Of a stretch of 64,000 bases of DNA, positions 1 to 64,000 are shown one piece after another. Source of the stretch: Spirochaeta africana DSM 8902 (lineage in GTDB: Bacteria > Spirochaetota > Spirochaetia > DSM-27196 > DSM-8902); assembly GCF_000242595.2 (NCBI RefSeq), contig NC_017098.1, positions 868,001-932,000 on the forward strand. Reading direction: 5' to 3'. Under the pieces are notes generated by a model. It had not been told where the DNA came from, ran no database searches, and saw only the letters and a list, made by a program, of their open reading frames with translations. Both the position numbers and the translations under genes were made by a program. How positions within the stretch are numbered: position 1 is the first letter of the stretch; every line of letters begins with the position of its first letter.

Positions 1-2
1 GC

Positions 3-446
3 ACCTGGGTTATCCAGAATGATGCCTGGGACGATGAACAGTGGGTGATTACCCCGGACAGCATTACCTATCTGTCGGTAGGCGATACAGAAACCACCAC
101 CACCTTTGCCGCCGACATCGTGACCTACTCGAATTTCGGACTGAATGCCGGTGATACCGAGCTGTATCCCGGCGGCACCGATATGGGACTGGGGTATGCC
201 GTTATCCGGTTTACCGAGGTCGAGGGCCCGGGCACCGGCGAGGTTGGCAAGTACCAGGTCTTTCGGTGGGGAACCAACCAGGATGATGCCAGCACCCGGG
301 ATTTTACCCAGGGGTATAACAACGTGGGGGATCCGCACCCGGACAATGTGAACGAGGTGTTCGACACCCCGGAAGCGGCCGAGGCACAGGTATCTAACGG
401 GAACGGGCATTTCAGCTTTGCCTCCGAGGGCGCTGTCAGGCAGTGA
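3..446 (+). CDS. Secreted or surface protein, C-terminal part (5' end outside window)
   Basis: The reading frame is open from the first bases of the window, so the true start lies upstream; an internal GTG at 45 is not a convincing start. The visible 147 residues are acidic, rich in Thr, Gly and Asp, without membrane segments, and look like the end of an extracellular beta-rich domain. The stop overlaps the next gene (GTGA at 443-446), which puts it in the same operon as a surface lipoprotein, a TonB-dependent receptor and a beta-propeller lipoprotein. A role as a surface accessory protein of that uptake system is inferred from position only; I do not recognise the family. Confidence 0.7.
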   Translation, partial: TWVIQNDAWDDEQWVITPDSITYLSVGDTETTTTFAADIVTYSNFGLNAGDTELYPGGTDMGLGYAVIRFTEVEGPGTGEVGKYQVFRWGTNQDDASTRDFTQGYNNVGDPHPDNVNEVFDTPEAAEAQVSNGNGHFSFASEGAVRQ

Positions 447-1426
447 GTATGCAGGGCAGTGCGGCACCAGCACGGCGAACCTCCCCGGCAGGCGCAGGTT
501 CGGCTTTGGTGGTGAGTGTGTGCATACTGCTGGTTGCTGGCTGCAATCTGCAGCCGGACAGCTCCCCCCCGGGAACCGGTAATACCCCGGGGGAGGCGGC
601 ATACATCACCGAGGTATTCGAGTATCTCTACGGACCGGGACAGCATGCAGCTGATTCCCGGCTCGCTGCTGGCGGCATACAGCATGCCCGGCAGTTTATC
701 GGCACCGATCCGGGCTTTGTGCTGCTGGGCGGCTGGGGTGGCTACATCTCGGCGGGATTCGGGAGCGATGTCCCGAACACTCCCGGGCTGTACGACTTTG
801 CGGTGTTTACCCAGCCAGGCATACACGATGAGCCCGGGGTAGTCTTTGTGATGAGCGATGAAAACGGCACCGGACAGCCTGACGGTGTCTGGTACGAGCT
901 GCGCGGCAGCGAAACCGGGCAGCCAGGATACCACCGCGACTACCAGGTAACCTATTATCGGCCGGCAAGTCCAGACCACAACATTACCTGGAGCGATAAT
1001 CACGGCGATTCGGGCAAGCTGGTCCCCGGGTTCCCCGAGGATGCTACCAGCTACAGCTGGTGGTGGGATGAATATGGCGATGCCGCGGAGATCACCCTGG
1101 GTGGGGTGCTGCTGCCGCCGAATATGGAACAGCACGGCGGGGAATGGCATGCCGCGCCCGACAGTCACACCTGGGGTTATGCCGAGAATTACCACGCCGA
1201 CGACCTGTATACCCTGCCGTTCGGTGAACGCACCCGCAGCGCGAATCTGTTCGACATCGGGAATGCGGTAGACAGCGACGGCGAGCCGGTGCACCTCGAC
1301 AGCATCCGGTATATCCGGATCCAGACCGGGGTGTTCCAGATTGCCGGCTGGCTGAACGAGGTGTCGACCGAGGTAAGCGGTGCGGTTAACCTGCACGCTG
1401 CGGGGCTGGCGGAGGCTCTGCCATGA
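443..1426 (+). CDS. Surface lipoprotein of the Bacteroidetes 'cell surface protein' type
   Basis: A 327-residue lipoprotein with a signal peptide and lipobox LVAGC (lipidated Cys at about residue 34; the start may be GTG at 443 or ATG at 449). The body resembles the 'cell surface protein' family that in Bacteroidetes accompanies TonB receptors and YncE-like propellers. Features typical of that group are GGWGGYI, the Asp/Asn-rich loop MSDENGTGQPD, WYELRGSE and a GWLNEVSTEV stretch near the C-terminus. It probably sits on the outer face of the outer membrane and helps capture the ligand of the receptor encoded next. The operon position is clear, with overlaps of a few bases on both sides. The substrate is not visible from the sequence. 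Confidence 0.7.
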   Translation: MSMQGSAAPARRTSPAGAGSALVVSVCILLVAGCNLQPDSSPPGTGNTPGEAAYITEVFEYLYGPGQHAADSRLAAGGIQHARQFIGTDPGFVLLGGWGGYISAGFGSDVPNTPGLYDFAVFTQPGIHDEPGVVFVMSDENGTGQPDGVWYELRGSETGQPGYHRDYQVTYYRPASPDHNITWSDNHGDSGKLVPGFPEDATSYSWWWDEYGDAAEITLGGVLLPPNMEQHGGEWHAAPDSHTWGYAENYHADDLYTLPFGERTRSANLFDIGNAVDSDGEPVHLDSIRYIRIQTGVFQIAGWLNEVSTEVSGAVNLHAAGLAEALP

Positions 1427-3486
1427 TCCTGGAAATGCGAGGCCTGGTTCGGCGTGTGCGATGGGTGCTGCAGGCAGTGTTCGTGATAAACCGGCGTGTG
1501 TGGCGGCTCCTGGCAGCCGTTGCAGCGCTCGGGGTGCTAGCGGCGCCCGGGGCTTTGGCTGAGCCTCAGGCCGAGCCGGCGAGGCAACCAGAGTTGTCGC
1601 CGGAGGAAGCACCGGGGCAGCCGCCGGAGCAGGCGCCACCAGAGCGCATAATCATCACCGGCAAGCTGCGTGCCCCGGACCCGCGGACCGTGCCGGAGCA
1701 GGTTACCATAATTACGGCAGACCAGATTGCTGCCAGTGCGGCAACCACTGCAGCCGAGATTCTGGAGCCGCTGCCCGGGGTCTCGATCACCAGATATGGC
1801 GGACGATCCGCCGCTGCGCTGGTGTCGGTGCGCGGGGCATCCCCGGAGCAGGTGCTGGTGCTGGTCAATGGCCGGCGGCGCAACACGGCGCAGGGCGGCG
1901 GGGTTGATCTTGCGGCAATCAGTCCGGATTCGATCGAGCGGATAGAGGTCTACCGCGGCGGTATGAGTGCGGTGCATGGCGATGCTGCAGTCGGTGGGGT
2001 AATCAATATAGTGCTCAAGGAGGGGGGAGGTGCCCCCTTCGGGGTGACTGCGGTGCTGGGAGCAGGGAGCTATGACACACGACGCGGACTGATCGGGCTG
2101 GAGTTCTGGTCGCCGCAGTTGCGCAGCGGGGGGAACCTGCAGCTGCATGGGGTGTCTTCCAGCGGCAGTGAGCGCAACAATGACGACCTGCTGCGCGGCG
2201 GGGTGGATCTTGCGCTGCAGCTGCAGCCAACTGCTGCCCTTGAACTTGATCTCGAGGCCGGATTTCTGGCCGACGAGAAGGGGGTTCCGGGTATGCTGGA
2301 GTTTCCCACCCCGGCAGCGCGCATGCAGGATACCCGGGCCTCCGCCGGTATGGACCTTACCTGGGAGTTGCCGACGGCGGCTATCCGCGGCGGAGCAGCC
2401 TGGAGCAGTCAGACTCGCCACTACACCGATCCGGAGTTTTTTCTGGGGGCGACAGATGATCAATATAGGAACACAGCCTGGGAGTTTGATCTCACGCTGC
2501 AGCAGGGCTTTGCCGGAGAGCTGCTGTCGGCAAGCTGGCAGACCGGGTACCACTTCCGGCGCGACCAACTGGATTCGACAACCGCGACCGACACCGCCAC
2601 AGCGGGGCGTGACCAGGCAATCCGGTTGCGTCATGCGTTATCGCTGCAGTCTGAACTGGTTATGGATATTGCTGAACGATCCAGCCGGCTGTTCCCGGCA
2701 GTCAGGCTGGATATCTGGCAGGAATCCGGGGAGGCTGACTGGACGGTGCTGCCCTCAGCCAAGGCGGGGGTGCTGCTGCCGCTGGATACCCGTGAGCGGG
2801 TGCTGATCAAGGCTAACACCGGTACCGCATTCCGGATTCCCTCGTTCGATGATCTGTTCTGGCCGGTTACCGCGTTTGCCGAGGGGAATCCGGCATTGGT
2901 ACCCGAGCGTGCCTGGTTTGCAGATGTCGGGCTCATCCTTGAGCCGATGTCCGGGCTGGTGCTGGAGGCAGCAGGATTTTACCGTGCTGTTGATGATCTG
3001 ATTCAGTGGGTCCCGGGACCTTCCGGAGCCTGGCGTCCCGTTAACATTGGCCGGGCGGTGATTACCGGAGCCGAGCTGGAGCTGCGTGGACTGATAAATC
3101 CGGCTTGGCATACGGCATGGCTGGAACTCTCGCTCAACAGTACCCTGTTGCGCCCCGAGGATCGGACCCCGGATACCGCGAGCTACCGCAAATACCTTAC
3201 CCGTCGCCCCCTGCATCACGGCAGTGCCGCAGCAACCCTGGCGCACCCGGCCGGGCACAGCCTGAAGCTGCAGCTGCGTCATGTTGGCGTGCGCTACATA
3301 ACGGCAGCCAATACCAAGTATCTTGACCCGTATACCGTGCTGGACATCTCGACCCGTGCAGCGGTAGGGAAAAACTGGGTTCTGGCCGCAGGTATACAGA
3401 ACCTGCTGGACCGCGAGTACATCGATATTCGGGAGTATCCCGTTCCCGGTCGCGAACTGCAGATGGAGGTGAGATATGTATACTGA
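1423..3486 (+). CDS. TonB-dependent outer membrane receptor, BtuB-like
   Basis: A 687-residue protein with a signal peptide (cleavage near residue 46), a TonB-box-like segment ERIIITG at about 74-80, a plug domain (about 88-195, with LPGVSITRYGG, RGASPEQVLVLVNG and the IERIEVYRGG motif) and a 22-strand-type barrel ending in aromatic VRYVY. It would import a scarce large nutrient across the outer membrane using energy from TonB. The plug resembles BtuB/vitamin B12 receptors more than siderophore receptors, and the neighbouring YncE-like propeller lipoprotein points the same way. The cobalamin assignment remains an inference. GGAGG at 1411-1415 precedes the ATG, which overlaps the previous stop (ATGA). 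Confidence 0.88.
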   Translation: MILEMRGLVRRVRWVLQAVFVINRRVWRLLAAVAALGVLAAPGALAEPQAEPARQPELSPEEAPGQPPEQAPPERIIITGKLRAPDPRTVPEQVTIITADQIAASAATTAAEILEPLPGVSITRYGGRSAAALVSVRGASPEQVLVLVNGRRRNTAQGGGVDLAAISPDSIERIEVYRGGMSAVHGDAAVGGVINIVLKEGGGAPFGVTAVLGAGSYDTRRGLIGLEFWSPQLRSGGNLQLHGVSSSGSERNNDDLLRGGVDLALQLQPTAALELDLEAGFLADEKGVPGMLEFPTPAARMQDTRASAGMDLTWELPTAAIRGGAAWSSQTRHYTDPEFFLGATDDQYRNTAWEFDLTLQQGFAGELLSASWQTGYHFRRDQLDSTTATDTATAGRDQAIRLRHALSLQSELVMDIAERSSRLFPAVRLDIWQESGEADWTVLPSAKAGVLLPLDTRERVLIKANTGTAFRIPSFDDLFWPVTAFAEGNPALVPERAWFADVGLILEPMSGLVLEAAGFYRAVDDLIQWVPGPSGAWRPVNIGRAVITGAELELRGLINPAWHTAWLELSLNSTLLRPEDRTPDTASYRKYLTRRPLHHGSAAATLAHPAGHSLKLQLRHVGVRYITAANTKYLDPYTVLDISTRAAVGKNWVLAAGIQNLLDREYIDIREYPVPGRELQMEVRYVY

Positions 3487-4588
3487 CACGAGCTGGCGTC
3501 GCAGTGCTGCCGGATGGCTGGCTGCAGCATCCCTGGGGGTTGCGGCGGTTGTGCTGCTTAGTGGATGCCCGGCCGATCCGGTGCCCTCCTCGCGTGCCGT
3601 GCCGCTTCAGCCACGCGAGCTTTTTTTCGTGAACACCCTGGCAGAAACCGTCGGGCTGTATCAACCTGACACCGACAGGCTGGTTGCCAATGCCTTTCCG
3701 GTCGGTAGTATGCCAAACGATATTGCCTGGCACGACGGGCGGATCTTCGTGGTCAACAGCGGCGACAACTCGGTCACGGTGTATGATCAGGGGAGTTTTG
3801 ATCAGCTTGGCGAGATCTACCTTGGCACCGGTCGTAACCCCTACAGCATTGCCATCGCAGCAGATCATGGTGCGGCCTATGTCGCCAACTTTATGCATAA
3901 CTCGCTCTCGGTGATCGACCTGACCAGCCTGACGCAGATAACCGAGGTGCTGCATTCGTCACTGCAGACACCGCAGGATGTCGCGGTATACCAGGACTTT
4001 GTGCTGGTAAGCAGTACCGCTTATCAGACAGCTGCCAGTTTCGGCCCTGGTTCGGTGACCGCATTTCTGGTTTCTGATGATGGGCTGACGTACGCTGCCA
4101 GTTTTGTAACCGGCGACAACAGCAACCCCCAGACCATGCTGGTGGTTCCCGAACGAGGGGAGGTCCACGTGGCTCTTACCGGTATCCAGTCTGCCGATGA
4201 CGGCGAGGTGGTGGTGTTGGATCTGACGGAACTGCCTGACGGGATCGAGGAGCTGCACCGGCTTGATACCGGGGGATCACCAAGCATACGAACAGCGTCC
4301 TGGCATCAGGGCGAAGAGGTGTTTTATCTCAGCGGGACGAAAGGAATCCTGTCGTATCATTTTGATGGCGACGCGTATGCAGTGCTGCACGACAGCGCTG
4401 ATCCGGTTCTGCCGCCCGGGGGCAGCATGAGCTTCTATTCCGGTGTTGCGGTGGACGAATCCCGGGATATGCTGCTGATAACCGATTTCCCGGCCGACAG
4501 TCTGATGCTGCTGGCTCGCCAGGGATATCATGTGGTGGACGAAAAGAGGGTGTCGGATGGGCCGCTTGCACCACTGCTGGTCGAATAA
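3476..4588 (+). CDS. YncE/BtuG-like beta-propeller surface lipoprotein
   Basis: A 370-residue lipoprotein: signal peptide with lipobox LLSGC (Cys31), then repeated blade motifs of the YncE/SMP-30 propeller type such as LFFVNTLAETVGLY, IFVVNSGDNSVTVYD and AAYVANFMHNSLSVID. In Bacteroidetes, BtuG is such a propeller lipoprotein that caps the BtuB receptor and binds cobalamin very tightly. The gene order receptor-propeller here fits the same design. The start is set by GGAGGTGA at 3465-3472 and overlaps the receptor gene by 11 bases. Binding of cobalamin specifically is inferred from family and neighbourhood, not from identifiable ligand residues. Confidence 0.78.
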   Translation: MYTDTSWRRSAAGWLAAASLGVAAVVLLSGCPADPVPSSRAVPLQPRELFFVNTLAETVGLYQPDTDRLVANAFPVGSMPNDIAWHDGRIFVVNSGDNSVTVYDQGSFDQLGEIYLGTGRNPYSIAIAADHGAAYVANFMHNSLSVIDLTSLTQITEVLHSSLQTPQDVAVYQDFVLVSSTAYQTAASFGPGSVTAFLVSDDGLTYAASFVTGDNSNPQTMLVVPERGEVHVALTGIQSADDGEVVVLDLTELPDGIEELHRLDTGGSPSIRTASWHQGEEVFYLSGTKGILSYHFDGDAYAVLHDSADPVLPPGGSMSFYSGVAVDESRDMLLITDFPADSLMLLARQGYHVVDEKRVSDGPLAPLLVE

Positions 4589-5381
4589 CTGGCGCAGAGC
4601 CGGAATCGCTGCGGGGCTTTCTCTGTTGCTGCATGCAGTCGGGCTGTTGATCTGGATAGCATCGCCGCGCATGCTCGGGGCTCCACCACAGCCGCAGGTT
4701 TTTTCGGTGTATATTGAAGCGGTCGATGCACCACAGGAGCCGGCACCCGTTGCACCAGCACCTGCAGAGAAATTCGCACCCGAGAAACCTGCATCCGCTG
4801 AGGAGCCAGCGCCTGTGGTGGACATGGCACCAGCCGAGGACCGGGCGCCTGTGGAGCCAGCACCAGCCGAAGAGCAGGCGCCCGAAGAGCAGGCACCTGT
4901 AGAGGAGCCGACGCCCGCAAAGCAGGCGCCCGCCGAAGAATCAGCACCTGCAGAGATGCCAGTTTCGCTCAATGAACTGAAACCCTCCCGGATCCTGGAT
5001 GTTCCGGAAAGGATCTCTGAAACAGATGCCGCCCTGCCGGAACACACCCCCGCTGCCAGCCCGGATGGCGAAAAAAACCTGCCCGCGCACAGACAGGATG
5101 ATATGACTGACGAGCAGATATTTGCCAGGCTCAGTGCCGGGCGGCGACTGCCGGCTCCTGGCTATCCGCCAGCTGCCGAACGCTTTGGTCAGCAGGGGGT
5201 GGTCCGGGTGGGGATCGAGGTGGCTGCTTCCGGGAGGATCACCCAGGTCAGACTGGTCTCATCATCCGGCCATAGTCTGCTTGATCAGGAGGTGGTACGG
5301 ACTGTTGAACGGCACTGGCGTTTCAATCAGGCGCCGGGCACGGTATATATCGAGCGGGAATTCGAGTTCCGGTTGCAGTAA
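4557..5381 (+). CDS. tonB: TonB energy-transducing protein
   Basis: About 274 residues: a short basic N-terminus, one membrane segment (about residues 15-35), a long periplasmic linker rich in Pro, Ala and Glu (repeats of the APAEE/APVEE kind, about 50-145), and a C-terminal TonB domain (about 185-274, with the pattern YPPAAERFGQQGVVRVGIEV and WRFNQAPG). It would couple the proton motive force to the receptor encoded two genes upstream. I place the start at ATG 4557, after AGAGGG at 4545-4550, inside the end of the propeller gene. An upstream in-frame start at 4530 is less likely. No exbB or exbD gene is in the window. Confidence 0.85.
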   Translation: MGRLHHCWSNNWRRAGIAAGLSLLLHAVGLLIWIASPRMLGAPPQPQVFSVYIEAVDAPQEPAPVAPAPAEKFAPEKPASAEEPAPVVDMAPAEDRAPVEPAPAEEQAPEEQAPVEEPTPAKQAPAEESAPAEMPVSLNELKPSRILDVPERISETDAALPEHTPAASPDGEKNLPAHRQDDMTDEQIFARLSAGRRLPAPGYPPAAERFGQQGVVRVGIEVAASGRITQVRLVSSSGHSLLDQEVVRTVERHWRFNQAPGTVYIEREFEFRLQ

Positions 5382-5455
5382 TCCCTCGCCCCCCTTGTCT
5401 GCGGCCCGGAACAGCGATTTTTCAGCCAATACTGGCGTTGTGATAGAAAACAGGC

Positions 5456-5461
5456 TATGAT
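5456..5461 (+). promoter_or_regulatory. Probable -10 box of the DUF429 gene
   Basis: TATGAT lies nine bases before the ATG at 5471 in the short gap after tonB. No Shine-Dalgarno sequence is present, so the transcript would have almost no leader. No convincing -35 box was found. Confidence 0.4.
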
Positions 5462-5470
5462 ACACGGTGT

Positions 5471-6427
5471 ATGAGTGGTGTAATCGGTATTGACGCAGCA
5501 TCTGGCGGGTGGGTTGTCGCCCGGATCTCCCGCGACGGGCAATGGGAGCTTGATTTCATAGAGAGCCGCTATGACTCAAAGACCGACGAGGTCTATCTGC
5601 CGTCATCGCTTGTTGAATATATGGTCACCAACCGGCTGAGTCTTATCGATATGCCGGTCGGGCTGGTTTCCCGGGATGCTGTTGTAGACGGAAGTCTGTC
5701 ACCCGAGATGGCGGTACATCGTGAGGATGCGATCCGTCGCCTGTTGCGGGAGCGCGTACCGAACGGGGGGCGCTTCAGCAACTCGGTGTTTCCGACCCCG
5801 GTTTCCGAGGCAGTCTATGCCTCGGACTACGAATCAGGGGCCGCGGTGAACAAGGAAGCCCTGGGAAAGTCGATCTCCCGACAAACATGGAACCTGGTAT
5901 ATCGGATCAAGCAGGTGCAGGCGATTCTGCAGGTGGTCCCCGGGATTGTGGGCACCCTGCTTGAGTCGCACCCGGAAACCGTATATCGATTGCTGCATGC
6001 AGGCAGCGGTGCGGAGGCTTCTCTGGCATCCAAACGAACCCAGGAAGGGATCGAGCAGAGACTGAATCTGCTTGAGCAGGTCCTGCCGGGGGCACAGGCA
6101 GCCTTCGATGATGCCTGGCACCACTGGGGCAAGGATGTGCGGGCTCAGCGCGACGACGCTGCCGATGCGATGGTGCTGGCACTCTGTGCCTATGCCGGGC
6201 AGCAACAGGGAAAACTGTATACACCGGTGGTGATGGACGGCAGCCTTCGAGAGGCCAGTCTGCCGCTGCAGGATTTTACCGCATCACGTCTGGGCAGCGG
6301 GATTCACAGTCGTCGCCGGGATGTGCTGCTTAAAGCCGAGTTTCCGGCCGCGATCCCCCGGGGAAGTGAAGAAATCCCGCTCTGTATGGTCTACTGCCCC
6401 CCGGAGTTCTGTAACGTCTCACGGTAG
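5471..6427 (+). CDS. DUF429 family protein (predicted RNase H-like nuclease)
   Basis: A 318-residue soluble protein. Motifs typical of DUF429 (COG4923-like) are seen in order: VIGIDAASGGWV at the N-terminus, the second acidic strand SLIDMPVGL near residue 58, LLESHPETVYRLL in the middle and DDAADAMVLALCAY near residue 220. The family is predicted to have an RNase H fold with an acidic metal-binding centre, but its substrate is not established. The tail beyond residue about 240 is not recognised. The last 37 bases overlap the convergent ABC ATPase gene. Confidence 0.75.
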   Translation: MSGVIGIDAASGGWVVARISRDGQWELDFIESRYDSKTDEVYLPSSLVEYMVTNRLSLIDMPVGLVSRDAVVDGSLSPEMAVHREDAIRRLLRERVPNGGRFSNSVFPTPVSEAVYASDYESGAAVNKEALGKSISRQTWNLVYRIKQVQAILQVVPGIVGTLLESHPETVYRLLHAGSGAEASLASKRTQEGIEQRLNLLEQVLPGAQAAFDDAWHHWGKDVRAQRDDAADAMVLALCAYAGQQQGKLYTPVVMDGSLREASLPLQDFTASRLGSGIHSRRRDVLLKAEFPAAIPRGSEEIPLCMVYCPPEFCNVSR

Positions 6428-7269
6428 AGTCGCTCCTTGCGATACAGCAGGGTCAATGGCACCTGAAAGGCCGCCTCGACCTTTTCCCGTTCCAGCATCT
6501 CGGATGCAGGCCCTACCTCGATCCCGCCCTGTTTGTCAAACAACAGTACGTTATCCGAGTACTGCTCGGACAGGTGCAGCTCATGCGCAGAGTACAGGAG
6601 TGCGGTGTTTTCGCTGCGAACAAAATCGGTCAGAAAGCGGAACACCCGCTCTTTGCGCGCATCCTCAAGAGCAAAAACCGGCTCATCCATCACCAGCAGC
6701 CTGGACCCGTACAGCAGACTGAACGCAATGACGGCCCGCTGCAGCGCCCCCTTGCTGAGTTCCTGGGTTCGATACTGCAGATCGTCGTGCAACTCAAGCT
6801 CGCTGATGATTGTCTGCAGCAGCTCGGCAGGCTTTTCGGCACGATATCCATTGGCATAGACAAACTCGAACAGTTCGCCGATCGGGGCCTCGGTCTCGAA
6901 TTCCATATTCTGGTATACCACCGAAACCAGCCGGTTGCGCTCGTCCTCCAGATCGGGATCCAGATGTGCACCGCGATAAGCTGCGGTATCCATGCCGAGT
7001 GTTTCAATCGTCCCGGCAGCGGGGAAGAGCCGTGCAGCTGCCAGCAGCAGGAAGGTAGATTTCCCGGTTCCGTTCTGTCCTACCAGACTGGTTATACCGG
7101 AGGGCACATCGATGCTCAGATCGCGGAATACCCGGGTGATTGCATCGGGATCCTCGGCTGCCGATTCGCCGTCGGGAATCTGTGGATCTTCGTTGATCTG
7201 TGGGTAAAAAAAATCGACCCCGCGAAAGCGTATCGCCGGGCTGGTGTCGGACATCGCTGGTGTATTCAT
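6391..7269 (-). CDS. ABC-type ATPase without a partner permease nearby
   Basis: About 292 residues from the ATG at 7269, which has GGAG just upstream; a second in-frame ATG at 7290 is possible. Walker A is GQNGTGKST, the signature region is unusual (ELSKGALQRA instead of LSGGQ), Walker B is LLVMDEP, and the switch His is in YSAHEL. An insertion of about 20 acidic residues follows the first strand (NEDPQIPDGESAAEDPD). No membrane permease gene is adjacent, so a transport role cannot be assumed. It is divergent from the histidine kinase gene and overlaps the DUF429 gene tail to tail. Confidence 0.75.
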   Translation of the reverse strand: MNTPAMSDTSPAIRFRGVDFFYPQINEDPQIPDGESAAEDPDAITRVFRDLSIDVPSGITSLVGQNGTGKSTFLLLAAARLFPAAGTIETLGMDTAAYRGAHLDPDLEDERNRLVSVVYQNMEFETEAPIGELFEFVYANGYRAEKPAELLQTIISELELHDDLQYRTQELSKGALQRAVIAFSLLYGSRLLVMDEPVFALEDARKERVFRFLTDFVRSENTALLYSAHELHLSEQYSDNVLLFDKQGGIEVGPASEMLEREKVEAAFQVPLTLLYRKERLYRETLQNSGGQ

Positions 7270-7377
7270 AACAGCTCCATGATATGCCATGAGCGATGCC
7301 GAGGCAAGGGGAATAAAACCCGTATTTCTTTGGCCTGGTCTGGAATTCCGGTACGCAGCGAGTTAGTATTCTGTACT

Positions 7378-8781
7378 ATGATATCGCGCCTCTCACTACG
7401 TAACCTTGAACTGTCCCGCAAGACCGGCATCATTCTGGCGGTGTTTTTTTTCCTGCTGGGATGGGTTGAGGTCGGGTATGAATATATCAGTCGGCAGGCC
7501 TTCCGACCCGAGCTGGGATCGGTTCTCTGGGTATCGGGAGTATTTTTTCTGTCCACCGCGCTGTTTGCCTCTATCCGTGCGCGGGTAGTGCAGGTAGTGG
7601 CCATGTTTACCCTCGGCGCTCTCATGGCCAGCTATCGCGGGGTTCAGGGGCTTGATGCCGCGGTTATCATGGTGTTGTCATTTCTCTTTGCGGATATCTA
7701 CGGTCTGATGAAGACCAATCGGGGTGCCAAGCTGCTTGGCTCGATTGTGGTGGCGATGTTGATTATCGAGATCAACTCGATGATGCAGCTGGGCGATTTC
7801 TTTGCCGCCACCGCACCCTACCTGGTACTGCTGGGGTACCTGGTGTTTCATATTGCACGCTATAACCTGCTGAGCCGATCGCTCGATGAACGGAATACCG
7901 CCTTGTCCGAGCAGATTGATGCCAATCATGTGTTTATCGAGGTAGGGCAAAACACCAGTGGCCTGGTGCATGACCTCAAGAATGATCTGTGCCGGATAAG
8001 CTATCCCCGCCAGCACGCCCAGCGACAGGTGCGCAAGCTGCTCGAGGGGGCTGCCCCGGAGTACATTGCCGGGCTCAAGCGTGTCGCAGAGTCACTCGGT
8101 GAGATCAAGCAGGCCGAGGATCATCTGCAGCACAGCCTGCAGGTGGTTCGGCGCATCCCGGCCGGATTTGTCCGCACCGATGAACACATGGTCGATGTAT
8201 CCACCTACATTCGTGATCTGAGCTCGTTTCTCATGTTTCGTCGGGAATTCCGCCATACGGTGCGCATTTCGCTGCACGCGGCGGATCGGGCCATCTGGTT
8301 TGGTGCGGAGTCTGACCTTTCGGCGATCTGTAAGAACATTATCGAGAATGCCTGCCAGGCCGCCGCCACAGCCGGTGAGTCCCGCCTGGTGCAGATCCGG
8401 CTGTACCAGCACTGTCATCAGGACTGCGGGCAGCAGATCTGTTCCTGCAGCCGTTCGGATGGTGACCTGCAGCTGGAGGTGGTCAACCAGGGCAGCATAC
8501 CCTGGCTGAGCGGCGAGGCAAGCCTGCTGGATGAGGAAGTATTCTGCATCGGGCGCACATCCAAGCAAAGCGGGACCGGGTACGGGATGGTAAATGTACG
8601 CCGCGCTCTCCGGCGCATCGGCGGTTCAGGCTCCATACGCGTAAGCGACGGATATGTGATTACCGCGATTCGCTTTCCGCAGCGGCTGCAGCAGGCAAAA
8701 GCGAACAGCAGCCGCTCAGCCAGACCCGGAATCAGGTCGGCTGTCGACGCCCGAAAACCGAGGACCCAAGTCGCACAATAG
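7378..8781 (+). CDS. Membrane sensor histidine kinase with Cys-rich insert
   Basis: About 467 residues from the ATG at 7378; the long open frame upstream is antisense to the ABC gene and not coding. Several membrane helices (about residues 15-165) are followed by a coiled linker, a phosphoacceptor region with VHDLKNDL and a HATPase domain (ICKNIIENACQA as N box, GTGYGMVNVRRAL as G box). Between the N and G boxes there is an insert HCHQDCGQQICSC with five possible metal or redox ligands, unusual for this domain. A TAGTAT box at 7364-7369 lies eight bases before the ATG and no Shine-Dalgarno is seen. No response regulator gene is adjacent. The 3' end overlaps yggS by 50 bases. Confidence 0.8.
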   Translation: MISRLSLRNLELSRKTGIILAVFFFLLGWVEVGYEYISRQAFRPELGSVLWVSGVFFLSTALFASIRARVVQVVAMFTLGALMASYRGVQGLDAAVIMVLSFLFADIYGLMKTNRGAKLLGSIVVAMLIIEINSMMQLGDFFAATAPYLVLLGYLVFHIARYNLLSRSLDERNTALSEQIDANHVFIEVGQNTSGLVHDLKNDLCRISYPRQHAQRQVRKLLEGAAPEYIAGLKRVAESLGEIKQAEDHLQHSLQVVRRIPAGFVRTDEHMVDVSTYIRDLSSFLMFRREFRHTVRISLHAADRAIWFGAESDLSAICKNIIENACQAAATAGESRLVQIRLYQHCHQDCGQQICSCSRSDGDLQLEVVNQGSIPWLSGEASLLDEEVFCIGRTSKQSGTGYGMVNVRRALRRIGGSGSIRVSDGYVITAIRFPQRLQQAKANSSRSARPGIRSAVDARKPRTQVAQ

Positions 8782-9496
8782 TAGCACCCTCGGCAATGGC
8801 CAACTCGAAATCACCCGACATACCCATCGAAAGCTCCGGCAGTCGACGGCCCAGGCGTTGTTCAGCGGTATCTCGGATCTCCCGCAGATGGCGAAACCCG
8901 CGGCGCACTGCCTCTTCATCATCACTGAACAGGCCAATGGTCATAAACCCCTGCAGATCAAGCAGCGGCAGAGATTCGACCAGATCGACCAGCGCTGCGG
9001 CATCCTCCGGATGACAGCCAAATTTGCTGTCCTCTTCGCTGGTGTTCACCTGAACAAGAACCGGGAACGGCAGCGGTGGCTGTCCGGCAGAGGGTGCCCC
9101 GGACGGGCGGTCAGCGGCAAGGCGTTCCAGTGCGGACTGGAGCTTGCGGGCCAGACTGGGCCTGTCGAGTGAATGCAGCATCGCGGCAAACCCAAGCATA
9201 TCCTTGATCTTGTTGGACTGCAGATGGCCGATAAAGTGCTGCTCTACCGGATGGGGTGCATCCTGGATAAACGGGGTCAGTTCGGACTGCTTGGACAGGG
9301 CCTCCTGAATCCGGTTTTCACCAATCAGGCCAGCGCCGGCCGCGATTGCTTCACCAATCCTGTCGGGGGGGACTGTTTTGGTTGCCAGCAGGATGCGTAC
9401 CGCTTCTGCTGGACGATCCGCTGCAGCGGCAGCCTCGGCTACCTCCCGGGATACCCGGGTCAGTGCCTCTGCGATATGTGACTGGTTGAGACTCAT
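8732..9496 (-). CDS. yggS: YggS/PLPBP-type pyridoxal phosphate homeostasis protein
   Basis: A 254-residue single-domain TIM-barrel protein. The PLP lysine lies in ILLATKTV (about residue 40), followed by GENRIQEA, the HFIGHLQSNK motif, LVQVNTSEEDSKFG and SMGMSGDFELAI near the C-terminus. The family buffers pyridoxal phosphate in the cytoplasm and affects amino-acid and vitamin B6 balance. It is slightly longer than usual because of a Pro/Ala/Gly-rich loop at about residues 125-145. The ATG overlaps the stop of the upstream antiporter gene (ATGA), which indicates co-transcription. Confidence 0.92.
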   Translation of the reverse strand: MSLNQSHIAEALTRVSREVAEAAAAADRPAEAVRILLATKTVPPDRIGEAIAAGAGLIGENRIQEALSKQSELTPFIQDAPHPVEQHFIGHLQSNKIKDMLGFAAMLHSLDRPSLARKLQSALERLAADRPSGAPSAGQPPLPFPVLVQVNTSEEDSKFGCHPEDAAALVDLVESLPLLDLQGFMTIGLFSDDEEAVRRGFRHLREIRDTAEQRLGRRLPELSMGMSGDFELAIAEGATIVRLGSSVFGRRQPT

Positions 9497-11586
9497 GTTG
9501 TACCTCCCGTGCGCATACTGGCGCAGCGTACCATTGTCTGAATCAGGTCGGTGCGGCTGCTGGACTGCAGCAGGGCATCGCGTGCCTCGGCGCTGTTCAG
9601 CGCAGCCGAAATACCGGCCAGGATCTGCAGGTGTGGTCCCGGATTGCTCTCGGGGCTGACTACCAGAAAAAAGATCCGGCTCGGTTCGCCATCAAGAGAC
9701 CCGAACTCGATACCCTGCGGGGCAAGCCCGACGGCAACCCGCAGCTCTCCTATGCCGGCAGTCCGGGCGTGGGGAATCGCAATACCGTGCTGCATCCCGG
9801 TACTCATGATCTGCTCCCGCTCGTGGATCGCCCGCTCTACCGCAGAGCGGTCGGGCAGGGGCTGCACCGACTCCAGCAGATCCAGCAGTTCGGTCAGGAT
9901 ATCCTCCTTGTTGCGGGATCGCAGCTGCAGGCTGATTGCCCCGACATCCAGATACCGGTACCAGTTCACCACATTGCGGTTGGTATCCTCGACCAGGTTG
10001 GTTTGCAGCTCGGCCGGGGTGCTGAAATTGCGCAGCCGGGTAACGGTGTGCTGCAGATTAACCACCGACTCAAACACCACATTCTTTACAAAGGTGATGT
10101 CCTCGCGCTGACAGGTAAAGTGCAGGCTGCGCTCTCCGGTACGCATCGATATAAAAACATTATCCTTACGGATCTGGTAGAGGTGGTCCTTTATCTCCCC
10201 GGCATGGATAAAAAACCCCTCGTTGCGAACTGCCTTGAGAATCTCACTGGTCAGAAACTCGGTGATCTCTCGCGATCCGAAGTCGAAATTGGTTTCGATC
10301 GAGTCCATGCCGTGATCGCTGACGGTGGTCCCGGGGTCCGGGTGTGCCAGGCTTCTGCCCAGCAGTGGCGGAGCTGCCACGGTCGAGAACAGGGTCATCA
10401 TTACCCCGACACCGAACAGATCAGGGGTAAGAATCCCGCTGCTGATACCGATCCCGGCAATGATCAGCACTACCTCGCCGCGCGGCACCATCCCCAACCC
10501 GACCCGCAGGCTGCCAACGGTGGTAAAGCGCAAGGCGCGGGCCGGCAACCCGCTGCCGACCAGTTTGCCGACAAACCCGACAGCGGCAAATGCCGCGCCG
10601 AACCCCAGCACTGCCGGCGACAGGAATACACGGAGATCGACCAGCATCCCCATCACCGTAAAGAAGATCGGTACAAAAAAACGGTGCAGGGGCTCGATCT
10701 GCTCCTGCAGGACGTAGTTGATGTCGGTGTTGGAAAGCGCCAGCCCCATAACATAGGCCCCGATTATCATCGCCAGGCCGGCAGCCTCAAAGATCCCGGA
10801 AAGCAGCAGCGCCAGGCCCAGTGCCAGAACCGCGATCTGGGTAGGGTTGCGGACCGCTTTCAGGGCGCGACTGATCTGCCGTGAGCCCAGCAGCCCGACC
10901 GCAGTAAACCCGATCCACATGGCGAATGCGCGCACGGCAATAAGGGAGATCTCTGACCAGTCGATTTCCCCGGCTGCCGGGTTCTGCAGGACACCGGCAG
11001 CACCCACAATTACCGCCAGAAGAATGATTCCCAGCACATCGTCGATAACCGCGGCCGACAGGATGGTTACCCCCTCGGGAGAGTCCAGCCGGCGGTGTTC
11101 GGACAGAACCCGGGCGGTGATCCCCACTGAGGTGGGAACGCACAGCAGCCCCAGGAACAGGGCCCTGGGATCCAGCAGCCCGGCCTGCAGCGAACCGTTC
11201 AGCCACCATACCGCCAGCAGCCAGCCGCTGGAGAAGGCTGCCAGAATCCCGCCCAGCCCGACAATGCTGCCCTTTACCGCGTAGCGCAGAAACAGTTTGA
11301 TGTCGGTTTCGATACCACTGAGAAACAACAGGATGATAGAGGCGATGGTTGCCAGTCCGTACAGCTCCGGACTCACCGGCACATCACCAATCTGCAGCGG
11401 AAACAGCCCGTGCGGCATCCCCGGCAGCGGCAGCGAGCCCAGCAGATAGGGGCCGAGCAGAATCCCGGCGCCGATCTCGCCCAGCACCCCGGGCAGACGG
11501 TAGCGTCGTGCCAGGTTTCCTGCCCAGTAGGCGGCGAACAGGATTACCGCCAGGCCAATTACCAGATAGGTCATGCGATGTGTCAT
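9493..11586 (-). CDS. CPA2-type cation:proton antiporter fused to a PTS EIIA domain
   Basis: About 697 residues from the ATG at 11586. The N-terminal 400 residues are a Na/H-exchanger domain with about 12 membrane helices (GVLGEIGAGILLGP, FLSGIETD, SAAVIDDVLGI). A middle soluble region (about 430-540) with FTCQREDITFVKNVVFESV follows. The C-terminal 150 residues are a type-2 PTS EIIA domain with the phosphorylatable His in IAIPHAR (about residue 606). The antiporter domain would exchange Na+ or K+ for protons; the EIIA domain suggests control by PTS phosphorylation. Frame continues upstream to 11682 but would cover the coaBC promoter. Confidence 0.85.
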   Translation of the reverse strand: MTHRMTYLVIGLAVILFAAYWAGNLARRYRLPGVLGEIGAGILLGPYLLGSLPLPGMPHGLFPLQIGDVPVSPELYGLATIASIILLFLSGIETDIKLFLRYAVKGSIVGLGGILAAFSSGWLLAVWWLNGSLQAGLLDPRALFLGLLCVPTSVGITARVLSEHRRLDSPEGVTILSAAVIDDVLGIILLAVIVGAAGVLQNPAAGEIDWSEISLIAVRAFAMWIGFTAVGLLGSRQISRALKAVRNPTQIAVLALGLALLLSGIFEAAGLAMIIGAYVMGLALSNTDINYVLQEQIEPLHRFFVPIFFTVMGMLVDLRVFLSPAVLGFGAAFAAVGFVGKLVGSGLPARALRFTTVGSLRVGLGMVPRGEVVLIIAGIGISSGILTPDLFGVGVMMTLFSTVAAPPLLGRSLAHPDPGTTVSDHGMDSIETNFDFGSREITEFLTSEILKAVRNEGFFIHAGEIKDHLYQIRKDNVFISMRTGERSLHFTCQREDITFVKNVVFESVVNLQHTVTRLRNFSTPAELQTNLVEDTNRNVVNWYRYLDVGAISLQLRSRNKEDILTELLDLLESVQPLPDRSAVERAIHEREQIMSTGMQHGIAIPHARTAGIGELRVAVGLAPQGIEFGSLDGEPSRIFFLVVSPESNPGPHLQILAGISAALNSAEARDALLQSSSRTDLIQTMVRCASMRTGGTT

Positions 11587-11657
11587 GCCGTAACAGTAGC
11601 GAGTAAAGCAGCGAAGCGCAATCGCCGTCGGGATATTTCCCCGTACGAAGAAACCGG

Positions 11658-11676
11658 CTATACTGGCATCAGGAGG
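11658..11676 (+). promoter_or_regulatory. -10 box and Shine-Dalgarno of coaBC
   Basis: TATACT at 11658-11663 is followed by AGGAGG at 11671-11676 and the ATG at 11681. This gives a very short leader that still carries a ribosome binding site. Confidence 0.5.
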
Positions 11677-11680
11677 CACC

Positions 11681-12934
11681 ATGTTCGAGACTCACCCCTC
11701 GCAGGACATCCTGGAAACCATTGGCACCCAGCTCTCCGGCAAAAAGATCGCCCTGGGCATCTGCGGCAGCGTTGCTGCTGTCCGCTGCGTCGACATTGCC
11801 CGCCTGTTGATGCGTCACGGGGCACAGGTAATCCCGGTGATGACCCGGGCCGCCTGCGATCTTATCTCTCCGGAACTGATGGAGTGGGCCACCGGGCACC
11901 CTTCGGTTGTCCGCCTTACCGGGGCCATCGAGCATGTCGCCCTGGCCGGCAATGTCCCCGAACCCTGTGATCTGGTACTGATTGCCCCGGCCACCGCCAA
12001 CACCATTGGCAAGATCGCCGCCGGCATCGACGACACCACCGTCACCACCCTGGTTACCACCGCACTGGGGCAGGGGATCCCCACCCTTATTGTGCCGGCC
12101 ATGCACGAACCGATGTACCGTCACCCGATTGTACGGCGCAACATCCAGCAGCTGAACGAGGCCGGAGTGCCGGTGTTCGTTCCCCCGGTCAGCGAGGGCA
12201 AGGCCAAGATCCCCAGCCCCGAAACCGTCGTGGCTATGGTGCGCACCCTGCTGGCCTTTGGCGGCCGCCAGCCCCTGCGCGGACAACGGGTGGTGATCAC
12301 CGCCGGGCGTACAGTGGAGTATCTGGATCCGATCCGGGTCATCTCCAACAACAGCTCCGGGCGGATGGGCACTGCCCTGGCAGCCGCCGCTGCCGCCCTG
12401 GGTGCCGAGGTTACCCTGATCCTGGGCAAGGCATCGGTGCAGCCCCCCGAAACCGTTGCCGTTCAGCACTGCAGCACCGCCGCCGAGATGCAGGAAGCGG
12501 TGCATGCAGTGTGCGCTGCCAACCCGGTGCATCTGCTGATCGCCGCTGCCGCGGTGGGCGACTGGCAGGCCGCCGAGCCCGCCGTCGCCAAGGTCTCCAC
12601 CCGCAGCAAGCAGCCCTACCGGGTGGAGCTGAAGCCCACCCCCAAGATCATCGACGGCATCAAGGCCGCATTCCCGCAGACCCGTCTGGTCGCCTTCCGC
12701 GCCCAGTCCGGCCTCACCGCCCAGGAGTTATACGACGACGCCTTCTCCCGCCTGCAGAAAGCCGGTGCTGAAATGATTGTGGCCAACGATGTCTCCCAGC
12801 CGGGTGTCGGATTCGAAACCACGACCAACGCCGTTACAGTTATCCATGCCTCAGGAGAAAAACGCGACCTGCCTCTGGACGATAAACCGGGCATCGCTAT
12901 CGGCATACTCCAGGAGATCTGCGCCGTATCCTGA
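11681..12934 (+). CDS. coaBC: Bifunctional phosphopantothenoylcysteine decarboxylase/synthetase (CoaBC)
   Basis: A 417-residue two-domain enzyme of coenzyme A synthesis. The N-terminal flavoprotein domain (about 20-200) has LGICGSVAAVR, LIAPATANTIGKIAAGIDD and PAMHEPMYRHP. It decarboxylates phosphopantothenoylcysteine. The C-terminal domain (about 205-417) has the synthetase motifs VVITAGRTVEYLDPIR, SNNSSGRMGTALA and a late IVANDV. AGGAGG fixes the start. The gene stands alone and is followed by a strong terminator. Confidence 0.95.
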   Translation: MFETHPSQDILETIGTQLSGKKIALGICGSVAAVRCVDIARLLMRHGAQVIPVMTRAACDLISPELMEWATGHPSVVRLTGAIEHVALAGNVPEPCDLVLIAPATANTIGKIAAGIDDTTVTTLVTTALGQGIPTLIVPAMHEPMYRHPIVRRNIQQLNEAGVPVFVPPVSEGKAKIPSPETVVAMVRTLLAFGGRQPLRGQRVVITAGRTVEYLDPIRVISNNSSGRMGTALAAAAAALGAEVTLILGKASVQPPETVAVQHCSTAAEMQEAVHAVCAANPVHLLIAAAAVGDWQAAEPAVAKVSTRSKQPYRVELKPTPKIIDGIKAAFPQTRLVAFRAQSGLTAQELYDDAFSRLQKAGAEMIVANDVSQPGVGFETTTNAVTVIHASGEKRDLPLDDKPGIAIGILQEICAVS

Positions 12935-13021
12935 CGCAAAACCGGAAAATGCGCAGAATTCATGGTTAAGTTTTCGCCGGTTCCACCGATACTCATATTA
13001 AGGGACGGCAACGTCCTGGTT

Positions 13022-13060
13022 AAACGGTATGCGCCGACGTCCAGGCATACCGTTTTTTTA
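13022..13060 (+). terminator. Rho-independent terminator after coaBC
   Basis: Two perfect 11-bp arms, AAACGGTATGC (13022-13032) and GCATACCGTTT (13045-13055), with a 12-base loop and a run of seven T. The second arm lies inside the 42-bp direct repeat that bounds the accessory island. Confidence 0.85.
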
Positions 13061-13080
13061 TGCCCGAACGGGATGTGCGT
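13039..13080. repeat. 42-bp direct repeat, left boundary of island
   Basis: Identical over 42 bp to 25989-26030. It begins in the loop of the coaBC terminator (GTCCAGGCATACC...) and ends in GGGATGTGCGT. A related copy of its first 28 bases, with one extra T, lies at 15362-15390. Confidence 0.85.
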
Positions 13081-13090
13081 TGAGTGCCTC

Positions 13091-13119
13091 TTGTTCAGGC
13101 CATATTGCTCGACTATAAT
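13091..13119 (+). promoter_or_regulatory. Promoter of the first MNT-HEPN module
   Basis: TTGTTC at 13091-13096, a 17-bp spacer and TATAAT at 13114-13119. The ATG at 13126 is only six bases downstream of the -10 box and there is no Shine-Dalgarno, so the mRNA is probably leaderless. Confidence 0.65.
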
Positions 13120-13125
13120 TGGAAT

Positions 13126-13422
13126 ATGATCAAGGAAGGCTTGCCAGAGGATTATCTCCAGGACTTGAACACGGCTGTGAGCTTTCTCAATGCTGAAGGT
13201 TGTCACGAGATCTACCTGTTCGGTTCGCTGTCAACTGGTAATTTCAATCAGGGCTCTGATATTGATCTTGCGGTACGAGGTGTAGACCCTAAGCGGTATT
13301 TCTCTATATATGGTCAGCTTCTGCTTCAGCTCAAACATCCTCTGGATCTTGTTGATCTGGATATTCAACCTGCATTTGGAAAGAAGCTCCTGGAATCAGG
13401 GCAGTTGCAACGGATATATTGA
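13126..13422 (+). CDS. MNT-type nucleotidyltransferase (antitoxin of a HEPN/MNT pair)
   Basis: About 98 residues from the ATG at 13126. The nucleotidyltransferase signature LFGSLSTGNFNQGSDIDLAV is intact, with both catalytic Asp residues in SDIDLAV and a third acidic residue in LVDLDIQP. Proteins of this kind (MntA) neutralise HEPN ribonuclease toxins by adenylylating them. The stop overlaps the start of the HEPN gene. Because the toxin gene is broken by an IS, this antitoxin would now be unopposed. Base composition is clearly more AT-rich than coaBC upstream. Confidence 0.85.
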   Translation: MIKEGLPEDYLQDLNTAVSFLNAEGCHEIYLFGSLSTGNFNQGSDIDLAVRGVDPKRYFSIYGQLLLQLKHPLDLVDLDIQPAFGKKLLESGQLQRIY

Positions 13423-13585
13423 GAATGAGAAAAGATGATCTTGCTATTGAGTTTCAGAAGATTGATGAGGAAGTAGTGCTTCTGGACCGTCTGATAATGA
13501 TTAAAACACAGCGATCGTTGGATTCAATTGAACTTCGAGCAGCAGCATTTTCTATCACCAGCATTTATAACGGGTTGGAAAAAAT

Positions 13586-14926
13586 GGTAGTGTCAAATAT
13601 CTTGCGCAAATTCAGCGTCCATCAATCTGTGACCCTGCTGTTATGATGCCTGATGATCGTGATCGTACTCGATCATCAGATCCATATTCAGATATTTCCG
13701 TTCACTCCATGTTGAGTTCGAGATGTGGCGCAGTCGTGCTGCAACCAGCATCAGTGCTGACTCACCATCAGGGAACGAACCGATTACACGTGTCCTCCTT
13801 CTGATTTCTCGCATGATTCTTTCAAGCCCGTTATTGGTCCTGATCCGTTTCCAGTGTTCGACCGGGAAATAATAATACGAGAAGGTTTCTAATGCACCTT
13901 CTCGAACGATCTCCGCTGCTTTGGACAATTTCATTTCAATCAGTTTCTTCGCAATCTGGTCTTTCTTTCGGACTGCCTCTTCCAGGTTTTCCTGGGCATG
14001 AATGGCCTTCAACATGGTTGCAACAGCTTTGACTTTTCCCTGCGGAACAAAGCTGAATACATTGCGGTAAAAATGCACTACGCACCGCTGCCACCGGGAA
14101 TCAGGAAAAAACTCTGGTATCGCTTCTACCAATCCCAGAGACTTGTCAGAGATAAACATCTCCACTGTTTCCAGTCCCCGGCCTTTCAAATAGCGGAGAA
14201 ATCGCTGCCAGCTGTCTTTGTCTTCCTTGGTGCCTTCGGCAACCCCGATTATCTCCCTGAAACCATCCTGATTAACGCCTATGGCTACCAGAACGGATAC
14301 ATTGCGTACTTCACCAGCCCAGGATCGTTTCATCCAGATGCCATCAAGGTAGACATAGGTGTAGCGCTGCTTCAACGGCAGGTTGCGCCATTTTTCAATT
14401 TCTTCGTAGATTTTCTTATTGAGGTTGCTGATAGTTCCTGGTGAGACCTTGGCACCCCAAAGGGCTTCGGTGATATCCTCGACACGTCTGACAGAAACGC
14501 CAGCCAAGTACATCTCTACCATTGCCTCCTCAACAGAGATCTCGCGTCGCTTATACCGTTCAATAATGGCAGTTTCAAACGTCACCTTCTTCAGCTTGGG
14601 AACCTGCAGATTCACTTCGCCTGCTTTCGTTAGCAGTTTCCTATCATAATGTCCGGCACGATACCCCGTTCGCTCAGAGCTGCGCTCATGTTTTTGCGCA
14701 TTACACAGCTGTTCTGCTTCTGCCTCCAGCATAGCGTTCAAGGTTTCCTCCACCGTCTCCCTGACAAAATTACCCAAATGGTCTTTGACTTCCTGCTCGT
14801 TTATCTCGATAATCTTACCCATGGGGTCCTCCTTCTGACTTGGTTTGGGTCGTACTTAATCAATCGTCAGATTGAGGACTTTCTTTTTATCGAAACTTGA
14901 AATTGCGCAAGATATTATACGTTATC
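13586..14926 (-). mobile_element. IS256-family insertion sequence (IS-1 of this window), 1,341 bp
   Basis: Ends are defined by imperfect terminal inverted repeats of about 29 bp. Both contain AATATCTTGCGCAA, and about 23 of 29 positions agree when the right end is reversed. The element is flanked by an 8-bp duplication GAAAAAAT. It carries one transposase gene and lies inside a HEPN toxin gene in the opposite orientation to it. The sharp target duplication and intact transposase suggest a fairly recent insertion. Confidence 0.85.
13641..14822 (-). CDS. IS256-family (mutator type) transposase
   Basis: A 393-residue transposase. Mutator-type DDE features: YVYLDGIWMKRS with the first Asp, ETVEMFISDKSLGLVEAIPEFFPDSRWQRCVVHFYRNV with the second Asp and the C/H motif, and the Glu region NNGLERIMREIRRRTRVIGSFPDGESALML. 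GGAGG lies just before the ATG. It is only distantly related to the second IS256-type transposase at 24365-25561, so these are two different elements and not copies. Confidence 0.93.
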   Translation of the reverse strand: MGKIIEINEQEVKDHLGNFVRETVEETLNAMLEAEAEQLCNAQKHERSSERTGYRAGHYDRKLLTKAGEVNLQVPKLKKVTFETAIIERYKRREISVEEAMVEMYLAGVSVRRVEDITEALWGAKVSPGTISNLNKKIYEEIEKWRNLPLKQRYTYVYLDGIWMKRSWAGEVRNVSVLVAIGVNQDGFREIIGVAEGTKEDKDSWQRFLRYLKGRGLETVEMFISDKSLGLVEAIPEFFPDSRWQRCVVHFYRNVFSFVPQGKVKAVATMLKAIHAQENLEEAVRKKDQIAKKLIEMKLSKAAEIVREGALETFSYYYFPVEHWKRIRTNNGLERIMREIRRRTRVIGSFPDGESALMLVAARLRHISNSTWSERKYLNMDLMIEYDHDHQAS

Positions 14927-15225
14927 GAAAAAATTCTACTGTTGTTGTTGGGTGAAAGCCGTATGCAATCATCACCAACCTGGCATGCCGATCTACTTGC
15001 GGAATCCAAATCCCGGGGATGCATTACCGAAGATCTGTATATGCACTTAGCAGCTTTTCTCGGATTTCGGCACTTTGTAAGACACGCATACAGTTTCGAA
15101 ATCAAAAATGAACCTGTTGAAGCGGTCCTCGATAGCGTGAAGACGGTCGTTGAAGACTTCAAGCGTGAAATAACCGCGGTGCAGTGATTCGTAAGAGCTA
15201 ATAGCACTCCGGGATCACAAAATTC

Positions 15226-15390
15226 CCAACTATGAGAAAACCTGTAGAAAATCACCAGAAAAACCTGCATAATACGCGGAAACCCTGCTGATTCTGAATA
15301 AAGGAAAATTTCCAAGTGTCCACTGTAGCAGGAATTAGCTAATCCCTGCTAAAACTCCGGTGTCCAGGCATACCGTTTTTTTTATGCCCG
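15226..15390. repeat. Interspersed repeat, copy A (165 bp)
   Basis: Starts CCAACTATGAGAAAACC and runs to ATGCCCG; a 163-bp copy with a few small differences lies at 25854-26016. Each copy sits directly after a HEPN gene: copy A begins about 39 bases after one stop codon, copy B covers the other stop. There is no open reading frame in it. Its last part is the sequence shared with the 42-bp island boundary repeats. Confidence 0.85.
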
Positions 15391-15396
15391 GACACC
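15359..15396. other. Imperfect hairpin at the end of repeat copy A
   Basis: GGTGTCCAGGCATA (15359-15372) pairs with TATGCCCGGACACC (15383-15396) with one mismatch; the T-run lies in the loop rather than after the stem, so this is not a normal terminator. It could be a recombination or transcript-processing structure. Confidence 0.5.
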
Positions 15397-15479
15397 AACT
15401 CGATAATCAAATAATTGTACGGGTGGTGTTGATTATTCCGTTATAAATTATAAATATATAATACAATCAATCGAACAGG

Positions 15480-15533
15480 AAAAGCGAAAAATTTAAAAAA
15501 AAACTTGACAATCTGTTTTTTTTTTTTTAGTGT
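15480..15533 (+). promoter_or_regulatory. Promoter of the peptide cluster with a 13-T spacer tract
   Basis: A-rich stretch (15481-15503, UP-element-like), perfect -35 box TTGACA at 15505-15510, spacer of 17 bp containing 13 consecutive T (15516-15528), and a weak -10 candidate TAGTGT at 15528-15533. The ATG at 15540 follows after six bases. The T-tract sits where slippage would change the spacer length, a classic set-up for on/off phase variation. The upstream gap (15391-15480) is very AT-rich and holds no gene. Confidence 0.6.
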
Positions 15534-15539
15534 GTCCAT

Positions 15540-17111
15540 ATGAGGGTGTTGCTGGTTACCTGCGAAGACCCTGGAAACCCATTAGGAGGAATGGGAGTCT
15601 TTATTCGAGAGTTTTCGCAGACGCTGAAAACACAATGCGAGGTAAAAGTCCTGCTGGTGGAGACTAATCAGGGCCAAGAAGTGTCTCCGCTGGTAGATTA
15701 TGTTGTTCGACCTGATGTCGGTATTTCTGTAACGAACAGTGAAGCTGTGTTACTGTCTGGTGCCCATTCAGCATATACAAAAGTAATGAAGGCGCTGGAT
15801 GGCTGGTGCCCTGATATCATACACTGCAACGATAGGCAAACCTATTTGCCATTTCTGTATTGCGAAAATGTGGTTTTTTCGCTGCACCTAAGCTTGCCGG
15901 ATCTGTTTGGGTTTCGGAACCTGGATGATAGATGGTTTCTGGAGATGAAGATTGAGAAGGCAGCTGCCAAGCACGCTCGGGCATTCTGTGTCTATTCTTC
16001 ATATTACCAGAATCGAGTTCTCGATAACCTTAGTCAGTATGCCTCTCCTGTCTGTCTGCCGCTGGGTATCCACCCGGAACACTATTATTCGCAGAAAAGC
16101 CGCAACAAGAAGGTCATTAGTTTCTTTGGTCGGCTGGTACAATATCAGAAAGGAGCGGATACCTTTCTGGATGCTGTAAAACGATTTTCGCCGGAATACT
16201 TGAAGGAGTATGCCGTCGAGTTCAAGCTGTTCGGGAAGACGAAAGAGCCAGAGCGTTTTCAGCATCCAAATATCGATTCTATACAGTTTGTTGATGGGGC
16301 TGGTAAATATGCTGCCTATGCCGAAACTGATATTGTAGTCATGCCCAGCACCTATGAGCCTTTTGGGTTGGTTGGTATCGAAGCTATCGCATCCGGGTGC
16401 CTGTTGCTAGCGCCAGAGGGGCTGGGTATGGATGAATACCTCCAGTCGGGAAAGAATTTTCTGCCAATACAGTCCAGTGCTGACAGTATTTATTCGACGC
16501 TTGATAGTCTTATTCGCGACTGGGATAATGTGAGGCAGTTCCAACAAACGGCTCAGGAGACTGTACAGCACTGGACATGGAAGCGCAGTGTGCAGAAGCA
16601 TCTGGAAATCTATCGTGCCGTACTTTCTGGTCGTATAAATCATTACCAGGCAGTTAATTCTTCTCTCGCAAGGGATGTCCTGACATGGCGAGAACAGGAA
16701 TTGGAAACACGGACCTCGCTGGAGCAGGTTAAAAAAGCATTAAATATGTCCGTTGGCTCCGTGCTGCTAATCGGTGCAGAACACAACCAAGGTGGTCAGG
16801 TGGCGGTGTACACTGGGTTGGCTGAGCATTTGCCGTATGCAGATTATTCGTTCGATACGGTTGTGGCACTCCATGAAATTGAATACGGAGTAGATGTCCA
16901 GCTTGCTCTGGCTGAGATCTCGCGGGTGGCTGAATCCAGCATTCTACTGGCGATAACCATTGGTTCTGCAAAAATACACCAGGTTTTTCAGTTCAATTCG
17001 GTTTCGGACGTGGAGGAACAGCTTGCACCGCTGTCCAACTCATGGGAGTGGTCGACAGATCAGCAGCACGACGTTGTATGGGTCAAGCTAAAACGAGTTG
17101 CCTGTACCTAA
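15540..17111 (+). CDS. GT4 glycosyltransferase with C-terminal methyltransferase-like domain
   Basis: A 523-residue protein. Residues 1-360 form a GT-B fold of family GT4: PLGGMGVFIREF near the N-terminus, PDIIHCNDRQTYLP, FFGRLVQYQKGADTFLDA and the donor-site EPFGLVGIEAIASG (E-x7-E). After a short helical linker, residues of about 400-520 resemble the class I SAM methyltransferase pattern (VGSVLLIGAE, LPYADYSFDTVVALHEIEYG). The usual DxGxG glycine motif is degenerate (LIGAEHNQGG). It leads the cluster containing two double-glycine peptides and their exporter, so it may decorate those peptides with a sugar. A role in surface polysaccharide is the main alternative. Confidence 0.78.
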   Translation: MRVLLVTCEDPGNPLGGMGVFIREFSQTLKTQCEVKVLLVETNQGQEVSPLVDYVVRPDVGISVTNSEAVLLSGAHSAYTKVMKALDGWCPDIIHCNDRQTYLPFLYCENVVFSLHLSLPDLFGFRNLDDRWFLEMKIEKAAAKHARAFCVYSSYYQNRVLDNLSQYASPVCLPLGIHPEHYYSQKSRNKKVISFFGRLVQYQKGADTFLDAVKRFSPEYLKEYAVEFKLFGKTKEPERFQHPNIDSIQFVDGAGKYAAYAETDIVVMPSTYEPFGLVGIEAIASGCLLLAPEGLGMDEYLQSGKNFLPIQSSADSIYSTLDSLIRDWDNVRQFQQTAQETVQHWTWKRSVQKHLEIYRAVLSGRINHYQAVNSSLARDVLTWREQELETRTSLEQVKKALNMSVGSVLLIGAEHNQGGQVAVYTGLAEHLPYADYSFDTVVALHEIEYGVDVQLALAEISRVAESSILLAITIGSAKIHQVFQFNSVSDVEEQLAPLSNSWEWSTDQQHDVVWVKLKRVACT

Positions 17112-17220
17112 GGATTCGGATGGACAAGCAAAGGAGAATGCTGCAGCATCACGATGAAATAGGATTTAAAACATGCTGGCGCGCGACGGCATGAAAAACA
17201 AAAAGCATGGAGGTTTCAAC

Positions 17221-17343
17221 ATGAAAAAGGTAATTACTGGATTTCAAGAAGTTCAGGATCGAGAACGGCTTATGATTGAAGGGGGGTATGCCGGTTTTTG
17301 GAATGCGGGGTGGGACTATCAATTTCCCTCTCATCTGCTGTAA
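17221..17343 (+). CDS. Double-glycine leader peptide 1 (putative bacteriocin/RiPP precursor)
   Basis: A 40-residue gene with GGAGG at 17209-17213, seven bases before the ATG. Residues 1-22 form a charged leader (with FQEVQDRE) ending in IEGG. Cleavage after GG would release an 18-residue core, YAGFWNAGWDYQFPSHLL, which is rich in aromatic residues and has no Cys. The leader matches that of the next gene at the same positions: F8-Q9-E10, D13, I/V19-E20-G21-G22 and then Tyr23. The downstream C39-peptidase ABC exporter is the expected processing and export machine. Function of the core is unknown: an antibacterial peptide, a signal or a surface-acting peptide are all possible. Confidence 0.8.
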   Translation: MKKVITGFQEVQDRERLMIEGGYAGFWNAGWDYQFPSHLL

Positions 17344-17370
17344 TCCATAATGAGTCGACAGGAGGTATTT

Positions 17371-17499
17371 ATGGTTCAAATTCATAAGCATTTCCAAGAA
17401 ATTGAAGACATTGAACTGTTTTGCGTTGAAGGCGGTTATGGTTCGGGATGTCAACGCTACGGAGTCCCGTGTCACCGACTTCCTATTGGTGTAATATAG
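17371..17499 (+). CDS. Double-glycine leader peptide 2 (putative bacteriocin/RiPP precursor)
   Basis: A 42-residue gene with AGGAGG at 17360-17365, five bases before the ATG. The 22-residue leader contains FQEIEDIE and ends in VEGG; the core is YGSGCQRYGV followed by PCHRLPIGVI. The core has two Cys six residues apart that could form a disulfide or thioether, and it shares only the first Tyr with core 1. Similar leaders with different cores are what is expected of a two-peptide product or of two separate products served by one exporter. No immunity gene is obvious. Confidence 0.82.
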   Translation: MVQIHKHFQEIEDIELFCVEGGYGSGCQRYGVPCHRLPIGVI

Positions 17500-17592
17500 G
17501 AATAAATTTGGATTGATATATCAATTATTTCTACAAGTCTAGACGGAGATGGCACTTGATCTATGTGCATCCAACTCGTCTGGGTTGTATGT

Positions 17593-17634
17593 GTGTCTCC
17601 TGTATATGAACAAAGTATACAGGAGACACTGTTT
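17593..17634 (+). terminator. Strong hairpin after the peptide genes (terminator or attenuator)
   Basis: Perfect 14-bp arms (17593-17606 and 17616-17629, GTGTCTCCTGTATA and its complement), a 9-base loop and a short T-run. It lies between the peptide genes and the hydrolase/exporter genes, so it probably gives more peptide mRNA than downstream mRNA. The rest of 17500-17661 is AT-rich and non-coding. Confidence 0.75.
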
Positions 17635-17661
17635 TAAGCACGTCAAATGGAGCTGAGTGTC

Positions 17662-19029
17662 ATGAAAGCAATCTTTATCGTTCTTGCGTATTTTTATTTA
17701 TCGGGATGTAGTACTTACGATTTGAAAATCGACGCCCCCGACAACTCACGGATTGATGAAAAAATTATTCTCTCAATCCATGGGAGTGAATCCGGTGAAA
17801 AAGTCGAGGTACAGTTTCAAACTGCGGATAACAATGGAGATCTCTGGCAGTCAAGGGCGACATTCAGCGCTAATGAAAACGGGATTGTCGATTTTGGCTC
17901 CGCGGCCCCTCAGTCAGGCAGTTATTCCGGAGTTGATCCCATGGGGATGTTCTGGTCTATGGAACCGATTGAAGATAATCACCAGACTATAACATACCAA
18001 CCGCCTGAATCGGGTATGGAAGTAGATATTTCTGTTCAATCTGAATCGGGAGCTAGAGGCAGGGCAACGATTTCTCGCAGTGTAGGCGAACATTCAATCC
18101 AGATCGATTGGGTCTCTGAAAATGGTGTGGTTGGAGCCTTGTTTTCACCAGAGACTGACAGTGACACGGTTCTCCCTGGAATAATTCTGCTGCATGGGCG
18201 ACCGGCATCTTTTCTATACACAGAACCTTTGGTGTTGGCCGGGCATGGCTATCGTGTGTTTGCGCCAATGTATCTGCAGCCACCCCGTGCTCGTCAGATT
18301 GCTGCTGCTTTGGAGCTGGATGGATTGTTGGATCTACCGGTAACATTGGAAGCACGCCCGATTGAGTATGTTCAGGATGCTATCGATTGGCTGCGGGCTC
18401 GGCCGGATGTAGCATCAGAATCTGTAGCAGTCGGTGGGTTCTCCGCCGGAGCAGAGCTGGCACTCATAGCTGGTGAGTATCTTGATGGCATCAACACCAT
18501 AATCAGCTGGAATGGCCCAGGGGTAAAGAGTGCTGCCTTTGTTGATGACGGCAGACGTGTAGATGAATCCGCTTGGAGTTTTGAAGGGAATCCCTTACCG
18601 TATCTCCGTGCCGGACAGATGGATGTAGTGGAGACCGCTATCAACAATTCTCAGCGTGGTGATTCCGATATGGACTTGGTTACAATATGGGAACATGTTT
18701 CGAATATGGTGCCGGAGCAGGCTCGGATACAGGTGGATAAAGCTAATGCGCCGGTGCTGCTTATCTCCGGAAAAGACGACCTTATGGTTAAGGGGTTTGT
18801 GCTGCAGGAAGGTGTTAATCAATCCTTGAAGGATATTGGGTACGACAGACCACATGAGCATCTCGCGTATCAGGATGCTGGCCACTGGTTTAGTGTGCCT
18901 TATATACCTGCCTGGGTCGATGTAGGTCGTGCTGCTTCGATCGGCCGCCCTCCAGGAGGCACAATGGAAGGAAATGCCGCCGCAGCGGCAGATTCCTGGC
19001 CTAATGTTCTTAAATATCTTCAAAAATAA
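17662..19029 (+). CDS. BAAT-type alpha/beta hydrolase lipoprotein
   Basis: About 455 residues from the ATG at 17662; an in-frame ATG at 17647 also exists. It has a short signal peptide with lipobox YLSGC (Cys16). An N-terminal beta domain resembles the acyl-CoA thioesterase/BAAT N-terminal region (SGSYSGVDPMGMFWSMEP). An alpha/beta hydrolase domain follows, with nucleophile GGFSAGAE (about Ser261), acid in ISGKDDLM and His in DAGHWFS. All three catalytic residues are present. Related cytoplasmic enzymes cleave or transfer acyl groups from CoA, but this one would be outside the inner membrane. In this cluster it may acylate or deacylate the exported peptides, or protect the producer; this is inference. 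Confidence 0.75.
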   Translation: MKAIFIVLAYFYLSGCSTYDLKIDAPDNSRIDEKIILSIHGSESGEKVEVQFQTADNNGDLWQSRATFSANENGIVDFGSAAPQSGSYSGVDPMGMFWSMEPIEDNHQTITYQPPESGMEVDISVQSESGARGRATISRSVGEHSIQIDWVSENGVVGALFSPETDSDTVLPGIILLHGRPASFLYTEPLVLAGHGYRVFAPMYLQPPRARQIAAALELDGLLDLPVTLEARPIEYVQDAIDWLRARPDVASESVAVGGFSAGAELALIAGEYLDGINTIISWNGPGVKSAAFVDDGRRVDESAWSFEGNPLPYLRAGQMDVVETAINNSQRGDSDMDLVTIWEHVSNMVPEQARIQVDKANAPVLLISGKDDLMVKGFVLQEGVNQSLKDIGYDRPHEHLAYQDAGHWFSVPYIPAWVDVGRAASIGRPPGGTMEGNAAAAADSWPNVLKYLQK

Positions 19030-19040
19030 TAATTAAGCAT

Positions 19041-21179
19041 ATGAAAGTATTGCTACAGAGTGACTCATCGGACTGTGGGCCAGCATGTATTGCGATGGTG
19101 TGTCGGCGATTTGGAAAAAAGATATCCTTAGAGAGAGCAAGGGCTATTGCGGGGACTGATAAAGCAGGAACCAATCTTAAAGGTATTGCTACTCTGGCTG
19201 AATATGTAAACCTGGATGCCAAAGTAGTGAAGGGTGATCATGATGCTCTTGGACCAGAATTGCCTGTACCTTTTATAGCTCACATTCATCGTAAAGGGTA
19301 CCACTATGTCGTGGTGTACAAGGTAACTCGCAAACATATATACATTGCGGATCCAGCTCGTGGAAAAATAAAATTTACTTATGGAAATTTTTCTTACTAT
19401 TGGACCGGGTATGCAGTATTCCTCTCTCCCTGCGATTCTTTTAAAAAATCAAAAAATACTGATATATCACTATTTAAATTCATTCCAATTCTGCAAGCGC
19501 ATAAAAGTACTATCTTTCTTACAGTGCTGGTATCTGTAGTAATTACTATTTTTGGAATTGCCGCGGCACAATACTTTCGATTTCTTATAGATGAAGTTCT
19601 TTTTATTCAGTCTCGAAACTTGTTGCACACAATATCTTTCGGCGTTGTTTTTATCGTTTTATTGCAATCAGTATTGACGGCTATCAGATCACATATGCTG
19701 CTTGTTTTTAGTTCAAAAGTTGATATTAGCTTAAATTTAGCTTTTTTTCATCACGTGCTGAAGTTGCCGCTTTCATTTTTTGATTCTAGAAAAGTTGGCG
19801 AAGTTATCTCCCGAGTAATTGAAACAGCAAGGATACGCGAAGCACTTTCAACTGCTACGTTTACTATATTCTTTGACACAATGATGGTGGTGGTTATTGG
19901 ATTGGTTTTGTTTTTACATAACCCAATACTTTTTTTTCTTGTATTTGCCTTTGTTCCTCTATCAAGTGTTATCGTATGGGGCTTCTCTCGACCCTTTAAA
20001 AGACATTATCAAGACATGTTTTATCAAATTGCCGAGAACAGAGCAATGTTAGTCGAGCTCGTTTCAGGTATGGCTACCATAAAGGGGCATACTGCCGAGC
20101 AAGAAAGTTTTAACAAAATTGAAGAAAAATTTGTAGATTCAATATGGCCATTATATAAAATTGGTGTGCTACGCAATGTTCAGCAAATTTTTACTGATTT
20201 AATTGACGGCTGGGGCGGCAAGCTGCTGTTCTGGATCGGCAGTGTGCTGATTCTGGACGGGGTTATCTCGCTGGGACAGCTTATTGCCTTCAACGCCCTG
20301 CTTGGCTACTTTCTTGGTCCATTGCAGAACCTCATTAATCTGCAGCCCAGTCTGCAGGAGGCCTTTGTGGCTGCCCGGCGTGTCGGGGAGATTCTCGACC
20401 TCGAGGTGGAGCAGCAGGAGGACAGGGCATTACTGAAGCCAGAGCGGGTTATTGGCCCGATCGATTTTCGCAACGTATACTTTCGCTATGGGACCAAAAA
20501 GCTGGTATTAAAGGACATATCGTTTCATGTACCGGCTGGAGACTCGGTGGGAATTGTCGGGCCAAGCGGCAGCGGCAAGTCCTCGCTCATCAAGCTGTTA
20601 ATGAAGTTTTACACCCCGGAGGAGGGCAGTATTACCATCGACGGGGCAGACATGCGGGATATCGACAGCACCTGGCTGCGGCAGAAGATCGGCTATGTCA
20701 GTCAGGATATCTTTCTGTTTCACGGATCAATCCGCGATAACATCGCCCTTGGCAGGCCGGATGCCGAGTTTGCCGACATAGTCGAGGCCGCCAAAAAAGC
20801 GCAGGCCCATGATTTTATCGCCGAGATGCCGGCACGCTACGACAGCGAACTGTCCGAGCAGGGCTCCAGCCTGTCCGGCGGGGAGCGGCAGCGGTTGGCG
20901 ATTGCCCGCGCCTTGCTGGGCCAGCCGGATATCATTGTGTTTGATGAGGCTACCAGTAACCTTGATACCTTCAGTGAGTCGGAGCTGCAGGATACCATCT
21001 GGCGGCTCAAGGACGACGGGGTGACGGTGTTTATTGTCGCCCACCGGCTGACCACGGTAACCCACTGTGACACCATCCTCGTGCTGGACGGCGGAGAGAT
21101 AATCGAACGGGGCAATCATGCTTCACTGGTGGCACAGGGCGGGCGCTACGCCCAGCTATGGGAGCGGCATACCGGATGA
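19041..21179 (+). CDS. Peptidase-containing ABC exporter (C39 peptidase, PCAT)
   Basis: 712 residues with the full bacteriocin-exporter layout. A C39 peptidase domain comes first (1-135), with catalytic Cys in SSDCGPAC, His in GYHYVVVY and Asp in IADPARG. Six membrane helices follow (about 150-430). The ATPase domain is last (about 465-712), with Walker A GPSGSGKSS, signature LSGGERQRLAIARALL and Walker B IIVFDEATSNLD. An intact peptidase means it should cut double-glycine leaders during export. The first 1,160 bases are AT-rich like the island, whereas from about 20,205 onward the gene has host-like GC content, so it looks like a mosaic. Confidence 0.95.
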   Translation: MKVLLQSDSSDCGPACIAMVCRRFGKKISLERARAIAGTDKAGTNLKGIATLAEYVNLDAKVVKGDHDALGPELPVPFIAHIHRKGYHYVVVYKVTRKHIYIADPARGKIKFTYGNFSYYWTGYAVFLSPCDSFKKSKNTDISLFKFIPILQAHKSTIFLTVLVSVVITIFGIAAAQYFRFLIDEVLFIQSRNLLHTISFGVVFIVLLQSVLTAIRSHMLLVFSSKVDISLNLAFFHHVLKLPLSFFDSRKVGEVISRVIETARIREALSTATFTIFFDTMMVVVIGLVLFLHNPILFFLVFAFVPLSSVIVWGFSRPFKRHYQDMFYQIAENRAMLVELVSGMATIKGHTAEQESFNKIEEKFVDSIWPLYKIGVLRNVQQIFTDLIDGWGGKLLFWIGSVLILDGVISLGQLIAFNALLGYFLGPLQNLINLQPSLQEAFVAARRVGEILDLEVEQQEDRALLKPERVIGPIDFRNVYFRYGTKKLVLKDISFHVPAGDSVGIVGPSGSGKSSLIKLLMKFYTPEEGSITIDGADMRDIDSTWLRQKIGYVSQDIFLFHGSIRDNIALGRPDAEFADIVEAAKKAQAHDFIAEMPARYDSELSEQGSSLSGGERQRLAIARALLGQPDIIVFDEATSNLDTFSESELQDTIWRLKDDGVTVFIVAHRLTTVTHCDTILVLDGGEIIERGNHASLVAQGGRYAQLWERHTG

Positions 21180-22324
21180 ACTTTCAACCCGTTCCTGCCA
21201 ACAAGTTGCGCCACTCGGCGGTCTTTTTCTCACTCTCGGTTCCTACCGGTGCTCTGGTGTTTCTCTGGGTGTTGCTGCTCGCTCTTGCCGGTGGGGCAGT
21301 CTATTCAGTGTTCGGCAGCATTGACGAGTGGGCGCGCGGCACGGCCATGCTGCGACCGTTGGTGGAGGTTGCCGAGGTTCGCAACGAGACTTCCGGCCGG
21401 GTGAGCAGGCGACCAGTTGAGCATGGCCAGCATGTGGCAGCCGGGCAGACTCTGTGGGTAATTGATACCGAGGTGATCGAGGCCGAGATTGCCGGGCTTG
21501 AGACTGAACACACGCGTACGCAACAGGAGCTTGCTGAACAACAGGCAGTTGTTGCAAGCCTGCAGGCAGGCGAGAATCAGGTGCCGCCAGAGCTGGAGAA
21601 TGCCTCCCGACAGGTTGATCTGCTGTTGCTGGAACACACCAGACTGCAGCTGCAGACCGAAGATGCTCGCCGCGCCTGGCAGCGCGAGGATCAAGCTCCG
21701 ACTAGTCTGCGCCGCAGCGATCGGGTGGAGGAGCTGGAGCGGAGTTATCGCATGCAGCGGCTGTCCCTGGATGGCTTTCTCCCGCAGGAGCTGGTGTCGC
21801 GCACCGAGCGTATTCGTACCCTCGAATCGCGACTCAATGAGATCCAGCAGTCTCTGACAGCTTCACGCAAGCGATTGTCAGAATCGCATGTTGTTGCTCC
21901 AGTAGACGGTACAGTCGAGCTGGTGCGGGATTTCTCGACAGGAGCTTTTGTTGGAGCGGGCGAGGAGCTGATGCGTGTAGTGCCGCAGCTGTCTGATCGC
22001 TTTCGGCTCATCGTAGAGGTACCCGAGCGCGAGGCTGCCGAGGTTTCGGAAGGGCAGCAGATTGTGCTGCGGTTCTCCGGCTTCCCGGTTGCCGAGTACG
22101 GTTCGGCCTATGCCGAGGTTGCCTATGTGCCGCAGGATGCCGAGCAGGGTGCAGATGGACAGCCGGTGTACCGGGTACGTGCCGAGCTTGCACGCACCTA
22201 TCTGACCGACCGCGACGGGCGAAACTTTCCCCTGCGACCCGGGATGACCGCTAATGCGCGGATCATCACCAGAACCACCCCGATCTACCGCTATATCCTG
22301 CGTAAAATGGATATCCGCACATGA
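21176..22324 (+). CDS. HlyD-type membrane fusion protein
   Basis: About 382 residues from the ATG at 21176, which overlaps the exporter stop (ATGA) with GGGAGCGG upstream. One N-terminal membrane helix (about 20-45) is followed by a lipoyl-type half motif (VRNETSGRVSRRPVEHGQHV), a long coiled coil (about 105-225), the second lipoyl half (SHVVAPVDGTVELVRDFSTG) and a beta-barrel domain. It would bridge the ABC exporter and the outer membrane channel encoded next, as in type I secretion. Confidence 0.92.
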   Translation: MNFQPVPANKLRHSAVFFSLSVPTGALVFLWVLLLALAGGAVYSVFGSIDEWARGTAMLRPLVEVAEVRNETSGRVSRRPVEHGQHVAAGQTLWVIDTEVIEAEIAGLETEHTRTQQELAEQQAVVASLQAGENQVPPELENASRQVDLLLLEHTRLQLQTEDARRAWQREDQAPTSLRRSDRVEELERSYRMQRLSLDGFLPQELVSRTERIRTLESRLNEIQQSLTASRKRLSESHVVAPVDGTVELVRDFSTGAFVGAGEELMRVVPQLSDRFRLIVEVPEREAAEVSEGQQIVLRFSGFPVAEYGSAYAEVAYVPQDAEQGADGQPVYRVRAELARTYLTDRDGRNFPLRPGMTANARIITRTTPIYRYILRKMDIRT

Positions 22325-23733
22325 TCTCGCGCCTGGTACCTGCTGCACTTCTTGGATGCCTCGTCTCATTGTCCGTGACCGGACTGGAAAACAGCCTTGA
22401 GCAGCTGTTGGTCGGTTCGCAACGCCTGGAGGAAACCCGGTTGCAGCGCGAGATCGCCCGCATCGGGGCTGACGAAATCGGTGTCGACCGGCTGCCGGAG
22501 CTGTATCTGCAGGCACCCTCTGCGTACAGAATCGACATCCCTCCGGAAGGAGATCACTCCTGGCAGGCACAGCTTGGTGTTCGCCAGCAGCTGCCCTTTG
22601 GTATCGCAAGCGATGTCAGTTGGCAGCATGGGCTGCGGCACCGTGAGTCGGAATTCATCGAGGCCACTGAGTTCAGCGATGAAGAGAAAATCCCCGGAGG
22701 GTTTATGCACTCACTGTCGGCAGAGGCAGGACTCACGGTTCCTTTGTATGTCAGCCGCTACTGGAATCTTCCTTCCGTGCAGCGGACCACGGCACATGAC
22801 CGCGCAGCAGCAGCACACACTCGCGACCGTACCCGACTCATACGGGAATTCCTGGCTGACTGGTTTTCACTGTATCGAAATTATTTAGAAGTCAAGCAAG
22901 CCCGCCAGCACGAGGTGTTTGCCCTTTCTGCCGTGGAACTGCAAGAGCAGCTTATTGAACGCGGCGAACGAGCTGTGCATACCTTGTGGGAGTATCAGCG
23001 ATCTGCGCATGAAGCAGAGCGTGAGCGTATACAGCGTGAGCATGCCTATGATCGCGCCACTGAACAGATGCACGTGCGACATGGCATTGAGTTCCCTGAA
23101 AATCCCGAACTGCCCGACTCCCGGTTCTCGTGGCAGTACTATGGCATCTCCCCTTTGTACCCAACCGAACACAGAGTAATGCAGCTGGACAGTAAGACAG
23201 AAGAACTGTCGTACCAGCGTTCACGGCAAGGTTCTGCTCCCCGGCTGTCTCTTTCTTTCTCGCTTGCCGGACCAACGCAGGAAACTGCCGGTGACATACG
23301 CGAAGGGTTTACCGATCAATTCGGCGATTGGGATGACTGGAGCCCGTCATTGTCTGTCGGTTTTTCACTGTCAAGCAGGGATGTGCAGTCGGCTGCCCGT
23401 GACAGCCAACGCCACCGCCTGTCGGCACATCTGACTGTACTGGAAACCAGCCATCGCCTGCAGCAGCACGAGACTGATATTAATCATCTGATCACACTGC
23501 GAGACAACTACGCCCGACTGTATCAGCGGGAATCCGAGGCAGTGCAGAATATGCAGCGTTACTATAGCGATGTCCTTCAGCAGCACGAACGCGGCGAGAT
23601 CGACACCCGCACACTGCAGGAAATACAGCTGTCCCTGTCCGACATGCAAACCGCGCTCAGCCTAACCGAATCTCATCTGCAGGAAACCCGGCTGGAACTG
23701 GAGTTGTTGGCAGGTGGGCCTATAGACAGATAA
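22321..23733 (+). CDS. TolC-like outer membrane channel protein
   Basis: A 470-residue protein with a short signal peptide and two halves of long alpha-helical coiled-coil segments separated by beta stretches (SLSAEAGLTVPLYVSRYW; LSLSFSLAGP; SPSLSVGFSLSS). This is the pattern of outer membrane efflux proteins, although the sequence is divergent. The ATG overlaps the HlyD stop (ATGA). It completes a tripartite secretion route for the two small peptides. It is the last gene of the operon; a new promoter for the second MNT-HEPN pair starts 15 bases downstream. Confidence 0.85.
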   Translation: MISRLVPAALLGCLVSLSVTGLENSLEQLLVGSQRLEETRLQREIARIGADEIGVDRLPELYLQAPSAYRIDIPPEGDHSWQAQLGVRQQLPFGIASDVSWQHGLRHRESEFIEATEFSDEEKIPGGFMHSLSAEAGLTVPLYVSRYWNLPSVQRTTAHDRAAAAHTRDRTRLIREFLADWFSLYRNYLEVKQARQHEVFALSAVELQEQLIERGERAVHTLWEYQRSAHEAERERIQREHAYDRATEQMHVRHGIEFPENPELPDSRFSWQYYGISPLYPTEHRVMQLDSKTEELSYQRSRQGSAPRLSLSFSLAGPTQETAGDIREGFTDQFGDWDDWSPSLSVGFSLSSRDVQSAARDSQRHRLSAHLTVLETSHRLQQHETDINHLITLRDNYARLYQRESEAVQNMQRYYSDVLQQHERGEIDTRTLQEIQLSLSDMQTALSLTESHLQETRLELELLAGGPIDR

Positions 23734-23747
23734 CCGTGTGTGTCGGG

Positions 23748-23776
23748 TTGCGCACCAGCGGTACTCCACCTATACT
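23748..23776 (+). promoter_or_regulatory. Promoter of the second MNT-HEPN module
   Basis: TTGCGC at 23748-23753, 17-bp spacer, TATACT at 23771-23776, and ATG at 23783 six bases further on. Spacing and lack of leader are the same as at the first MNT-HEPN module. Confidence 0.6.
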
Positions 23777-23782
23777 TGCTGT

Positions 23783-24100
23783 ATGGTAACCGAACAGACA
23801 ATGTCGGACATAGTAACTACCATTCTGAATCTGACTTCACCAAAGAAAGTAATTCTGTTTGGCAGTTACGCCAGAAAAACCATGTTGGCCGATAGTGATA
23901 TCGACTTGATGGTCATCGTGTCTGATGACGTAGCTGACGTTCGATCATTGACAGCCGATCTACACATCGCACTGAGCCGTATTGTCGATGTACCATGTGA
24001 CCTCCTGGTCGAGCGGGAGTCAGTTTTTGTGGCACGTGGAGCTCTACCTACTCTGGAACATACAATTTTGCAGGAGGGCTATACCCTGTATGCAGCTTAA
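23783..24100 (+). CDS. MNT-type nucleotidyltransferase (antitoxin, second pair)
   Basis: About 105 residues from the ATG at 23783; an alternative start is ATG 23801. The signature VILFGSYARKTMLADSDIDLMV contains both catalytic Asp residues, and CDLLVERES follows later. Its stop overlaps the start of the HEPN gene at 24090, with GGAGG at 24073-24077 for that gene. It is a different subfamily from the first MNT protein, which argues for separate acquisition and not a local duplication. Confidence 0.87.
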   Translation: MVTEQTMSDIVTTILNLTSPKKVILFGSYARKTMLADSDIDLMVIVSDDVADVRSLTADLHIALSRIVDVPCDLLVERESVFVARGALPTLEHTILQEGYTLYAA

Positions 24101-24267
24101 AAACCTGGTGGGTGAATGGCAGGAGAAGTCCAGGAATGATATCCTTTCTGCGCGGTTCCTGGTCAATATGCGGCCGATGCCTGTTGAGGTTATCGGCTTC
24201 CATGCTCAGCAGGCAGTAGAAAAGCTTTTCAAAGCAGTATTGGTTTTGCACTCAATCAGTCCACAAA

Positions 24268-25616
24268 GATAGTGTCCTGAAACGTTCGCAATTTGAAAAG
24301 TAAAAGGAGCCATTGGATCCTCCGAAAGGTGTAGTAGCCAAACCATACCAAAGGAGAACACACAATGGCCCCACTCAAAGCTACCGCAGATTTCGAGAAA
24401 CTTCTATCCCGTTTCATAGGTGAACAGGATCCTCTGCTTGAAATGCTCAAATGGATGACCGAACAGCTCATGCGCATTGAAGCTGAAAATAAAGCCGGTG
24501 CCGTGAAAGGCAAGCATGTCGCAAATCGGACGACTCATTTCAGCGGTTCTCGTGTCAGAAGATTCGATACCCGTCTGGGCACCATGTACCTCGTCGTTCC
24601 AAAGCTGCGCAAGGGCGGGTACATTCCCTTTTTTGTAACCGAGAAGAAACGCTCGGAACAAGCACTCCTACAGGTAGTGCAGGAAGCATTTATCAATGGT
24701 GTTTCTACCCGTAAGATCGATCGCCTCGCCAAGGAGCTGGGGATTGAATCCATATCGGCCAGCCAGGTCTCTGAAATTAATAAGGGGCTGGATGAACAGG
24801 TTCAGCAATTTCGCAACCGAGAGCTGGATTCAGAATATCCAGTTATCTGGATTGATGCACTGTATGAAAAGATACGCCATGGCCAGAGAGTGCAGAATGA
24901 AGCAGTGATGGTGGTCTGTGGCCTTAATTCTGCTGGAGAGCGCGAAATACTTGCTATAGAGCCCATGGAAACTGAATCAGAGGAAACATACGCCGACCTG
25001 TTTCAGCGCTTAAAACAGCGCGGTCTCAAGCATGTATGGCTTGTGGTATCAGATGCACACCAGGGATTGAAAAATGCAATCCGATCAGAATTTGTCGGCG
25101 CATGTTGGCAACGGTGTAAAGTGCATTTCATGCGGAATGTCCTCGCCAAAGTACGCAGCAAACACAAGGAACAATTTGCAGAGCGATTAAAGCACATCTG
25201 GCTGCAGCCAGATCAAGCTACCGCGCGAAAATACGCCAAGCAGCTTATGGATGACTGGGAAGACTCTTGCTCTGATGCAGTCGAAATCCTGGATTCCGGA
25301 CTTGATGACTCACTGCAGTTCTATGCCTTTGCAAAAATCGATGCACGGAAAATCTCCTCCACCAATATGCTGGAGCGATTGAACAAAGAAATCCGTCGAC
25401 GATCAAAGGTGGTTGGCGTCTTTCCGTCCAGGGAGTCATACATCAGAATGGTCACCTGCTATCTGATAGAATACACCGAAGACTGGACAACCGGCAGATC
25501 GTACATTAAAAAGGAATCACTGGATGAACAGAAAGAATTCATCCTGAGAACGGTTGCGTAACCAGCCGGAGGCTGATGGCTCCAGGGTGAAATTGCAAAC
25601 ACGTTTGGACACTATC
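24268..25616 (+). mobile_element. IS256-family insertion sequence (IS-2), 1,349 bp
   Basis: Terminal inverted repeats begin GATAGTGTCC at both ends and agree at about 22 of 29 positions, ending in GCAATTT. The flanking 8-bp target duplication is TCCACAAA. One transposase gene fills the element. It lies in the same orientation as the HEPN gene that it interrupts. Confidence 0.9.
24365..25561 (+). CDS. IS256-family (mutator type) transposase
   Basis: A 398-residue transposase with the mutator DDE pattern: YPVIWIDALYEKIR, LKHVWLVVSDAHQGLKNAI with CWQRCKVHFMRNVL, and SSTNMLERLNKEIRRRSKVVGVFPSRESYIRMV carrying the Glu. AAGGAG precedes the ATG at 24365. It looks intact, so the element could still be active. 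Confidence 0.95.
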   Translation: MAPLKATADFEKLLSRFIGEQDPLLEMLKWMTEQLMRIEAENKAGAVKGKHVANRTTHFSGSRVRRFDTRLGTMYLVVPKLRKGGYIPFFVTEKKRSEQALLQVVQEAFINGVSTRKIDRLAKELGIESISASQVSEINKGLDEQVQQFRNRELDSEYPVIWIDALYEKIRHGQRVQNEAVMVVCGLNSAGEREILAIEPMETESEETYADLFQRLKQRGLKHVWLVVSDAHQGLKNAIRSEFVGACWQRCKVHFMRNVLAKVRSKHKEQFAERLKHIWLQPDQATARKYAKQLMDDWEDSCSDAVEILDSGLDDSLQFYAFAKIDARKISSTNMLERLNKEIRRRSKVVGVFPSRESYIRMVTCYLIEYTEDWTTGRSYIKKESLDEQKEFILRTVA

Positions 25617-25853
25617 TCCACAAAAAACCCATGATTTATTGTACCTGTACAAAATGTGTCGGAGTCACACCGATATTCAGATCGATTGCGAAGCAGTGTG
25701 TGCCCGATTGAATCCCTATTCTGTCAATCATCGTTATCCGGGGGAGGTCTCTGTCTCATCCAGTCAGGTGCTTGAGGATTTACAGGACGCAGAGTCTGTC
25801 TGTGCTCAGACACAAGCCTATCTGGATTCAAAAATCACCGGACTCCAGGCGGA

Positions 25854-26016
25854 CCAACTATGAGAAAACCTGTAGAAATCACCAGAAAAACCTGCATAAT
25901 ACGCGGAAATCCTGCTGATTCTGAATAAAGAAAAATTTCCAAGTGTCCACTGTACGGGAAATTAGCTAATTCCTGCTAAAACTCCCTTGTCCAGGCATAC
26001 CGTTTTTTTATGCCCG
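25854..26016. repeat. Interspersed repeat, copy B (163 bp)
   Basis: Near-identical to 15226-15390, with single-base differences and small indels. It covers the stop codon of the second HEPN gene and runs into the right 42-bp boundary repeat. No gene is seen in 25864-26174 apart from this repeat and the promoter region of the next lipoprotein. Confidence 0.85.
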
Positions 26017-26030
26017 AACGGGATGTGCGT
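25989..26030. repeat. 42-bp direct repeat, right boundary of island
   Basis: Identical to 13039-13080. Beyond it the sequences diverge, so 13039-26030 is a unit of about 13 kb bounded by direct repeats. Confidence 0.85.
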
Positions 26031-26088
26031 CAGGTTTCCCTCTGAACTGAGCCCGCACCCATTCAGACCATTACGCAAAGTATAAAAT

Positions 26089-26117
26089 TTCATGTAAAAT
26101 ATACCATATGGTATAAT
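26089..26117 (+). promoter_or_regulatory. Promoter with a palindromic operator overlapping the -10 box
   Basis: TTCATG at 26089-26094, 17-bp spacer, TATAAT at 26112-26117. A perfect 16-bp palindrome TATACCATATGGTATA (26100-26115) covers the spacer end and the start of the -10 box, where a dimeric repressor would block RNA polymerase. A leader of about 50 bases follows. Confidence 0.55.
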
Positions 26118-26174
26118 GAAAACCTGATACATCTGGTTATCATTACATGATCACATTGTAAAGGAGATCATGTT

Positions 26175-28238
26175 TTGAAAAAGACCAAGATCGGCGTAAT
26201 GTTTGCATCCATACTTTTCGTATTGTTCTGGCTCATAAGCTGCAGCAATCCCCTGGGTAATGATGGTTCTACTGGAGGTTCTTCAGCAACTACCGGCACA
26301 GATGCCGGGGGTGGCTCAGTCGCGTCCGTTACCATCAGCTTCGTGCTGGATACGGATACGGGCGATGGCTTCACCCTGTCTACGAACCACTCAGCCCCGG
26401 TACCGATTACCGTGGCTGCTGGTGCTCCGGTGCGCTTGACCCAGGGGATCGGATTTACCGCCGAGGCAGTAGGGGCAGGCCCTGGCGGGAGTTCGGTGAC
26501 CTTCCACGCATCGGGCTGGTCAACCGAATCCTATAGTAGCCAGTTCCAGAAGATTATGAATCCCGGGGGACCGGCGCCGTCCGGCCCAGGCTATTATCTG
26601 CCAGGCTTCGAGGCAAGCTTTTCCGAAGACACCACGCTCTATATGCGATGGCTGCCGGCGTTAGACAATATTGCAGCGCAGGTGACCTTTGTCGAGCCAG
26701 GAAGCGGCACAGCGACCGTGACCGGACCCGTTTTGCACCTTCGTGACGTACTTCCATTTGAGCGCACGGCCTATTTTCAGGATGCCGTTCCGGCTCCGTG
26801 GAGTGTCAACCCAAACGAGCGCGTTTGGGAATGGGAAAGTGAAACGGTTTCCTACTCACGAACTGCCAATAACCCGCCTGCCGGTACCCCTGCAGTGTGG
26901 CAGTTTGCGTTCAACAATATAACGGAATATAACAACGCTATAGCTTCTGCTTCTGCAGGCAAGCGCCCAGTGAGCATTAGCTACACACCACGGGAAGTGT
27001 ACACCATTACCTTCGATCCCAACGGTGGAGCCATGCCCGGTAGTGCAGTCACTCGCGATGCATTTGAGGGCATAACTATTGCCAGTAATCTTGGCTGGTG
27101 GAACATGAGCAGCGCGACACAGCTGCCTGAACCCACACGGGGTGATCTGATTTTCGGTGGCGACTGGTTCTTTGCCCCAGACTACGTTGGCGACGATTGG
27201 TTTAGCAACCCGACAGCAAATACCACACTGTACGCTCGGTGGCAGGCGGAAATTACCTTCGATGGTAATGGAGGGGGTGCACCTGCGCCGGTACTTACCA
27301 ATGTGACCCCCGCTGGCGTAGCTGTGGTTACCGAGGCCCCGGCGATAAGTACCTCTCGCCCTCAACACGATGTTTTTGGTGGTTGGTTTACCGAGCAGGG
27401 TCCTGGTCCGGAATACGTTGTCTCGCACAAGGTTTCCACAGGAGAAAACAGCCAGGATCCATTTACCATTGACTCTGTGACGGGACCCCTGACCCTGTAT
27501 GCCGGCTGGATTCCGAAGTATGAAATTGGTGAAGTACTGCCAGACAATCAAGGTATTATCTTCCATATCCTTGGGGGCAGTGAGCCGCAGAGAACACGTG
27601 CTCACACGAATGCACTTGAGGACGCCGGTTTCGCGGCAGGCAACACTGGCTGGCGTTTTCTGGCGGTGGCACCAGTCGAAGAACCTGAGGATACGGTCCA
27701 GGCACCAAATTTTAATCCGGGTTGGTTAGCATCAGGAGTAGACCCGAATCTCGTCTTTACGACCGATCCAGGAGAAGGTAATGCCGCCCATGGAAAGTTC
27801 GACCTCCTGAAGACTTTCGATGTGTTAGGGGGTGGCCGACCTTCCACGGCAGAAGTTGTCGCCTGGGCAGATGGCGGCGAATCGGTAGCACGGCAAGCCC
27901 GAGAATCAGACATCGGGGGACTCAAGCCAGGCACTATTACAGATCTCAATGCGGTCTGGTACTTGCCGTCAGCGGCTGAGTTGATCGAGATAGCCAATGC
28001 TCGCACTTCTGCAGGAACATCCGTTTGGGAAATCGCCGGAATGAGATTCGGCACAGGCAATACTCGCAGATACTGGACTTCAACTACGTATAATGGAGGA
28101 TATGGTCAGGGAAGCATGGACAGTAACGCTTTCACCGTTCATTTGCCTGACGCAACGTCAACACCCCAGGTTGAGACCTTCTCGCGAAGCACGAATGGTA
28201 CGAATACTCCCCGTGTCCGCCCGGTCCGCCGCTTCTAA
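26175..28238 (+). CDS. Large repeat-containing lipoprotein with C-terminal Lcl/DUF1566-like domain
   Basis: 687 residues. A signal peptide with lipobox LISC is followed by a Ser/Gly/Thr-rich spacer. Then come several beta-repeat units of the InlB B-repeat (Listeria-Bacteroides) kind: YTITFDPNGGAMPGSAV, TTLYARWQAEITFDGNGGG, PLTLYAGW. The C-terminal region (about 480-687) has the pattern GWRFLAVAP, WYLPSAAELIEI, YWTSTTY and ends in RPVRRF. The last region resembles the Lcl C-terminal/DUF1566 domain common in spirochete surface lipoproteins. It is probably exposed on the cell surface, and adhesion is a possible role. The start is TTG, set by AAGGAG at 26161-26166; the upstream ATG at 26170 runs into a stop. 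Confidence 0.75.
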   Translation: MKKTKIGVMFASILFVLFWLISCSNPLGNDGSTGGSSATTGTDAGGGSVASVTISFVLDTDTGDGFTLSTNHSAPVPITVAAGAPVRLTQGIGFTAEAVGAGPGGSSVTFHASGWSTESYSSQFQKIMNPGGPAPSGPGYYLPGFEASFSEDTTLYMRWLPALDNIAAQVTFVEPGSGTATVTGPVLHLRDVLPFERTAYFQDAVPAPWSVNPNERVWEWESETVSYSRTANNPPAGTPAVWQFAFNNITEYNNAIASASAGKRPVSISYTPREVYTITFDPNGGAMPGSAVTRDAFEGITIASNLGWWNMSSATQLPEPTRGDLIFGGDWFFAPDYVGDDWFSNPTANTTLYARWQAEITFDGNGGGAPAPVLTNVTPAGVAVVTEAPAISTSRPQHDVFGGWFTEQGPGPEYVVSHKVSTGENSQDPFTIDSVTGPLTLYAGWIPKYEIGEVLPDNQGIIFHILGGSEPQRTRAHTNALEDAGFAAGNTGWRFLAVAPVEEPEDTVQAPNFNPGWLASGVDPNLVFTTDPGEGNAAHGKFDLLKTFDVLGGGRPSTAEVVAWADGGESVARQARESDIGGLKPGTITDLNAVWYLPSAAELIEIANARTSAGTSVWEIAGMRFGTGNTRRYWTSTTYNGGYGQGSMDSNAFTVHLPDATSTPQVETFSRSTNGTNTPRVRPVRRF

Positions 28239-28259
28239 GGTCGCAGAGACGCTGAATTG

Positions 28260-28291
28260 CCCCCTGGTCATATCCTGACCAGGGGGTTTTT
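28260..28291. terminator. Terminator between lipoprotein and oxidoreductase genes
   Basis: CCCCCTGGTCA (28260-28270) pairs with TGACCAGGGGG (28276-28286), followed by five T. It ends the plus-strand lipoprotein transcript and, as a symmetric hairpin, may also help end the convergent minus-strand gene. Confidence 0.85.
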
Positions 28292-28358
28292 GCTTTCTCT
28301 TCCATGCTGCGTTCCAGGTAATGGAATTCCCGGTGCCCGGTCGGTGGCGGTACCTGAA

Positions 28359-29771
28359 TCACATCTGTTTGGCAAGTGACTGGAGGGCACTGCGCAGCCC
28401 TTCCTCGTAGACCGGATGATAATACGGCAGGTCAAGCAGCTGTGCTACGGTCATTTCCTGTTCCAGCGCCCAGGCGAGCTGGTGCGCAATGTGCTCAGCG
28501 CGGGGCCCGATCATTTCCGAGCCGATCAGACGGCCGCTGCTTTTTTCGGCATACAGACGCAGCAGTCCCTGGTTGGTGTTCATCATGCGCGCGCGCGGGT
28601 CTGACTGCCAGTCCAGTTCACCGATCACGATTTCCTCCTGCGGCAGTTCATGGTACGGTTGACCGACCATGGCGATCTGCGGGTCGGTAAATACGATGCT
28701 CAGGGGAACATGGCGTGTGTTGGCCTGTACTGCGGGATAGCGTGCCGCATTGGCGCCGGCAATCAGGCCTTCCGCGGCGGCTTCGTGCAGCAGTGGTACA
28801 TCGGCGGTAGCGTCGCCAGCAATAAAGATCGGGCTGTCCCCGCACTGCATGGTGGCGGGGTCGTACAGGGGAATCCCGTGGTCATCGAGTTCCAGGCTGG
28901 TATTTTCCAGCTGCAGACGCTCTGTATTCGGGGTGCGGCCGGTTGCGGCCAGCAGAACAGAATACTGTTCTTCCAGCAACCTCGGCTCGGATGGGCCGGA
29001 ATCATCGGATCTGCCCGATTTTTCCTGGAACCGAACCACCACCGTGGATCCCTCCCGGCGCAGCGATTCGACTCTGGCGTCGGTATCCAGAAGGAACTCA
29101 TCTCCGAATATACGCTCGGCGTGCTTCTTGACCTCGGGGTCGGTCAGGGGACCGATCAGATTCTGGATGCCGAACATGCGGATCCGGACCCCCAGGCGAT
29201 GCAGGGCCTGTCCCAGCTCCAGCCCAATAATGCCCGGGCCAAAAACCGCCACTGAGTCGGGCAGATCCTGCCAGGAAAAGACATCGTCGTTTACCGCAAC
29301 CAGATCGCCCAGATCATCAAAGAGCGGCAGCCTGGCTGCCCGCGATCCGGTCGCAATCACAGTGCTGCGGGTGTGCACCCGGGTATGATCCCCCACTACA
29401 ATGGTGGTGTCGTTCTCGAACCGCGCGTAGCCCTCAAGCCGATCCTCGGAGGGTATTTGCCGGGTCATGCGGACAACGTTGCCGGTAAAGCGGTCACGTT
29501 CCTCGCGAACCCGCTGCATTACTGCCGTACCATCCACCTGGATATTCCCGGTGTGGATGCCGAACACCCCTGCGGTTCGGGCTACATCGGCGGCATCGGC
29601 AGCAGCGATCAGCAGTTTACTCGGCATGCAGCCGACACTGGCACAGGTGGTGCCGTACCTGGCGCCCTCGATCAACAGGGCACGGGCTCCGTGCTGTCTG
29701 GCTGCCTTGTAGGCACGCAGACCGGCCGATCCGGCTCCGATAATCGCTACATCACAGTATGCCTCGTTCAT
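28359..29771 (-). CDS. Dihydrolipoamide dehydrogenase-like pyridine nucleotide-disulfide oxidoreductase
   Basis: 470 residues with the complete class I layout: FAD-binding VAIIGAGSAGLRAY, redox pair in TTCASVGCMPSK (C-x4-C), NAD-binding GPGIIGLELG, second FAD motif FIAGDATADV, and a C-terminal dimer domain with YYHPVYEEGL. The last motif replaces the HPTxSE of true dihydrolipoamide dehydrogenases but keeps the His and a Glu. No lipoylated partner genes are adjacent, so the electron acceptor is uncertain. Confidence 0.85.
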   Translation of the reverse strand: MNEAYCDVAIIGAGSAGLRAYKAARQHGARALLIEGARYGTTCASVGCMPSKLLIAAADAADVARTAGVFGIHTGNIQVDGTAVMQRVREERDRFTGNVVRMTRQIPSEDRLEGYARFENDTTIVVGDHTRVHTRSTVIATGSRAARLPLFDDLGDLVAVNDDVFSWQDLPDSVAVFGPGIIGLELGQALHRLGVRIRMFGIQNLIGPLTDPEVKKHAERIFGDEFLLDTDARVESLRREGSTVVVRFQEKSGRSDDSGPSEPRLLEEQYSVLLAATGRTPNTERLQLENTSLELDDHGIPLYDPATMQCGDSPIFIAGDATADVPLLHEAAAEGLIAGANAARYPAVQANTRHVPLSIVFTDPQIAMVGQPYHELPQEEIVIGELDWQSDPRARMMNTNQGLLRLYAEKSSGRLIGSEMIGPRAEHIAHQLAWALEQEMTVAQLLDLPYYHPVYEEGLRSALQSLAKQM

Positions 29772-29940
29772 CGATTACTCCTTACAGCATGCAGGCTTTT
29801 CAGTCACTGGCTTTAAGGTATGGAAAACCGACTGCCAGAGCAAATTTCCCATCAGTATTCGTCAATGTTCTGTAAAGAAATCGTTCAGGGTGTTGAGGGG
29901 ATTCGGGTGTTATTACTACCATAACCCGTAGGAGGTTGTT

Positions 29941-30531
29941 ATGAGGCGTATACTTATAGCTGTGATCATAGCAGCTGTTGCAGCCTTGTCTGTAGGTGCT
30001 CAGGAAGCAGAGACGGAACCGCAGGAACAGAACGATACCGGGCAGCAGGCCGAGATACCGGCGGATGCCGATGGCAGTTTGCGTCTGACCAACATCGATA
30101 CCAGCGGTTGGCGGGTGGACCAGGTTGACGGGGCAGGGATCCATGTCAGCGGGGCCAATCAAAGCAATATCACCCTGGCGTTAGGCAACCGCTACCACTT
30201 CGATCTCTCTGATACCGACAGCGATCTGCTGCCGCTGGTTATCCGGGATCGGACGGGACGCCCGATCTTCTCCCAGGCAGATCCGGATGGAGGTCTGGGC
30301 TGGAGCGGGAGTGACCCGGTTATCGGCGATGACGGTATAACCTTTACGCTTACCGAGGAACTTGCTGAGGTTATCGGCGGGTTCCGGGCGGTCACCTTTC
30401 CGGCTATGTACGGGTTTATTACTGCGTATGACCCGGAGGCTGTAGCCGAGCAGCAGGCTGCTGCCGCCGAGGCTGCCGAAGACGCCAGTGATGCCCCTGA
30501 TGAGGCTGCGGCTGCCGACACGGAGGAGTAA
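29941..30531 (+). CDS. Secreted protein of unknown function
   Basis: 196 residues with a signal peptide (cleavage near VGAQEAET), a beta-rich middle (NITLALGNRYHFDLSD, LPLVIRDRTGRPIFSQ, FRAVTFPAMYGFITAYD) and a low-complexity Ala/Glu/Asp tail (about 165-196). The beta pattern is vaguely like a cupredoxin fold, but no copper ligand set is visible. TAGGAGG lies just before the ATG. The family is not recognised. The upstream gap (29772-29940) contains only the two divergent promoter regions. Confidence 0.7.
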   Translation: MRRILIAVIIAAVAALSVGAQEAETEPQEQNDTGQQAEIPADADGSLRLTNIDTSGWRVDQVDGAGIHVSGANQSNITLALGNRYHFDLSDTDSDLLPLVIRDRTGRPIFSQADPDGGLGWSGSDPVIGDDGITFTLTEELAEVIGGFRAVTFPAMYGFITAYDPEAVAEQQAAAAEAAEDASDAPDEAAAADTEE

Positions 30532-30587
30532 CGCGGAACGGTTGGGTCGTCGCAAAACGACACTGGTTACTGGTAGTTCATCATGGT

Positions 30588-30616
30588 TTGGCAAAACGGT
30601 TTAATTCCGGTATGCT
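30588..30616 (+). promoter_or_regulatory. Promoter of the GH13 gene
   Basis: TTGGCA at 30588-30593, 17-bp spacer and TATGCT at 30611-30616. GGGAG at 30626-30630 then precedes the ATG at 30638. Confidence 0.6.
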
Positions 30617-30637
30617 GGCCGGCCAGGGAGTTACTGC

Positions 30638-32140
30638 ATGCAACACACAACCGGGCACGGGCCGCAATGGCTGCACAATGCTGTCATCTACCAGATTTTC
30701 CCCGAGCGATTCGCTATCGGGGGAGGTCGTACCGTCCACGACAAACGGGGCGACGGGTTCTACACTGCCGAGGGCGACACGGTTTCCTCATGGGACGAGC
30801 TTCCTCAGCCTGGCTGGGGACAGAATCAGCAGTTTTTTGGCGGTGATCTGGCCGGAATCCGTGAGCGACTGCCGTATCTGCAGGAACTGGGGGTGAATCT
30901 GATCTACCTTACCCCGTTTTACGCCTCTCCGACGAATCATCGCTACGATACCGTGGATTACTTTACCGTAGATCCGGCGTCCGGGAGCCTCGAGGATTTC
31001 TGTCTCCTGGTGGAGGCAATACACGCCTGCGGTATGCGCATTATTATCGATATAGCCCTGAATCACGTGTCCGACCGGCACCCTGTCTTTCAGGAAGCCT
31101 GTCGCAACCCGGAATCGCGCTATCGCGATTTTTTCAGCTTTCTGTCGTACCCCGATCGGTATGTAGGGTGGTACGGGTATCCTTCCATGCCCGAGTTGAA
31201 CTTTGCCAATCCCGAGGTTGTGGATACATTCATAACCGGAGAGGAAAGCGTGCTGCGATTCTGGCTTCGTCAGGGGGTGGACGGTTTTCGTCTGGACACC
31301 GCGAATGACCTGGGTATGCCGCTGATGCGGCTTATCCGGGATACAGTACGGGAGATCAATCCCGATGCCGTGGTAATCGGCGAGGTCAGCCAGTATCCGG
31401 GGGGGTGGGCGGCTGCCATGGATGGGGTGCAGACCTATTACATGCGGAGTGCGGTGCTTTCGTTTATCCGCGGCAATCTTGATGTAACGGGGCTGCATGC
31501 GGCGCTGTCGGATATTACCGGGCGCCTGCCCCTGCATCAGCAGCTTGGGCTGCTGAATCAGATCGGTTCACATGACTCACCCCGACTGAGGACCCTGCTG
31601 GCCGATCATCCACACTTGTATTCGTTCTTTGTCGGGATGATGTTCGCCTTTCCCGGTGTGCCTATGGTGTATTACGGCGAGGAAAACGGTATGCAGGGTG
31701 GGCCGGACCCGTTGAACCGGGCCCCAATGCGCTGGGAGCCGTCCGATTGGGATCAGGATGCCCGCAGTCTCTTTGATCGCTGGATACAATTGCGGCAGGA
31801 GCGGCGCGAGCTTCGCTGTGGCCGGACGATCCTGCTGCATGATCGCTGCCGGGAGCTGATTGCCTTTATCCGGCATACCGAGCATCCGGACGAGTATGCC
31901 CTGGCGGTATTTAACCCCACATCGGCTCCAGTGCGGGTACAGCTTATGCTGCCGTTCGCGCATACCCACAGCCAACTCATGCTCGAGGATGCCTTTAGCG
32001 GCACCCGTGTCGAGTGTCGTGCCGGGGGGATAACCCTGGAGGCCGCACCGTATCAGAGTGCGCTGCTGCTGCCGGACATGCGTACCAAGCCGGACTACAG
32101 CTTCTCAAAGCCCTGGCATGCTGAGCTGACGGTCCAGTAG
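30638..32140 (+). CDS. GH13 alpha-amylase family glycosidase, neopullulanase-like
   Basis: 500 residues without a signal peptide, so a cytoplasmic enzyme. The four GH13 regions are present: IIIDIALNHV, GFRLDTAND with the nucleophile Asp, VIGEVSQ with the acid Glu, and IGSHDSPR (usually NHDTPR). VIYQIFPERF and a FFGGDLAGI segment are typical of maltogenic amylase/neopullulanase-type enzymes. It likely degrades imported or storage alpha-glucans, consistent with glgC and glgA elsewhere in the window. The 3' end overlaps the convergent DUF115 gene by 36 bases. Confidence 0.9.
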   Translation: MQHTTGHGPQWLHNAVIYQIFPERFAIGGGRTVHDKRGDGFYTAEGDTVSSWDELPQPGWGQNQQFFGGDLAGIRERLPYLQELGVNLIYLTPFYASPTNHRYDTVDYFTVDPASGSLEDFCLLVEAIHACGMRIIIDIALNHVSDRHPVFQEACRNPESRYRDFFSFLSYPDRYVGWYGYPSMPELNFANPEVVDTFITGEESVLRFWLRQGVDGFRLDTANDLGMPLMRLIRDTVREINPDAVVIGEVSQYPGGWAAAMDGVQTYYMRSAVLSFIRGNLDVTGLHAALSDITGRLPLHQQLGLLNQIGSHDSPRLRTLLADHPHLYSFFVGMMFAFPGVPMVYYGEENGMQGGPDPLNRAPMRWEPSDWDQDARSLFDRWIQLRQERRELRCGRTILLHDRCRELIAFIRHTEHPDEYALAVFNPTSAPVRVQLMLPFAHTHSQLMLEDAFSGTRVECRAGGITLEAAPYQSALLLPDMRTKPDYSFSKPWHAELTVQ

Positions 32141-33904
32141 CTGCTGATGCAGCCGGGTGGATTCCAGCAGCGCCGAGTACAGGGTGTGCGAGCCCTGCAG
32201 CGGGTGGGATCCCGGTGGCGGTGACTGGATGTTCTGCAGGGCTTCCTGCAGCAGAAAACCGGCAATATCCTTGGCCTGGTGCTGTCGGAGGCTGGCGTCG
32301 TACCGGTCGAGCTGCTGGAGCCAGTCCGGTGTCCACCTCCCGGGGCTGTCCCAGGCAGCCTGGATGTGCGACAGCGCCTCTGTGGCAATAGCGGCAACCT
32401 CCTGCAGCTGAATCGCCAGAGCGGCAAGCTGCGGCTGCAGCAGTTCTGCGTTGCGCTGAACATCCGGTGTTACAGAGCGCAATCGCGAAAGCTCCCGGTC
32501 TATGATATGCCGCTTCGACTGGTGGGCCAGTACATCTGCATGGGTAGCCGGCTGTGCGCCGGGGATAGCCAGCGAGCATTCGGACAGCGGCCTCAGCTCT
32601 ACATCCGGATCGGACTCAAGCTGCATGGCAAACCACTGCTGGTATACCTGCATGCGGGCGTCGGTACGCATCGGTCTGCCGGCATAGTCCATCGCATCAA
32701 TCCGTCCGCCGTCCGACAGATAGCGCCAGAGATGGTGCTCTGCCGGGCTGGTGCGGGTTCCCAGCGCGTGGATGCGCTCCTCAAAGAAGGATCCGCTGCA
32801 GTGGGTACGGCCGTCGGGGAATCCCAGATCAAGCCCGATTGCGTACACCGTGCGACAGCCGAGCAGGCGCAATACCTCAAATCCGGAGGTTGCGACCGAT
32901 CCCCCGGCGCCCAGCGCACCCCGCGGGCCCCACACCGATTCCAGCATACGTCCGAGGGGGAACAAGGACTCACCGAACAGAAACGGGCCGTGCAGTTCCC
33001 GGAAAATCCGGGGATGCGCCGATGATTCTGACACGACCAGGGCACGCGAGGTACTGCAGCGGTCGAGGTGACGGGTGTTCCAGTACTGCGGATCTACCAC
33101 CACGATTATGTCCGGATCTATGCCATGTCGCAGACACAGCGGTAGCGCGGTATCCACCGCAACCGTCAGACATCGCTCACGCAGTTCCCCGAGTCTGGCT
33201 ATCGAAGCATCGAAACTCGGGCCGGCAGCGATCAACAGGCCGGGGACCCCCTGGAACCTGCCGGCAGCGGTGCTCAATGGTACGGCGCCGAGATTGTGCG
33301 GCAGATTGGCCGTGAAATTCCGGATCCAGAGTTTGCCAAAGCGTTTCAGGGTGTTATGGTTGACCGTCCGTCGCTGCAGCACCCGGGTAATGCGCTGTTC
33401 GGTGTCGGAGTAGAACCCCGCCTGCAGCTCGATCGAGGGGCGATGGGCCACTACCTGTACCGGCTGATGATGCAGCTCGCTGAGAATACTGTCGATCCGC
33501 GGGGCATCCGGGCCGATCAGCAGGGTAAGTTCGGGGTGCTGCAGCAGGCTGCTCATGTCAACAGCGATACAGGCCGCCAGAAAGGGGCGCGGGTCGGGGT
33601 CGACAACAATGATGCGATGATCAGCCCAGCGCTGGCAGAGTGCCTGGGCAAGGTATCCCAGCCCGAATCCGAGCACTACCAGCCATGCATCCGGCTGTAC
33701 ATCGGTGTGTTCAGCGATGCGCCGAGCCTCGCGAACCGGATCCCGGCTGCTGTGCAGCAGGCGGCTGTTGATCCGGGCTGATGGGAAGCCGCTGGGGGTT
33801 TCAATGATTTCGACCCCTTGCGGCAGATCCCGGGTAAGGCCAAGCGGATATCCCGGAAACCGTTGTTCGAAGAATCGATGATTGATATCGGTATAGGTCT
33901 GCAT
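32105..33904 (-). CDS. DUF115/Maf-like protein (motility-associated glycosyltransferase family)
   Basis: 599 residues. The N-terminal part has a Rossmann-like segment (LVVLGFGLGYLAQAL, IIVVDPDPRPF). The central DUF115 region has GLLIAAGPSFDASIARL, DTALPLCLRHGIDPDIIVVVDPQYWN, SVATSGFEVLRLLGC and AIGLDLGFPDGRTHCSGS. Members such as Maf of Campylobacter are linked to flagellin glycosylation with nonulosonic acids. The C-terminal 130 residues are predicted helical. It follows the PBP gene by one base and is probably co-transcribed with it and lepB. Confidence 0.8.
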   Translation of the reverse strand: MQTYTDINHRFFEQRFPGYPLGLTRDLPQGVEIIETPSGFPSARINSRLLHSSRDPVREARRIAEHTDVQPDAWLVVLGFGLGYLAQALCQRWADHRIIVVDPDPRPFLAACIAVDMSSLLQHPELTLLIGPDAPRIDSILSELHHQPVQVVAHRPSIELQAGFYSDTEQRITRVLQRRTVNHNTLKRFGKLWIRNFTANLPHNLGAVPLSTAAGRFQGVPGLLIAAGPSFDASIARLGELRERCLTVAVDTALPLCLRHGIDPDIIVVVDPQYWNTRHLDRCSTSRALVVSESSAHPRIFRELHGPFLFGESLFPLGRMLESVWGPRGALGAGGSVATSGFEVLRLLGCRTVYAIGLDLGFPDGRTHCSGSFFEERIHALGTRTSPAEHHLWRYLSDGGRIDAMDYAGRPMRTDARMQVYQQWFAMQLESDPDVELRPLSECSLAIPGAQPATHADVLAHQSKRHIIDRELSRLRSVTPDVQRNAELLQPQLAALAIQLQEVAAIATEALSHIQAAWDSPGRWTPDWLQQLDRYDASLRQHQAKDIAGFLLQEALQNIQSPPPGSHPLQGSHTLYSALLESTRLHQQLLDRQLSMPGL

Positions 33905-33905
33905 G

Positions 33906-35798
33906 CTACTCCAGCTCCAGAATGATCCTGGTGTCGGTGCTCAGTGGGGTCCCGGGAGCGGGGGTTTGCCGGGCAACCCAGCCGCTGCCGCGGATCACCA
34001 CCTCGATATCTGGGTTTTCATACAGCGGCATCAGGGTTCGTCTGGCAAGCCCGCGAAAGTCCGGTACGGTATCGGTGAGATCCGGCAGATGTTGTTGCTC
34101 GATTCGTACACCGGCAGCCTCACGATAGATCTGTTCATCAGCACGCGGGATGCCCAGATACGGCACAAGAAACTCGGCCAGTTCGCGGATTATCGGGGCG
34201 GCAATCCGTCCCCCCAGATGCTCGCCTCCCTGCGGATTGATTAGGGCGGTGTAGGCAATAATCCGCGGGGCATGGGCCGGAAAGATAGCCAGTGTAGACG
34301 GGATGAAGGCCGTATCGGAATAACCGCCGGTTGTCGGGTCCAGCATCTGGGCGGTGCCGGTTTTGGCAGCGATGTCGATCCCGTCCACGCGGGCTCGCCA
34401 GGCGGTGCCGCTGTCCCGGGTTGCGCCGACCATCATCTCCAGCATGCTGTTGGCGGCTCCCGGAGAGAGAACCTGGCGCACCGGTTCCCGTTCAAAGCTC
34501 TGCAGGGTCTTACCCTCGGGGGAAACGATGCGGCGCACGATCTGGGGCTTCAGCAGTACCCCGTCATTGGCAAACACGGTTCCGGCGGTGAGCAGCTGCA
34601 TGGCAGAAACCGCAACCTCCTGCCCGATAGATATCGTGGGTTTGGTTCGCGCCGACCAGCTTTCGGGTGGACGCAGGATCCCGCGCTGCTCCCCGTTCAG
34701 ATCTATCCCGGTGTGCTCGCCAAAACCGAACTGTCGCATCATGTGGTACAGCTGCTCGTTGCTGACGCGATCCGATGCATAGGCTGCCCCGACGTTGCTG
34801 GAAAGCCGGATAATATCAGCCGGTCGGAGGCGCCCGTACGATCCGAGGTCGGAGATGCGGAACAGGGTTTCGCCGTTGCTGCGACGTTCGTAGGCCGAGC
34901 CGGCATCAAAGAATTCATTCTGATCCACCACACCCAGGTGCAGAAAGGCTGCCATCGAGAAAATCTTGAACACCGATCCGGGCTCATACAGGTAGCTGAT
35001 CGGGAGATTGCGCCGCTGCTCCGAGGTAAAGCCGGCGAACTGGTTGGGGTCGTAGCCCGGGCTGGCGGTGTAGGCCAGTATTTCACCGGTGTAGGCGTCC
35101 ATGACCAGCAGCAGCACGGCATCGGCCTCCCGTTCTTCCCGAACATCTCGTGCCAGCTGGTCGGTAAACGCCTGGATTCTGCTGTCTATGGTCAGTATGA
35201 TCTGGTTGCCGAATGCGTCCCCCTGCTGGCTCCCCGAGGGTGCCGACAGCTGACTGTCGAATCGATACTCGATACCATCCAGGCCCTGGTTGTCGATACC
35301 GACATAGCCAAGGACATGTGCGGCCAGCGGGCCTTCAGGATAACTGCGGCCAAAGTCCTCCTGCAGGTGAATGCCCTCCAGCTGTCCCGATTCCTGAAGC
35401 TCGCGTATCTGTCGTGACTGTGTCGGGGTGATGGTGCGTTTCACAAACAGGAACCCCGGTTCATGCTGAAAGCGCTGCAGCAGCAGTTCCTCGTCAAGAT
35501 CCAGGATCTCCGCCAGGGTGCGTGCGGTTTGCGCCGGTGTCCGGATGCCGGGAGCCCAGGCGGTGACGGTGTCCAGGCGGGTTTGCAGCGCCAGAATGTT
35601 GCCATGTCTGTCCAGGATAGGACCCCGTTCAACGCGCTGGGCCGGGCCCGATGATCCGGCAGTCGGGGTGTGTTCGATTACCATCAGCTGGAAAAACTGC
35701 AGTGCGATTACCAGGGCAATCACCAGGGTAGCGCCAAACAGGATGTGCAGCCGACGGGTGGTAAGTTTATGCATGTATTCGGGGCTGTTATCGGCCAT
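33906..35798 (-). CDS. Penicillin-binding protein, FtsI/SpoVD type with PASTA domain
   Basis: About 630 residues from the ATG at 35798, which overlaps the signal peptidase gene by 11 bases; the longer frame upstream is not coding. One N-terminal membrane helix (about 17-40) and a PBP dimerisation domain (ERGPILDRHGNILA) are followed by the transpeptidase domain, with SxxK in PGSVFKIF, SSN and AKTGTAQ, all intact. The C-terminal PASTA-like domain (about 560-630) has VPDFRGLARRTLMPL. It cross-links septal or lateral peptidoglycan. Confidence 0.9.
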   Translation of the reverse strand: MADNSPEYMHKLTTRRLHILFGATLVIALVIALQFFQLMVIEHTPTAGSSGPAQRVERGPILDRHGNILALQTRLDTVTAWAPGIRTPAQTARTLAEILDLDEELLLQRFQHEPGFLFVKRTITPTQSRQIRELQESGQLEGIHLQEDFGRSYPEGPLAAHVLGYVGIDNQGLDGIEYRFDSQLSAPSGSQQGDAFGNQIILTIDSRIQAFTDQLARDVREEREADAVLLLVMDAYTGEILAYTASPGYDPNQFAGFTSEQRRNLPISYLYEPGSVFKIFSMAAFLHLGVVDQNEFFDAGSAYERRSNGETLFRISDLGSYGRLRPADIIRLSSNVGAAYASDRVSNEQLYHMMRQFGFGEHTGIDLNGEQRGILRPPESWSARTKPTISIGQEVAVSAMQLLTAGTVFANDGVLLKPQIVRRIVSPEGKTLQSFEREPVRQVLSPGAANSMLEMMVGATRDSGTAWRARVDGIDIAAKTGTAQMLDPTTGGYSDTAFIPSTLAIFPAHAPRIIAYTALINPQGGEHLGGRIAAPIIRELAEFLVPYLGIPRADEQIYREAAGVRIEQQHLPDLTDTVPDFRGLARRTLMPLYENPDIEVVIRGSGWVARQTPAPGTPLSTDTRIILELE

Positions 35799-36282
35799 TG
35801 TGTCTGATTCCCAGTACCTTTCCTCGTATGGCTTCCCGCGGCACAAATCCGAAATGCCGTGAATCCTGCGATGCTGCCTGGTTTGTTCCCAGTACCATAT
35901 AATACCCCGGAGGCACCCTGGAGTACAATCGCAGTGTAGAGGAGTTCGGCAGATCAAAGCGATAGCTGCCGATCTGCCCGCTGCCGTTCTGCAGATCCAG
36001 GTGCTGCAGCGGTGTGCCGACTACCTGCTTCAGGATTGCTTCGCCCGTTCGCGGGTGTGACAGCAGTACAATGTCTCCGGCAGCGGGATCGCGCAGGGGA
36101 ATCAATCGCAGATCGGTACCCGGAACTCGAATGTCATAGGCCGAGACCCGGATCCAGACACGGCTGTTGTGGGAGATTATCGGTTCCATGGAGCTGCCGC
36201 TAACCTTGAAAATACTTGCCACAAACAGCGGAATACAGAGTAGAATTGCGATGGGAGCAGCAATGCGTATATATCGGAGCAT
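35788..36282 (-). CDS. lepB: Signal peptidase I
   Basis: 164 residues, short for the family. One membrane helix (about 8-28), catalytic Ser in GSSMEPII, general-base Lys in AILKQVVG, and a late NQAASQDSRHFGFVPREAIRGKV box. It would remove signal peptides from exported proteins. The VKRVIG motif is changed to LKQVVG but the Lys is kept. It is the first gene of the lepB-PBP-DUF115 unit and is divergent from the LysM/M23 gene. Confidence 0.88.
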   Translation of the reverse strand: MLRYIRIAAPIAILLCIPLFVASIFKVSGSSMEPIISHNSRVWIRVSAYDIRVPGTDLRLIPLRDPAAGDIVLLSHPRTGEAILKQVVGTPLQHLDLQNGSGQIGSYRFDLPNSSTLRLYSRVPPGYYMVLGTNQAASQDSRHFGFVPREAIRGKVLGIRHNGR

Positions 36283-36338
36283 GTTTTTCGAGTCAAACTA
36301 TAATTGCGACAGCGCTTTCTGTCGATATATCCGTTAGT

Positions 36339-37580
36339 ATGGAGACAATAATCCGTGAACAGCACATAAAGCGTCGGCGTTCGCAGGGGCGGCGTACACA
36401 GGGGCAGCATCGCAGCGCAGTCCGTGAACCGCGGCATGGCGCTGATCGTCGTGTCACCGCTGAGCAGATACTGGCTGGTCGCCGCGGGCCTTCTTATCAG
36501 CCGCAGCGGCTGGCGATACCTCGGGTACTGGCGATACCACGGGTGCTGCATGCGGCTGCGGTGCGCGGCGGCAGCCTGCCCGGTTTCAGTCTGCGCCGGG
36601 TCGGAGCCGGTATACGCACTCTCGACATGCCGCCAACCCAGCTTGCCATGCTGGTGTCGGTGCTGCTGTTTCTGGCAGCGCTGCTGCCGCTGCAGGAAAC
36701 CGGGCTGATGCCGGGAACCTGGGTCTTTTCCGGTACCAACCTTGCACCCCCGGCATCGCTGGAGGTTGTCGACGATCTGCTGATGACCCAGGTCAAGTCC
36801 CTGTCTGAGCAGGTGCACGGGCAGCTCCCTATGGAACTCGATCTGACCAGGTTCGAAGAGATTACCTTTACTGAGTACACCATGCAGCGCGGCGATACCC
36901 TGAGCGGGATTGCCCAGAGTTTCGGTCTGCGCATGGACACCCTTGTCTCCTACAATCAGATCAATGATGTGCGGCGCATGCAGATCGGGCACACCCTGCA
37001 GATTCCCAGCCGTGATGGCCTGCGACACTCCGTGTCCCGCGGAGAAAGCCTGGAATCCATCGCCGATCGGTATTCCATCTCGGTTACCGAGCTGATCGAT
37101 GCCAACAGCCTGCGGTCAGAGACCCTTTCAGTGGGGCAGGAGTTGTTTGTACCGGATGCCCGGATGAACGATACCGATCTGCGGATGGTTCTCGGCGAGC
37201 TGTTTACCTATCCGACCGTCGGCCGGTTTACCTCGGGATTCGGCTACCGCCGCGATCCGTTTACCGGTGTGCGCCGGTTTCACAACGGGATCGATATTGC
37301 CAATGCGCCCGGTACCCGGATCAATGCTTCAAGAGGCGGGCGGGTAGCCGTTGCCGGCAGCCATCCCACCTACGGCAACTATGTGATCATCAGCCACGAC
37401 GGGGGGTTTCAGACCCTGTATGCCCATCTGAATACCATAACGGCACGTCGCGGCCAGTATGTGTCGCAGGGACAGCGCATCGGCACTATGGGGAGTACCG
37501 GTCGCAGTACCGGCCCGCACCTGCATTTCTCGGTTTTTCATAACGGAAACCCGGTAGACCCGCTGCGGTATCTGCATTAG
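36339..37580 (+). CDS. LysM and M23 peptidase envelope protein
   Basis: About 413 residues from the ATG at 36339. A basic cytoplasmic N-terminus contains a duplicated AIPRVL unit from an 18-bp tandem repeat (36511-36546), and one membrane helix follows (about 100-120). Two LysM repeats come next (TMQRGDTLSGIAQSFGL; HSVSRGESLESIADRYSI), then an M23 LytM domain with RFHNGIDIA and HLHFSVF. The fit to metal-binding HxxxD and HxH is good, so an active endopeptidase that trims peptidoglycan is likely. A -35/-10-like pair (TTGCGA 36304, TATATC 36326) ends seven bases before the ATG. Confidence 0.88.
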   Translation: METIIREQHIKRRRSQGRRTQGQHRSAVREPRHGADRRVTAEQILAGRRGPSYQPQRLAIPRVLAIPRVLHAAAVRGGSLPGFSLRRVGAGIRTLDMPPTQLAMLVSVLLFLAALLPLQETGLMPGTWVFSGTNLAPPASLEVVDDLLMTQVKSLSEQVHGQLPMELDLTRFEEITFTEYTMQRGDTLSGIAQSFGLRMDTLVSYNQINDVRRMQIGHTLQIPSRDGLRHSVSRGESLESIADRYSISVTELIDANSLRSETLSVGQELFVPDARMNDTDLRMVLGELFTYPTVGRFTSGFGYRRDPFTGVRRFHNGIDIANAPGTRINASRGGRVAVAGSHPTYGNYVIISHDGGFQTLYAHLNTITARRGQYVSQGQRIGTMGSTGRSTGPHLHFSVFHNGNPVDPLRYLH

Positions 37581-37610
37581 AATACAGGAAACCTTGAGGG
37601 AGGATGTGTA

Positions 37611-37736
37611 ATGAGAAGGCTGGCAATTGTTCTGGTCTGTTTACTGGCACTGATTACCTTTATCAATGCCTACACAACAGAGCCGGTGGAACACGCGATC
37701 GAGATCGGTCTGACCACTTCTGTAGCATTACTGTAG
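37611..37736 (+). CDS. 41-residue membrane or secreted small protein
   Basis: An ORF of 41 codons with GGGAGG at about 37598-37603 before the ATG. The protein has a basic MRR start, a hydrophobic helix (about 4-20, LAIVLVCLLALITFINA) and a short tail ending TTSVALL. It may be cut after INA or stay as a single-span membrane protein. It lies 30 bases after the M23 gene and just before a strong terminator, so it is probably co-transcribed with it. No known family. Confidence 0.6.
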   Translation: MRRLAIVLVCLLALITFINAYTTEPVEHAIEIGLTTSVALL

Positions 37737-37764
37737 ATTCTAACAACCATGAAGAACGGTCGCG

Positions 37765-37813
37765 GCCTTTCGAAGCTTCCCCTGATTACCGGAAGCTTCG
37801 AAAGGCTGTTTTT
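37765..37813. terminator. Terminator shared by the small ORF and secA (convergent)
   Basis: Perfect 16-bp arms (37765-37780, 37791-37806; GCCTTTCGAAGCTTCC and complement) with a 10-base loop and a seven-T run on the plus strand. It directly abuts the secA stop codon. Confidence 0.9.
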
Positions 37814-40537
37814 TTAGCGTCCGTGACAGTGCTTGTATTTCTTGCCGCTCCCGCAGGGACACAGATCGTTGCGACCAACCTTGGGTACGGTGCGGACAAC
37901 GGTCGGGGCCTTTCCTCCCGGCTGGGCAGGTGCCGGGCGGCGCGGTGATCCGCCGCCGAATCCCTGCATCGAGTCATGGCGGGTCTGCATGCGCCCAGGC
38001 TGGACAGTCTGGGCCTCGGGGCGCAGACTGTCGGCCTTTACCAGAAAGACCTTGCGTGCAATCGAAACCCGGATCTGCAGCAGCATCTCCTCGAATATCT
38101 CGAAGCCTTCCAGCTTGTACTCCAGCAGCGGGTTCTTCTGTCCGTACGACCGCAGATAGACCGCCTCGCGCAATGCCTCCAGATTTTCCAGATGATCCTG
38201 CCAGCGCGCATCGATGTTGCGCAGATACTCCAGGCGTATGGCACGGTTCAGCATCTCGGCACCGGCCGCCTCGTTTTTGCTGTGCAGATCGCTGGTCAGC
38301 TCGTCGATAATTGCCTGACGAATAAATGATGCCGGTTTACCGGACAGCTCTCGCGGTGAGACACTGGGGGTAAAAAACAGCTCCTGCTGTATCTGGTCCA
38401 GGATGCGCTGCACCTCGTGCAGATCGCCTTCCCGCTCGGGGAAGTAGTTGTCCAGCGCGTCGTCCAGAATGTCTTCGGCTGTCTTCAGCACCCGCAGAAA
38501 AAGCTGATCATCATCCAGGATGGCATCGCGCTGTTTGTACATGAACTTGCGCTGTTCATTCAGGACATCATCGTACTCCAGCAGATGTTTGCGGATTTCG
38601 TAGTTGCGTTCCTCGACCTTGGTCTGGGCGCGCTCAATACTCTTGGAAATCCAGCGGTGGTGGATCGGCTCCTCATCGCTGAGCCCGACCCGCGACAGCA
38701 TGTTCTTCATGTTGCCGCCGCCAAACAGTCGCATCAGATCGTCGTCCATCGACAGAAAGAACTGTGAGTGCCCGGGATCGCCCTGGCGACCGGCCCGGCC
38801 GCGCAGCTGGTTGTCGATACGGCGTGACTCATGCCGCTCGGTACCCAGGATGTACAACCCGCCCAGTTTGACGATCTCCTGGTACTGCTGACGCCATTTG
38901 TCAGTTTCCTGTCGCAGTACCCGCTGATAGGTTTCTTCATCGGCATCGGTGCCGACCTTGTGGCGGGTGCGAAACTCCGGGTTGCCGCCCAGCTTGATAT
39001 CGGTACCACGGCCAGCCATGTTGGTCGCGATTGTAACCGATCCCTTGGCACCTGCCTCGGCGATAATCAGCGCCTCGCGTGCATGGTTCTTGGCGTTCAG
39101 GACTTCATGGGGGATGCCGCGTTTCTTCAGCTGGGCAGACAGCACCTCTGAACGCTCGATAGAGGCGGTTCCCACCAGCACCGGCTGTCCCTTCTTCTGG
39201 AGTTCGAAGATGTGATCGCAGATCGCCTTGTACTTGGCAGCCTCGTTCAGGAAGATGATGTCTTCGTCGTCCTGGCGGGCAACCGGGCGGTTGGTGGGAA
39301 TTACTACAACCTCCAGCCCGTAGATGCTGCCAAACTCCTTCTCCTCGGTCTCGGCGGTACCGGTCATCCCCGAAATCTTGTCATACATCCGGAAGAAGTT
39401 CTGGAAGGTGATAGTAGCAAGGGTGCGGTTGCGCTGGAGAATCCGGATGCCCTCCTTGGCCTCGATTGCCTGGTGCAAACCGTCGGAGTAGCGGCGACCG
39501 TGCATGATACGACCGGTAAACTCGTCAACGATCTCGACCTTGCCATCGGTGATTACATAATCCTTGTCAATCTTGAACAGGGTGTAGGCCTTGAGCGACT
39601 GGGTTGCATAGTGGATGTACTCAAAGTTCTCGTCGAGAAACAGCGATCCCTTGATAACCCCGCCCTGCTGCAGCAGCTTTTCCAGATGGTTCAGCCCCTC
39701 ATCGGTAAAGCTGACCTTCTTGCCTTTCTCATCCAGCTTGTAATCACCAACCGGCTCTTCCGGATAGTCCCCGGTCTCAGGGTCCTTGTCACACTCCCGC
39801 AGGTTGCGCACAATCGAGTTTACCTGCTGGAATTTCTTGGTGTCATCCTCGGCGGCTCCCGAGATGATCAACGGGGTTCGCGCCTCATCAACAAGGATGG
39901 AGTCGATCTCGTCGATGATACAGTAGGAATGTGCCCGCTGGACCTTGTGTTCCTTGCTGAAACACATGTTGTCACGCAGGTAATCGAAACCGAACTCGTT
40001 ATTGGTACCGTAGGTTATGTCCTGCCGGTAGGCCTGTTTACGGTGCTCGGGATCCATGTTGGCAAGGATGGCTCCTACGGTAAGACCAAGGTAGCCAAAG
40101 ACCGGTTTCATCCAGTTGGCATCACGCTCGGCCAGGTAGTCATTCACGGTGATGACATGCACCCCATCCCCGGTGAGGGCGTTCAGGTAGGCCGCAGCAA
40201 CCGAAGACAGGGTTTTTCCTTCACCGGTCTTCATCTCCATGATCTTTCCCTGATGCAGCACAATCCCGCCAAGAATCTGGACATCGTACGGGCGCTCGCC
40301 GAGGGTGCGCCGGGCTGCCTCTCTGGCCAGGGCAAACGCCTCCGGCAGAATATCATCCAGAGATTCCCCTGCCTGAAGCCGGGTTTTAAACTGGCTTGTA
40401 TACCGGGGGAATTCTTCTCCCGACAGTGCGAGGGCCCATTCTTCCAGGGCGTTAATGCGTGCCAGGATTGGAAGCAGCTGTTTCAGATCCTTGTCGTGCT
40501 TCGAGCCGAACAGAATATCTATCAGGGATTTTTTCAT
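37814..40537 (-). CDS. secA: Preprotein translocase ATPase SecA
   Basis: 907 residues, full length. Helicase motor with Walker [42 protein letters not shown] and the [11 protein letters not shown] motif. It ends in the zinc-binding SEC-C tail ([15 protein letters not shown]). It drives export of signal-peptide proteins through SecYEG. The ATG at 40537 sits six bases after a TATAGT box. Confidence 0.98.
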
Positions 40538-40543
40538 TCACCC

Positions 40544-40573
40544 ACTATACCGGTGCAGGTGAACTCCGGTCAA
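40544..40573 (-). promoter_or_regulatory. Promoter of secA
   Basis: On the minus strand TTGACC (40573-40568), an 18-bp spacer and TATAGT (40549-40544) lie six bases before the secA ATG. There is hardly any leader. Confidence 0.6.
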
Positions 40574-40575
40574 GA

Positions 40576-40604
40576 TTGACACCCAATCTGTGGACGGGTA
40601 GTAT
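40576..40604 (+). promoter_or_regulatory. Promoter of the lipoprotein gene, back-to-back with the secA promoter
   Basis: TTGACA at 40576-40581, 17-bp spacer, TAGTAT at 40599-40604. The -35 boxes of the two divergent promoters are two bases apart. ATG codons follow at 40609 and 40612 with no Shine-Dalgarno. Confidence 0.7.
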
Positions 40605-40608
40605 CGGG

Positions 40609-41835
40609 ATGATGGGAGGGCGCGATATTACTGTTCGTCATATGCTGTTCCTGATAGCCGCCGTGGTACTGGCGGGATTGACCGGGTGTGGTGATGCCCG
40701 CCGGTATGTAGATCAGGAGGAACTGTTTTTTATTCAACTTGGCAAGCTGGAGCATAATATCGATCTGTTCCAGTCGCGAACCTCACCCTTCTCCGAACGA
40801 TCGGATATCTACATGGCCGATGGGCTCGTGTGGGTGTTGAATCGTAACGCCAACAAAATCATGACCTTCACCTCCTATGGTGATCTGGTTTCGCTTATCT
40901 ATGACCCCGACGAAAATCCGGCCCCTGCCACCCTGCCAATAGCCGGACAGACAACCGGGATTTCCAGCCGTCGTGCGGTCCCGTACGAGTTTAACCGGGT
41001 AGGCTGGTTTACCATCGACTCCCGTCGTCGGATACTGGTAGAGGACATGCTGCCGCGGGATCGCTGGGAGATAGACGATGACCTGGACAGCGCGCTGAAT
41101 CGGGTAGTCCTGCGGTTTTCCCCGCAGGGAGAGCCCCTGGATTATATTGGTCAGGATGGCCCCCGGGGGGCACCGTTCCCGCATATCCATCGCCTGGAGA
41201 CCTCGGTTGATGATGAGCTGGTGGTTATCTCGCGGGTGCCGGATCGATGGCTGGTGTACTGGTTTCTGTCTGGCGGAGAGCATCTGTCAACAATCGAGAT
41301 TCCGGTTGAACGCCTGCCGATGCCGCGGGAAGGGCTGATACCCTCGCTGCAGGAGGTGATCCCCGACACCGAGCGGCGGCGAATCTACCTCAAGATTGAT
41401 TACTATCAGGAGCACACCGATGCGACGACTGCCGGCGTTGACCGGATCAATCAGGAGTACTCCTATGTCTACTGGATGGATCTGAACGATGGGGTATATC
41501 GCGGCGGTGTCGAGATCCCCCGTAATGTGCGGGAAACATCCGAGTCGTCACTGCTGGATCAGCGTACCCGCGACTTCTCCTATCGCCTGATTGGCGTTCC
41601 AGAGGGCAGATACCTTCTGCTGATGAGCGAAGAGGATGACGACAATGTCCAGCTGCTGCTGATGGGCCTGGATGGGCGGGTAATTCGTCGGCGTTATATC
41701 CGCATTCCGCAGGATCAGGTTCTGTTCCGTCGCTTGCGGCTGAGCAGAAATGCGATACTGGTTGGCCTGCTGGCGTATGATGATGGGGCCGAGGTGCATT
41801 GGTGGCGTACCGATGCCCTGCTGCCGCATCTGTAG
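40609..41835 (+). CDS. Spirochete lipoprotein of unknown function, propeller-like
   Basis: About 408 residues with a signal peptide and lipobox LTGC. The rest is a mostly beta protein with repeated aromatic strands such as ADGLVWVLNRNANKIMTFTSYGDLVSLIYD and LVVISRVPDRWLVYWF. This is in keeping with a six- or seven-bladed propeller, as in the LIC-type conserved lipoproteins of spirochetes; I do not recognise a named family. I chose the start near 40609/40612 because the -10 box ends at 40604. An in-frame ATG at 40642 is the alternative. An Nnr gene follows 33 bases downstream. Confidence 0.75.
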   Translation: MMGGRDITVRHMLFLIAAVVLAGLTGCGDARRYVDQEELFFIQLGKLEHNIDLFQSRTSPFSERSDIYMADGLVWVLNRNANKIMTFTSYGDLVSLIYDPDENPAPATLPIAGQTTGISSRRAVPYEFNRVGWFTIDSRRRILVEDMLPRDRWEIDDDLDSALNRVVLRFSPQGEPLDYIGQDGPRGAPFPHIHRLETSVDDELVVISRVPDRWLVYWFLSGGEHLSTIEIPVERLPMPREGLIPSLQEVIPDTERRRIYLKIDYYQEHTDATTAGVDRINQEYSYVYWMDLNDGVYRGGVEIPRNVRETSESSLLDQRTRDFSYRLIGVPEGRYLLLMSEEDDDNVQLLLMGLDGRVIRRRYIRIPQDQVLFRRLRLSRNAILVGLLAYDDGAEVHWWRTDALLPHL

Positions 41836-41868
41836 CACCAATTGACCAACAGTCTGCAAGGAGGTTCC

Positions 41869-43365
41869 ATGCAGTATCTGGCTGCAGCCGCACGCAAACA
41901 GCAGCTCGATCGCACGGTTCAGGAGCAGTGCGGGTTTCCATCGATTGTGCTGATGGAGCAGGCTGCGCGTTCCTGCTGGGAGATTATCCGCGGCCTTGAG
42001 GTGAGCACTCCGCAACCGCGATTGGTTGTCGCTGTCGGCCCCGGCAATAATGGTGGTGATGGCATGGCGATAGCCCGCCTGGCTGCTCACCATGGCTGGC
42101 TGGTAACCCTGCTGCACACCGGTTCCGCCTGGAAACCGGTTCCGCAGCAGCAGCTCGAGATGCTGCGGGCCTATCCTGCAGTACGGTGGCTGCAGTGGGA
42201 ACTTCGCGCCGAGGAGAGCTCCCGGGCACTTGCCGACGCCGATGTGGTGGTAGATGCAGTGTTCGGGGTAGGTCTGACACGGGAACCGGCCGGCACGTAT
42301 GCCGAGATACTGGCGGAGATAAACCGGCAGCGAAGCCGCAAGCAGGCACAGACGGTGGTGGCAATTGACGTTCCCAGCGGCTTGTCCCATGAACTCCTGT
42401 CTGCAGCGGATGGATCGATATGCTGTGTGCAGGCCGACTGCACCGCCGCGGTGCTGCCCATCGACAGCCTGCTGTATATGCCCGCTGCCCGACGTTATGC
42501 CGGGCGCATCTGCCCGGCCGATGCCGGTTTCCCGCCAGAACAGCTGCAGCAGTACAGGGAGGCAGAGCTGGTCGAACTGCAGGACCTGCCGGAATGGCGG
42601 GTGTCACTGGCTGCGGACGCCTACAAGGGCAGCCGCGGGCATGCATGCATCTATGCCGGCAGTTCCCGTTATCATGGTGCCGCGGTTCTCGCGGCGCTGG
42701 CTGCGGGCTGCGGACCCGCCGGCAGGGTTACCCTGTCGGTCGATCCATCCATCGACCAGGTTGTCCGCACCCGTTTGTTGTCCTGTGTGGTGCAAAGCAG
42801 CGAGCAGGATCCCCCGGCCGGCACGACTGCCGTGCTGGCAGGGCCGGGGTGGGATACCATCTCCGGGCGCGGTGAGCGTTTGCAGCAGCTGCTGGCGCTC
42901 GGGCTGCCGACCGTGCTTGATGGTGATGCGCTTACCCTGCTGCCGGATTTTCCTGATCCGGCTGGTGACACCGGGCAGGTGGTCCAGCGGGTGCTGACAC
43001 CGCACCCCGGGGAGCTGTCGCGGCTTGTCGGGGCGCCGGTACCCCGGGTCCTGCGGGATACCGCCAGGATCGCCCGAGACGCTGCCCGTCGCTATTATGC
43101 CGTCGTTGTGGCCAAGGGGCATGTCACCTGGATTTGCCACCCCGATGGCAGGATGTATGTCGTCGACGGCATGGAGCCCAGGCTGGCAATCGCCGGCAGC
43201 GGTGACGTGCTGGCTGGCTGTATAGCTGCGGAACTTGCTGCCGACGCAGATCCGCTGCGGGCAGCCCTGGCCGGAGTACTGCGCCACCGGGCGGCCGGCG
43301 GCGCAGCCCGTGACACCGGGATTGCAGCCGAGCAGCTGATAGAGCTGCTGCGGAGGGGGAGCTGA
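41869..43365 (+). CDS. nnr: Bifunctional NAD(P)HX epimerase/dehydratase
   Basis: About 498 residues from the ATG at 41869, with AAGGAGG at 41859-41865. The N-terminal YjeF_N epimerase domain (1-215) has VAVGPGNNGGDGMAIARLA and VVDAVFGVGLTR. The C-terminal ADP-dependent dehydratase domain (about 235-498) has KGSRGHACIYAGS, LTPHPGELSRL and AIAGSGDVLAGCIAAELA. It repairs damaged hydrated NADH and NADPH. The stop overlaps the next start (TGATG). Confidence 0.95.
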   Translation: MQYLAAAARKQQLDRTVQEQCGFPSIVLMEQAARSCWEIIRGLEVSTPQPRLVVAVGPGNNGGDGMAIARLAAHHGWLVTLLHTGSAWKPVPQQQLEMLRAYPAVRWLQWELRAEESSRALADADVVVDAVFGVGLTREPAGTYAEILAEINRQRSRKQAQTVVAIDVPSGLSHELLSAADGSICCVQADCTAAVLPIDSLLYMPAARRYAGRICPADAGFPPEQLQQYREAELVELQDLPEWRVSLAADAYKGSRGHACIYAGSSRYHGAAVLAALAAGCGPAGRVTLSVDPSIDQVVRTRLLSCVVQSSEQDPPAGTTAVLAGPGWDTISGRGERLQQLLALGLPTVLDGDALTLLPDFPDPAGDTGQVVQRVLTPHPGELSRLVGAPVPRVLRDTARIARDAARRYYAVVVAKGHVTWICHPDGRMYVVDGMEPRLAIAGSGDVLAGCIAAELAADADPLRAALAGVLRHRAAGGAARDTGIAAEQLIELLRRGS

Positions 43366-43910
43366 TGGCGCATAACAGACCGTCGCGGGGTGGACCTGAG
43401 TCAGAGGGGACCGGCGAGATCCGTTTTCACTATTCGCGCGGAGAACGCCTGCAGCACCATAGTGCCCAGGCAACCGGTGACAGTGAACAGCGCCGCCGTC
43501 GGCTGAACAAGCGGCTGCTGATAATCGTGCTGGATATCCTGCTGGTGAGCGTGGTGTACCTGATCTTCGTGTTTTTTCTGCAGCCCGATCATGCGACCGC
43601 TGACCTGCTGGGGGTCCGGTTCAGCTCACAGGCAGGCTACTTCGATGATCACCTGCTGGTACGGGTAACCGCCGAGCGTCGCGAAGCCTATACCCAGCCT
43701 GAGCTGCTTGAGCTCAGCGTCTACCGGGTGGGCGAACACGAGGATGAACTGTTAGGTGACGAACTGGACACCCTGGGGGAAGCTGCAGGTGATACCAGAC
43801 GGCTTCACCTGCAGCTTGGTCCCTACGCAGATCCCCCACAGCAGATTCGCCTGCAGGTCAGGCTGCGTGAACAGGAGATCGACCTCCTGCCGGCGATTGA
43901 TGATTTCTGA
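43365..43910 (+). CDS. Single-span membrane protein of unknown function
   Basis: 181 residues. A charged, Arg/Gln/Ser-rich cytoplasmic N-terminus (1-47) is followed by one membrane helix (about 50-70, LLIIVLDILLVSVVYLIFVFF) and an extracytoplasmic beta-like domain (about 75-181). The start overlaps the Nnr stop and has GGAGGGGG upstream, so it is in the same operon. The family is not recognised. Confidence 0.7.
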   Translation: MAHNRPSRGGPESEGTGEIRFHYSRGERLQHHSAQATGDSEQRRRRLNKRLLIIVLDILLVSVVYLIFVFFLQPDHATADLLGVRFSSQAGYFDDHLLVRVTAERREAYTQPELLELSVYRVGEHEDELLGDELDTLGEAAGDTRRLHLQLGPYADPPQQIRLQVRLREQEIDLLPAIDDF

Positions 43911-43951
43911 CAGCTTTCTGAATTGACCGCTGCAATTGGATACACTATCAT

Positions 43952-44371
43952 ATGGGTATGATCCAATTATATGTTGTTTCAGTGGTAACCCTGTGTTTGG
44001 CAGGCACCACTCTGGCTGTTCCGCTGATTGACGACAAGATCTCGCTGCCGAAATTGCTGAACCGCGATGTGCTGGGATCTCCGCTGTTCCGGATGCTGCT
44101 CGGTCTGGCTACCTTTCTGGGCGGGTTTCTGCAGTTTCTGTTTGTACCGCTGGGTGACGTTGCGGTAATCGGCAACCTGTTTCCTGCCCTTGGCGGGATC
44201 ATCGCCGGGTTTACCCTGTGCCTGCTGTACTATCAGGACAAAGCCACAGTAATCTCTGACGGCCTGGAGCGTTTGATGCAGGTGTTTATCGGCAATCGGG
44301 ATGTCATTGGCATGCTCGCGCTGCTGATCGCGGTGCTGCACTTCCTGTTCCCGGCCGTAATACTGCTGTAG
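43952..44371 (+). CDS. Small multi-span membrane protein of unknown function
   Basis: 139 residues with about four hydrophobic helices (3-25, 48-66, 72-93, 117-138), the segment between them carrying DDKISLPKLLNRD and YYQDKATVISDGLERLMQ. ATG at 43952 or 43958 follows -10-like boxes (TACACT 43941, TATCAT 43945) with no Shine-Dalgarno. The next gene starts two bases after its stop. The arrangement is like small conserved spirochete membrane proteins, but I do not recognise the family. Confidence 0.65.
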   Translation: MGMIQLYVVSVVTLCLAGTTLAVPLIDDKISLPKLLNRDVLGSPLFRMLLGLATFLGGFLQFLFVPLGDVAVIGNLFPALGGIIAGFTLCLLYYQDKATVISDGLERLMQVFIGNRDVIGMLALLIAVLHFLFPAVILL

Positions 44372-44373
44372 CA

Positions 44374-44802
44374 ATGCCGGTATCGGTTGCGGGGATCTGT
44401 GTGGCAGATTCCAGGCTGCTGCTGGGAAAGCGAATCACCGGCGGCAGTATGAGCGACCGCTGGGAGTTTCCCGGCGGCAAGGTTGATGACGGAGAGACCC
44501 CCGGCGAGGCCCTGCAGCGGGAGTTCCGTGAGGAACTGGAGCTTGAGGTTGCGGTAGGCGACCGGATAGCGCTGGGTGAGTTTACGCACAAGGGAGTGCG
44601 GCGACGCCTGGAGGCGTACCTGGTCTATCCACAGCAGCCTGTGCGCCTGGATACACTCCCGCTGCATGAACATGTGCAGCTGCGCTGGGTTCCCCGGGAC
44701 GAAGTCGCCGGGTATCATCTGGCCGATTCCGACCGGGGTATTCTTTCCCAGGTTCTGGCGGCTATAGCCGTCGGACACGACCCTGATCAGGGGCCCGGAT
44801 AG
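44374..44802 (+). CDS. Nudix hydrolase, MutT-like
   Basis: 142 residues with a clear Nudix box GGKVDDGETPGEALQREF followed by REELELE. The catalytic REUxEE core is kept, but the usual final Gly is replaced. GKRITGGSMSDRWEFPGGK and a late HVQLRWVPRDEV resemble the MutT 8-oxo-dGTPase subgroup. It would remove oxidised nucleotides from the pool. It ends two bases from the convergent glgC stop. Confidence 0.88.
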   Translation: MPVSVAGICVADSRLLLGKRITGGSMSDRWEFPGGKVDDGETPGEALQREFREELELEVAVGDRIALGEFTHKGVRRRLEAYLVYPQQPVRLDTLPLHEHVQLRWVPRDEVAGYHLADSDRGILSQVLAAIAVGHDPDQGPG

Positions 44803-44804
44803 AT

Positions 44805-46109
44805 CTATATCCGCGACTCCGGCGGCAGCACGGTATTTTTGGCGATCACAATAATCCCGTCCTTCACATGATAGTATCCGTAATCGCCATCCTCGTAGCC
44901 TTCGCGTTCATAGCCAATCGAGCAGTTTTCGCCGATGCGGGCATTCTTGTCGATAATTGCGTGCCGGATACGGCAGCCGCGAGCTATGCCGATATCAGGG
45001 ATCCCCTGCTGGCGGTTCAGTTCACGTTCGGCCGGGGTTTCGTAGTAGTCGGCTCCCATGCAGACCACCCCTTCGAGCTCGGCGCCGCTTTCGATCAGCA
45101 TACGAACCCCAATGACCGAGTTCTGGATGTTGGCGTTGGTGATAATGCAGCCGTCGGCGGCGAGTGTCTGCTGCATAAAGCTGCTGTTGTATTTGCTGGC
45201 GGGCAGATCCCGGCGGTGGGTATAGATCGGCATCCGTTCATCATAAAAGTTGAAATCCGGATTGATCGAGGCAAGGTTCAGGCTGGTGTCGTAGAAGGAT
45301 CGAATGGTACCGATATCCTCCCAGAATCCACCGAAGATATAGGCATGTACATTGCCGCGTGAGATCAGCTGCGGGATGATCTCGTTGCCAAAATCCGTAA
45401 AGCTGTTGTCCAGTGCGGTCTCCAGCGCATCGGCATTGAAAAAATAGATCCCCATCGAGGCCAGGTACACGCGCCTCTCATTCTGCAGATGATTCGATGG
45501 CAGCAGATCGGGATGTACCCGCATATACTCGATGTTCTGTCGCAGCGGGGGCTTTTCCACAAAGTCATCGATAAAACCGCGCCGATCGGTACGAATCACC
45601 CCCAAACCGGTTGCCTGCTCTCTGGTAACCAGCGTCCCGGCGATGGTTACCTGGGCGCCGCTCTCCAGGTGTCGGCGATACATCTCGGCCAGATCCATGC
45701 GATACAGCTGATCACCCGACAGAATCAGGTAATGACTGGGATTCTGGGTGCGAAAGTGCTGGAAGTTTTTGCGCACGGCATCGGCGGTACCCTCATACCA
45801 CCCCGAGTGATCGAAGGTCTGCTCTGCAGCCAGGATCTCCACAAATCCTCGCGAGAAGGTGTCGAAGAGATAGGTGCTGGAAAGATGCAGGTGAAGCGAA
45901 GCAGAGTTGAACTGTGTCAGGATATAGATCTTTTTAAAGTCGCTGTTAATACTGTTGGATATCGGGATGTCTACCAGGCGATACTTGCCGCCAAAGGGTA
46001 CCGCTGGCTTGGCGCGGTCCTTGGTGAGCGGATACAGACGTGAGCCCTTGCCTCCGCCAAGTATTATGGACAGTACATCGTTGCTGCCGGGATCTACACG
46101 TCTTCTCAT
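44805..46109 (-). CDS. glgC: Glucose-1-phosphate adenylyltransferase (ADP-glucose pyrophosphorylase)
   Basis: 434 residues from the ATG at 46109; the long open frame upstream is a shadow of the helicase gene. The nucleotidyltransferase domain has LSIILGGGKGSRLYPLTKDRAKPAVPFGGKYR-type motifs, SGDQLYRMD, FVEKP and WEDIGTIRSFYD. A C-terminal left-handed beta-helix domain follows (about 320-434, IIDKNARIGENC). It makes ADP-glucose, the donor for glycogen synthase encoded at 50-51.5 kb. Confidence 0.96.
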   Translation of the reverse strand: MRRRVDPGSNDVLSIILGGGKGSRLYPLTKDRAKPAVPFGGKYRLVDIPISNSINSDFKKIYILTQFNSASLHLHLSSTYLFDTFSRGFVEILAAEQTFDHSGWYEGTADAVRKNFQHFRTQNPSHYLILSGDQLYRMDLAEMYRRHLESGAQVTIAGTLVTREQATGLGVIRTDRRGFIDDFVEKPPLRQNIEYMRVHPDLLPSNHLQNERRVYLASMGIYFFNADALETALDNSFTDFGNEIIPQLISRGNVHAYIFGGFWEDIGTIRSFYDTSLNLASINPDFNFYDERMPIYTHRRDLPASKYNSSFMQQTLAADGCIITNANIQNSVIGVRMLIESGAELEGVVCMGADYYETPAERELNRQQGIPDIGIARGCRIRHAIIDKNARIGENCSIGYEREGYEDGDYGYYHVKDGIIVIAKNTVLPPESRI

Positions 46110-46116
46110 GTGCCTA

Positions 46117-46145
46117 ATAGTAGGCTCATGCGCAGCAGAGGTCAA
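46117..46145 (-). promoter_or_regulatory. Promoter of glgC
   Basis: Minus-strand TTGACC (46145-46140), 17-bp spacer, TACTAT (46122-46117), then seven bases to the ATG. No Shine-Dalgarno; probably leaderless. Confidence 0.65.
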
Positions 46146-46235
46146 GCTTCTTGCCTGCGGGCAGGTTACTGGTTTCCCGGTGATCGATCTGGTATGCTTG
46201 GTAGCGCAGGCAGGCATCAGCCGACAGGAGGTGGT

Positions 46236-48677
46236 ATGCAAACAACTGATCTGGAGACCCTTGTGTCCGAGCTGCGATCCGACCAGGAATTCATGGAAGG
46301 GGTAGCCAGCTGGCTGGAAATACCGGAAATTCCCGGCGACTATCGGGATCTCCCTGCTGATCTGCGCCCTGAATTGCGCGAAGGGCTCACGCGCCGGGGC
46401 ATACCGAAACTGTACAGCCATCAAGCCCAGGCGTACGAGGGGGTCCGCAATCGGCAATCCACGGTGATTGTAACCCCGACAGCCAGCGGCAAAACCCTGT
46501 CCTACAACCTGCCGATACTGCAAACCATTCTCGAACAGCCGGAAACCCGTGCCCTGTATCTGTTTCCTACCAAGGCGCTGAGTCAGGATCAACAGAGTGA
46601 ACTGAATGAATTGGTTCAGGAGCTTGAGGGTGCCGGCAGCGGTTCCCGTATCAAGGTGGCGACCTATGACGGCGATACACCGAGTTCGGTACGCACCGCT
46701 GCCCGTGCAACCGGGCAGATCGTAATCTCCAATCCGGATATGCTGCATTCCGGTGTGCTGCCGAACCATCCCAAATGGATTCAGTTTCTCCGCAATCTGC
46801 GGTTTGTGGTGATAGACGAGGTACATCAGTACCAGGGGGTTTTCGGGTCGCATACCGCCAATCTTGTCAGACGGCTGCGCCGTATCTGCCGGTTTTACGG
46901 GGCGGATCCGGTATTTGTCTGCTGCTCGGCCACTATCGGCAATCCCCGCGAGCTTGCCGAGAATGTGGTTGGCCTGCCGATGCAGCTGATCGATACCAGT
47001 GGCGCCCCCCAGGGGCGTAAACACATGATTCTGTACAATCCGCCGCTGGTAGATCGGGTGCAGGGAATCCGGCGCGGTATTCCTGCCGAGAGTCGCCGCC
47101 TGGCACTGCGACTGCTGACCCGCGGTATCAAGACGATTGTGTTTGCGCGGTCACGAATCTATGCCGAGCTGATAGCCGGTTATCTGAATCAAAGCCTGCA
47201 CAACGTGTATACCGAGAATCAGGGCATCCGGGTCGAGGCCTATCGCGGGGGATATCTTCCCGGAGAGCGTCGGTCAATCGAACGCGGGCTTCGCGAGGGA
47301 ACAGTGCACGGCGTGGTGTCGACCAATGCGCTGGAGCTTGGTATCGATATCGGCGGCCTGGATGCGGCAATCCTGGGGGGCTATCCGGGGTCGATTGCCT
47401 CGGTCTGGCAGCAGGCAGGCAGGGCCGGGCGCAGCAGCTCGGTGGCCCTGTCAATCCTGATAGCCGGATCGGCACCGTTGGACCAGTATGTAATGCAGCA
47501 CCCGGATTTCTGTCTGGCACAGTCCCCGGAGCAGGGGTTTGTCGATCCCGGCAATCCCTATATCCGGGCTGATCATGTAAAATGTGCGGCTTTTGAGCTG
47601 CCGCTGCAGCCGGGGGATGAGTTTTTCCCCGATGCCGAGGAGTATGGTGAGGTGCTTACCGAGACCGGTGTGCTGCGCCGCACCGCCGGCCGATACTACT
47701 GGGCCGATCGCAGCTACCCGGCCGAGGGTATCTCACTGCGAAGTGCGGTCTCGGAGAATGTGGTGATTATTGACCGCACCAAGGGAAAGCACCGGGTCAT
47801 CGGGGAGATGGACCGGGTCAGCGCCAAGGAGCTGGTGTTTCCCAAGGCGATCTATCTGCATCGCGGCGAGCAGTACCAGGTCGAGGAGCTGGATCTGGAG
47901 AACCGGCGCTGTTACGTAGTGGAGTCCCGGGTAGAGTATTATACCGATGCACTGACCAAACGCCGACTGCAGGTGCTGGAGGAGTTCGAGACGCTCGACC
48001 TGCCGGGAGCCCGGGTGCGGATGGTAGACCTGCTGGTGCGAAGCCAGGCCGCCAAGTACAAGAAGATCAGGTTTCATACCCACGAGAATGTCGGCTATGG
48101 GGAGATATCCCTGCCGGAAGAGGAGATGCACACCCGTGCTGCGGTGCTGCTGTTTTATCCGGACTCCGCGGCCGGTCAGGCCTTGCGCGCGATTGCACCG
48201 GAGTCCCAGCCGGGGGTTGTCGCCAGACTTGGCTGGCTGCTGCGTGGGGTAGCGCCGCTTCTGCTGCTGTGTCGCGCTGGCGATCTTGGCAGTGCGGAGC
48301 GGATTCGGGACCCCCACTTCGGGGTGCCGGCGCTGTATCTCTTTGATCGATACCCCGGCGGCACTGGTCTGGCAGAGGCAATTGCCGCCCGGGCCGGGGA
48401 GATTCTTGTCGCAGCCAGGGACCGGGTTGAGCAGTGCAGCTGCTCTGAGGGGTGTCCATCCTGTATCGGGGTACGTGACCAGGCCGACGAGGTCGACCCG
48501 AACCCCCGTGCCGCCATGCGCCGCTTTCTGGCTGCCTGGCTGGCGGCGGACGCCCAGGGCCAGGCCGGCCATGATCGGGCAGACCATGATCAGGCAAGCC
48601 TTGATCGGGATGTTCACGACCATACAGCCCGCGAGCAGGTCAGCCCCGCAAACGGGGAGCATAATGGATCTGGCTGA
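46236..48677 (+). CDS. mrfA: DEAD/DEAH-box helicase with DUF1998 domain, MrfA-like
   Basis: About 813 residues from the ATG at 46236, with AGGAGG at 46226-46231. Walker A is in VTPTASGKTLSYN, DEAD-type box VVIDEVHQYQG, motif III CCSATIGNP, and motif VI QQAGRAGRSS. The C-terminal region has the four-Cys DUF1998-type cluster CSCSEGCPSC (about residues 735-745). Bacillus MrfA and its relatives (YprA) remove mitomycin-type DNA damage together with the nuclease MrfB. The next gene is just such a nuclease, and overlaps by 14 bases. The last 40 residues are low complexity. Confidence 0.9.
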   Translation: MQTTDLETLVSELRSDQEFMEGVASWLEIPEIPGDYRDLPADLRPELREGLTRRGIPKLYSHQAQAYEGVRNRQSTVIVTPTASGKTLSYNLPILQTILEQPETRALYLFPTKALSQDQQSELNELVQELEGAGSGSRIKVATYDGDTPSSVRTAARATGQIVISNPDMLHSGVLPNHPKWIQFLRNLRFVVIDEVHQYQGVFGSHTANLVRRLRRICRFYGADPVFVCCSATIGNPRELAENVVGLPMQLIDTSGAPQGRKHMILYNPPLVDRVQGIRRGIPAESRRLALRLLTRGIKTIVFARSRIYAELIAGYLNQSLHNVYTENQGIRVEAYRGGYLPGERRSIERGLREGTVHGVVSTNALELGIDIGGLDAAILGGYPGSIASVWQQAGRAGRSSSVALSILIAGSAPLDQYVMQHPDFCLAQSPEQGFVDPGNPYIRADHVKCAAFELPLQPGDEFFPDAEEYGEVLTETGVLRRTAGRYYWADRSYPAEGISLRSAVSENVVIIDRTKGKHRVIGEMDRVSAKELVFPKAIYLHRGEQYQVEELDLENRRCYVVESRVEYYTDALTKRRLQVLEEFETLDLPGARVRMVDLLVRSQAAKYKKIRFHTHENVGYGEISLPEEEMHTRAAVLLFYPDSAAGQALRAIAPESQPGVVARLGWLLRGVAPLLLLCRAGDLGSAERIRDPHFGVPALYLFDRYPGGTGLAEAIAARAGEILVAARDRVEQCSCSEGCPSCIGVRDQADEVDPNPRAAMRRFLAAWLAADAQGQAGHDRADHDQASLDRDVHDHTAREQVSPANGEHNGSG

Positions 48678-50097
48678 ACGTCTGCGACAGCGCCGTCGGG
48701 CAGCTGCGGCTGCGGCCGCCGGCAAACAGGCCGACGCAGCGGGGAGTGCCGCCGCCCGCCCGGTAGCGCAGCCAGGCGCAACCGATCCGGCATCCTCGTC
48801 GAATGCAGCCGCGACCAACCTGGCGCCCTCGTCGAATGCGGGGGGCTCGCCGGTTCCGTCGGCAGATCCCGGGCTGTCATCTGCTGCGCCTGCTGCTGAC
48901 GGGGTTGATCCGGCCCGGGTTGCGCCCCCTCCGGGATGGCGACGAAGTCAGGATCTGTTGTGGGAATGCCGCTGTGAGCTCTCTGCTGCCGTGCCGCCCA
49001 TTCCGCGAATCGCAGAGATGGTGTTCTTCGACATCGAAACCACCGGTCTGTCCGGTGGCGCCGGCACCATGGTGCTGCTGGCCGGGGCAGCCTGGGTCGA
49101 GCAGGGGAGGCTGGTAGCCGAGCAGTGGTTCGCCGCCGATTTTCCCGGCGAGGTATATGTGCTGCAGCGGATCGCGACGATGGCGGCTCAGCGACCGGTA
49201 GTCGTAAGTTACAACGGCCGCAGTTTTGACTGGCCGGTCGTGCAGTCAAAATCCCTGATGTCGGGGGTAGTCCTGCCGCCGGTAGAACACCTGGATCTGC
49301 TGTATCCCGTTCGACGCCTGTTTCGCCACCGTCTGCCGGACTGCTCGCTGGCTACCGTTGAGCATGCCAGGCTCGGGGTGGTGCGGATAAACGACGTTCC
49401 GGGGCAGGAGGTTCCCTACCGGTACGCCGAGTTTACCCGCAGCGGCGATGTGCAGCAGCTACTCCCGGTTTTTACTCATCACCTGCAGGATCTGCACAGT
49501 CTCTACCATGCCCTGGTCTATCTGCTGGAGCTGGAGCGCTCCGCGGAGCAGGCGTCAGCCATGCCAGAGCTGCACGATCCAGTCGGGCTTGCCCGGCTGA
49601 TTGAGTTCTGCAGTCAGCGCGGGTTGCGGCCGTCCTGCAGCTCTTATCCATCGGGCATCCGCGCATCGACTGAACCCTCCGGTCAGCCGACGGTCGCTGC
49701 AGAACTGTCCAGACAGGATGCGGTGCTCGCGACAGCGGCAGATATCCTGGTAAGCAGGCTGCAGGCGTACGCCCCCGCAGAACCGCCAGGCAGTGCGCAG
49801 CTGCGCCGTATGCCGGCTGCTGGCCCCGATGCCGTACCCCGGCATGACCTGTTCCGTATCGGCAGGCTGCTGGTGCGTCGCTACAAGCAGCGCCAGGATT
49901 ACGATAGCGCACGGCGGTTGTTGCTGCAGCTGCAGGACTGCTTTGGACCGGCCCATCGCTGGACTGCGGTGGAGCTTGCCAAGCTGCTTGAGCATCAGTA
50001 CCGGGATTATGCGGGTGCCCTGGCAGCACTGCGAGGGCTTGCCGATCCTCCGGCTCACCGTCAGGAGCGCGTACGCCGCAAACTGTCTGGCTGCTGA
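48664..50097 (+). CDS. mrfB: YprB/MrfB-type RNase H-like exonuclease
   Basis: About 477 residues from the ATG at 48664 (GGGAG upstream). An Ala/Ser/Pro-rich N-terminus of about 80 residues, with near-repeats SSSNAAATN/PSSNAGG, is probably disordered. The DnaQ-like domain (about 115-290) follows with MVFFDIETTGLSGGAG, VVSYNGRSFDWPVV, HLDLLYPVRRLF and LATVEH. A helical, TPR-like C-terminal region follows. Its partner is the helicase encoded just upstream; together they match the MrfAB excision repair pair of Bacillus. The last 37 bases overlap glgA tail to tail. Confidence 0.88.
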   Translation: MDLAERLRQRRRAAAAAAAGKQADAAGSAAARPVAQPGATDPASSSNAAATNLAPSSNAGGSPVPSADPGLSSAAPAADGVDPARVAPPPGWRRSQDLLWECRCELSAAVPPIPRIAEMVFFDIETTGLSGGAGTMVLLAGAAWVEQGRLVAEQWFAADFPGEVYVLQRIATMAAQRPVVVSYNGRSFDWPVVQSKSLMSGVVLPPVEHLDLLYPVRRLFRHRLPDCSLATVEHARLGVVRINDVPGQEVPYRYAEFTRSGDVQQLLPVFTHHLQDLHSLYHALVYLLELERSAEQASAMPELHDPVGLARLIEFCSQRGLRPSCSSYPSGIRASTEPSGQPTVAAELSRQDAVLATAADILVSRLQAYAPAEPPGSAQLRRMPAAGPDAVPRHDLFRIGRLLVRRYKQRQDYDSARRLLLQLQDCFGPAHRWTAVELAKLLEHQYRDYAGALAALRGLADPPAHRQERVRRKLSGC

Positions 50098-51509
50098 AGC
50101 TGGTGGTACAGCTGGCGGTACTCGGCGGCAGCCGCCCCCCAGTCGAAACGCTGCTGCATGGCCTCGCGCTGCATCGCGGCGTAGGTATCCGGTTCCCGGA
50201 CATAGAGCGCGACTGCCCGCTCGATCGCCCGATAGATATGACGCGGGCTGGCTTTGGGAAACAGGATCCCGGTGCGGCCATCGATTACCGTGTCGGCAAT
50301 CCCGCCGGTGTTGGTTGCCACCGGTACAGCCCCGTAGCGCATGGCATACAGCTGGCTGAGCCCACATGGTTCATAGCGTGAGGGCATCAGGAAGAAATCA
50401 GCACCGGCGGCAATCCGGTGCGACATGGCGGTGTCAAACCCGATATGAACCCCGAACTGCGGGCAGCGCCGTGCCTGGCGTTGCAGCTCCTGCTCACACC
50501 ACGCTTCGCCGGAACCGAGGACAACCAGCTGCAGCTGGTTTTCGCGGCATAACCTTCCCAGGATTCCATGCTCGGGGTCGGCCAGTTCAACTATGCCCTT
50601 CTGATCCACCAGCCGGGAGACCATACCGAGCACAGGGATTTGCGGGTCCGGCTCCAGGCCAAACTCCATCTGAAGCTCGCGTTTGCAGATGCCCTTTCCT
50701 GCCATACGGTCGATATCAAACCCGACATGCAGGTAGATATCGTCTGCCGGGTTCCATTCCTGATAATCCATGCCGTTGGTAATCCCGGTAACCTGGGATG
50801 CATGTGCCCGGACGAGGTGTTCCAGCCCGAAGCCATGGTGATGCTGGATTTCCCTGGCATAGGTACGTGATACAGTGGTTACCGCATCGGCGCTGACTAT
50901 GCCGCCGGCCAGCAGATTCAGTTTATGGGCATGCAGGTAGCCGTGCTTTCTGGCAAATGCCCGCGAAAACCCGGTGTGCGGCAGCTGCGCCAGCGGGAAA
51001 TCCCCCTGATACCCTATGTTGTGGATGGTCAGAATATGTTTTGGCAGGTGCGGTGCGGCAAACATCTGCGGCAGCAGGCCGCTTTGCCAGTCATGGCCGT
51101 GTACGATCTCCGGTAGCCAGTCCAGCGCACGGCAGATTCCCGGAGCGGCGGCACACAGAGCCCCGAAGCGCTGCAGATTATCCTCGAATGCAGCATCAAT
51201 CCGGGGGCCGTAGATCCCGCTGCGGTCATACAGTTCCGGTATATCCAGCAGAAACACCGGTATGGTGCCGATCCGGCTGTGCAGGATCTGTGCGCGATAT
51301 CGATTCCCACCCAGCACGATATCGTCGATGCGGGTGTGGCCCTCGGTGGTAAATTCACACTCGCGGTAGTTCGGCAGCAGAATCCGAATATCAACACCCT
51401 GCTGCTGCAGCTGGATAGCCAGGGCAGAAACTGCATCGGCAAGTCCGCCAACCTTTACGATGGGGTGGGCTTCGGAACTGACCATCAGTACCCGTAAAGG
51501 ATCAGACAT
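50061..51509 (-). CDS. glgA: Glycogen synthase (ADP-glucose type, GT5)
   Basis: About 482 residues from ATG 51509; a TTG at 51515 has a better-placed GGGAGG (51523-51528) and may be the real start. The N-terminal GT5 signature is HPIVKVGGLADAVSAL, then HGHDWQSGLLP, ITNGMDYQEWNP and the C-terminal SRYEPCGLSQLYAMRYG. It extends glycogen with glucose from ADP-glucose. It is the last gene of the nagZ-GNAT-glgA run and overlaps the GNAT gene slightly. Confidence 0.95.
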   Translation of the reverse strand: MSDPLRVLMVSSEAHPIVKVGGLADAVSALAIQLQQQGVDIRILLPNYRECEFTTEGHTRIDDIVLGGNRYRAQILHSRIGTIPVFLLDIPELYDRSGIYGPRIDAAFEDNLQRFGALCAAAPGICRALDWLPEIVHGHDWQSGLLPQMFAAPHLPKHILTIHNIGYQGDFPLAQLPHTGFSRAFARKHGYLHAHKLNLLAGGIVSADAVTTVSRTYAREIQHHHGFGLEHLVRAHASQVTGITNGMDYQEWNPADDIYLHVGFDIDRMAGKGICKRELQMEFGLEPDPQIPVLGMVSRLVDQKGIVELADPEHGILGRLCRENQLQLVVLGSGEAWCEQELQRQARRCPQFGVHIGFDTAMSHRIAAGADFFLMPSRYEPCGLSQLYAMRYGAVPVATNTGGIADTVIDGRTGILFPKASPRHIYRAIERAVALYVREPDTYAAMQREAMQQRFDWGAAAAEYRQLYHQLQQPDSLRRTRS

Positions 51510-52308
51510 AGGCAATGGCAAACCTCCCGACGGTTTCAAATCCCAGGCGGCTGTACAGCCGTCGCCCGGGGGTATTATGCGGCTTTACGAACAGGCTGAT
51601 GGTGGTTCGCCTGGCCTGCAGGGTTTTCAGCAGTGTTCGCAGCGCGAGTTCAGCACAGCCCCGACCGCGATAGGCCGGCACGGTATATACACCACCGATC
51701 TGGCAGCAGGTGATGCCGCGGGCGTTGGTATGGGCCTTGGCGATCAATTCCCCCTTATACCAGACACCAATACCCACATGCTGCTGCAGGCTCCGCTCCA
51801 GGTGTCTGGATACGGTCTGGTTGTGCAGCAGGTGCCCTGGCAGCAGCACCTCTTCTCGCTGGTAAGCAGCCTCCAGCGGCAGCACTGCTGCATGATCCTG
51901 TGGACCGAGCTGGGTAACCCGAAGTTCGGCCGGCACCGGTGCGGAAATCGCGGCAGGTGAACGGCGCATCAGCAGGTACGGTACCCGTTCGCTGCTCATA
52001 CATCCCAGTAGCCGACAACAGTAATCCACATCGGATTCAAGTCCCATAATAGAGCGGGGTGCCGGTGCAGGCCGCGGCGGGACGGTTGGCAGTGGTTCCC
52101 GGAAACGGGAAAATACGAATCCGCTGGAATCCCAGAGAAGCCAGCTCTGTGTACTGTGTGCAACCCGGGTAGAGGCAGACGGCCTGCGCATCCGGTCGAT
52201 CATGGCGGCGTATTCCCATTCCGGTCCGGTGCTCAGTGCATGGGCTGTCGCGGCAAAACTGCGAACCGGCAGCGGTTCCCAGACAGAACTGCGCCGCAGC
52301 AGCTTCAT
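51502..52308 (-). CDS. GNAT family N-acetyltransferase
   Basis: 268 residues. The C-terminal half is a GNAT domain with the acetyl-CoA loop QIGGVYTVPAYRGRGCAELALRTLL, then FVKPHNTPGRRLYSRLGFE. The N-terminal 120 residues resemble the region found ahead of GNAT in several DUF4081-like proteins, but I cannot name it with confidence. The substrate is unknown. The start overlaps the nagZ stop (ATGA). Confidence 0.83.
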   Translation of the reverse strand: MKLLRRSSVWEPLPVRSFAATAHALSTGPEWEYAAMIDRMRRPSASTRVAHSTQSWLLWDSSGFVFSRFREPLPTVPPRPAPAPRSIMGLESDVDYCCRLLGCMSSERVPYLLMRRSPAAISAPVPAELRVTQLGPQDHAAVLPLEAAYQREEVLLPGHLLHNQTVSRHLERSLQQHVGIGVWYKGELIAKAHTNARGITCCQIGGVYTVPAYRGRGCAELALRTLLKTLQARRTTISLFVKPHNTPGRRLYSRLGFETVGRFAIAYV

Positions 52309-54008
52309 GGTCGATCCCCCATCAGGTTTTGAATCGGCAGGCTGCCGCCGGCTTCGGTCGATCCGGTCAGGATCGAAAAACCGGCACGTACCGAGTCGTC
52401 GAACCAGCCGTACACCGCAACCCCGCTATGCACCCAGGGCTTGTCCAGCAGATAGATCGGCGACAGCAGGGAAAACACGATCACCGCATCCTGATATTCC
52501 TCAATCTCTGCCAGTACCTGGGCAGAGTTCAGATCCCCCAGCGCAAAGATGATCCGGTCGTAGTGAGGGGCAAGCTCTCGCATGCGTTCCCGGTCGCGGG
52601 CGCTGCTGAAGTAGAAATAGCGAGTCTGGAAGCGGAACTCCTCTGCGTTGGGAAAGAACTCGCGGCCGATACGGAAAAAGGCGGCATTATGTCCCGCCAG
52701 CAGTACACGCTCCGAGCCGTCCAGCGGCAGCAGCCGATCACCCAGCAGTGTGGTACCCCGGGCAGCCTGTTCCTGGAAGAATTTCCGTGTCTCCGGAGAC
52801 GGCATAGAGGTATGTAGCTCGGTGTACTCTGGTATCAGCGGCACGCGGGTCTCGGGATCATGCAGATAAGTCAACTTGACCCGCAGGATGCGCCGTACTG
52901 CATCGTCAAGGATCGATTGAAACTCCGGATCCTGACGATAGGTGTTGAGCAGGGTGTGCCAGATGCGGCCATTAAAGTCCGGCGTGCGGGACAGCATGAC
53001 CATGTCGTTCCCCGAGCGGATGGCGCGTACCACCAGGTCAGCAATATCCTCGCCGTACTGGTGGCCGTAATCCACAGCACCGTACATGTACAAATCATCA
53101 GTAATGATTATGCCATCAAAACCGAGTTCCTCTCGCAGCAACTGGCGATTAAAGAAAGCGGAGAACGAGGCCGGGGTATCATCCCCGGTAATTGCCGGGA
53201 AACTCAGATGGCCGCTCAGCAATGCCGGAATCCCCTCGTTGATCAGCATACGAAACGGCAGCAGGTCGCGCTCCCACAGCTCCTCCATCGGGATATCGAT
53301 CGACGGCAGCATCAGGTGCGAGTCGCCGGCAACCCCCCCGTGTCCAGGGTAATGTTTACCGGTGGCGATAACCTGCTGATCACGATGCCCATGGTAGAAG
53401 GCGGTGCCCAGCAGGCCGGTCTGCACGGGATCATCACTGAATGCACGCGGGCCGATTACATGGGCCTCGGGATGGGTATAGACATCAACGGTGGGAGCAA
53501 GGTTCATGTTTACCCCCATCAGGCGTAGCTCGTGTGCTATATGGTAGCCGGACTGGTAGGCATCGTAGGCCAGTCCGCTGGCCCCGATCGCCATGTTGCC
53601 GGGGGTTATCGAGGTCAGATCCTTGATATGGCGCACCCAGCCGCCTTCCTGATCGGTCGAGGTAATCAATGGAATGCCGACTCCCTGCTCCAGTGCAGCT
53701 GCCTGCATCTGGCCAATCGAGCGGGCCAGCGCAGGTACGTCGTTGCCGTTCCAGCCAAAGATCTTGATAGAACCGACATTGCGCTCGCGTATCCAGCGCA
53801 TCAACTCGTCGCTGGGATCTACGGTTGGCCAGCCGATCATCAATACCTGTGCGGCGCGCTCGTAATCGCTCATTTGTGACAGCAGCTGTTCTACATGCTC
53901 GTCGATATCGGCAAAATCATCACCAAATACTGGTGCCTCTGCGGACAGCAGGCAGGGCAGCAAGGCAAAGAGCAGAATACAGCTTGGCAGGATACAATGC
54001 GGTTTCAT
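52305..54008 (-). CDS. nagZ: Glycoside hydrolase family 3, beta-N-acetylhexosaminidase-like
   Basis: About 567 residues from the ATG at 54008, with a signal peptide (MKPHCILPSCILLFALLPCLLS). The GH3 motifs KHYPGHGGVAGDSH and DGIIITDDLYMYGAV (nucleophile Asp) are typical of NagZ-type enzymes, in which the His/Asp of the KH(F/Y)PGHG-DSH loop acts as acid/base. A C-terminal domain of about 180 residues follows, longer than the single-domain NagZ of enterobacteria. It probably turns over peptidoglycan in the periplasm. GGGGGATC precedes the start. Confidence 0.88.
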   Translation of the reverse strand: MKPHCILPSCILLFALLPCLLSAEAPVFGDDFADIDEHVEQLLSQMSDYERAAQVLMIGWPTVDPSDELMRWIRERNVGSIKIFGWNGNDVPALARSIGQMQAAALEQGVGIPLITSTDQEGGWVRHIKDLTSITPGNMAIGASGLAYDAYQSGYHIAHELRLMGVNMNLAPTVDVYTHPEAHVIGPRAFSDDPVQTGLLGTAFYHGHRDQQVIATGKHYPGHGGVAGDSHLMLPSIDIPMEELWERDLLPFRMLINEGIPALLSGHLSFPAITGDDTPASFSAFFNRQLLREELGFDGIIITDDLYMYGAVDYGHQYGEDIADLVVRAIRSGNDMVMLSRTPDFNGRIWHTLLNTYRQDPEFQSILDDAVRRILRVKLTYLHDPETRVPLIPEYTELHTSMPSPETRKFFQEQAARGTTLLGDRLLPLDGSERVLLAGHNAAFFRIGREFFPNAEEFRFQTRYFYFSSARDRERMRELAPHYDRIIFALGDLNSAQVLAEIEEYQDAVIVFSLLSPIYLLDKPWVHSGVAVYGWFDDSVRAGFSILTGSTEAGGSLPIQNLMGDRP

Positions 54009-54018
54009 GTGATCCCCC

Positions 54019-54047
54019 ACTATACCTCAGGCAGGGTTGCCGGACAA
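54019..54047 (-). promoter_or_regulatory. Promoter of the nagZ-GNAT-glgA operon
   Basis: Minus-strand TTGTCC (54047-54042), 17-bp spacer, TATAGT (54024-54019). The ATG follows ten bases later with a G-rich stretch between. Confidence 0.6.
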
Positions 54048-54175
54048 GAGATTGCGGCGGGAATGGGGGTTCGTGTTGGCGGTTGCTCCACCGACTGAGC
54101 CTTACCGTGCGAATTTCGCGGTGAGTACTATCAGGATTCACCGGAATCTGCCGATATACAGGGAAAGGAGTATGC

Positions 54176-54676
54176 ATGCAGGTGAAAAACGCAACAACAG
54201 ATTTTCAGAACAGTCTGCAGCAGCAGGTTCAGCTGCTGGAGAGTCTGGCCGGGTGTGAGCACAGAATGCAGCAGGCGGTAATGCGCAAAAACTGGCACGA
54301 GCTGGATGAATCGCTGCATCAGCTCCAGACAATCAGCGAGGAGATACATCGCTGCGAGCAGGATCGTGAACAAAGCTTTGCCTCTCTCTGCAGGCAGCTG
54401 AATCTGCCCGAGTCCAGTCGTTTTGCACAGGTTGTCGGGCATCTGCCGGATGAAAACCGGCGCGAGATTACCTCGCTGTACCGGCGTCTCAAGATAGCGG
54501 TGCTGCGGGTACAGACCATCACCAGTGGTGTTGATGCCTATATCAACACAACCGTAGAAACAATGAACCAGATTGTAGAAGAGGTTTTCCCCGGAGCGCG
54601 AGGCTCGGTGTACAGCCGGGATGGCAGCGTGTATGGAAAACAGCCCCCGGCTATGGTGGTGAATCACCAGCTATAG
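54176..54676 (+). CDS. flgN: FlgN-like flagellar chaperone
   Basis: 166 residues, nearly all alpha-helical, with AAGGAG at 54165-54170. The layout (two long helices, Gln/Glu-rich, ending in VYSRDGSVYG) matches FlgN, the export chaperone of the hook-associated proteins FlgK and FlgL. These are encoded immediately downstream. Confidence 0.82.
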   Translation: MQVKNATTDFQNSLQQQVQLLESLAGCEHRMQQAVMRKNWHELDESLHQLQTISEEIHRCEQDREQSFASLCRQLNLPESSRFAQVVGHLPDENRREITSLYRRLKIAVLRVQTITSGVDAYINTTVETMNQIVEEVFPGARGSVYSRDGSVYGKQPPAMVVNHQL

Positions 54677-54690
54677 GGGCAGGAGGAACT

Positions 54691-56568
54691 ATGCAGTCAA
54701 CATTTTCCGGAATAGAGCTGGCCAAACGCAGTATTAATGCCCACCAGATCGGTTTACAGACGGTAGGCCACAACCTCAGCAACGCCTCGAGCGAGGGATA
54801 CAGCCGACAGCGGGTCGAGCTGCAGGCCTATCCCGCACTCGATCGACCAGGGCTGGCCCGTGCTGAACGACCGGGGCAGATTGGTCAGGGGGTAGAGGTT
54901 GCACGGGTCAGTCGCGTCCGGGACATGATTCTGGAGCGGCGGCTGGTGTCGCAGGCCAACGGCGAGGAATACTGGGACCAGCGGCAAAAGTATCTGCGCA
55001 TGGTGGAGCAGGTATATACCGAACCCGGGGATCTGTCGGTACGTAATCTCATGGACCGGTTCTGGGATTCATGGCAGGAACTCTCGATTCATCCGGATCA
55101 GATGGCGTCCCGACAGGCCGTGCTGCAGCGCGGCAGCGCTCTGATGGACGGTATCCAGAACCAGTATCAGGATCTGCATCGTATACAGGTAATGCTCGAG
55201 GATGAAATCAAGGGTGGTGTAGAGAGCGTCAATCAGCTGACACGGGATATCGCCGCTCTTAACGAAGAGATTGTGAAGGTCGAGGCGGTCGGGGACAACC
55301 CCAATGACCTCTACGATCGGCGCGATCTGCTGGTCGAGCGCCTGGGAACCAAGGTGGCGATTCAAACCGATCAGCGAAATCCCGACGAGTTTTCCATCTA
55401 TGTCGGGGGGCGGCACATTGTACAGGGATCGATCGCCAAACAGCTGGAAACACGGCCGAATCCCGACAATCAGGGGTTTTCCCGGGTGGTGTGGGCAGAT
55501 ACCGATGAGGATTTCGATCCACGTGGTGGCTCGCTGGCAGCTCATATGGAGCTGCGTGATCAGGATGTTCGCGGAGAGATCCAAAGACTTGATAACATGA
55601 CCATCAATTTTGTTGATCTGGTGAACGAGATCCACCGCGATGGATCCGGTCTGAATGAGCGCAGTGGCGTGGATTTCTTTGTTGAGCGACCAGCTATCAA
55701 CAACGTGTTGGGTAACCTGGACACCAATGGAGACGGGGCTTTTGACAGCAGCCATATCTTCCGTATCAAGGGTGCCAATCAGCTGGAACCCAAGGATCAG
55801 ATCGGAATTCAGGGAGAGATAACCCTGTCTGGCCCGGACGGCCCGGTAGCAGTGCAGTACAATCCTACTGATCGGGTTGAGGATGTAGTCCGGCGCATCA
55901 ACCGCTCCGGAGCCGAGGTGGTGGCCCGCTTGAATCGTAACAACGAACTGGAACTCAAGGGTACCCCGGCTGCAGATCCCGACAACCCGGATTTTGTTAT
56001 CCGGGACGTCCAGGACAGCGGTGAGTTTCTGGTTGGCTATGCCGGGATTCTCTCCGCCTCGGGGCTTGGTGGTGCTTACAGTCATGCCCAGCCGGATGCC
56101 GTGCTTGATCTGCAGGTTGGTGTAGAAAATGTCGCGGTTGCACCGCAGGCAAATCCATCTGGATGGATCCAGGTGAATCCGGAAATCGCCCGGGAGCCGG
56201 CGACCATAGCCGCCGGTTTTACCGTCGACGGTCGCCCGGCTGCGCCTGGTGACGGCAGTGTTGCTTCCGAGATAGCCAGTCTGCGCAACAACCCGGTAAT
56301 GGTAGGGCAGACTGCCACCTTTGACGACTACTTTGCCGACAGCGTAGCCGAGATTGGCCTGAAGGGTCAGGAGGCCGAGCAGGCCTGGCATACCGAACGA
56401 CAGATCATGAAGGATCTCCGGGATTTGCGCGAGTCAATCTCCGGGGTCAATATCGACGAAGAGCTGGCGGATATGATCAAATTCCAGCACGGCTACAATG
56501 CTGCAGCTCGCTACATGAGTACGGTAAACCAGATGCTGGATGTTCTGATCAACCGCTTGGGAGTGTAA
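54691..56568 (+). CDS. flgK: Flagellar hook-associated protein FlgK (HAP1)
   Basis: 625 residues. The N-terminal rod-type motif NAHQIGLQTVGHNLSNASSEGYSRQRVEL is clear, and the C-terminal heptad region (EELADMIKFQHGYNAAARYMSTVNQMLDVLINRLGV) is typical of flagellar axial proteins. The middle contains the variable surface domains. It forms the first hook-filament junction ring. Good Shine-Dalgarno AGGAGG upstream. Confidence 0.97.
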   Translation: MQSTFSGIELAKRSINAHQIGLQTVGHNLSNASSEGYSRQRVELQAYPALDRPGLARAERPGQIGQGVEVARVSRVRDMILERRLVSQANGEEYWDQRQKYLRMVEQVYTEPGDLSVRNLMDRFWDSWQELSIHPDQMASRQAVLQRGSALMDGIQNQYQDLHRIQVMLEDEIKGGVESVNQLTRDIAALNEEIVKVEAVGDNPNDLYDRRDLLVERLGTKVAIQTDQRNPDEFSIYVGGRHIVQGSIAKQLETRPNPDNQGFSRVVWADTDEDFDPRGGSLAAHMELRDQDVRGEIQRLDNMTINFVDLVNEIHRDGSGLNERSGVDFFVERPAINNVLGNLDTNGDGAFDSSHIFRIKGANQLEPKDQIGIQGEITLSGPDGPVAVQYNPTDRVEDVVRRINRSGAEVVARLNRNNELELKGTPAADPDNPDFVIRDVQDSGEFLVGYAGILSASGLGGAYSHAQPDAVLDLQVGVENVAVAPQANPSGWIQVNPEIAREPATIAAGFTVDGRPAAPGDGSVASEIASLRNNPVMVGQTATFDDYFADSVAEIGLKGQEAEQAWHTERQIMKDLRDLRESISGVNIDEELADMIKFQHGYNAAARYMSTVNQMLDVLINRLGV

Positions 56569-56574
56569 TGACCT

Positions 56575-57822
56575 ATGAACAGAGTTAGTTCGAATCTTGG
56601 TAACAATAACATGATCTTTCATATGCGCAACCGCGAGCTGGAGATGTCCAACAAGCAGAATCAGATGGCGTCGCAGCAGCGGATACAACAGCTGAGGGAT
56701 GATCCGGTAGCGGCGGCACACTCAACCCGACTGCAGTCCTATCAGACACGATTGCAGCGCTATGAGAAGAATTCCCATTCAGCACTGGATGCCCATCGCT
56801 ACACCGAGGGGCAGCTGCGGCACGGGGTAGAGGTGTTTCAACGGGTTCGCGAGCTGGCGGTGCAGGGTGCTCATGGGGTTTACAGTGAACAGGATCTGCA
56901 GCAGATGGCTGTTGAGGTCGATGAACTGCTGCGCGAGATGGTGGCTGTTGCCAATACGCGCGACGGCAAAGGCAAGGCGGTCTTTGGCGGGGCTCGCTCC
57001 GACAATCTGCCCTTTCAGACGGCGACCGGTAATGTCCCCGGTGCCGCCAAGGAGCTGATCACCGAGGTGCGATATACCGGTGACATAATCCGCAATATGG
57101 CGGAGGTTGCCGAAGGTGTGCATATGCCGCTGAATTTTCCCGGCAACGAGGTGTTCTGGGCAGAGAACCAGCAGGTCTTCTCGACTGTAGATGCCGCGGA
57201 GTACCAGGTGCCGGCCAACTCGGTTATCAGTCTGCAGGGACAGGAGATCGAGCTGCAGGAAGGCGACTCGGTATACGCGGTGATGGCCAAGATCAACGAT
57301 GCCGGTGCCGGTCTGCGTGCACGTCTGGACCCGGTGCAGAACTCCATGGTGCTGGAGACAACCAGTCCGCAGCAGCTGTGGGTAGAAGACCGTAATGGCG
57401 GTACCGTACTGCAGGATCTGGGGATCGTCGGCAGTCCGGATGATCGTCCACCACACAATCTTTCGCCAACCGCTGAGGTATTTGGCGGCAGTGCATTCGA
57501 TATGGTGATCAATCTGCGCGACACCCTGCTCGAGGGGCGTTCCTTCGAGGTTGGAGGTGCCGGACTGCGCGGCATCGATGATGCCATGAACAGAATGCTG
57601 GGAGAACTCGGGCGCCTCGGGGCTCAGTCAACACGGCTGGAGATGGGGGCGGACAAGCTTTCGAACGACCGCCTGACGGTAGGAGAATGGAACTCTCGCA
57701 AGGTGGATCTGGATATGGCCGAGGCCATCACCGAGCTGAAACGGCTGGAGAGCACGCATCGCGCGGCGTTGTCAACCTCGGCGCGAATCATGCAGACAAC
57801 CCTGCTTGATTTTTTACGCTGA
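56575..57822 (+). CDS. flgL: Flagellar hook-associated protein FlgL (HAP3)
   Basis: 415 residues with the flagellin-like N- and C-terminal helices (MNRVSSNLGNNNMIFHMRNRELEM; ALSTSARIMQTTLLDFLR) and NTRDGKGKAVFGG, seen in FlgL. It forms the second junction ring between hook and filament. It is six bases after flgK. Confidence 0.96.
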   Translation: MNRVSSNLGNNNMIFHMRNRELEMSNKQNQMASQQRIQQLRDDPVAAAHSTRLQSYQTRLQRYEKNSHSALDAHRYTEGQLRHGVEVFQRVRELAVQGAHGVYSEQDLQQMAVEVDELLREMVAVANTRDGKGKAVFGGARSDNLPFQTATGNVPGAAKELITEVRYTGDIIRNMAEVAEGVHMPLNFPGNEVFWAENQQVFSTVDAAEYQVPANSVISLQGQEIELQEGDSVYAVMAKINDAGAGLRARLDPVQNSMVLETTSPQQLWVEDRNGGTVLQDLGIVGSPDDRPPHNLSPTAEVFGGSAFDMVINLRDTLLEGRSFEVGGAGLRGIDDAMNRMLGELGRLGAQSTRLEMGADKLSNDRLTVGEWNSRKVDLDMAEAITELKRLESTHRAALSTSARIMQTTLLDFLR

Positions 57823-57845
57823 TTCAGGAGAGATAGGGCACAGGT

Positions 57846-58289
57846 ATGAAAATAGTTTCCAAGGCATACGGCGAGATAGAGGTGGATGAGCGGCAATGCA
57901 TTGCTTTTCCCAATGGCCTGCCGGGGTTTGAGCGGCTGAACGAATTCGTGTTGATGGATGCTCACCAGCAGCCGTTTTACTGGCTGCAGAGCACAGAGCT
58001 GGTCGAGGTAGCCTTTGTAATGATTGACCCGCACATCTTCCGGCCTGATTACGCGGTCGATCCCGCTCCTGAGGATCTGGAGGATCTGGGGTTTCAGGAT
58101 GGGGATGAGCTGCTCGTGTTCGCTATTCTGACCATTCCCGAAGAACAGCGCCGCATGACCGCAAACCTGCAGGGCCCGATACTCATCAATAAACGCAATC
58201 GGGTGGCCAAGCAGATCATCCACACCGACCAGCGCTGGCAGGTGCGCCACAACATCTTTGAGGAGCTGGCAAGGACGCGCGCATGTTAG
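57846..58289 (+). CDS. fliW: Flagellar assembly factor FliW
   Basis: 147 residues with [28 protein letters not shown]-like [13 protein letters not shown] and [19 protein letters not shown], characteristic of FliW. It binds CsrA, and flagellin competes for it. The next gene is csrA and starts inside the fliW stop region (7-base overlap), the usual arrangement in flagellated bacteria with this switch. Confidence 0.96.
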
Positions 58290-58525
58290 TACTGGCACGG
58301 AAAAAAAACGAGCGAATTCTTATTGGCGACCAGATCGAGATCTCGGTGATTGAGGTAAAGGGTGATCAGGTAAAACTGGGCATCAAGGCGCCACGGAATG
58401 TGTCTGTCTATCGCCACGAGGTCTACGAAGCTATCCAGCAGGAAAACCGGGAGGCAGCATCCCGATCGGCACCGAGCTTGCCGGACTTTGCCGCCTTTCA
58501 GCATTCAGAGACGGAGGAATCCTGA
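58283..58525 (+). CDS. csrA: Carbon storage regulator CsrA
   Basis: 80 residues with [43 protein letters not shown], the normal RNA-binding core. The C-terminal tail of 25 residues is Ser/Ala-rich and slightly longer than in the enterobacterial protein. CsrA blocks translation of target mRNAs, often flagellin, at GGA sites and is itself titrated by FliW. Confidence 0.97.
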
Positions 58526-58532
58526 TCAGACG

Positions 58533-58580
58533 CGCTCCCGTCGCCGCTCTCGTCGTCGCTCCCGTCGCCGCTTCCGTCGT
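58533..58580. repeat. Four tandem 12-bp repeats after csrA
   Basis: Units CGCTCCCGTCGC, CGCTCTCGTCGT, CGCTCCCGTCGC, CGCTTCCGTCGT follow the csrA stop and end 33 bases before the convergent tsaB stop. The intergenic stretch 58526-58613 holds nothing else. On the minus strand three of the four units contain GGA. Confidence 0.75.
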
Positions 58581-58613
58581 CGGCCGGGCATCCTGCCTGG
58601 GGCTCCTGGCAGC

Positions 58614-59297
58614 CTAACGACCCTCTTCTGCCTGGCTCAGGCGGTAGTATGCTGGTCCCTGTTCCGGTGCATCAAACTCACCTTTAACGTATGCCTGCCG
58701 GGCAAGCTCAACCAGACCGTGACCGCAGCCGTGCGGCCAGGCGGCAGCCAGCTCCGGTGCCGGCAGAAAGTCGCGCAGCAGCTCGGCATGGGGTCCGATA
58801 GCGGTGGTTTCGCAGAGTGTGGTGCGGCTGCTGTCCAGCAGCGCGAAAACCTCCTCCCGCGAGGCATCCTGAACCGCCCCGGCGGCTCTGCCGTCAGCGT
58901 CATACAGCTGCACGAAGAAGCGCTGTTTGCGACCGTCTATGCATGGCAGAATGTATCCGCGCTCAGAGTCGTGATGCTGCAGCTGGTAGGCAGCGGCGAT
59001 TGCGGCCAGGGTGGGCACGGAAATCAGTCTGGGACCATCATCGCCGGCGCATAGCCCCTTGCAGAATGATGCCCCGATGCGCAAACCGGTAAATGAACCG
59101 GGGCCGCTGGCATAGCAGACGGCATCGATCCGTGACAACGGACGATGCTGCAACAGCTCATTGGCGGCGACGGCTATCTGTTCAGCATGCCGCAGCCCGG
59201 TGCGGTGCTCCACCTCCCAGGTTCCCTCGGTACAGGAAAGTACCGCGTGAAAAACCTCGGTGCTGGTATCGAAGGCCAGAACGGCTGGAGAACTCAT
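58614..59297 (-). CDS. tsaB: tRNA threonylcarbamoyladenosine synthesis protein TsaB
   Basis: 227 residues of the ASKHA-fold TsaB family: AVLAFDTSTEVFHAVL, LRHAEQIA, YASGPGSFTGLRIG and LPCIDGRKQRFFVQLYD. It is the scaffold partner of TsaD in making t6A37 on tRNAs. The start overlaps the tsaE stop (ATGA), as expected of partners in one complex. Confidence 0.94.
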   Translation of the reverse strand: MSSPAVLAFDTSTEVFHAVLSCTEGTWEVEHRTGLRHAEQIAVAANELLQHRPLSRIDAVCYASGPGSFTGLRIGASFCKGLCAGDDGPRLISVPTLAAIAAAYQLQHHDSERGYILPCIDGRKQRFFVQLYDADGRAAGAVQDASREEVFALLDSSRTTLCETTAIGPHAELLRDFLPAPELAAAWPHGCGHGLVELARQAYVKGEFDAPEQGPAYYRLSQAEEGR

Positions 59298-59740
59298 CCG
59301 CGGTGCTCCTTCAGGACCGGTATCTCCGGGGTTACCTGTATGCTGCGCTGTTCAGGTTGAGCACCCGGCAGCAGCTGCAGTTCGTAGGCAGGGCCAAAAC
59401 TGTCGGCGGGCACCCTGTCAGCCCATTCTATGCACAGGATAATCCCGGGATTTCCGATAAATTCCAGCACGCCAAGCTCCTCCAGCTCATCCGGATCCTG
59501 TATCCGGTAGAGATCCATATGTACCAGGGCCGGGGTGCCGGGGTATTCCTGGATAAGGGTGTAGGTAGGGCTGGTGATGGGCTCCTGAATGCCCATGCCC
59601 CGGGCAATGCCGCGTGCCAGCACGGTTTTTCCCATCCCCAGACCGCCGGTCAGGCGCAAAACGGTGCCCCCGGGGGCCCAGCTGCCAATGCGGCGGCCAA
59701 TCTCTTCAGTTGTGGCAAAGGAATCGGTAATTATCTGCAT
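59294..59740 (-). CDS. tsaE: tRNA threonylcarbamoyladenosine synthesis ATPase TsaE
   Basis: 148 residues with Walker A TGGLGMGKT, the ITSPTYTLIQEY motif, LVHMDLYRI and ILCIEWADRVP, all typical of TsaE. It powers the TsaBDE complex. It overlaps both neighbours. Confidence 0.94.
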   Translation of the reverse strand: MQIITDSFATTEEIGRRIGSWAPGGTVLRLTGGLGMGKTVLARGIARGMGIQEPITSPTYTLIQEYPGTPALVHMDLYRIQDPDELEELGVLEFIGNPGIILCIEWADRVPADSFGPAYELQLLPGAQPEQRSIQVTPEIPVLKEHRG

Positions 59741-60003
59741 CAGCCCAGCTTGCCGTTGCGATCCAGTTCCGCAATTGCCTGTTTCAGCATCTGTTTGGCC
59801 GGGAGCAGGGGGTAGTCGATAGGATCGAGATAGTCGATTTGCACAGACGATCCACCCATCGGGGAGTGCTCGATGGTGAATTTTATGCTGCGTTCTTCCG
59901 GCCGGCGTCCCAGGTATTCAAGAACCGCCTTGGCCTGGAATATTCGCCGATAATGGATATGCGAGTTTAAGTGATGTACGTCTTTCAGTTCGATCAGATT
60001 CAT
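59740..60003 (-). CDS. Conserved small protein of unknown function
   Basis: 87 residues, mixed alpha/beta: FQAKAVLEYLGRRPEERSIKFTIEHSPMGGSSVQIDYLDPIDYPLLPAKQMLKQAI-type content, without membrane segment. The start overlaps the PilZ stop (ATGA) and the stop overlaps tsaE, so it is translationally coupled in the flaG-fliD-PilZ-tsaEB run. The family is not recognised. Confidence 0.7.
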   Translation of the reverse strand: MNLIELKDVHHLNSHIHYRRIFQAKAVLEYLGRRPEERSIKFTIEHSPMGGSSVQIDYLDPIDYPLLPAKQMLKQAIAELDRNGKLG

Positions 60004-60986
60004 GCCCTGCTTGTCCTGCCTTCCCGATATTCCCCGAATCCTAATACGAAAGCATCGATCGTGTTAAGATGGTGTCTGGAGAGGCGGGTGAACTGGACAT
60101 GCATGCGACTGCCGCCAATACGGGATGGCCGCACGCCGACAACCTTGCCATAGACCTGGATGTGCTCGCCGGTGGGGGTGTCGAACTCGGCCTTCAGCAG
60201 GGTGTCCTGCTTCAGTGGCGCACGGCAGCGGATACAGCAGCCGCCAGCCGAAACATCCTCGATCTTGCCGATGTAGCGGCGGTGGTCCAGTACCCTGGCC
60301 TTTTTTTGTGGTTCCTTTTTGCCGGGAATTGCCAGCTGTTCAATGATAATCGGGTAGTAATACGCCGGCTTGTCGTAGTAGCGACGCGGGGCCTTGCGCT
60401 TGCTTACCATGCGCAGGCTGTTGGAGTGATTCAGGAACATGGTCGCAATCCCGCGAACGGTGTTGTAGCCGACCACAGTGCTGGCGAACTGATACAGTCG
60501 CCCCTCGTCCCCGATAGCCTGGAGGTAAATCTTGCTGCCTTTGCGAAGCCTGATCTGGTGTCCCTGCCGATCGCGCGGGATCTTGACCCCAAAGGCCGAG
60601 TCGGTGTTGGCGGTTATAATGCTCTGGGCGACCAGTCCTTTCTCGATGCGCAGGCGAACGGCCATGCCGGTGCCAAACTCCCTGCTACTGGTGTAGCCCA
60701 CTACGCTGTCGTTATGGGCGGCCTGCAGCTTGCGAACTGCCTCGTAGATGTGGTGCATGTACGACTCTGCAGTGGGATTTTCCTTGCTGTTGCGGCGGAT
60801 CCGCACATGCATTCGTTCGGCATGGGTCATCAGGAAGTCCAGATCGTTTAACAGACGCTCGGGAAGGGGGAGCTGGTAGCGCTCTGCAAGGAACAGCAGT
60901 GCATCGGCCTCGTTGTCGTTCAGCTTCCGGTGATGCGCCTCACGGCGGAATCGCATCCGTGCAAACACCCCGATTTTTCGTGCCAT
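60000..60986 (-). CDS. PilZ-domain protein
   Basis: 328 residues. A Helix-rich N-terminus (1-95) is followed by a beta domain (about 100-190, VGYTSSREFGTGMAVRLRIE) and a C-terminal PilZ domain (about 200-325) with KRKAPRRYYDKPAYYYP (candidate arginines), GKIEDVSAGGCCIR (the D/NxSxxG motif) and HVQFTRLSRHHLNTI. PilZ proteins bind cyclic di-GMP and often slow or steer flagellar motors. Position after fliD suggests a role in motility; the ligand is inferred from the motifs. Confidence 0.8.
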   Translation of the reverse strand: MARKIGVFARMRFRREAHHRKLNDNEADALLFLAERYQLPLPERLLNDLDFLMTHAERMHVRIRRNSKENPTAESYMHHIYEAVRKLQAAHNDSVVGYTSSREFGTGMAVRLRIEKGLVAQSIITANTDSAFGVKIPRDRQGHQIRLRKGSKIYLQAIGDEGRLYQFASTVVGYNTVRGIATMFLNHSNSLRMVSKRKAPRRYYDKPAYYYPIIIEQLAIPGKKEPQKKARVLDHRRYIGKIEDVSAGGCCIRCRAPLKQDTLLKAEFDTPTGEHIQVYGKVVGVRPSRIGGSRMHVQFTRLSRHHLNTIDAFVLGFGEYREGRTSRA

Positions 60987-60987
60987 A

Positions 60988-61902
60988 TCAAACCCCGGTA
61001 CCGGTGGCGCCGTAGGACGGGGTATTGGCGGTTATGTCTGCGCACACCTGCTCCAGTATGGGGGCGATCTCGTATTCCAGGATGTCGCCGATGGTAACCG
61101 AGTCGTTCTCTGCCATGGCTGCCTCAAACTCCTGCAGCAGCCGATGCAGATTCTCCTGTGCACCGGCAATCTCCCCGAAGGGGATAGAGTGCTCAAGATC
61201 GCTGCGTTCGCGGATAATTGCCAGGGTGCGCAGCAGTTTCGACAGCAGCTCACTGGTGTGAAACACGGTCTGCATAGCCTGCTGCTCATCGCTGGACTGC
61301 AACTGAACCGATACCTCTACAATCTGCGGCAGCAGCCTGTGCAGCTGTTCAGCGGTTGCGTGCAGGGACTGCAGGGGATGGGTGATCTCCCGGCTGCGAT
61401 CCTGCAGAATACTGCGTGCCATCTGGATAATCACCGCTACCGAGCGACGTTGTTCCTGGCTGAGTTCTTTTTTTTCGATCTGCAGGGCCTGTACGATGGT
61501 GTTGAGCTCGCTGTTCCCGGCTGTGTCGCTGCCGTTCAGCTCCTGGGCCAGCTGATGCTGAAGGTAGGGATACTCTGCAGTGATGGACTGCATCTCGGCC
61601 AGTGAACCCTTCAGGACAGCCTCCTCCATGAGTGAGAGGTAGTTGTCCATAATGGTGAGCCGGCGCAGTCGGAATTCCAGTGGCGGACAGGTAGTCAGGC
61701 TGATACTGGAAATATCCCGCGCCTGCTGTTCGGCCAGGGATGGCGGTAACCCGCCGGATACGTCCTGCCCATCGATGACCGACTCGATGATAAACTCACC
61801 GCCATCCTCGACCCACTGTGTCAACTGGCTGAGAACACTGGCTACTGTTTCGGTTCCCTCCAGGGAAAAATCCAACTGCTGCTGATTAACCTGAATCTCC
61901 AT
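60988..61902 (-). CDS. Helical protein of unknown function in the fliD operon
   Basis: 304 residues. The N-terminal 75 residues are beta-rich with a ubiquitin-like rhythm (EIQVNQQQLDFSLEGTETVASVLSQLTQWVEDGG). The rest is long Gln/Glu/Leu-rich helices likely to form coiled coils (about 85-295). No membrane segment. It lies between fliD and the PilZ gene with small gaps; a chaperone or filament-assembly factor is a plausible guess, but no family is recognised. Confidence 0.7.
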   Translation of the reverse strand: MEIQVNQQQLDFSLEGTETVASVLSQLTQWVEDGGEFIIESVIDGQDVSGGLPPSLAEQQARDISSISLTTCPPLEFRLRRLTIMDNYLSLMEEAVLKGSLAEMQSITAEYPYLQHQLAQELNGSDTAGNSELNTIVQALQIEKKELSQEQRRSVAVIIQMARSILQDRSREITHPLQSLHATAEQLHRLLPQIVEVSVQLQSSDEQQAMQTVFHTSELLSKLLRTLAIIRERSDLEHSIPFGEIAGAQENLHRLLQEFEAAMAENDSVTIGDILEYEIAPILEQVCADITANTPSYGATGTGV

Positions 61903-61920
61903 GTACCATCCTTGCGTGTG

Positions 61921-63888
61921 TTATCGTTGCTGTCCCGGGTTCATATTCTGAAAGCGCTCGGCGTTGGACTCCATTTGCTGGATAGCCCCCTCCATGCGGG
62001 CAAAATCCCGACGCAGCCGTTGTTCATAGTTCTCCAAACGTTCACTGTATGTTTCTATCTGGCGGTCGGCACGTGAAATGCTGGAATCTATGGTGCTGGT
62101 GCGGGTGGCGATGATCCCGCCGGTCTGAACGTACGGCCGCATCAGCCGGTCAACCTCAAAGGCTGCCCCGGAATTAATGGCCCCATCCCCGTCAGTATCC
62201 CATCCGAACAGCTGCCGGACCGCAGTAAAGTCGTTTGCCAGCGCCTCATCAAGGGTGTTCTCGTTGATCTGCAGGTAGCCGCGCATACGGGATGGGTCGA
62301 TCCCTCCGCCGCCGTCCTGTGCCGAGCTGGTCGAGATGCCGATCTGGGCCAGCAGGGAGATATGCTGTTCACGCTCGGTCTGAAAGGGCTGGCTGGTGGC
62401 TGACTGCAGCGAGCGAACAATCCGGTTCACCGTACTGTCACCGCGCAGGCGACCCAGCCGCTCGAAGGCCGCCTCGCGTTCCTCGTCGGTAAAGTAGCCG
62501 ATCTCGTCTACGATAGCCTCGTCACCCCGCGAGAGAATCAAGGCCTCGGTAAACAGCTGATTGTAATAGCCTACAAACTCGATGATCGCATCCTTGACCG
62601 ATTCGCGATCCGGTCCTACTGCAACCTCGACCGGCTCGGTCGAGGCTCGACGTATATTCAGGGTAGTGCCGGGGATTATATCCTCGATGCGGTTGGAGCC
62701 GCGGGTAAAGTCGATCCCGTCTACGTTGACGATAGAGTCGCGCGCGGTCGACAAGGCATTGCGTGGTGCAAAGTCACCGCGTGTTTCCGGATCGTAGACA
62801 CGGACATTGCGCACCGACACATCCTTCAGGGTGTTGCGGTTGCGGATCTCGATAGCATCCAGTCCGGATTCCAGATAATCGCGCAGCGAGATATCGATGG
62901 TTTCATACTCTCCGGTTTCCGGCGGGGCGGGGATCCTGACCTCGCGCTCACCGGCACGCAGAAACAGGATGTCGGGGTCCTCTACAACCGGCGGCGGTTC
63001 CGGGGGTTCCATATCCGGCAGATCCACTGCAAGCCCGCTGTCGCGGACTGTCACGTCCCTGAGGGTAACCGAGTCGCTGTCTGGCAGCCGCGGGCCCGAT
63101 GGTGTCTCGGGGACCTCCCGGGAATCCTCCGGTCGGCTGGTGACGCGAACCTCCAGCGAGACGCGCAGGTTCTCCTCTGCTGTTGGCGAAACCCGGATCT
63201 GCCGGCTGTCCTCGGCACCTACAGCCAGCTCGTCCCGTCCATCCGGCAGGGGGATAGCGCGGTCTACCGCCAGGCGTTCCTCGATAATCCCCAGGTCCAG
63301 TGCCAGCTGTCGGGCGTCCCCGTCAAATCCCAGCGCATTCTCTGCGCCCTCCTGGCGGGATTCAATCACCAGGCGTCGGGTAGAGGGGGTATCCTGTACC
63401 ACGCGTGCCCGTACGGCATCTCCCATGCGGCGGTTGATAGAGGTCACAAAGTTGTCCAGATTCCCCCCGCGAAAACGCAGCGAGTGCTCGCGGTCGCCCA
63501 CGGTAAAGGTGTAGGTCCCCTCCGGTACGGAGTAGTCGCCGGGAAGCGGATCGCTGGCAAAGCGGTCGGTTGCGGCGGTCTGTTTTACCACCACATCGGT
63601 ACGTTCCTCTTCGGCATGCCGGCTGGCAGTCGCGGTAAGGATCGATTCATTGCTGGACTGTGCAATCCGGCTGCGAAACGGGCTGTCGATACCGTAGAGA
63701 TTGCGGGCTGCCCCCTGCAGTGCCGAGATATTGCGGCTCATATCCTGCCATGAGCGCTTGACCTGCTCATGTTCCTCGATCTGGCGCTCCAGGCGGCGGA
63801 TTGGCGCGGCCTCAAGCTCAACCAGATCCTGGATCTGCTCCTGAGAAAAGTATCTGTTGTTTACGCCAGGAATGGTGATATCCGACAT
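61921..63888 (-). CDS. fliD: Flagellar filament capping protein FliD (HAP2)
   Basis: 655 residues. MSDITIPGVNNRYFSQEQIQDLVELE and a conserved N-terminal coiled-coil (RRLERQIEEHEQVKRSWQDMSRNISALQ) are typical of spirochete FliD. The C-terminal region has YNQLFTEALIL and a final heptad segment (SYSERLENYEQRLRRDFARMEGAIQQME). It forms the cap that folds flagellin at the filament tip. It is the first gene after the flaG fragment. Confidence 0.95.
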   Translation of the reverse strand: MSDITIPGVNNRYFSQEQIQDLVELEAAPIRRLERQIEEHEQVKRSWQDMSRNISALQGAARNLYGIDSPFRSRIAQSSNESILTATASRHAEEERTDVVVKQTAATDRFASDPLPGDYSVPEGTYTFTVGDREHSLRFRGGNLDNFVTSINRRMGDAVRARVVQDTPSTRRLVIESRQEGAENALGFDGDARQLALDLGIIEERLAVDRAIPLPDGRDELAVGAEDSRQIRVSPTAEENLRVSLEVRVTSRPEDSREVPETPSGPRLPDSDSVTLRDVTVRDSGLAVDLPDMEPPEPPPVVEDPDILFLRAGEREVRIPAPPETGEYETIDISLRDYLESGLDAIEIRNRNTLKDVSVRNVRVYDPETRGDFAPRNALSTARDSIVNVDGIDFTRGSNRIEDIIPGTTLNIRRASTEPVEVAVGPDRESVKDAIIEFVGYYNQLFTEALILSRGDEAIVDEIGYFTDEEREAAFERLGRLRGDSTVNRIVRSLQSATSQPFQTEREQHISLLAQIGISTSSAQDGGGGIDPSRMRGYLQINENTLDEALANDFTAVRQLFGWDTDGDGAINSGAAFEVDRLMRPYVQTGGIIATRTSTIDSSISRADRQIETYSERLENYEQRLRRDFARMEGAIQQMESNAERFQNMNPGQQR

Positions 63889-63901
63889 CAGCAGTATCCC
63901 C

Positions 63902-63920
63902 GACCGCTGAAACAGCGGTC
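63902..63920. other. Short hairpin between flaG and fliD
   Basis: GACCGCTG (63902-63909) pairs with CAGCGGTC (63913-63920) across a three-base loop; it overlaps the flaG stop and ends shortly before the fliD Shine-Dalgarno (GGGGA on the minus strand). There is no T-run, so it is more likely a translational or processing element than a terminator. Confidence 0.4.
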
Positions 63921-64000
63921 TATATTTCTTCGTCTATCAGAAGACCCACAGCCTCCCGGATACGCAGGCTGACGCGCTGCAGCTCTTCCGGAGGCAGTTC
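63920..64000 (-). CDS. flaG: FlaG-like flagellar protein, C-terminal end (gene continues past window)
   Basis: The frame is open to the right edge; the visible 26 residues ELPPEELQRVSLRIREAV + GLLIDEEI match the end of FlaG proteins (PPEELxR... GLLxD). FlaG is normally encoded next to fliD and influences filament length. Only the tail is visible, so the assignment rests on this short motif and on location. Confidence 0.6.
   Translation of the reverse strand, partial: ELPPEELQRVSLRIREAVGLLIDEEI

What the first reader, a model, noticed from the sequence alone, without database searches (positions are those of the whole stretch)
15540..23733. Possible new class of modified exported peptide system: GT-methyltransferase, peptides, BAAT lipoprotein, PCAT-HlyD-TolC
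The order glycosyltransferase/methyltransferase, precursor peptides, lipoprotein hydrolase, peptidase-exporter, adaptor, outer membrane channel is self-contained and within a mobile island. Each protein family is known. The combination with these peptides in a spirochete is, as far as I know, undescribed. A glycosylated and possibly acylated bacteriocin or signal is the simplest reading.
Basis: partly seen in the sequence, partly recalled or inferred. Interest (0 to 1): 0.82.

Follow-up and report, generated by a model that had tools for sequence, protein, structure and literature searches.

The report
Sugar-enzyme-linked exported peptide cluster in spirochete
A spirochete carries, on a foreign DNA island, a small operon for two short exported peptides, their exporter and a sugar-attaching enzyme; the same enzyme sits next to a matching family of exported toxin-like proteins in several other spirochetes, which suggests an undescribed kind of sugar-decorated bacterial weapon, though neither the sugar nor any killing has been shown.

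Summary
Between 15540 and 23733 lie a GT4 glycosyltransferase, two short double-glycine-leader peptides, a BAAT-fold lipoprotein, and an intact C39 exporter (PCAT), HlyD adaptor and TolC-like channel. They sit on a low-G+C island bounded by a perfect 42-nt direct repeat. The 'methyltransferase' is a degenerate C-terminal domain without a SAM motif.

The proposed gene-neighbourhood test was run. Eleven loci of this GT family were found in spirochetes. Ten have a double-glycine-leader ORF beside the GT and nine have the PCAT (the other two contigs end). None looked like a polysaccharide locus. A leader profile searched over 385 genomes hit eight genomes: all seven that carry the GT, plus one weak hit. 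Most relatives carry long cargo: leader, Gly/Tyr-rich and usually Ser/Thr-rich linker, variable C-terminal domain. Secreted LRR or WG-repeat partners follow matching C-terminal domains across genera, as in toxin-immunity pairs.

Best reading: a compact member of a spirochetal GT4-associated, type I-exported bacteriocin/toxin family. Export is near certain. Cargo glycosylation is likely but unshown, and the window cores are poor in Ser/Thr. The BAAT lipoprotein occupies the immunity slot; acylation has no support. New variant of a known kind.

The parts
13039..13080 (+). Left copy of a perfect 42-nt direct repeat bounding the island; part of an upstream terminator-like sequence
   Evidence: sequence
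15540..17111 (+). GT4 glycosyltransferase (residues 1-~365) with a degenerate methyltransferase-like C-terminal domain (residues ~394-519)
   Evidence: Pfam/NCBIfam; EPFGLVGIE (EX7E) and GRLxxxxKG kept, no GxGxG SAM motif; model pLDDT 80, best PDB matches GlgM, sucrose-phosphate synthase, MshA
17221..17343 (+). Peptide 1 precursor: MKKVITGFQEVQDRERLMIEGG|YAGFWNAGWDYQFPSHLL
   Evidence: GGAGG ribosome site just before the ATG; a longer frame opens at 17173
17371..17499 (+). Peptide 2 precursor: MVQIHKHFQEIEDIELFCVEGG|YGSGCQRYGVPCHRLPIGVI
   Evidence: AGGAGG ribosome site; a longer frame opens at 17350
17593..17629 (+). 15-bp hairpin followed by TGTTTT between peptides and lipoprotein: partial terminator or mRNA-stabilising element
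   Evidence: z -4.4 for 17500-17646
17662..19029 (+). BAAT/acyl-CoA-thioesterase-fold lipoprotein (lipobox LSGC), Ser-Asp-His triad aligned with human ACOT4; sits in the position where relatives carry immunity-like genes
   Evidence: start chosen from ribosome site; ORF also opens at 17647
19041..21179 (+). PCAT: C39 peptidase (SDCGPAC motif), membrane domain, ATPase; third-position G+C jumps from ~0.3 to ~0.7 near 20150
21158..22324 (+). HlyD-family periplasmic adaptor
22321..23733 (+). TolC-like outer membrane efflux protein
   Evidence: PF02321 E 7.5e-10
25989..26030 (+). Right copy of the 42-nt direct repeat

Best explanation
The operon makes and exports two small modified peptides that act against other bacteria. 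Steps: (1) ribosomes make two precursors with a shared double-glycine leader [sequence and profile evidence]. (2) The GT4 enzyme, possibly holding the precursor with its dead methyltransferase-like domain, transfers sugar to the cargo in the cytoplasm [inferred from near-exclusive linkage; acceptor residue unknown]. (3) The C39 domain of the PCAT cuts after GG and exports the core through HlyD and the TolC-like channel [family knowledge, catalytic residues kept]. (4) The core acts on competing cells [inferred from relatives that carry toxin/immunity-like pairs or bacteriocin-like cores with a CPBP gene]. (5) The BAAT-fold lipoprotein, in the slot where relatives place immunity-like genes, protects the producer or finishes the product outside the cytoplasm [positional inference].
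For: GT family found in 7 of 392 Spirochaetota genomes, one more in a class sample and two named Treponema MAGs. A leader ORF lies beside the GT in 10 of 11 loci, and PCAT is present in 9 of 11. Leader profile over 385 genomes: eight hits, seven being exactly the GT genomes (Fisher p 3e-14). GT-less PCAT loci carry mostly ordinary short cores and no GT relative. Core starts with Tyr in 9 of 10 GT loci with cargo and 0 of 8 loci without GT (p 4e-4). Ser/Thr in the first 50 core residues is higher in GT loci (p 1e-3, window left out). Cognate pairs: CDIxxYN cargo is followed by an LRR protein in L014, L015 (twice) and L081; L013 and L015 cargo sharing a C-terminal domain are both followed by WG-repeat proteins. 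L011 has CPBP (PF02517 E 3e-11) where the window has BAAT. Active-site residues kept in GT4, C39 and BAAT.
Against: The window cores are only 18 and 20 residues with one Ser each and no Thr (5-6%), so the Ser/Thr-rich linker seen in most relatives is missing. L011, whose GT (38%) and PCAT (47%) are among the nearest to the window's, has cores not starting with Tyr and poor in Ser/Thr. The leader profile was trained partly on ORFs found beside GTs, so its concordance is inflated. No catalytic or antibacterial data exist; the similar T. denticola proteins showed no killing (PMC11879956). BAAT has no such linkage anywhere else. L024 has GT and PCAT but no leader ORF was found.
Confidence: 0.55

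Rival explanations
1. Plain, unmodified class II microcin-like pair: PCAT, HlyD and TolC export two short peptides, and the GT4 serves another substrate (for instance surface glycans or the lipoprotein) and is only carried along.
For: Window cores are short and nearly free of Ser/Thr; GT-less spirochetes have ordinary leader peptides with PCAT; GT4 enzymes most often make glycans or small glycosides (closest folds GlgM, MshA, BshA).
Against: The GT is adjacent to cargo or exporter in all 11 loci, across several families and genera, and the leader type is almost confined to GT genomes.
Confidence: 0.25
2. Peptide signal: the two cores are exported pheromones, with the BAAT lipoprotein as processing or degrading enzyme.
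For: Two small cores from one leader family; the ComC model weakly matches a relative's leader (PF03047 E 0.0014).
Against: No sensor kinase or regulator in the cluster; relatives' cargo are mostly large proteins with partner genes, unlike pheromones.
Confidence: 0.12
3. Acylated product: the BAAT lipoprotein transfers an acyl group to the exported core, as BAAT conjugates amino acids.
For: Bile_Hydr_Trans plus BAAT_C domains with complete triad; it is the only enzyme besides the GT and the exporter.
Against: It is a lipoprotein and so outside the cytoplasm where acyl-CoA is; its nucleophile is Ser as in thioesterases, not the Cys of BAAT (family knowledge); absent from all related loci.
Confidence: 0.08

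Closest known systems
[quoted passage not shown]
   Same: Spirochete; double-glycine leader cargo upstream of a PCAT and HlyD; lipoprotein gene next to each cargo gene; tandem duplicated cargo/lipoprotein pairs; secreted
   Different: The papers report no glycosyltransferase there; cargo 167-614 residues; lipoproteins not BAAT; no killing seen. Sequences were not compared directly here
Bacteroidales leader-peptide RiPP clusters with accessory glycosyltransferase (BGC3, BGC9) and methyltransferase (BGC9) (PMC10352776)
   Same: Gram-negative, GG-motif precursors, glycosyltransferase in the cluster; PCAT and outer membrane protein in BGC9
   Different: They carry radical SAM, LanC-like or LanM enzymes, absent here; GT subfamily not compared
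Glycocins (sublancin, glycocin F, enterocin F4-9, pallidocin)
   Same: Double-glycine leader, PCAT export, dedicated glycosyltransferase in the cluster
   Different: Their S/O-glycosyltransferases are SunS-type GT2 (own knowledge); here GT4. Cores lack the paired disulfides
Class II microcins (colicin V export type)
   Same: GG leader, PCAT, HlyD-type adaptor, TolC-type channel
   Different: GT and BAAT lipoprotein in the operon; no small inner-membrane immunity protein; shorter cores
Polymorphic toxin systems (PMC3482391)
   Same: Relatives (L015, L081, L017) have constant N-termini with variable C-terminal domains and a partner gene after most of them
   Different: The window cores are too short for a toxin domain; secretion is by a C39 type I exporter

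Membership tests
PCAT/type I exported double-glycine peptide system | C39 peptidase-ABC exporter with intact catalytic Cys motif, plus adaptor and outer membrane channel | tested here: met
PCAT/type I exported double-glycine peptide system | Cargo with double-glycine leader next to the exporter | tested here: met
Glycocin | SunS-type GT2 glycosyltransferase (PF00535-like) | tested here: not met
   only GT4/GT5-type Pfam families match
Glycocin | Core with two nested disulfides (four or more Cys) | tested here: not met
   0 and 2 Cys in the cores
Glycocin | Sugar on mature peptide | not testable with these tools
   needs mass spectrometry
Polymorphic toxin system | Constant N-terminus with variable C-terminal toxin domain and cognate partner | tested here: not met
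   Window cores 18 and 20 residues; the feature is met in relatives L015, L081, L014, L013
Class I SAM methyltransferase (C-terminal domain of the GT) | Gly-rich SAM motif I | tested here: not met
   absent in all seven aligned proteins that keep the domain; reduced fold
GT4 glycosyltransferase | GT-B fold, EX7E and Arg/Lys donor-site residues | tested here: met
BAAT/ACOT hydrolase | Bile_Hydr_Trans plus BAAT_C with catalytic triad | tested here: met
BAAT/ACOT hydrolase | Acyl-CoA thioester substrate | not testable with these tools
   lipoprotein location makes it doubtful
Bacteriocin | Kills other bacteria; immunity in producer | not testable with these tools
   no activity data; relatives have CPBP or LRR/WG partner genes

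The most novel reading that the evidence does not exclude
A spirochetal family of type I-exported antibacterial proteins and peptides defined by a GT4 enzyme with a dead methyltransferase domain that glycosylates the segment just after the double-glycine cut, perhaps on the near-invariant first Tyr. Its cargo ranges from 18-residue cores to modular toxins with exchangeable C-terminal domains and cognate secreted immunity proteins.
Probability: 0.4. Interest if true: 0.8.

Novelty: new variant of a known kind. Interest (0 to 1): 0.6.

Why it matters
If right, it would join two fields kept apart so far, glycosylated bacteriocins and modular (polymorphic) toxins, on one exporter, in a phylum with very few characterised antibacterial weapons. 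It would also give an enzyme and a leader that can be used as markers to find more, and a concrete explanation to test for the orphan 'bacteriocin-type signal domain' proteins of treponemes.

Tried and rejected
Methyltransferase activity: rejected, no SAM motif in any homologue. Acylation by BAAT: kept only as a weak rival. GT as part of a polysaccharide locus: no locus of that kind among eleven. BAAT as a conserved partner: rejected, only distant hydrolases in 385 spirochete genomes and generic annotated BAAT genes on plasmids. Fold of the CDIxxYN cargo domain: model pLDDT 64, too poor for a fold search; no Pfam family. No GT relative in plasmids. PCAT halves compared for a donor of the mosaic: the N half is less conserved against every homologue, so uninformative. 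Composite transposon: the two transposases are only 31% identical, so they do not form one.

Full report
What is there. The window is 868001-932000 of a single-contig genome of 3,285,855 bp. Seven genes run in one direction from 15540 to 23733: GT4 glycosyltransferase, peptide 1, peptide 2, BAAT-fold lipoprotein, PCAT, HlyD, TolC-like protein. HlyD overlaps both neighbours. The peptide starts at 17221 and 17371 are chosen because each follows a strong ribosome site. A perfect 15-bp hairpin with a short T run lies between peptides and lipoprotein, which would let the peptides be made in excess; that is inference.

The peptides are real by an independent test. A leader profile built only from other spirochetes ranks them first (E 0.0013) and second (E 0.54) of 734 ORFs in the window. 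With the full profile they are the only two hits in the genome. They share FQE(V/I)xDxE...EGGY; the cores are YAGFWNAGWDYQFPSHLL and YGSGCQRYGVPCHRLPIGVI.

The 'methyltransferase' is not evidently one in function. Residues ~394-519 match Methyltransf_11 weakly (E 5e-6). In an alignment of eight family members the seven that keep this domain lack the glycine-rich SAM motif; the eighth, a second GT in L011, lacks the domain altogether. The model shows a reduced Rossmann-like domain behind a GT-B fold. The GT half keeps EPFGLVGIE and the Arg/Lys donor site, so it should be active; the nearest solved folds are retaining GT4-type enzymes.

Neighbourhood test. The GT was searched in 392 Spirochaetota genomes: seven have it. 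Neighbourhoods were read. Eleven loci: window, L011, L012, L013, L014, L015, L016, L017, L023, L024, L059. A leader ORF adjoins the GT or lies within the same gene run in ten; L024 has GT and PCAT but no leader ORF was found. PCAT is present in nine; L017 and L059 are short contigs that end. HlyD is present where the contig is long enough, except that in L016 no HlyD-like ORF was matched. G191 (L015/L081) is decaying: two stops in the GT and a transposase inside the PCAT gene.

Searching the leader itself over 385 genomes gave eight positive genomes, seven of them the GT genomes. The eighth, G255, is a weak hit and is a plain bacteriocin-like peptide with PCAT-HlyD-TolC and no GT. Fisher p is 3e-14, with the warning that the profile was trained on ORFs found near GTs. 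C39 domains occur in 49 of 385 genomes; 42 of those lack the GT. Twenty GT-less PCAT loci were read: none has a GT relative, and where a leader ORF was recognised its core is short and ordinary in nearly all.

What the cargo looks like in relatives. In L012-L017, L023, L059 and L081 the leader is followed at once by Tyr and a Gly/Tyr-rich segment that is also rich in Ser/Thr in all but L059 (14% against 22-50%), then, in the long ones, a variable domain. In L015/L081 the N-terminal part is nearly constant while the C-terminal domain changes, the layout of polymorphic toxins. Four cargo proteins with a CDIxxYN domain (L014, L015 twice, L081) are each followed by a secreted leucine-rich-repeat protein, homologous across genera. 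L013 and L015 cargo that share a C-terminal domain (E 2e-9) are both followed by secreted WG-repeat proteins. Such matched pairs are what toxin and immunity genes look like; no activity was tested. L011 has short, partly hydrophobic, bacteriocin-like cores and a CPBP-family membrane protein exactly where the window has BAAT. CPBP proteins serve as bacteriocin immunity proteins in other bacteria (own knowledge).

How the window member differs. Its cores are tiny, nearly free of Ser/Thr (5-6%), and its partner is a BAAT-fold lipoprotein not seen near this GT in any other locus. The triad Ser-Asp-His aligns with human ACOT4. As a lipoprotein it is outside the cytoplasm, where acyl-CoA is not expected; a role in self-protection or in trimming the product is more plausible than acylation, but this rests on position only.

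Mechanism and confidence. Export after C39 cleavage: from family and intact residues, about 0.9. Cargo glycosylation by the GT: linkage only, about 0.6. Antagonistic function: from relatives, about 0.65. BAAT as immunity factor: about 0.35. Export, cargo modification and antagonism together are put at 0.55 because the inferences are not independent.

Origin. The island has 37-52% G+C in a 58-60% background. It is bounded by 42-nt perfect repeats 12,950 bp apart, with a third partial copy at 15363; these three are the only copies found in the genome. Third-position G+C within the PCAT gene steps from ~0.3 to ~0.7 near 20150, and HlyD and TolC are host-like, so the operon looks like a fusion of an incoming cargo/recognition half with a resident exporter half; this is inference from composition. 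Mutator-family transposases also lie by the L013 and L014 loci, so the clusters seem to move often.

Known and new. Literature searches found T. denticola leader proteins with lipoproteins and TepA/B (PMC11879956, PMC4947327) and Bacteroidales leader clusters with glycosyltransferases (PMC10352776), but no description of this GT4-linked set. Only open-licence papers were searched.

Noticed in passing
13039-13080, 15363-15380, 25989-26030: Perfect 42-nt direct repeat bounds a 12.95-kb island; a partial third copy lies inside, where a 134-nt stretch (15249-15382) is repeated at 93% at 25876-26009. The left copy overlaps a terminator downstream of a coaBC-like gene.
   Followed up: partly
13084-15187 and 23738-25863: Two MNT/HepT-like toxin-antitoxin pairs, each with its HepT gene apparently interrupted by a Mutator-family transposase; the two transposases are only 31% identical.
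   Followed up: partly
19041-21179: Third-position G+C inside the PCAT gene jumps from about 0.3 to 0.7 near 20150, suggesting a mosaic exporter gene.
   Followed up: partly
L015 and L081 (G191): Tandem array of at least seven leader-cargo genes with near-identical N-termini and swapped C-termini, next to a decayed GT and a PCAT gene interrupted by a transposase.
   Followed up: partly
L014 5723-6871 and 7418-8572: Two nearly identical secreted aspartyl-protease/PDZ-like proteins between GT and PCAT, alternating with leader cargo.
   Followed up: no
L120, L126, L127, L130, L131, L135, L136, L137: Tandem PCAT-like genes (about 26-31% identical to the window exporter) in several spirochetes, without GT; a separate exporter type.
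   Followed up: no
L139 9020-11053: A 677-residue ORF with a double-glycine leader beside a GT-less PCAT.
   Followed up: no
26175-28238: 687-residue protein with a List-Bact repeat, directly outside the right island end.
   Followed up: no

What the first reader, a model, noticed from the sequence alone, without database searches (positions are those of the whole stretch)
17221..17499. Two tiny genes for double-glycine peptides with matching leaders and unrelated cores
Seen directly: ORFs of 40 and 42 codons, each with a strong Shine-Dalgarno. Both have F-Q-E at 8-10, D at 13, I/V-E-G-G at 19-22 and Tyr at 23. The cores differ completely, one aromatic without Cys, one with two Cys. Such leaders are cut by C39-peptidase exporters, and one is encoded 1.5 kb downstream. 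I know no named family with these cores. They are the best candidate for a novel secreted peptide product.
Basis: partly seen in the sequence, partly recalled or inferred. Interest (0 to 1): 0.88.

Follow-up and report, generated by a model that had tools for sequence, protein, structure and literature searches.

The report
Two minimal double-glycine peptides with glycosyltransferase
A spirochaete carries two very short peptide genes whose export tags match a tag family that sits beside dedicated exporters and an unusual sugar-transferring enzyme in other spirochaetes, so they probably make two small secreted, possibly sugar-decorated, peptides of unknown activity.

Summary
In detail: two ORFs (17221-17343, 40 aa; 17371-17499, 42 aa) with strong SD sites share a 22-residue GG leader followed by Tyr and have unrelated cores of 18 and 20 aa. 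A leader profile built only from other genomes ranks these two starts 1st and 2nd of 3195 in the window (scores 45 and 39; next 17). They lie in an intact operon: GT4 glycosyltransferase with a degenerate methyltransferase-like tail, peptide 1, peptide 2, strong hairpin/terminator, BAAT-like lipoprotein, C39-ABC exporter, HlyD, OEP. The exporter is the genome's only C39 gene and the peptides its only detected leaders. The GT4-psiMT occurs in 7 of 393 Spirochaetota genomes, each time beside a C39 gene and a GG-leader ORF; the residue after GG is then nearly always aromatic, usually Tyr. Cargo elsewhere is larger: bacteriocin-like peptides or S/G/Y-rich linkers with variable, effector-like C-terminal domains. 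Best reading: a stripped-down class-II-bacteriocin-like secreted peptide pair, cleaved and exported by the C39 system and possibly glycosylated first. Export, glycosylation and activity are inferred; no core matches a known family. New variant of a known kind.

The parts
17221..17343 (+). Peptide gene 1: 22-aa GG leader (17221-17286) + 18-aa core YAGFWNAGWDYQFPSHLL
   Evidence: SD GGAGG; leader score 45.1, rank 1 of 3195. Leader position -7 is Arg, off the C39 consensus.
17371..17499 (+). Peptide gene 2: 22-aa GG leader (17371-17436) + 20-aa core YGSGCQRYGVPCHRLPIGVI with one CX6C
   Evidence: SD AGGAGGT; leader score 39.4, rank 2; I-12, E-8, L-7, V-4 match the C39 recognition consensus (PMC6363468).
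17593..17629 (+). Perfect 15-bp stem, 7-nt loop, then TGTTTTAA: terminator/attenuator-like hairpin after the peptide genes
   Evidence: region z -4.26 against shuffles.
15540..17111 (+). GT4 glycosyltransferase fused to a degenerate methyltransferase-like tail (aa ~416-465)
   Evidence: Pfam PF13692 1.2e-16, PF00534, PF08241 5.1e-6 covering only profile positions 38-88; fold matches to retaining GT4 enzymes GlgM/MshA/BshA/PimA.
17647..19029 (+). BAAT/acyl-CoA thioesterase-like alpha/beta hydrolase with lipobox LSGC; likely start at 17662
   Evidence: PF04775 7.4e-30, PF08840 5.8e-27. Not found near the C39 genes of other loci.
19041..21179 (+). C39 peptidase-ABC exporter, catalytic Q6 C12 H88 D104; only C39 gene of the genome
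   Evidence: PF03412 2.7e-37; TIGR01193 above cut-off; single hit in genome; residues.
21158..22324 (+). HlyD-type periplasmic adaptor
   Evidence: PF13437 1.5e-15, TIGR01843 1.6e-45 but under its cut-off.
22321..23733 (+). OEP outer-membrane factor (TolC-like)
   Evidence: PF02321 7.5e-10.
15226..15382 (+). Left copy of a ~160-bp direct repeat flanking the region
25854..26009 (+). Right copy of the direct repeat; the only other near-full copy in the genome
   Evidence: 93% identity.

Best explanation
The two ORFs are precursors of a pair of very small secreted peptides. Shown by sequence: 22-residue GG leaders of a spirochaete leader family, an intact C39-ABC/HlyD/OEP type I export set, a strong hairpin after the peptide genes, and a GT4-psiMT enzyme that tracks this leader type across genomes. 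Inferred: the C39 domain cuts after GG and the complex exports YAGFWNAGWDYQFPSHLL and YGSGCQRYGVPCHRLPIGVI (the second perhaps with a Cys5-Cys12 disulfide); the hairpin lets peptide mRNA exceed exporter mRNA; and the GT4-psiMT glycosylates the precursors before export. The residue after GG, Tyr1, is the only hydroxyl residue at the same position in both cores and is a candidate site. The likeliest role is that of a class-II-bacteriocin/microcin-like antagonistic pair, because the closest related locus (G285 contig C2) carries small Gly-rich bacteriocin-like cargo; a signalling role is second.
For: Leader reality: (E 1.3e-12 and 4.6e-12; that profile includes the window leaders). Same leader next to C39 genes elsewhere. 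GT4-psiMT in 7/393 genomes, always with C39 and a GG ORF; strong leader form in 6/395 genomes of the class, all six with the GT. Only C39 gene and only leaders in the genome. Tyr (10/13) or aromatic (12/13) at +1 in GT loci versus 0/13 and 1/13 in GT-less loci. Closest locus L029/G285 C2: GT, GT, two small GG peptides, C39, HlyD, OEP, third GG peptide; its GT is the nearest (37-39%). Terminator hairpin. Secretion precedent in T. denticola: PMC11879956.
Against: No expression or secretion data. Cores of 18 and 20 aa are shorter than the cargo in the related loci examined. Peptide 1 has Arg at -7 where the C39 consensus wants Leu; L-7K or L-7D strongly impaired cleavage in LahT150 (PMC6363468). 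No small immunity gene is recognisable. No direct evidence that the GT acts on the peptides; it could act elsewhere. T. denticola supernatant with related GG proteins showed no killing (PMC11879956). The +1 Tyr counts come from related sequences and are not independent.
Confidence: 0.6

Rival explanations
1. Remnants: the ORFs descend from longer GG effector proteins (leader + S/G/Y linker + C-terminal domain) that lost their cargo, leaving leader stubs without a function.
For: Other loci carry 80-400 aa GG proteins; G191 has a 77-aa linker-only ORF beside a GT with two in-frame stops, so truncation happens in this family; IS elements flank the window locus.
Against: Both ORFs have their own SD and stop, only 27 nt separate them, and a strong terminator follows; leader motif is conserved with synonymous change; GT, C39, HlyD and OEP are all intact with no other leader found in the genome.
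Confidence: 0.15
2. Signalling peptides: the exported peptides act as pheromones rather than killing agents.
For: GG/C39 export also serves pheromones such as CSP; very short cores fit a signal; no immunity gene is evident; related T. denticola GG proteins showed no bactericidal effect (PMC11879956).
Against: No ComC match; no histidine kinase or response regulator among the neighbours examined; two unrelated cores are unusual for one signal.
Confidence: 0.2
3. The GT4-psiMT is not a peptide-tailoring enzyme but makes a glycolipid or surface glycan, and the peptides are exported unmodified.
For: Nearest solved GT4 folds act on small molecules or lipids (GlgM, MshA, BshA, PimA); window cores hold few Ser/Thr.
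Against: The GT gene tracks the leader family and lies directly before the GG ORF in several genomes, while C39 loci without it have different +1 residues.
Confidence: 0.35
4. The ORFs are chance reading frames that are not translated.
For: Very short; no proteomic evidence available.
Against: Leader ranks 1 and 2 of 3195 with an outside profile; strong SDs; synteny with GG loci.
Confidence: 0.03

Closest known systems
[quoted passage not shown]
   Different: Their cargo is much larger (calculated about 17 and 66 kDa); no GT4-psiMT was listed for the two GT-less Treponema-like genomes examined here (G126, G161); leader variant and +1 residue differ.
Class IIb two-peptide bacteriocins
   Same: Two adjacent GG-leader peptides with similar leaders and unrelated cores, C39 exporter.
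   Different: Cores here are 18 and 20 aa, no clear GxxxG helix motif pair, no recognised immunity gene, a GT4 is present.
Glycocins (sublancin, glycocin F, enterocin F4-9)
   Same: GG-type leader removed by a C39 exporter, a glycosyltransferase gene, CX6C in peptide 2.
   Different: GT4 instead of the known glycocin GT type (own knowledge: GT2, SunS-like); only one CX6C, in one peptide; GT has a methyltransferase-like tail.
Class IIa pediocin-like bacteriocins
   Same: Peptide 2 core begins YGSG with two Cys, superficially like YGNGVxC.
   Different: V missing, Cys spacing CX6C instead of CX4C, 20 aa, no Pfam match above cut-off.

Membership tests
C39/PCAT double-glycine substrate | Hydrophobic -12, -7 and -4, Glu -8, GG at -2/-1 (PMC6363468) | tested here: met
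   Peptide 2: I-12, E-8, L-7, V-4, GG. Peptide 1: V-12, E-8, I-4, GG but R at -7: met in full by one, partly by the other.
C39/PCAT double-glycine substrate | Cognate C39-ABC exporter with active residues nearby | tested here: met
   19041-21179, Q6 C12 H88 D104.
C39/PCAT double-glycine substrate | Cleavage and export | not testable with these tools
   Needs biochemistry.
Class IIb two-peptide bacteriocin | Two adjacent GG peptides acting together | tested here: inconclusive
   Adjacency shown; synergy untestable.
Class IIb two-peptide bacteriocin | Dedicated immunity gene | tested here: inconclusive
   No small immunity family between the peptides and the exporter; only the BAAT-like lipoprotein.
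Glycocin | Two nested CX6C disulfide pairs in the core | tested here: not met
   Peptide 1 no Cys; peptide 2 one CX6C.
Glycocin | SunS-type GT2 glycosyltransferase | tested here: not met
   GT4 domains only.
Class IIa pediocin-like | YGNGVxCx4C box | tested here: not met
   YGSGCQRYGVPC; no Pfam bacteriocin match above cut-off.
ComC/CSP pheromone | ComC family match and linked two-component system | tested here: not met
   No PF03047 match in the peptides; no kinase/regulator among the neighbours scanned.
Spirochaete GT4-psiMT-linked GG leader family (defined in this work) | 22-aa leader F8...GG with +1 Tyr, beside GT4-psiMT and C39 | tested here: met

The most novel reading that the evidence does not exclude
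A previously undescribed class of ribosomal glycopeptides in spirochaetes: a GT4-psiMT enzyme, guided by the FQE...GG leader, glycosylates the first core residue (Tyr1) or nearby hydroxyls of GG precursors before C39 export, with the window holding the smallest known members.
Probability: 0.22. Interest if true: 0.82.

Novelty: new variant of a known kind. Interest (0 to 1): 0.57.

Why it matters
Secreted peptide products of free-living spirochaetes are almost unstudied. If right, this locus gives two easily synthesised peptides, a defined exporter and a candidate tailoring enzyme that may be the first GT4-type glycosyltransferase tied to GG-peptide export, and it links them to a wider set of spirochaete loci that appear to swap cargo from 18 residues up to effector-like proteins behind one leader.

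Tried and rejected
Pfam and NCBIfam on the peptides: nothing above cut-off; only PF10439 Bacteriocin_IIc at E 0.15 for peptide 2. tblastn in plasmids (peptide 2) and phages (peptide 1): no meaningful match. PDB sequence search: none. BAAT as a conserved part: rejected, only the window has it near a C39 gene among nine genomes searched. Composite transposon of identical IS copies: rejected, the two Mutator-type transposases have different inverted repeats. Structure model of the GT: catalytic half usable, methyltransferase-like tail mostly at or below pLDDT ~60, so its fold is not established. Literature: no paper found on GT4-linked GG peptides in spirochaetes in the held library.

Full report
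Observation. The two ORFs are as described. Each has a GGAGG-type SD. The mechanical list gives longer in-frame ORFs (17173 and 17350), but the SDs lie between those starts and 17221/17371, so the short forms are preferred. The leaders align without gaps over 23 positions; besides FQE, D13, EGG and Y23 they share E15.

Is it more than chance? I collected leaders from other genomes, built a gapless profile without the window, and scored every ATG/GTG/TTG of the window followed by 22 open codons. The two peptides rank first and second (45.1, 39.4) of 3195, with the next at 17.1. The HMM form puts the two ORFs in the first two ranks too, though its E-values (0.4, 0.66) are weak for such a short profile. 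Identical leader residues use different codons at 4 of 9 positions after Met, which points to conservation of the protein motif after an old duplication.

Neighbourhood. On the same strand: GT4 glycosyltransferase with a methyltransferase-like tail (15540-17111), peptide 1, peptide 2, a 15-bp perfect hairpin followed by TGTTTTAA, BAAT-like hydrolase lipoprotein, C39-ABC exporter, HlyD adaptor, OEP factor. The C39 domain has Q6, C12, H88, D104 and is the only one in the 3.286-Mb genome; leader profiles find only these two peptides in the genome. The tail of the GT matches Methyltransf_11 only over profile positions 38-88, and in two relatives only over 52-90 and 54-89: the part that holds SAM motif I is not matched, so methyl transfer is doubtful and the tail may serve another role such as precursor binding (inference).

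Relatives. A profile of the two peptides finds leaders in G191, G285, G203, G126 and G161, each with C39 genes close by. The GT4-psiMT profile finds 7 of 393 Spirochaetota genomes; in all of them a C39 gene and a GG-leader ORF lie next to it, and two further Treponema MAG contigs carry GT beside C39, though in one of them (L034) I saw no leader. The strong leader form (E below 1e-11) occurs in 6 of 395 genomes of the class, all six with the GT; the seventh GT genome, G252, has a diverged leader that still ends GGY. Counted by lineage, Tyr follows GG in 10 of 13 leaders of GT loci and 0 of 13 of GT-less loci; aromatic residues 12 of 13 against 1 of 13. These are related sequences, and the two sets were gathered by slightly different searches, so the numbers show a pattern and not a probability.

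Cargo varies. In most GT loci the leader is followed by an S/G/Y-rich stretch and a variable C-terminal domain, often with conserved Cys and His, and several are followed by LRR or WG-repeat secreted proteins, which looks like effector-partner pairing. In G285 contig C2 (L029), whose GT is the closest to the window's (37-39%), the cargo is small and Gly-rich, class-II-bacteriocin-like: GGFWDMVCGVASGILGAASPW..., GGWSWAAFTASVVAGGVAGG..., and the gene order GT, peptides, C39, HlyD, OEP is that of the window. The window peptides are therefore best read as the smallest cargo in this series.

Mechanism. Leader position needs from the LahT150 work (PMC6363468) are met fully by peptide 2 and, except for Arg at -7, by peptide 1. 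So cleavage after GG and export by the type I complex is the expected fate (inferred). In T. denticola related GG-leader proteins were detected in supernatant by immunoblot, without bactericidal effect (PMC11879956), which supports secretion and warns against assuming killing. The GT link suggests glycosylation before export; the only hydroxyl residue at an equal place in both cores is Tyr1. This is a hypothesis with a clear mass-spectrometry test.

Origin. GC falls from about 0.60 to 0.37-0.52 across 13-21 kb and third-position GC of the C39 gene jumps from about 0.3 to 0.7 near 20240, so the front of the locus including the peptides looks acquired and joined to a GC-richer exporter end. The region between two ~160-bp direct repeats (15226-15382, 25854-26009; only these two near-full copies in the genome) and IS elements fits that.

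Novelty. Neither core matches a library family. The system works like class II GG bacteriocin loci and is a variant of them; it fails defining features of glycocins and of pediocin-like peptides. The T. denticola papers cover the general spirochaete exporter class but not this GT-linked leader family or these peptides, as far as the held papers show.

Noticed in passing
window 19041-21179, break near 20240: Third-position GC of the C39-ABC gene jumps from ~0.3 (peptidase and most of the membrane domain) to ~0.7 (ATPase), suggesting a mosaic gene.
   Followed up: partly
window 23738-24100 and 23982-24294: MNT-type nucleotidyltransferase directly after the OEP gene, followed by what looks like a HEPN partner cut off at the inverted repeat (24267) of an IS element: probable broken MNT-HEPN toxin-antitoxin pair.
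   Followed up: partly
window 13596-14916 and 24267-25617: Two different Mutator-type (IS256-like) insertion sequences flank the locus in opposite orientation.
   Followed up: partly
L024 10926-13529, L025 1-7501 (G191): Eight tandem GG-leader genes with nearly identical leader and linker but different C-terminal domains, interleaved with LRR and WG-repeat secreted proteins: looks like a polymorphic effector-partner cassette array exported by C39.
   Followed up: partly
L025 1313-1924, L024 11592-12182, L123 14800-15444; L025 3217-3873, L121 8804-10015: Effector-like C-terminal types seem matched to partner types across genomes: the YHCD...DHM type precedes LRR proteins, the CD...H NlpC/CHAP-like type precedes WG-repeat proteins.
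   Followed up: no
L024/L025, G191 2473590-2475170: The GT4-psiMT of G191 carries two in-frame TAA stops while its eight GG genes persist.
   Followed up: no
window 26175-28238: 687-aa ORF with a weak List_Bact/Flg_new repeat match next to the right direct repeat.
   Followed up: no
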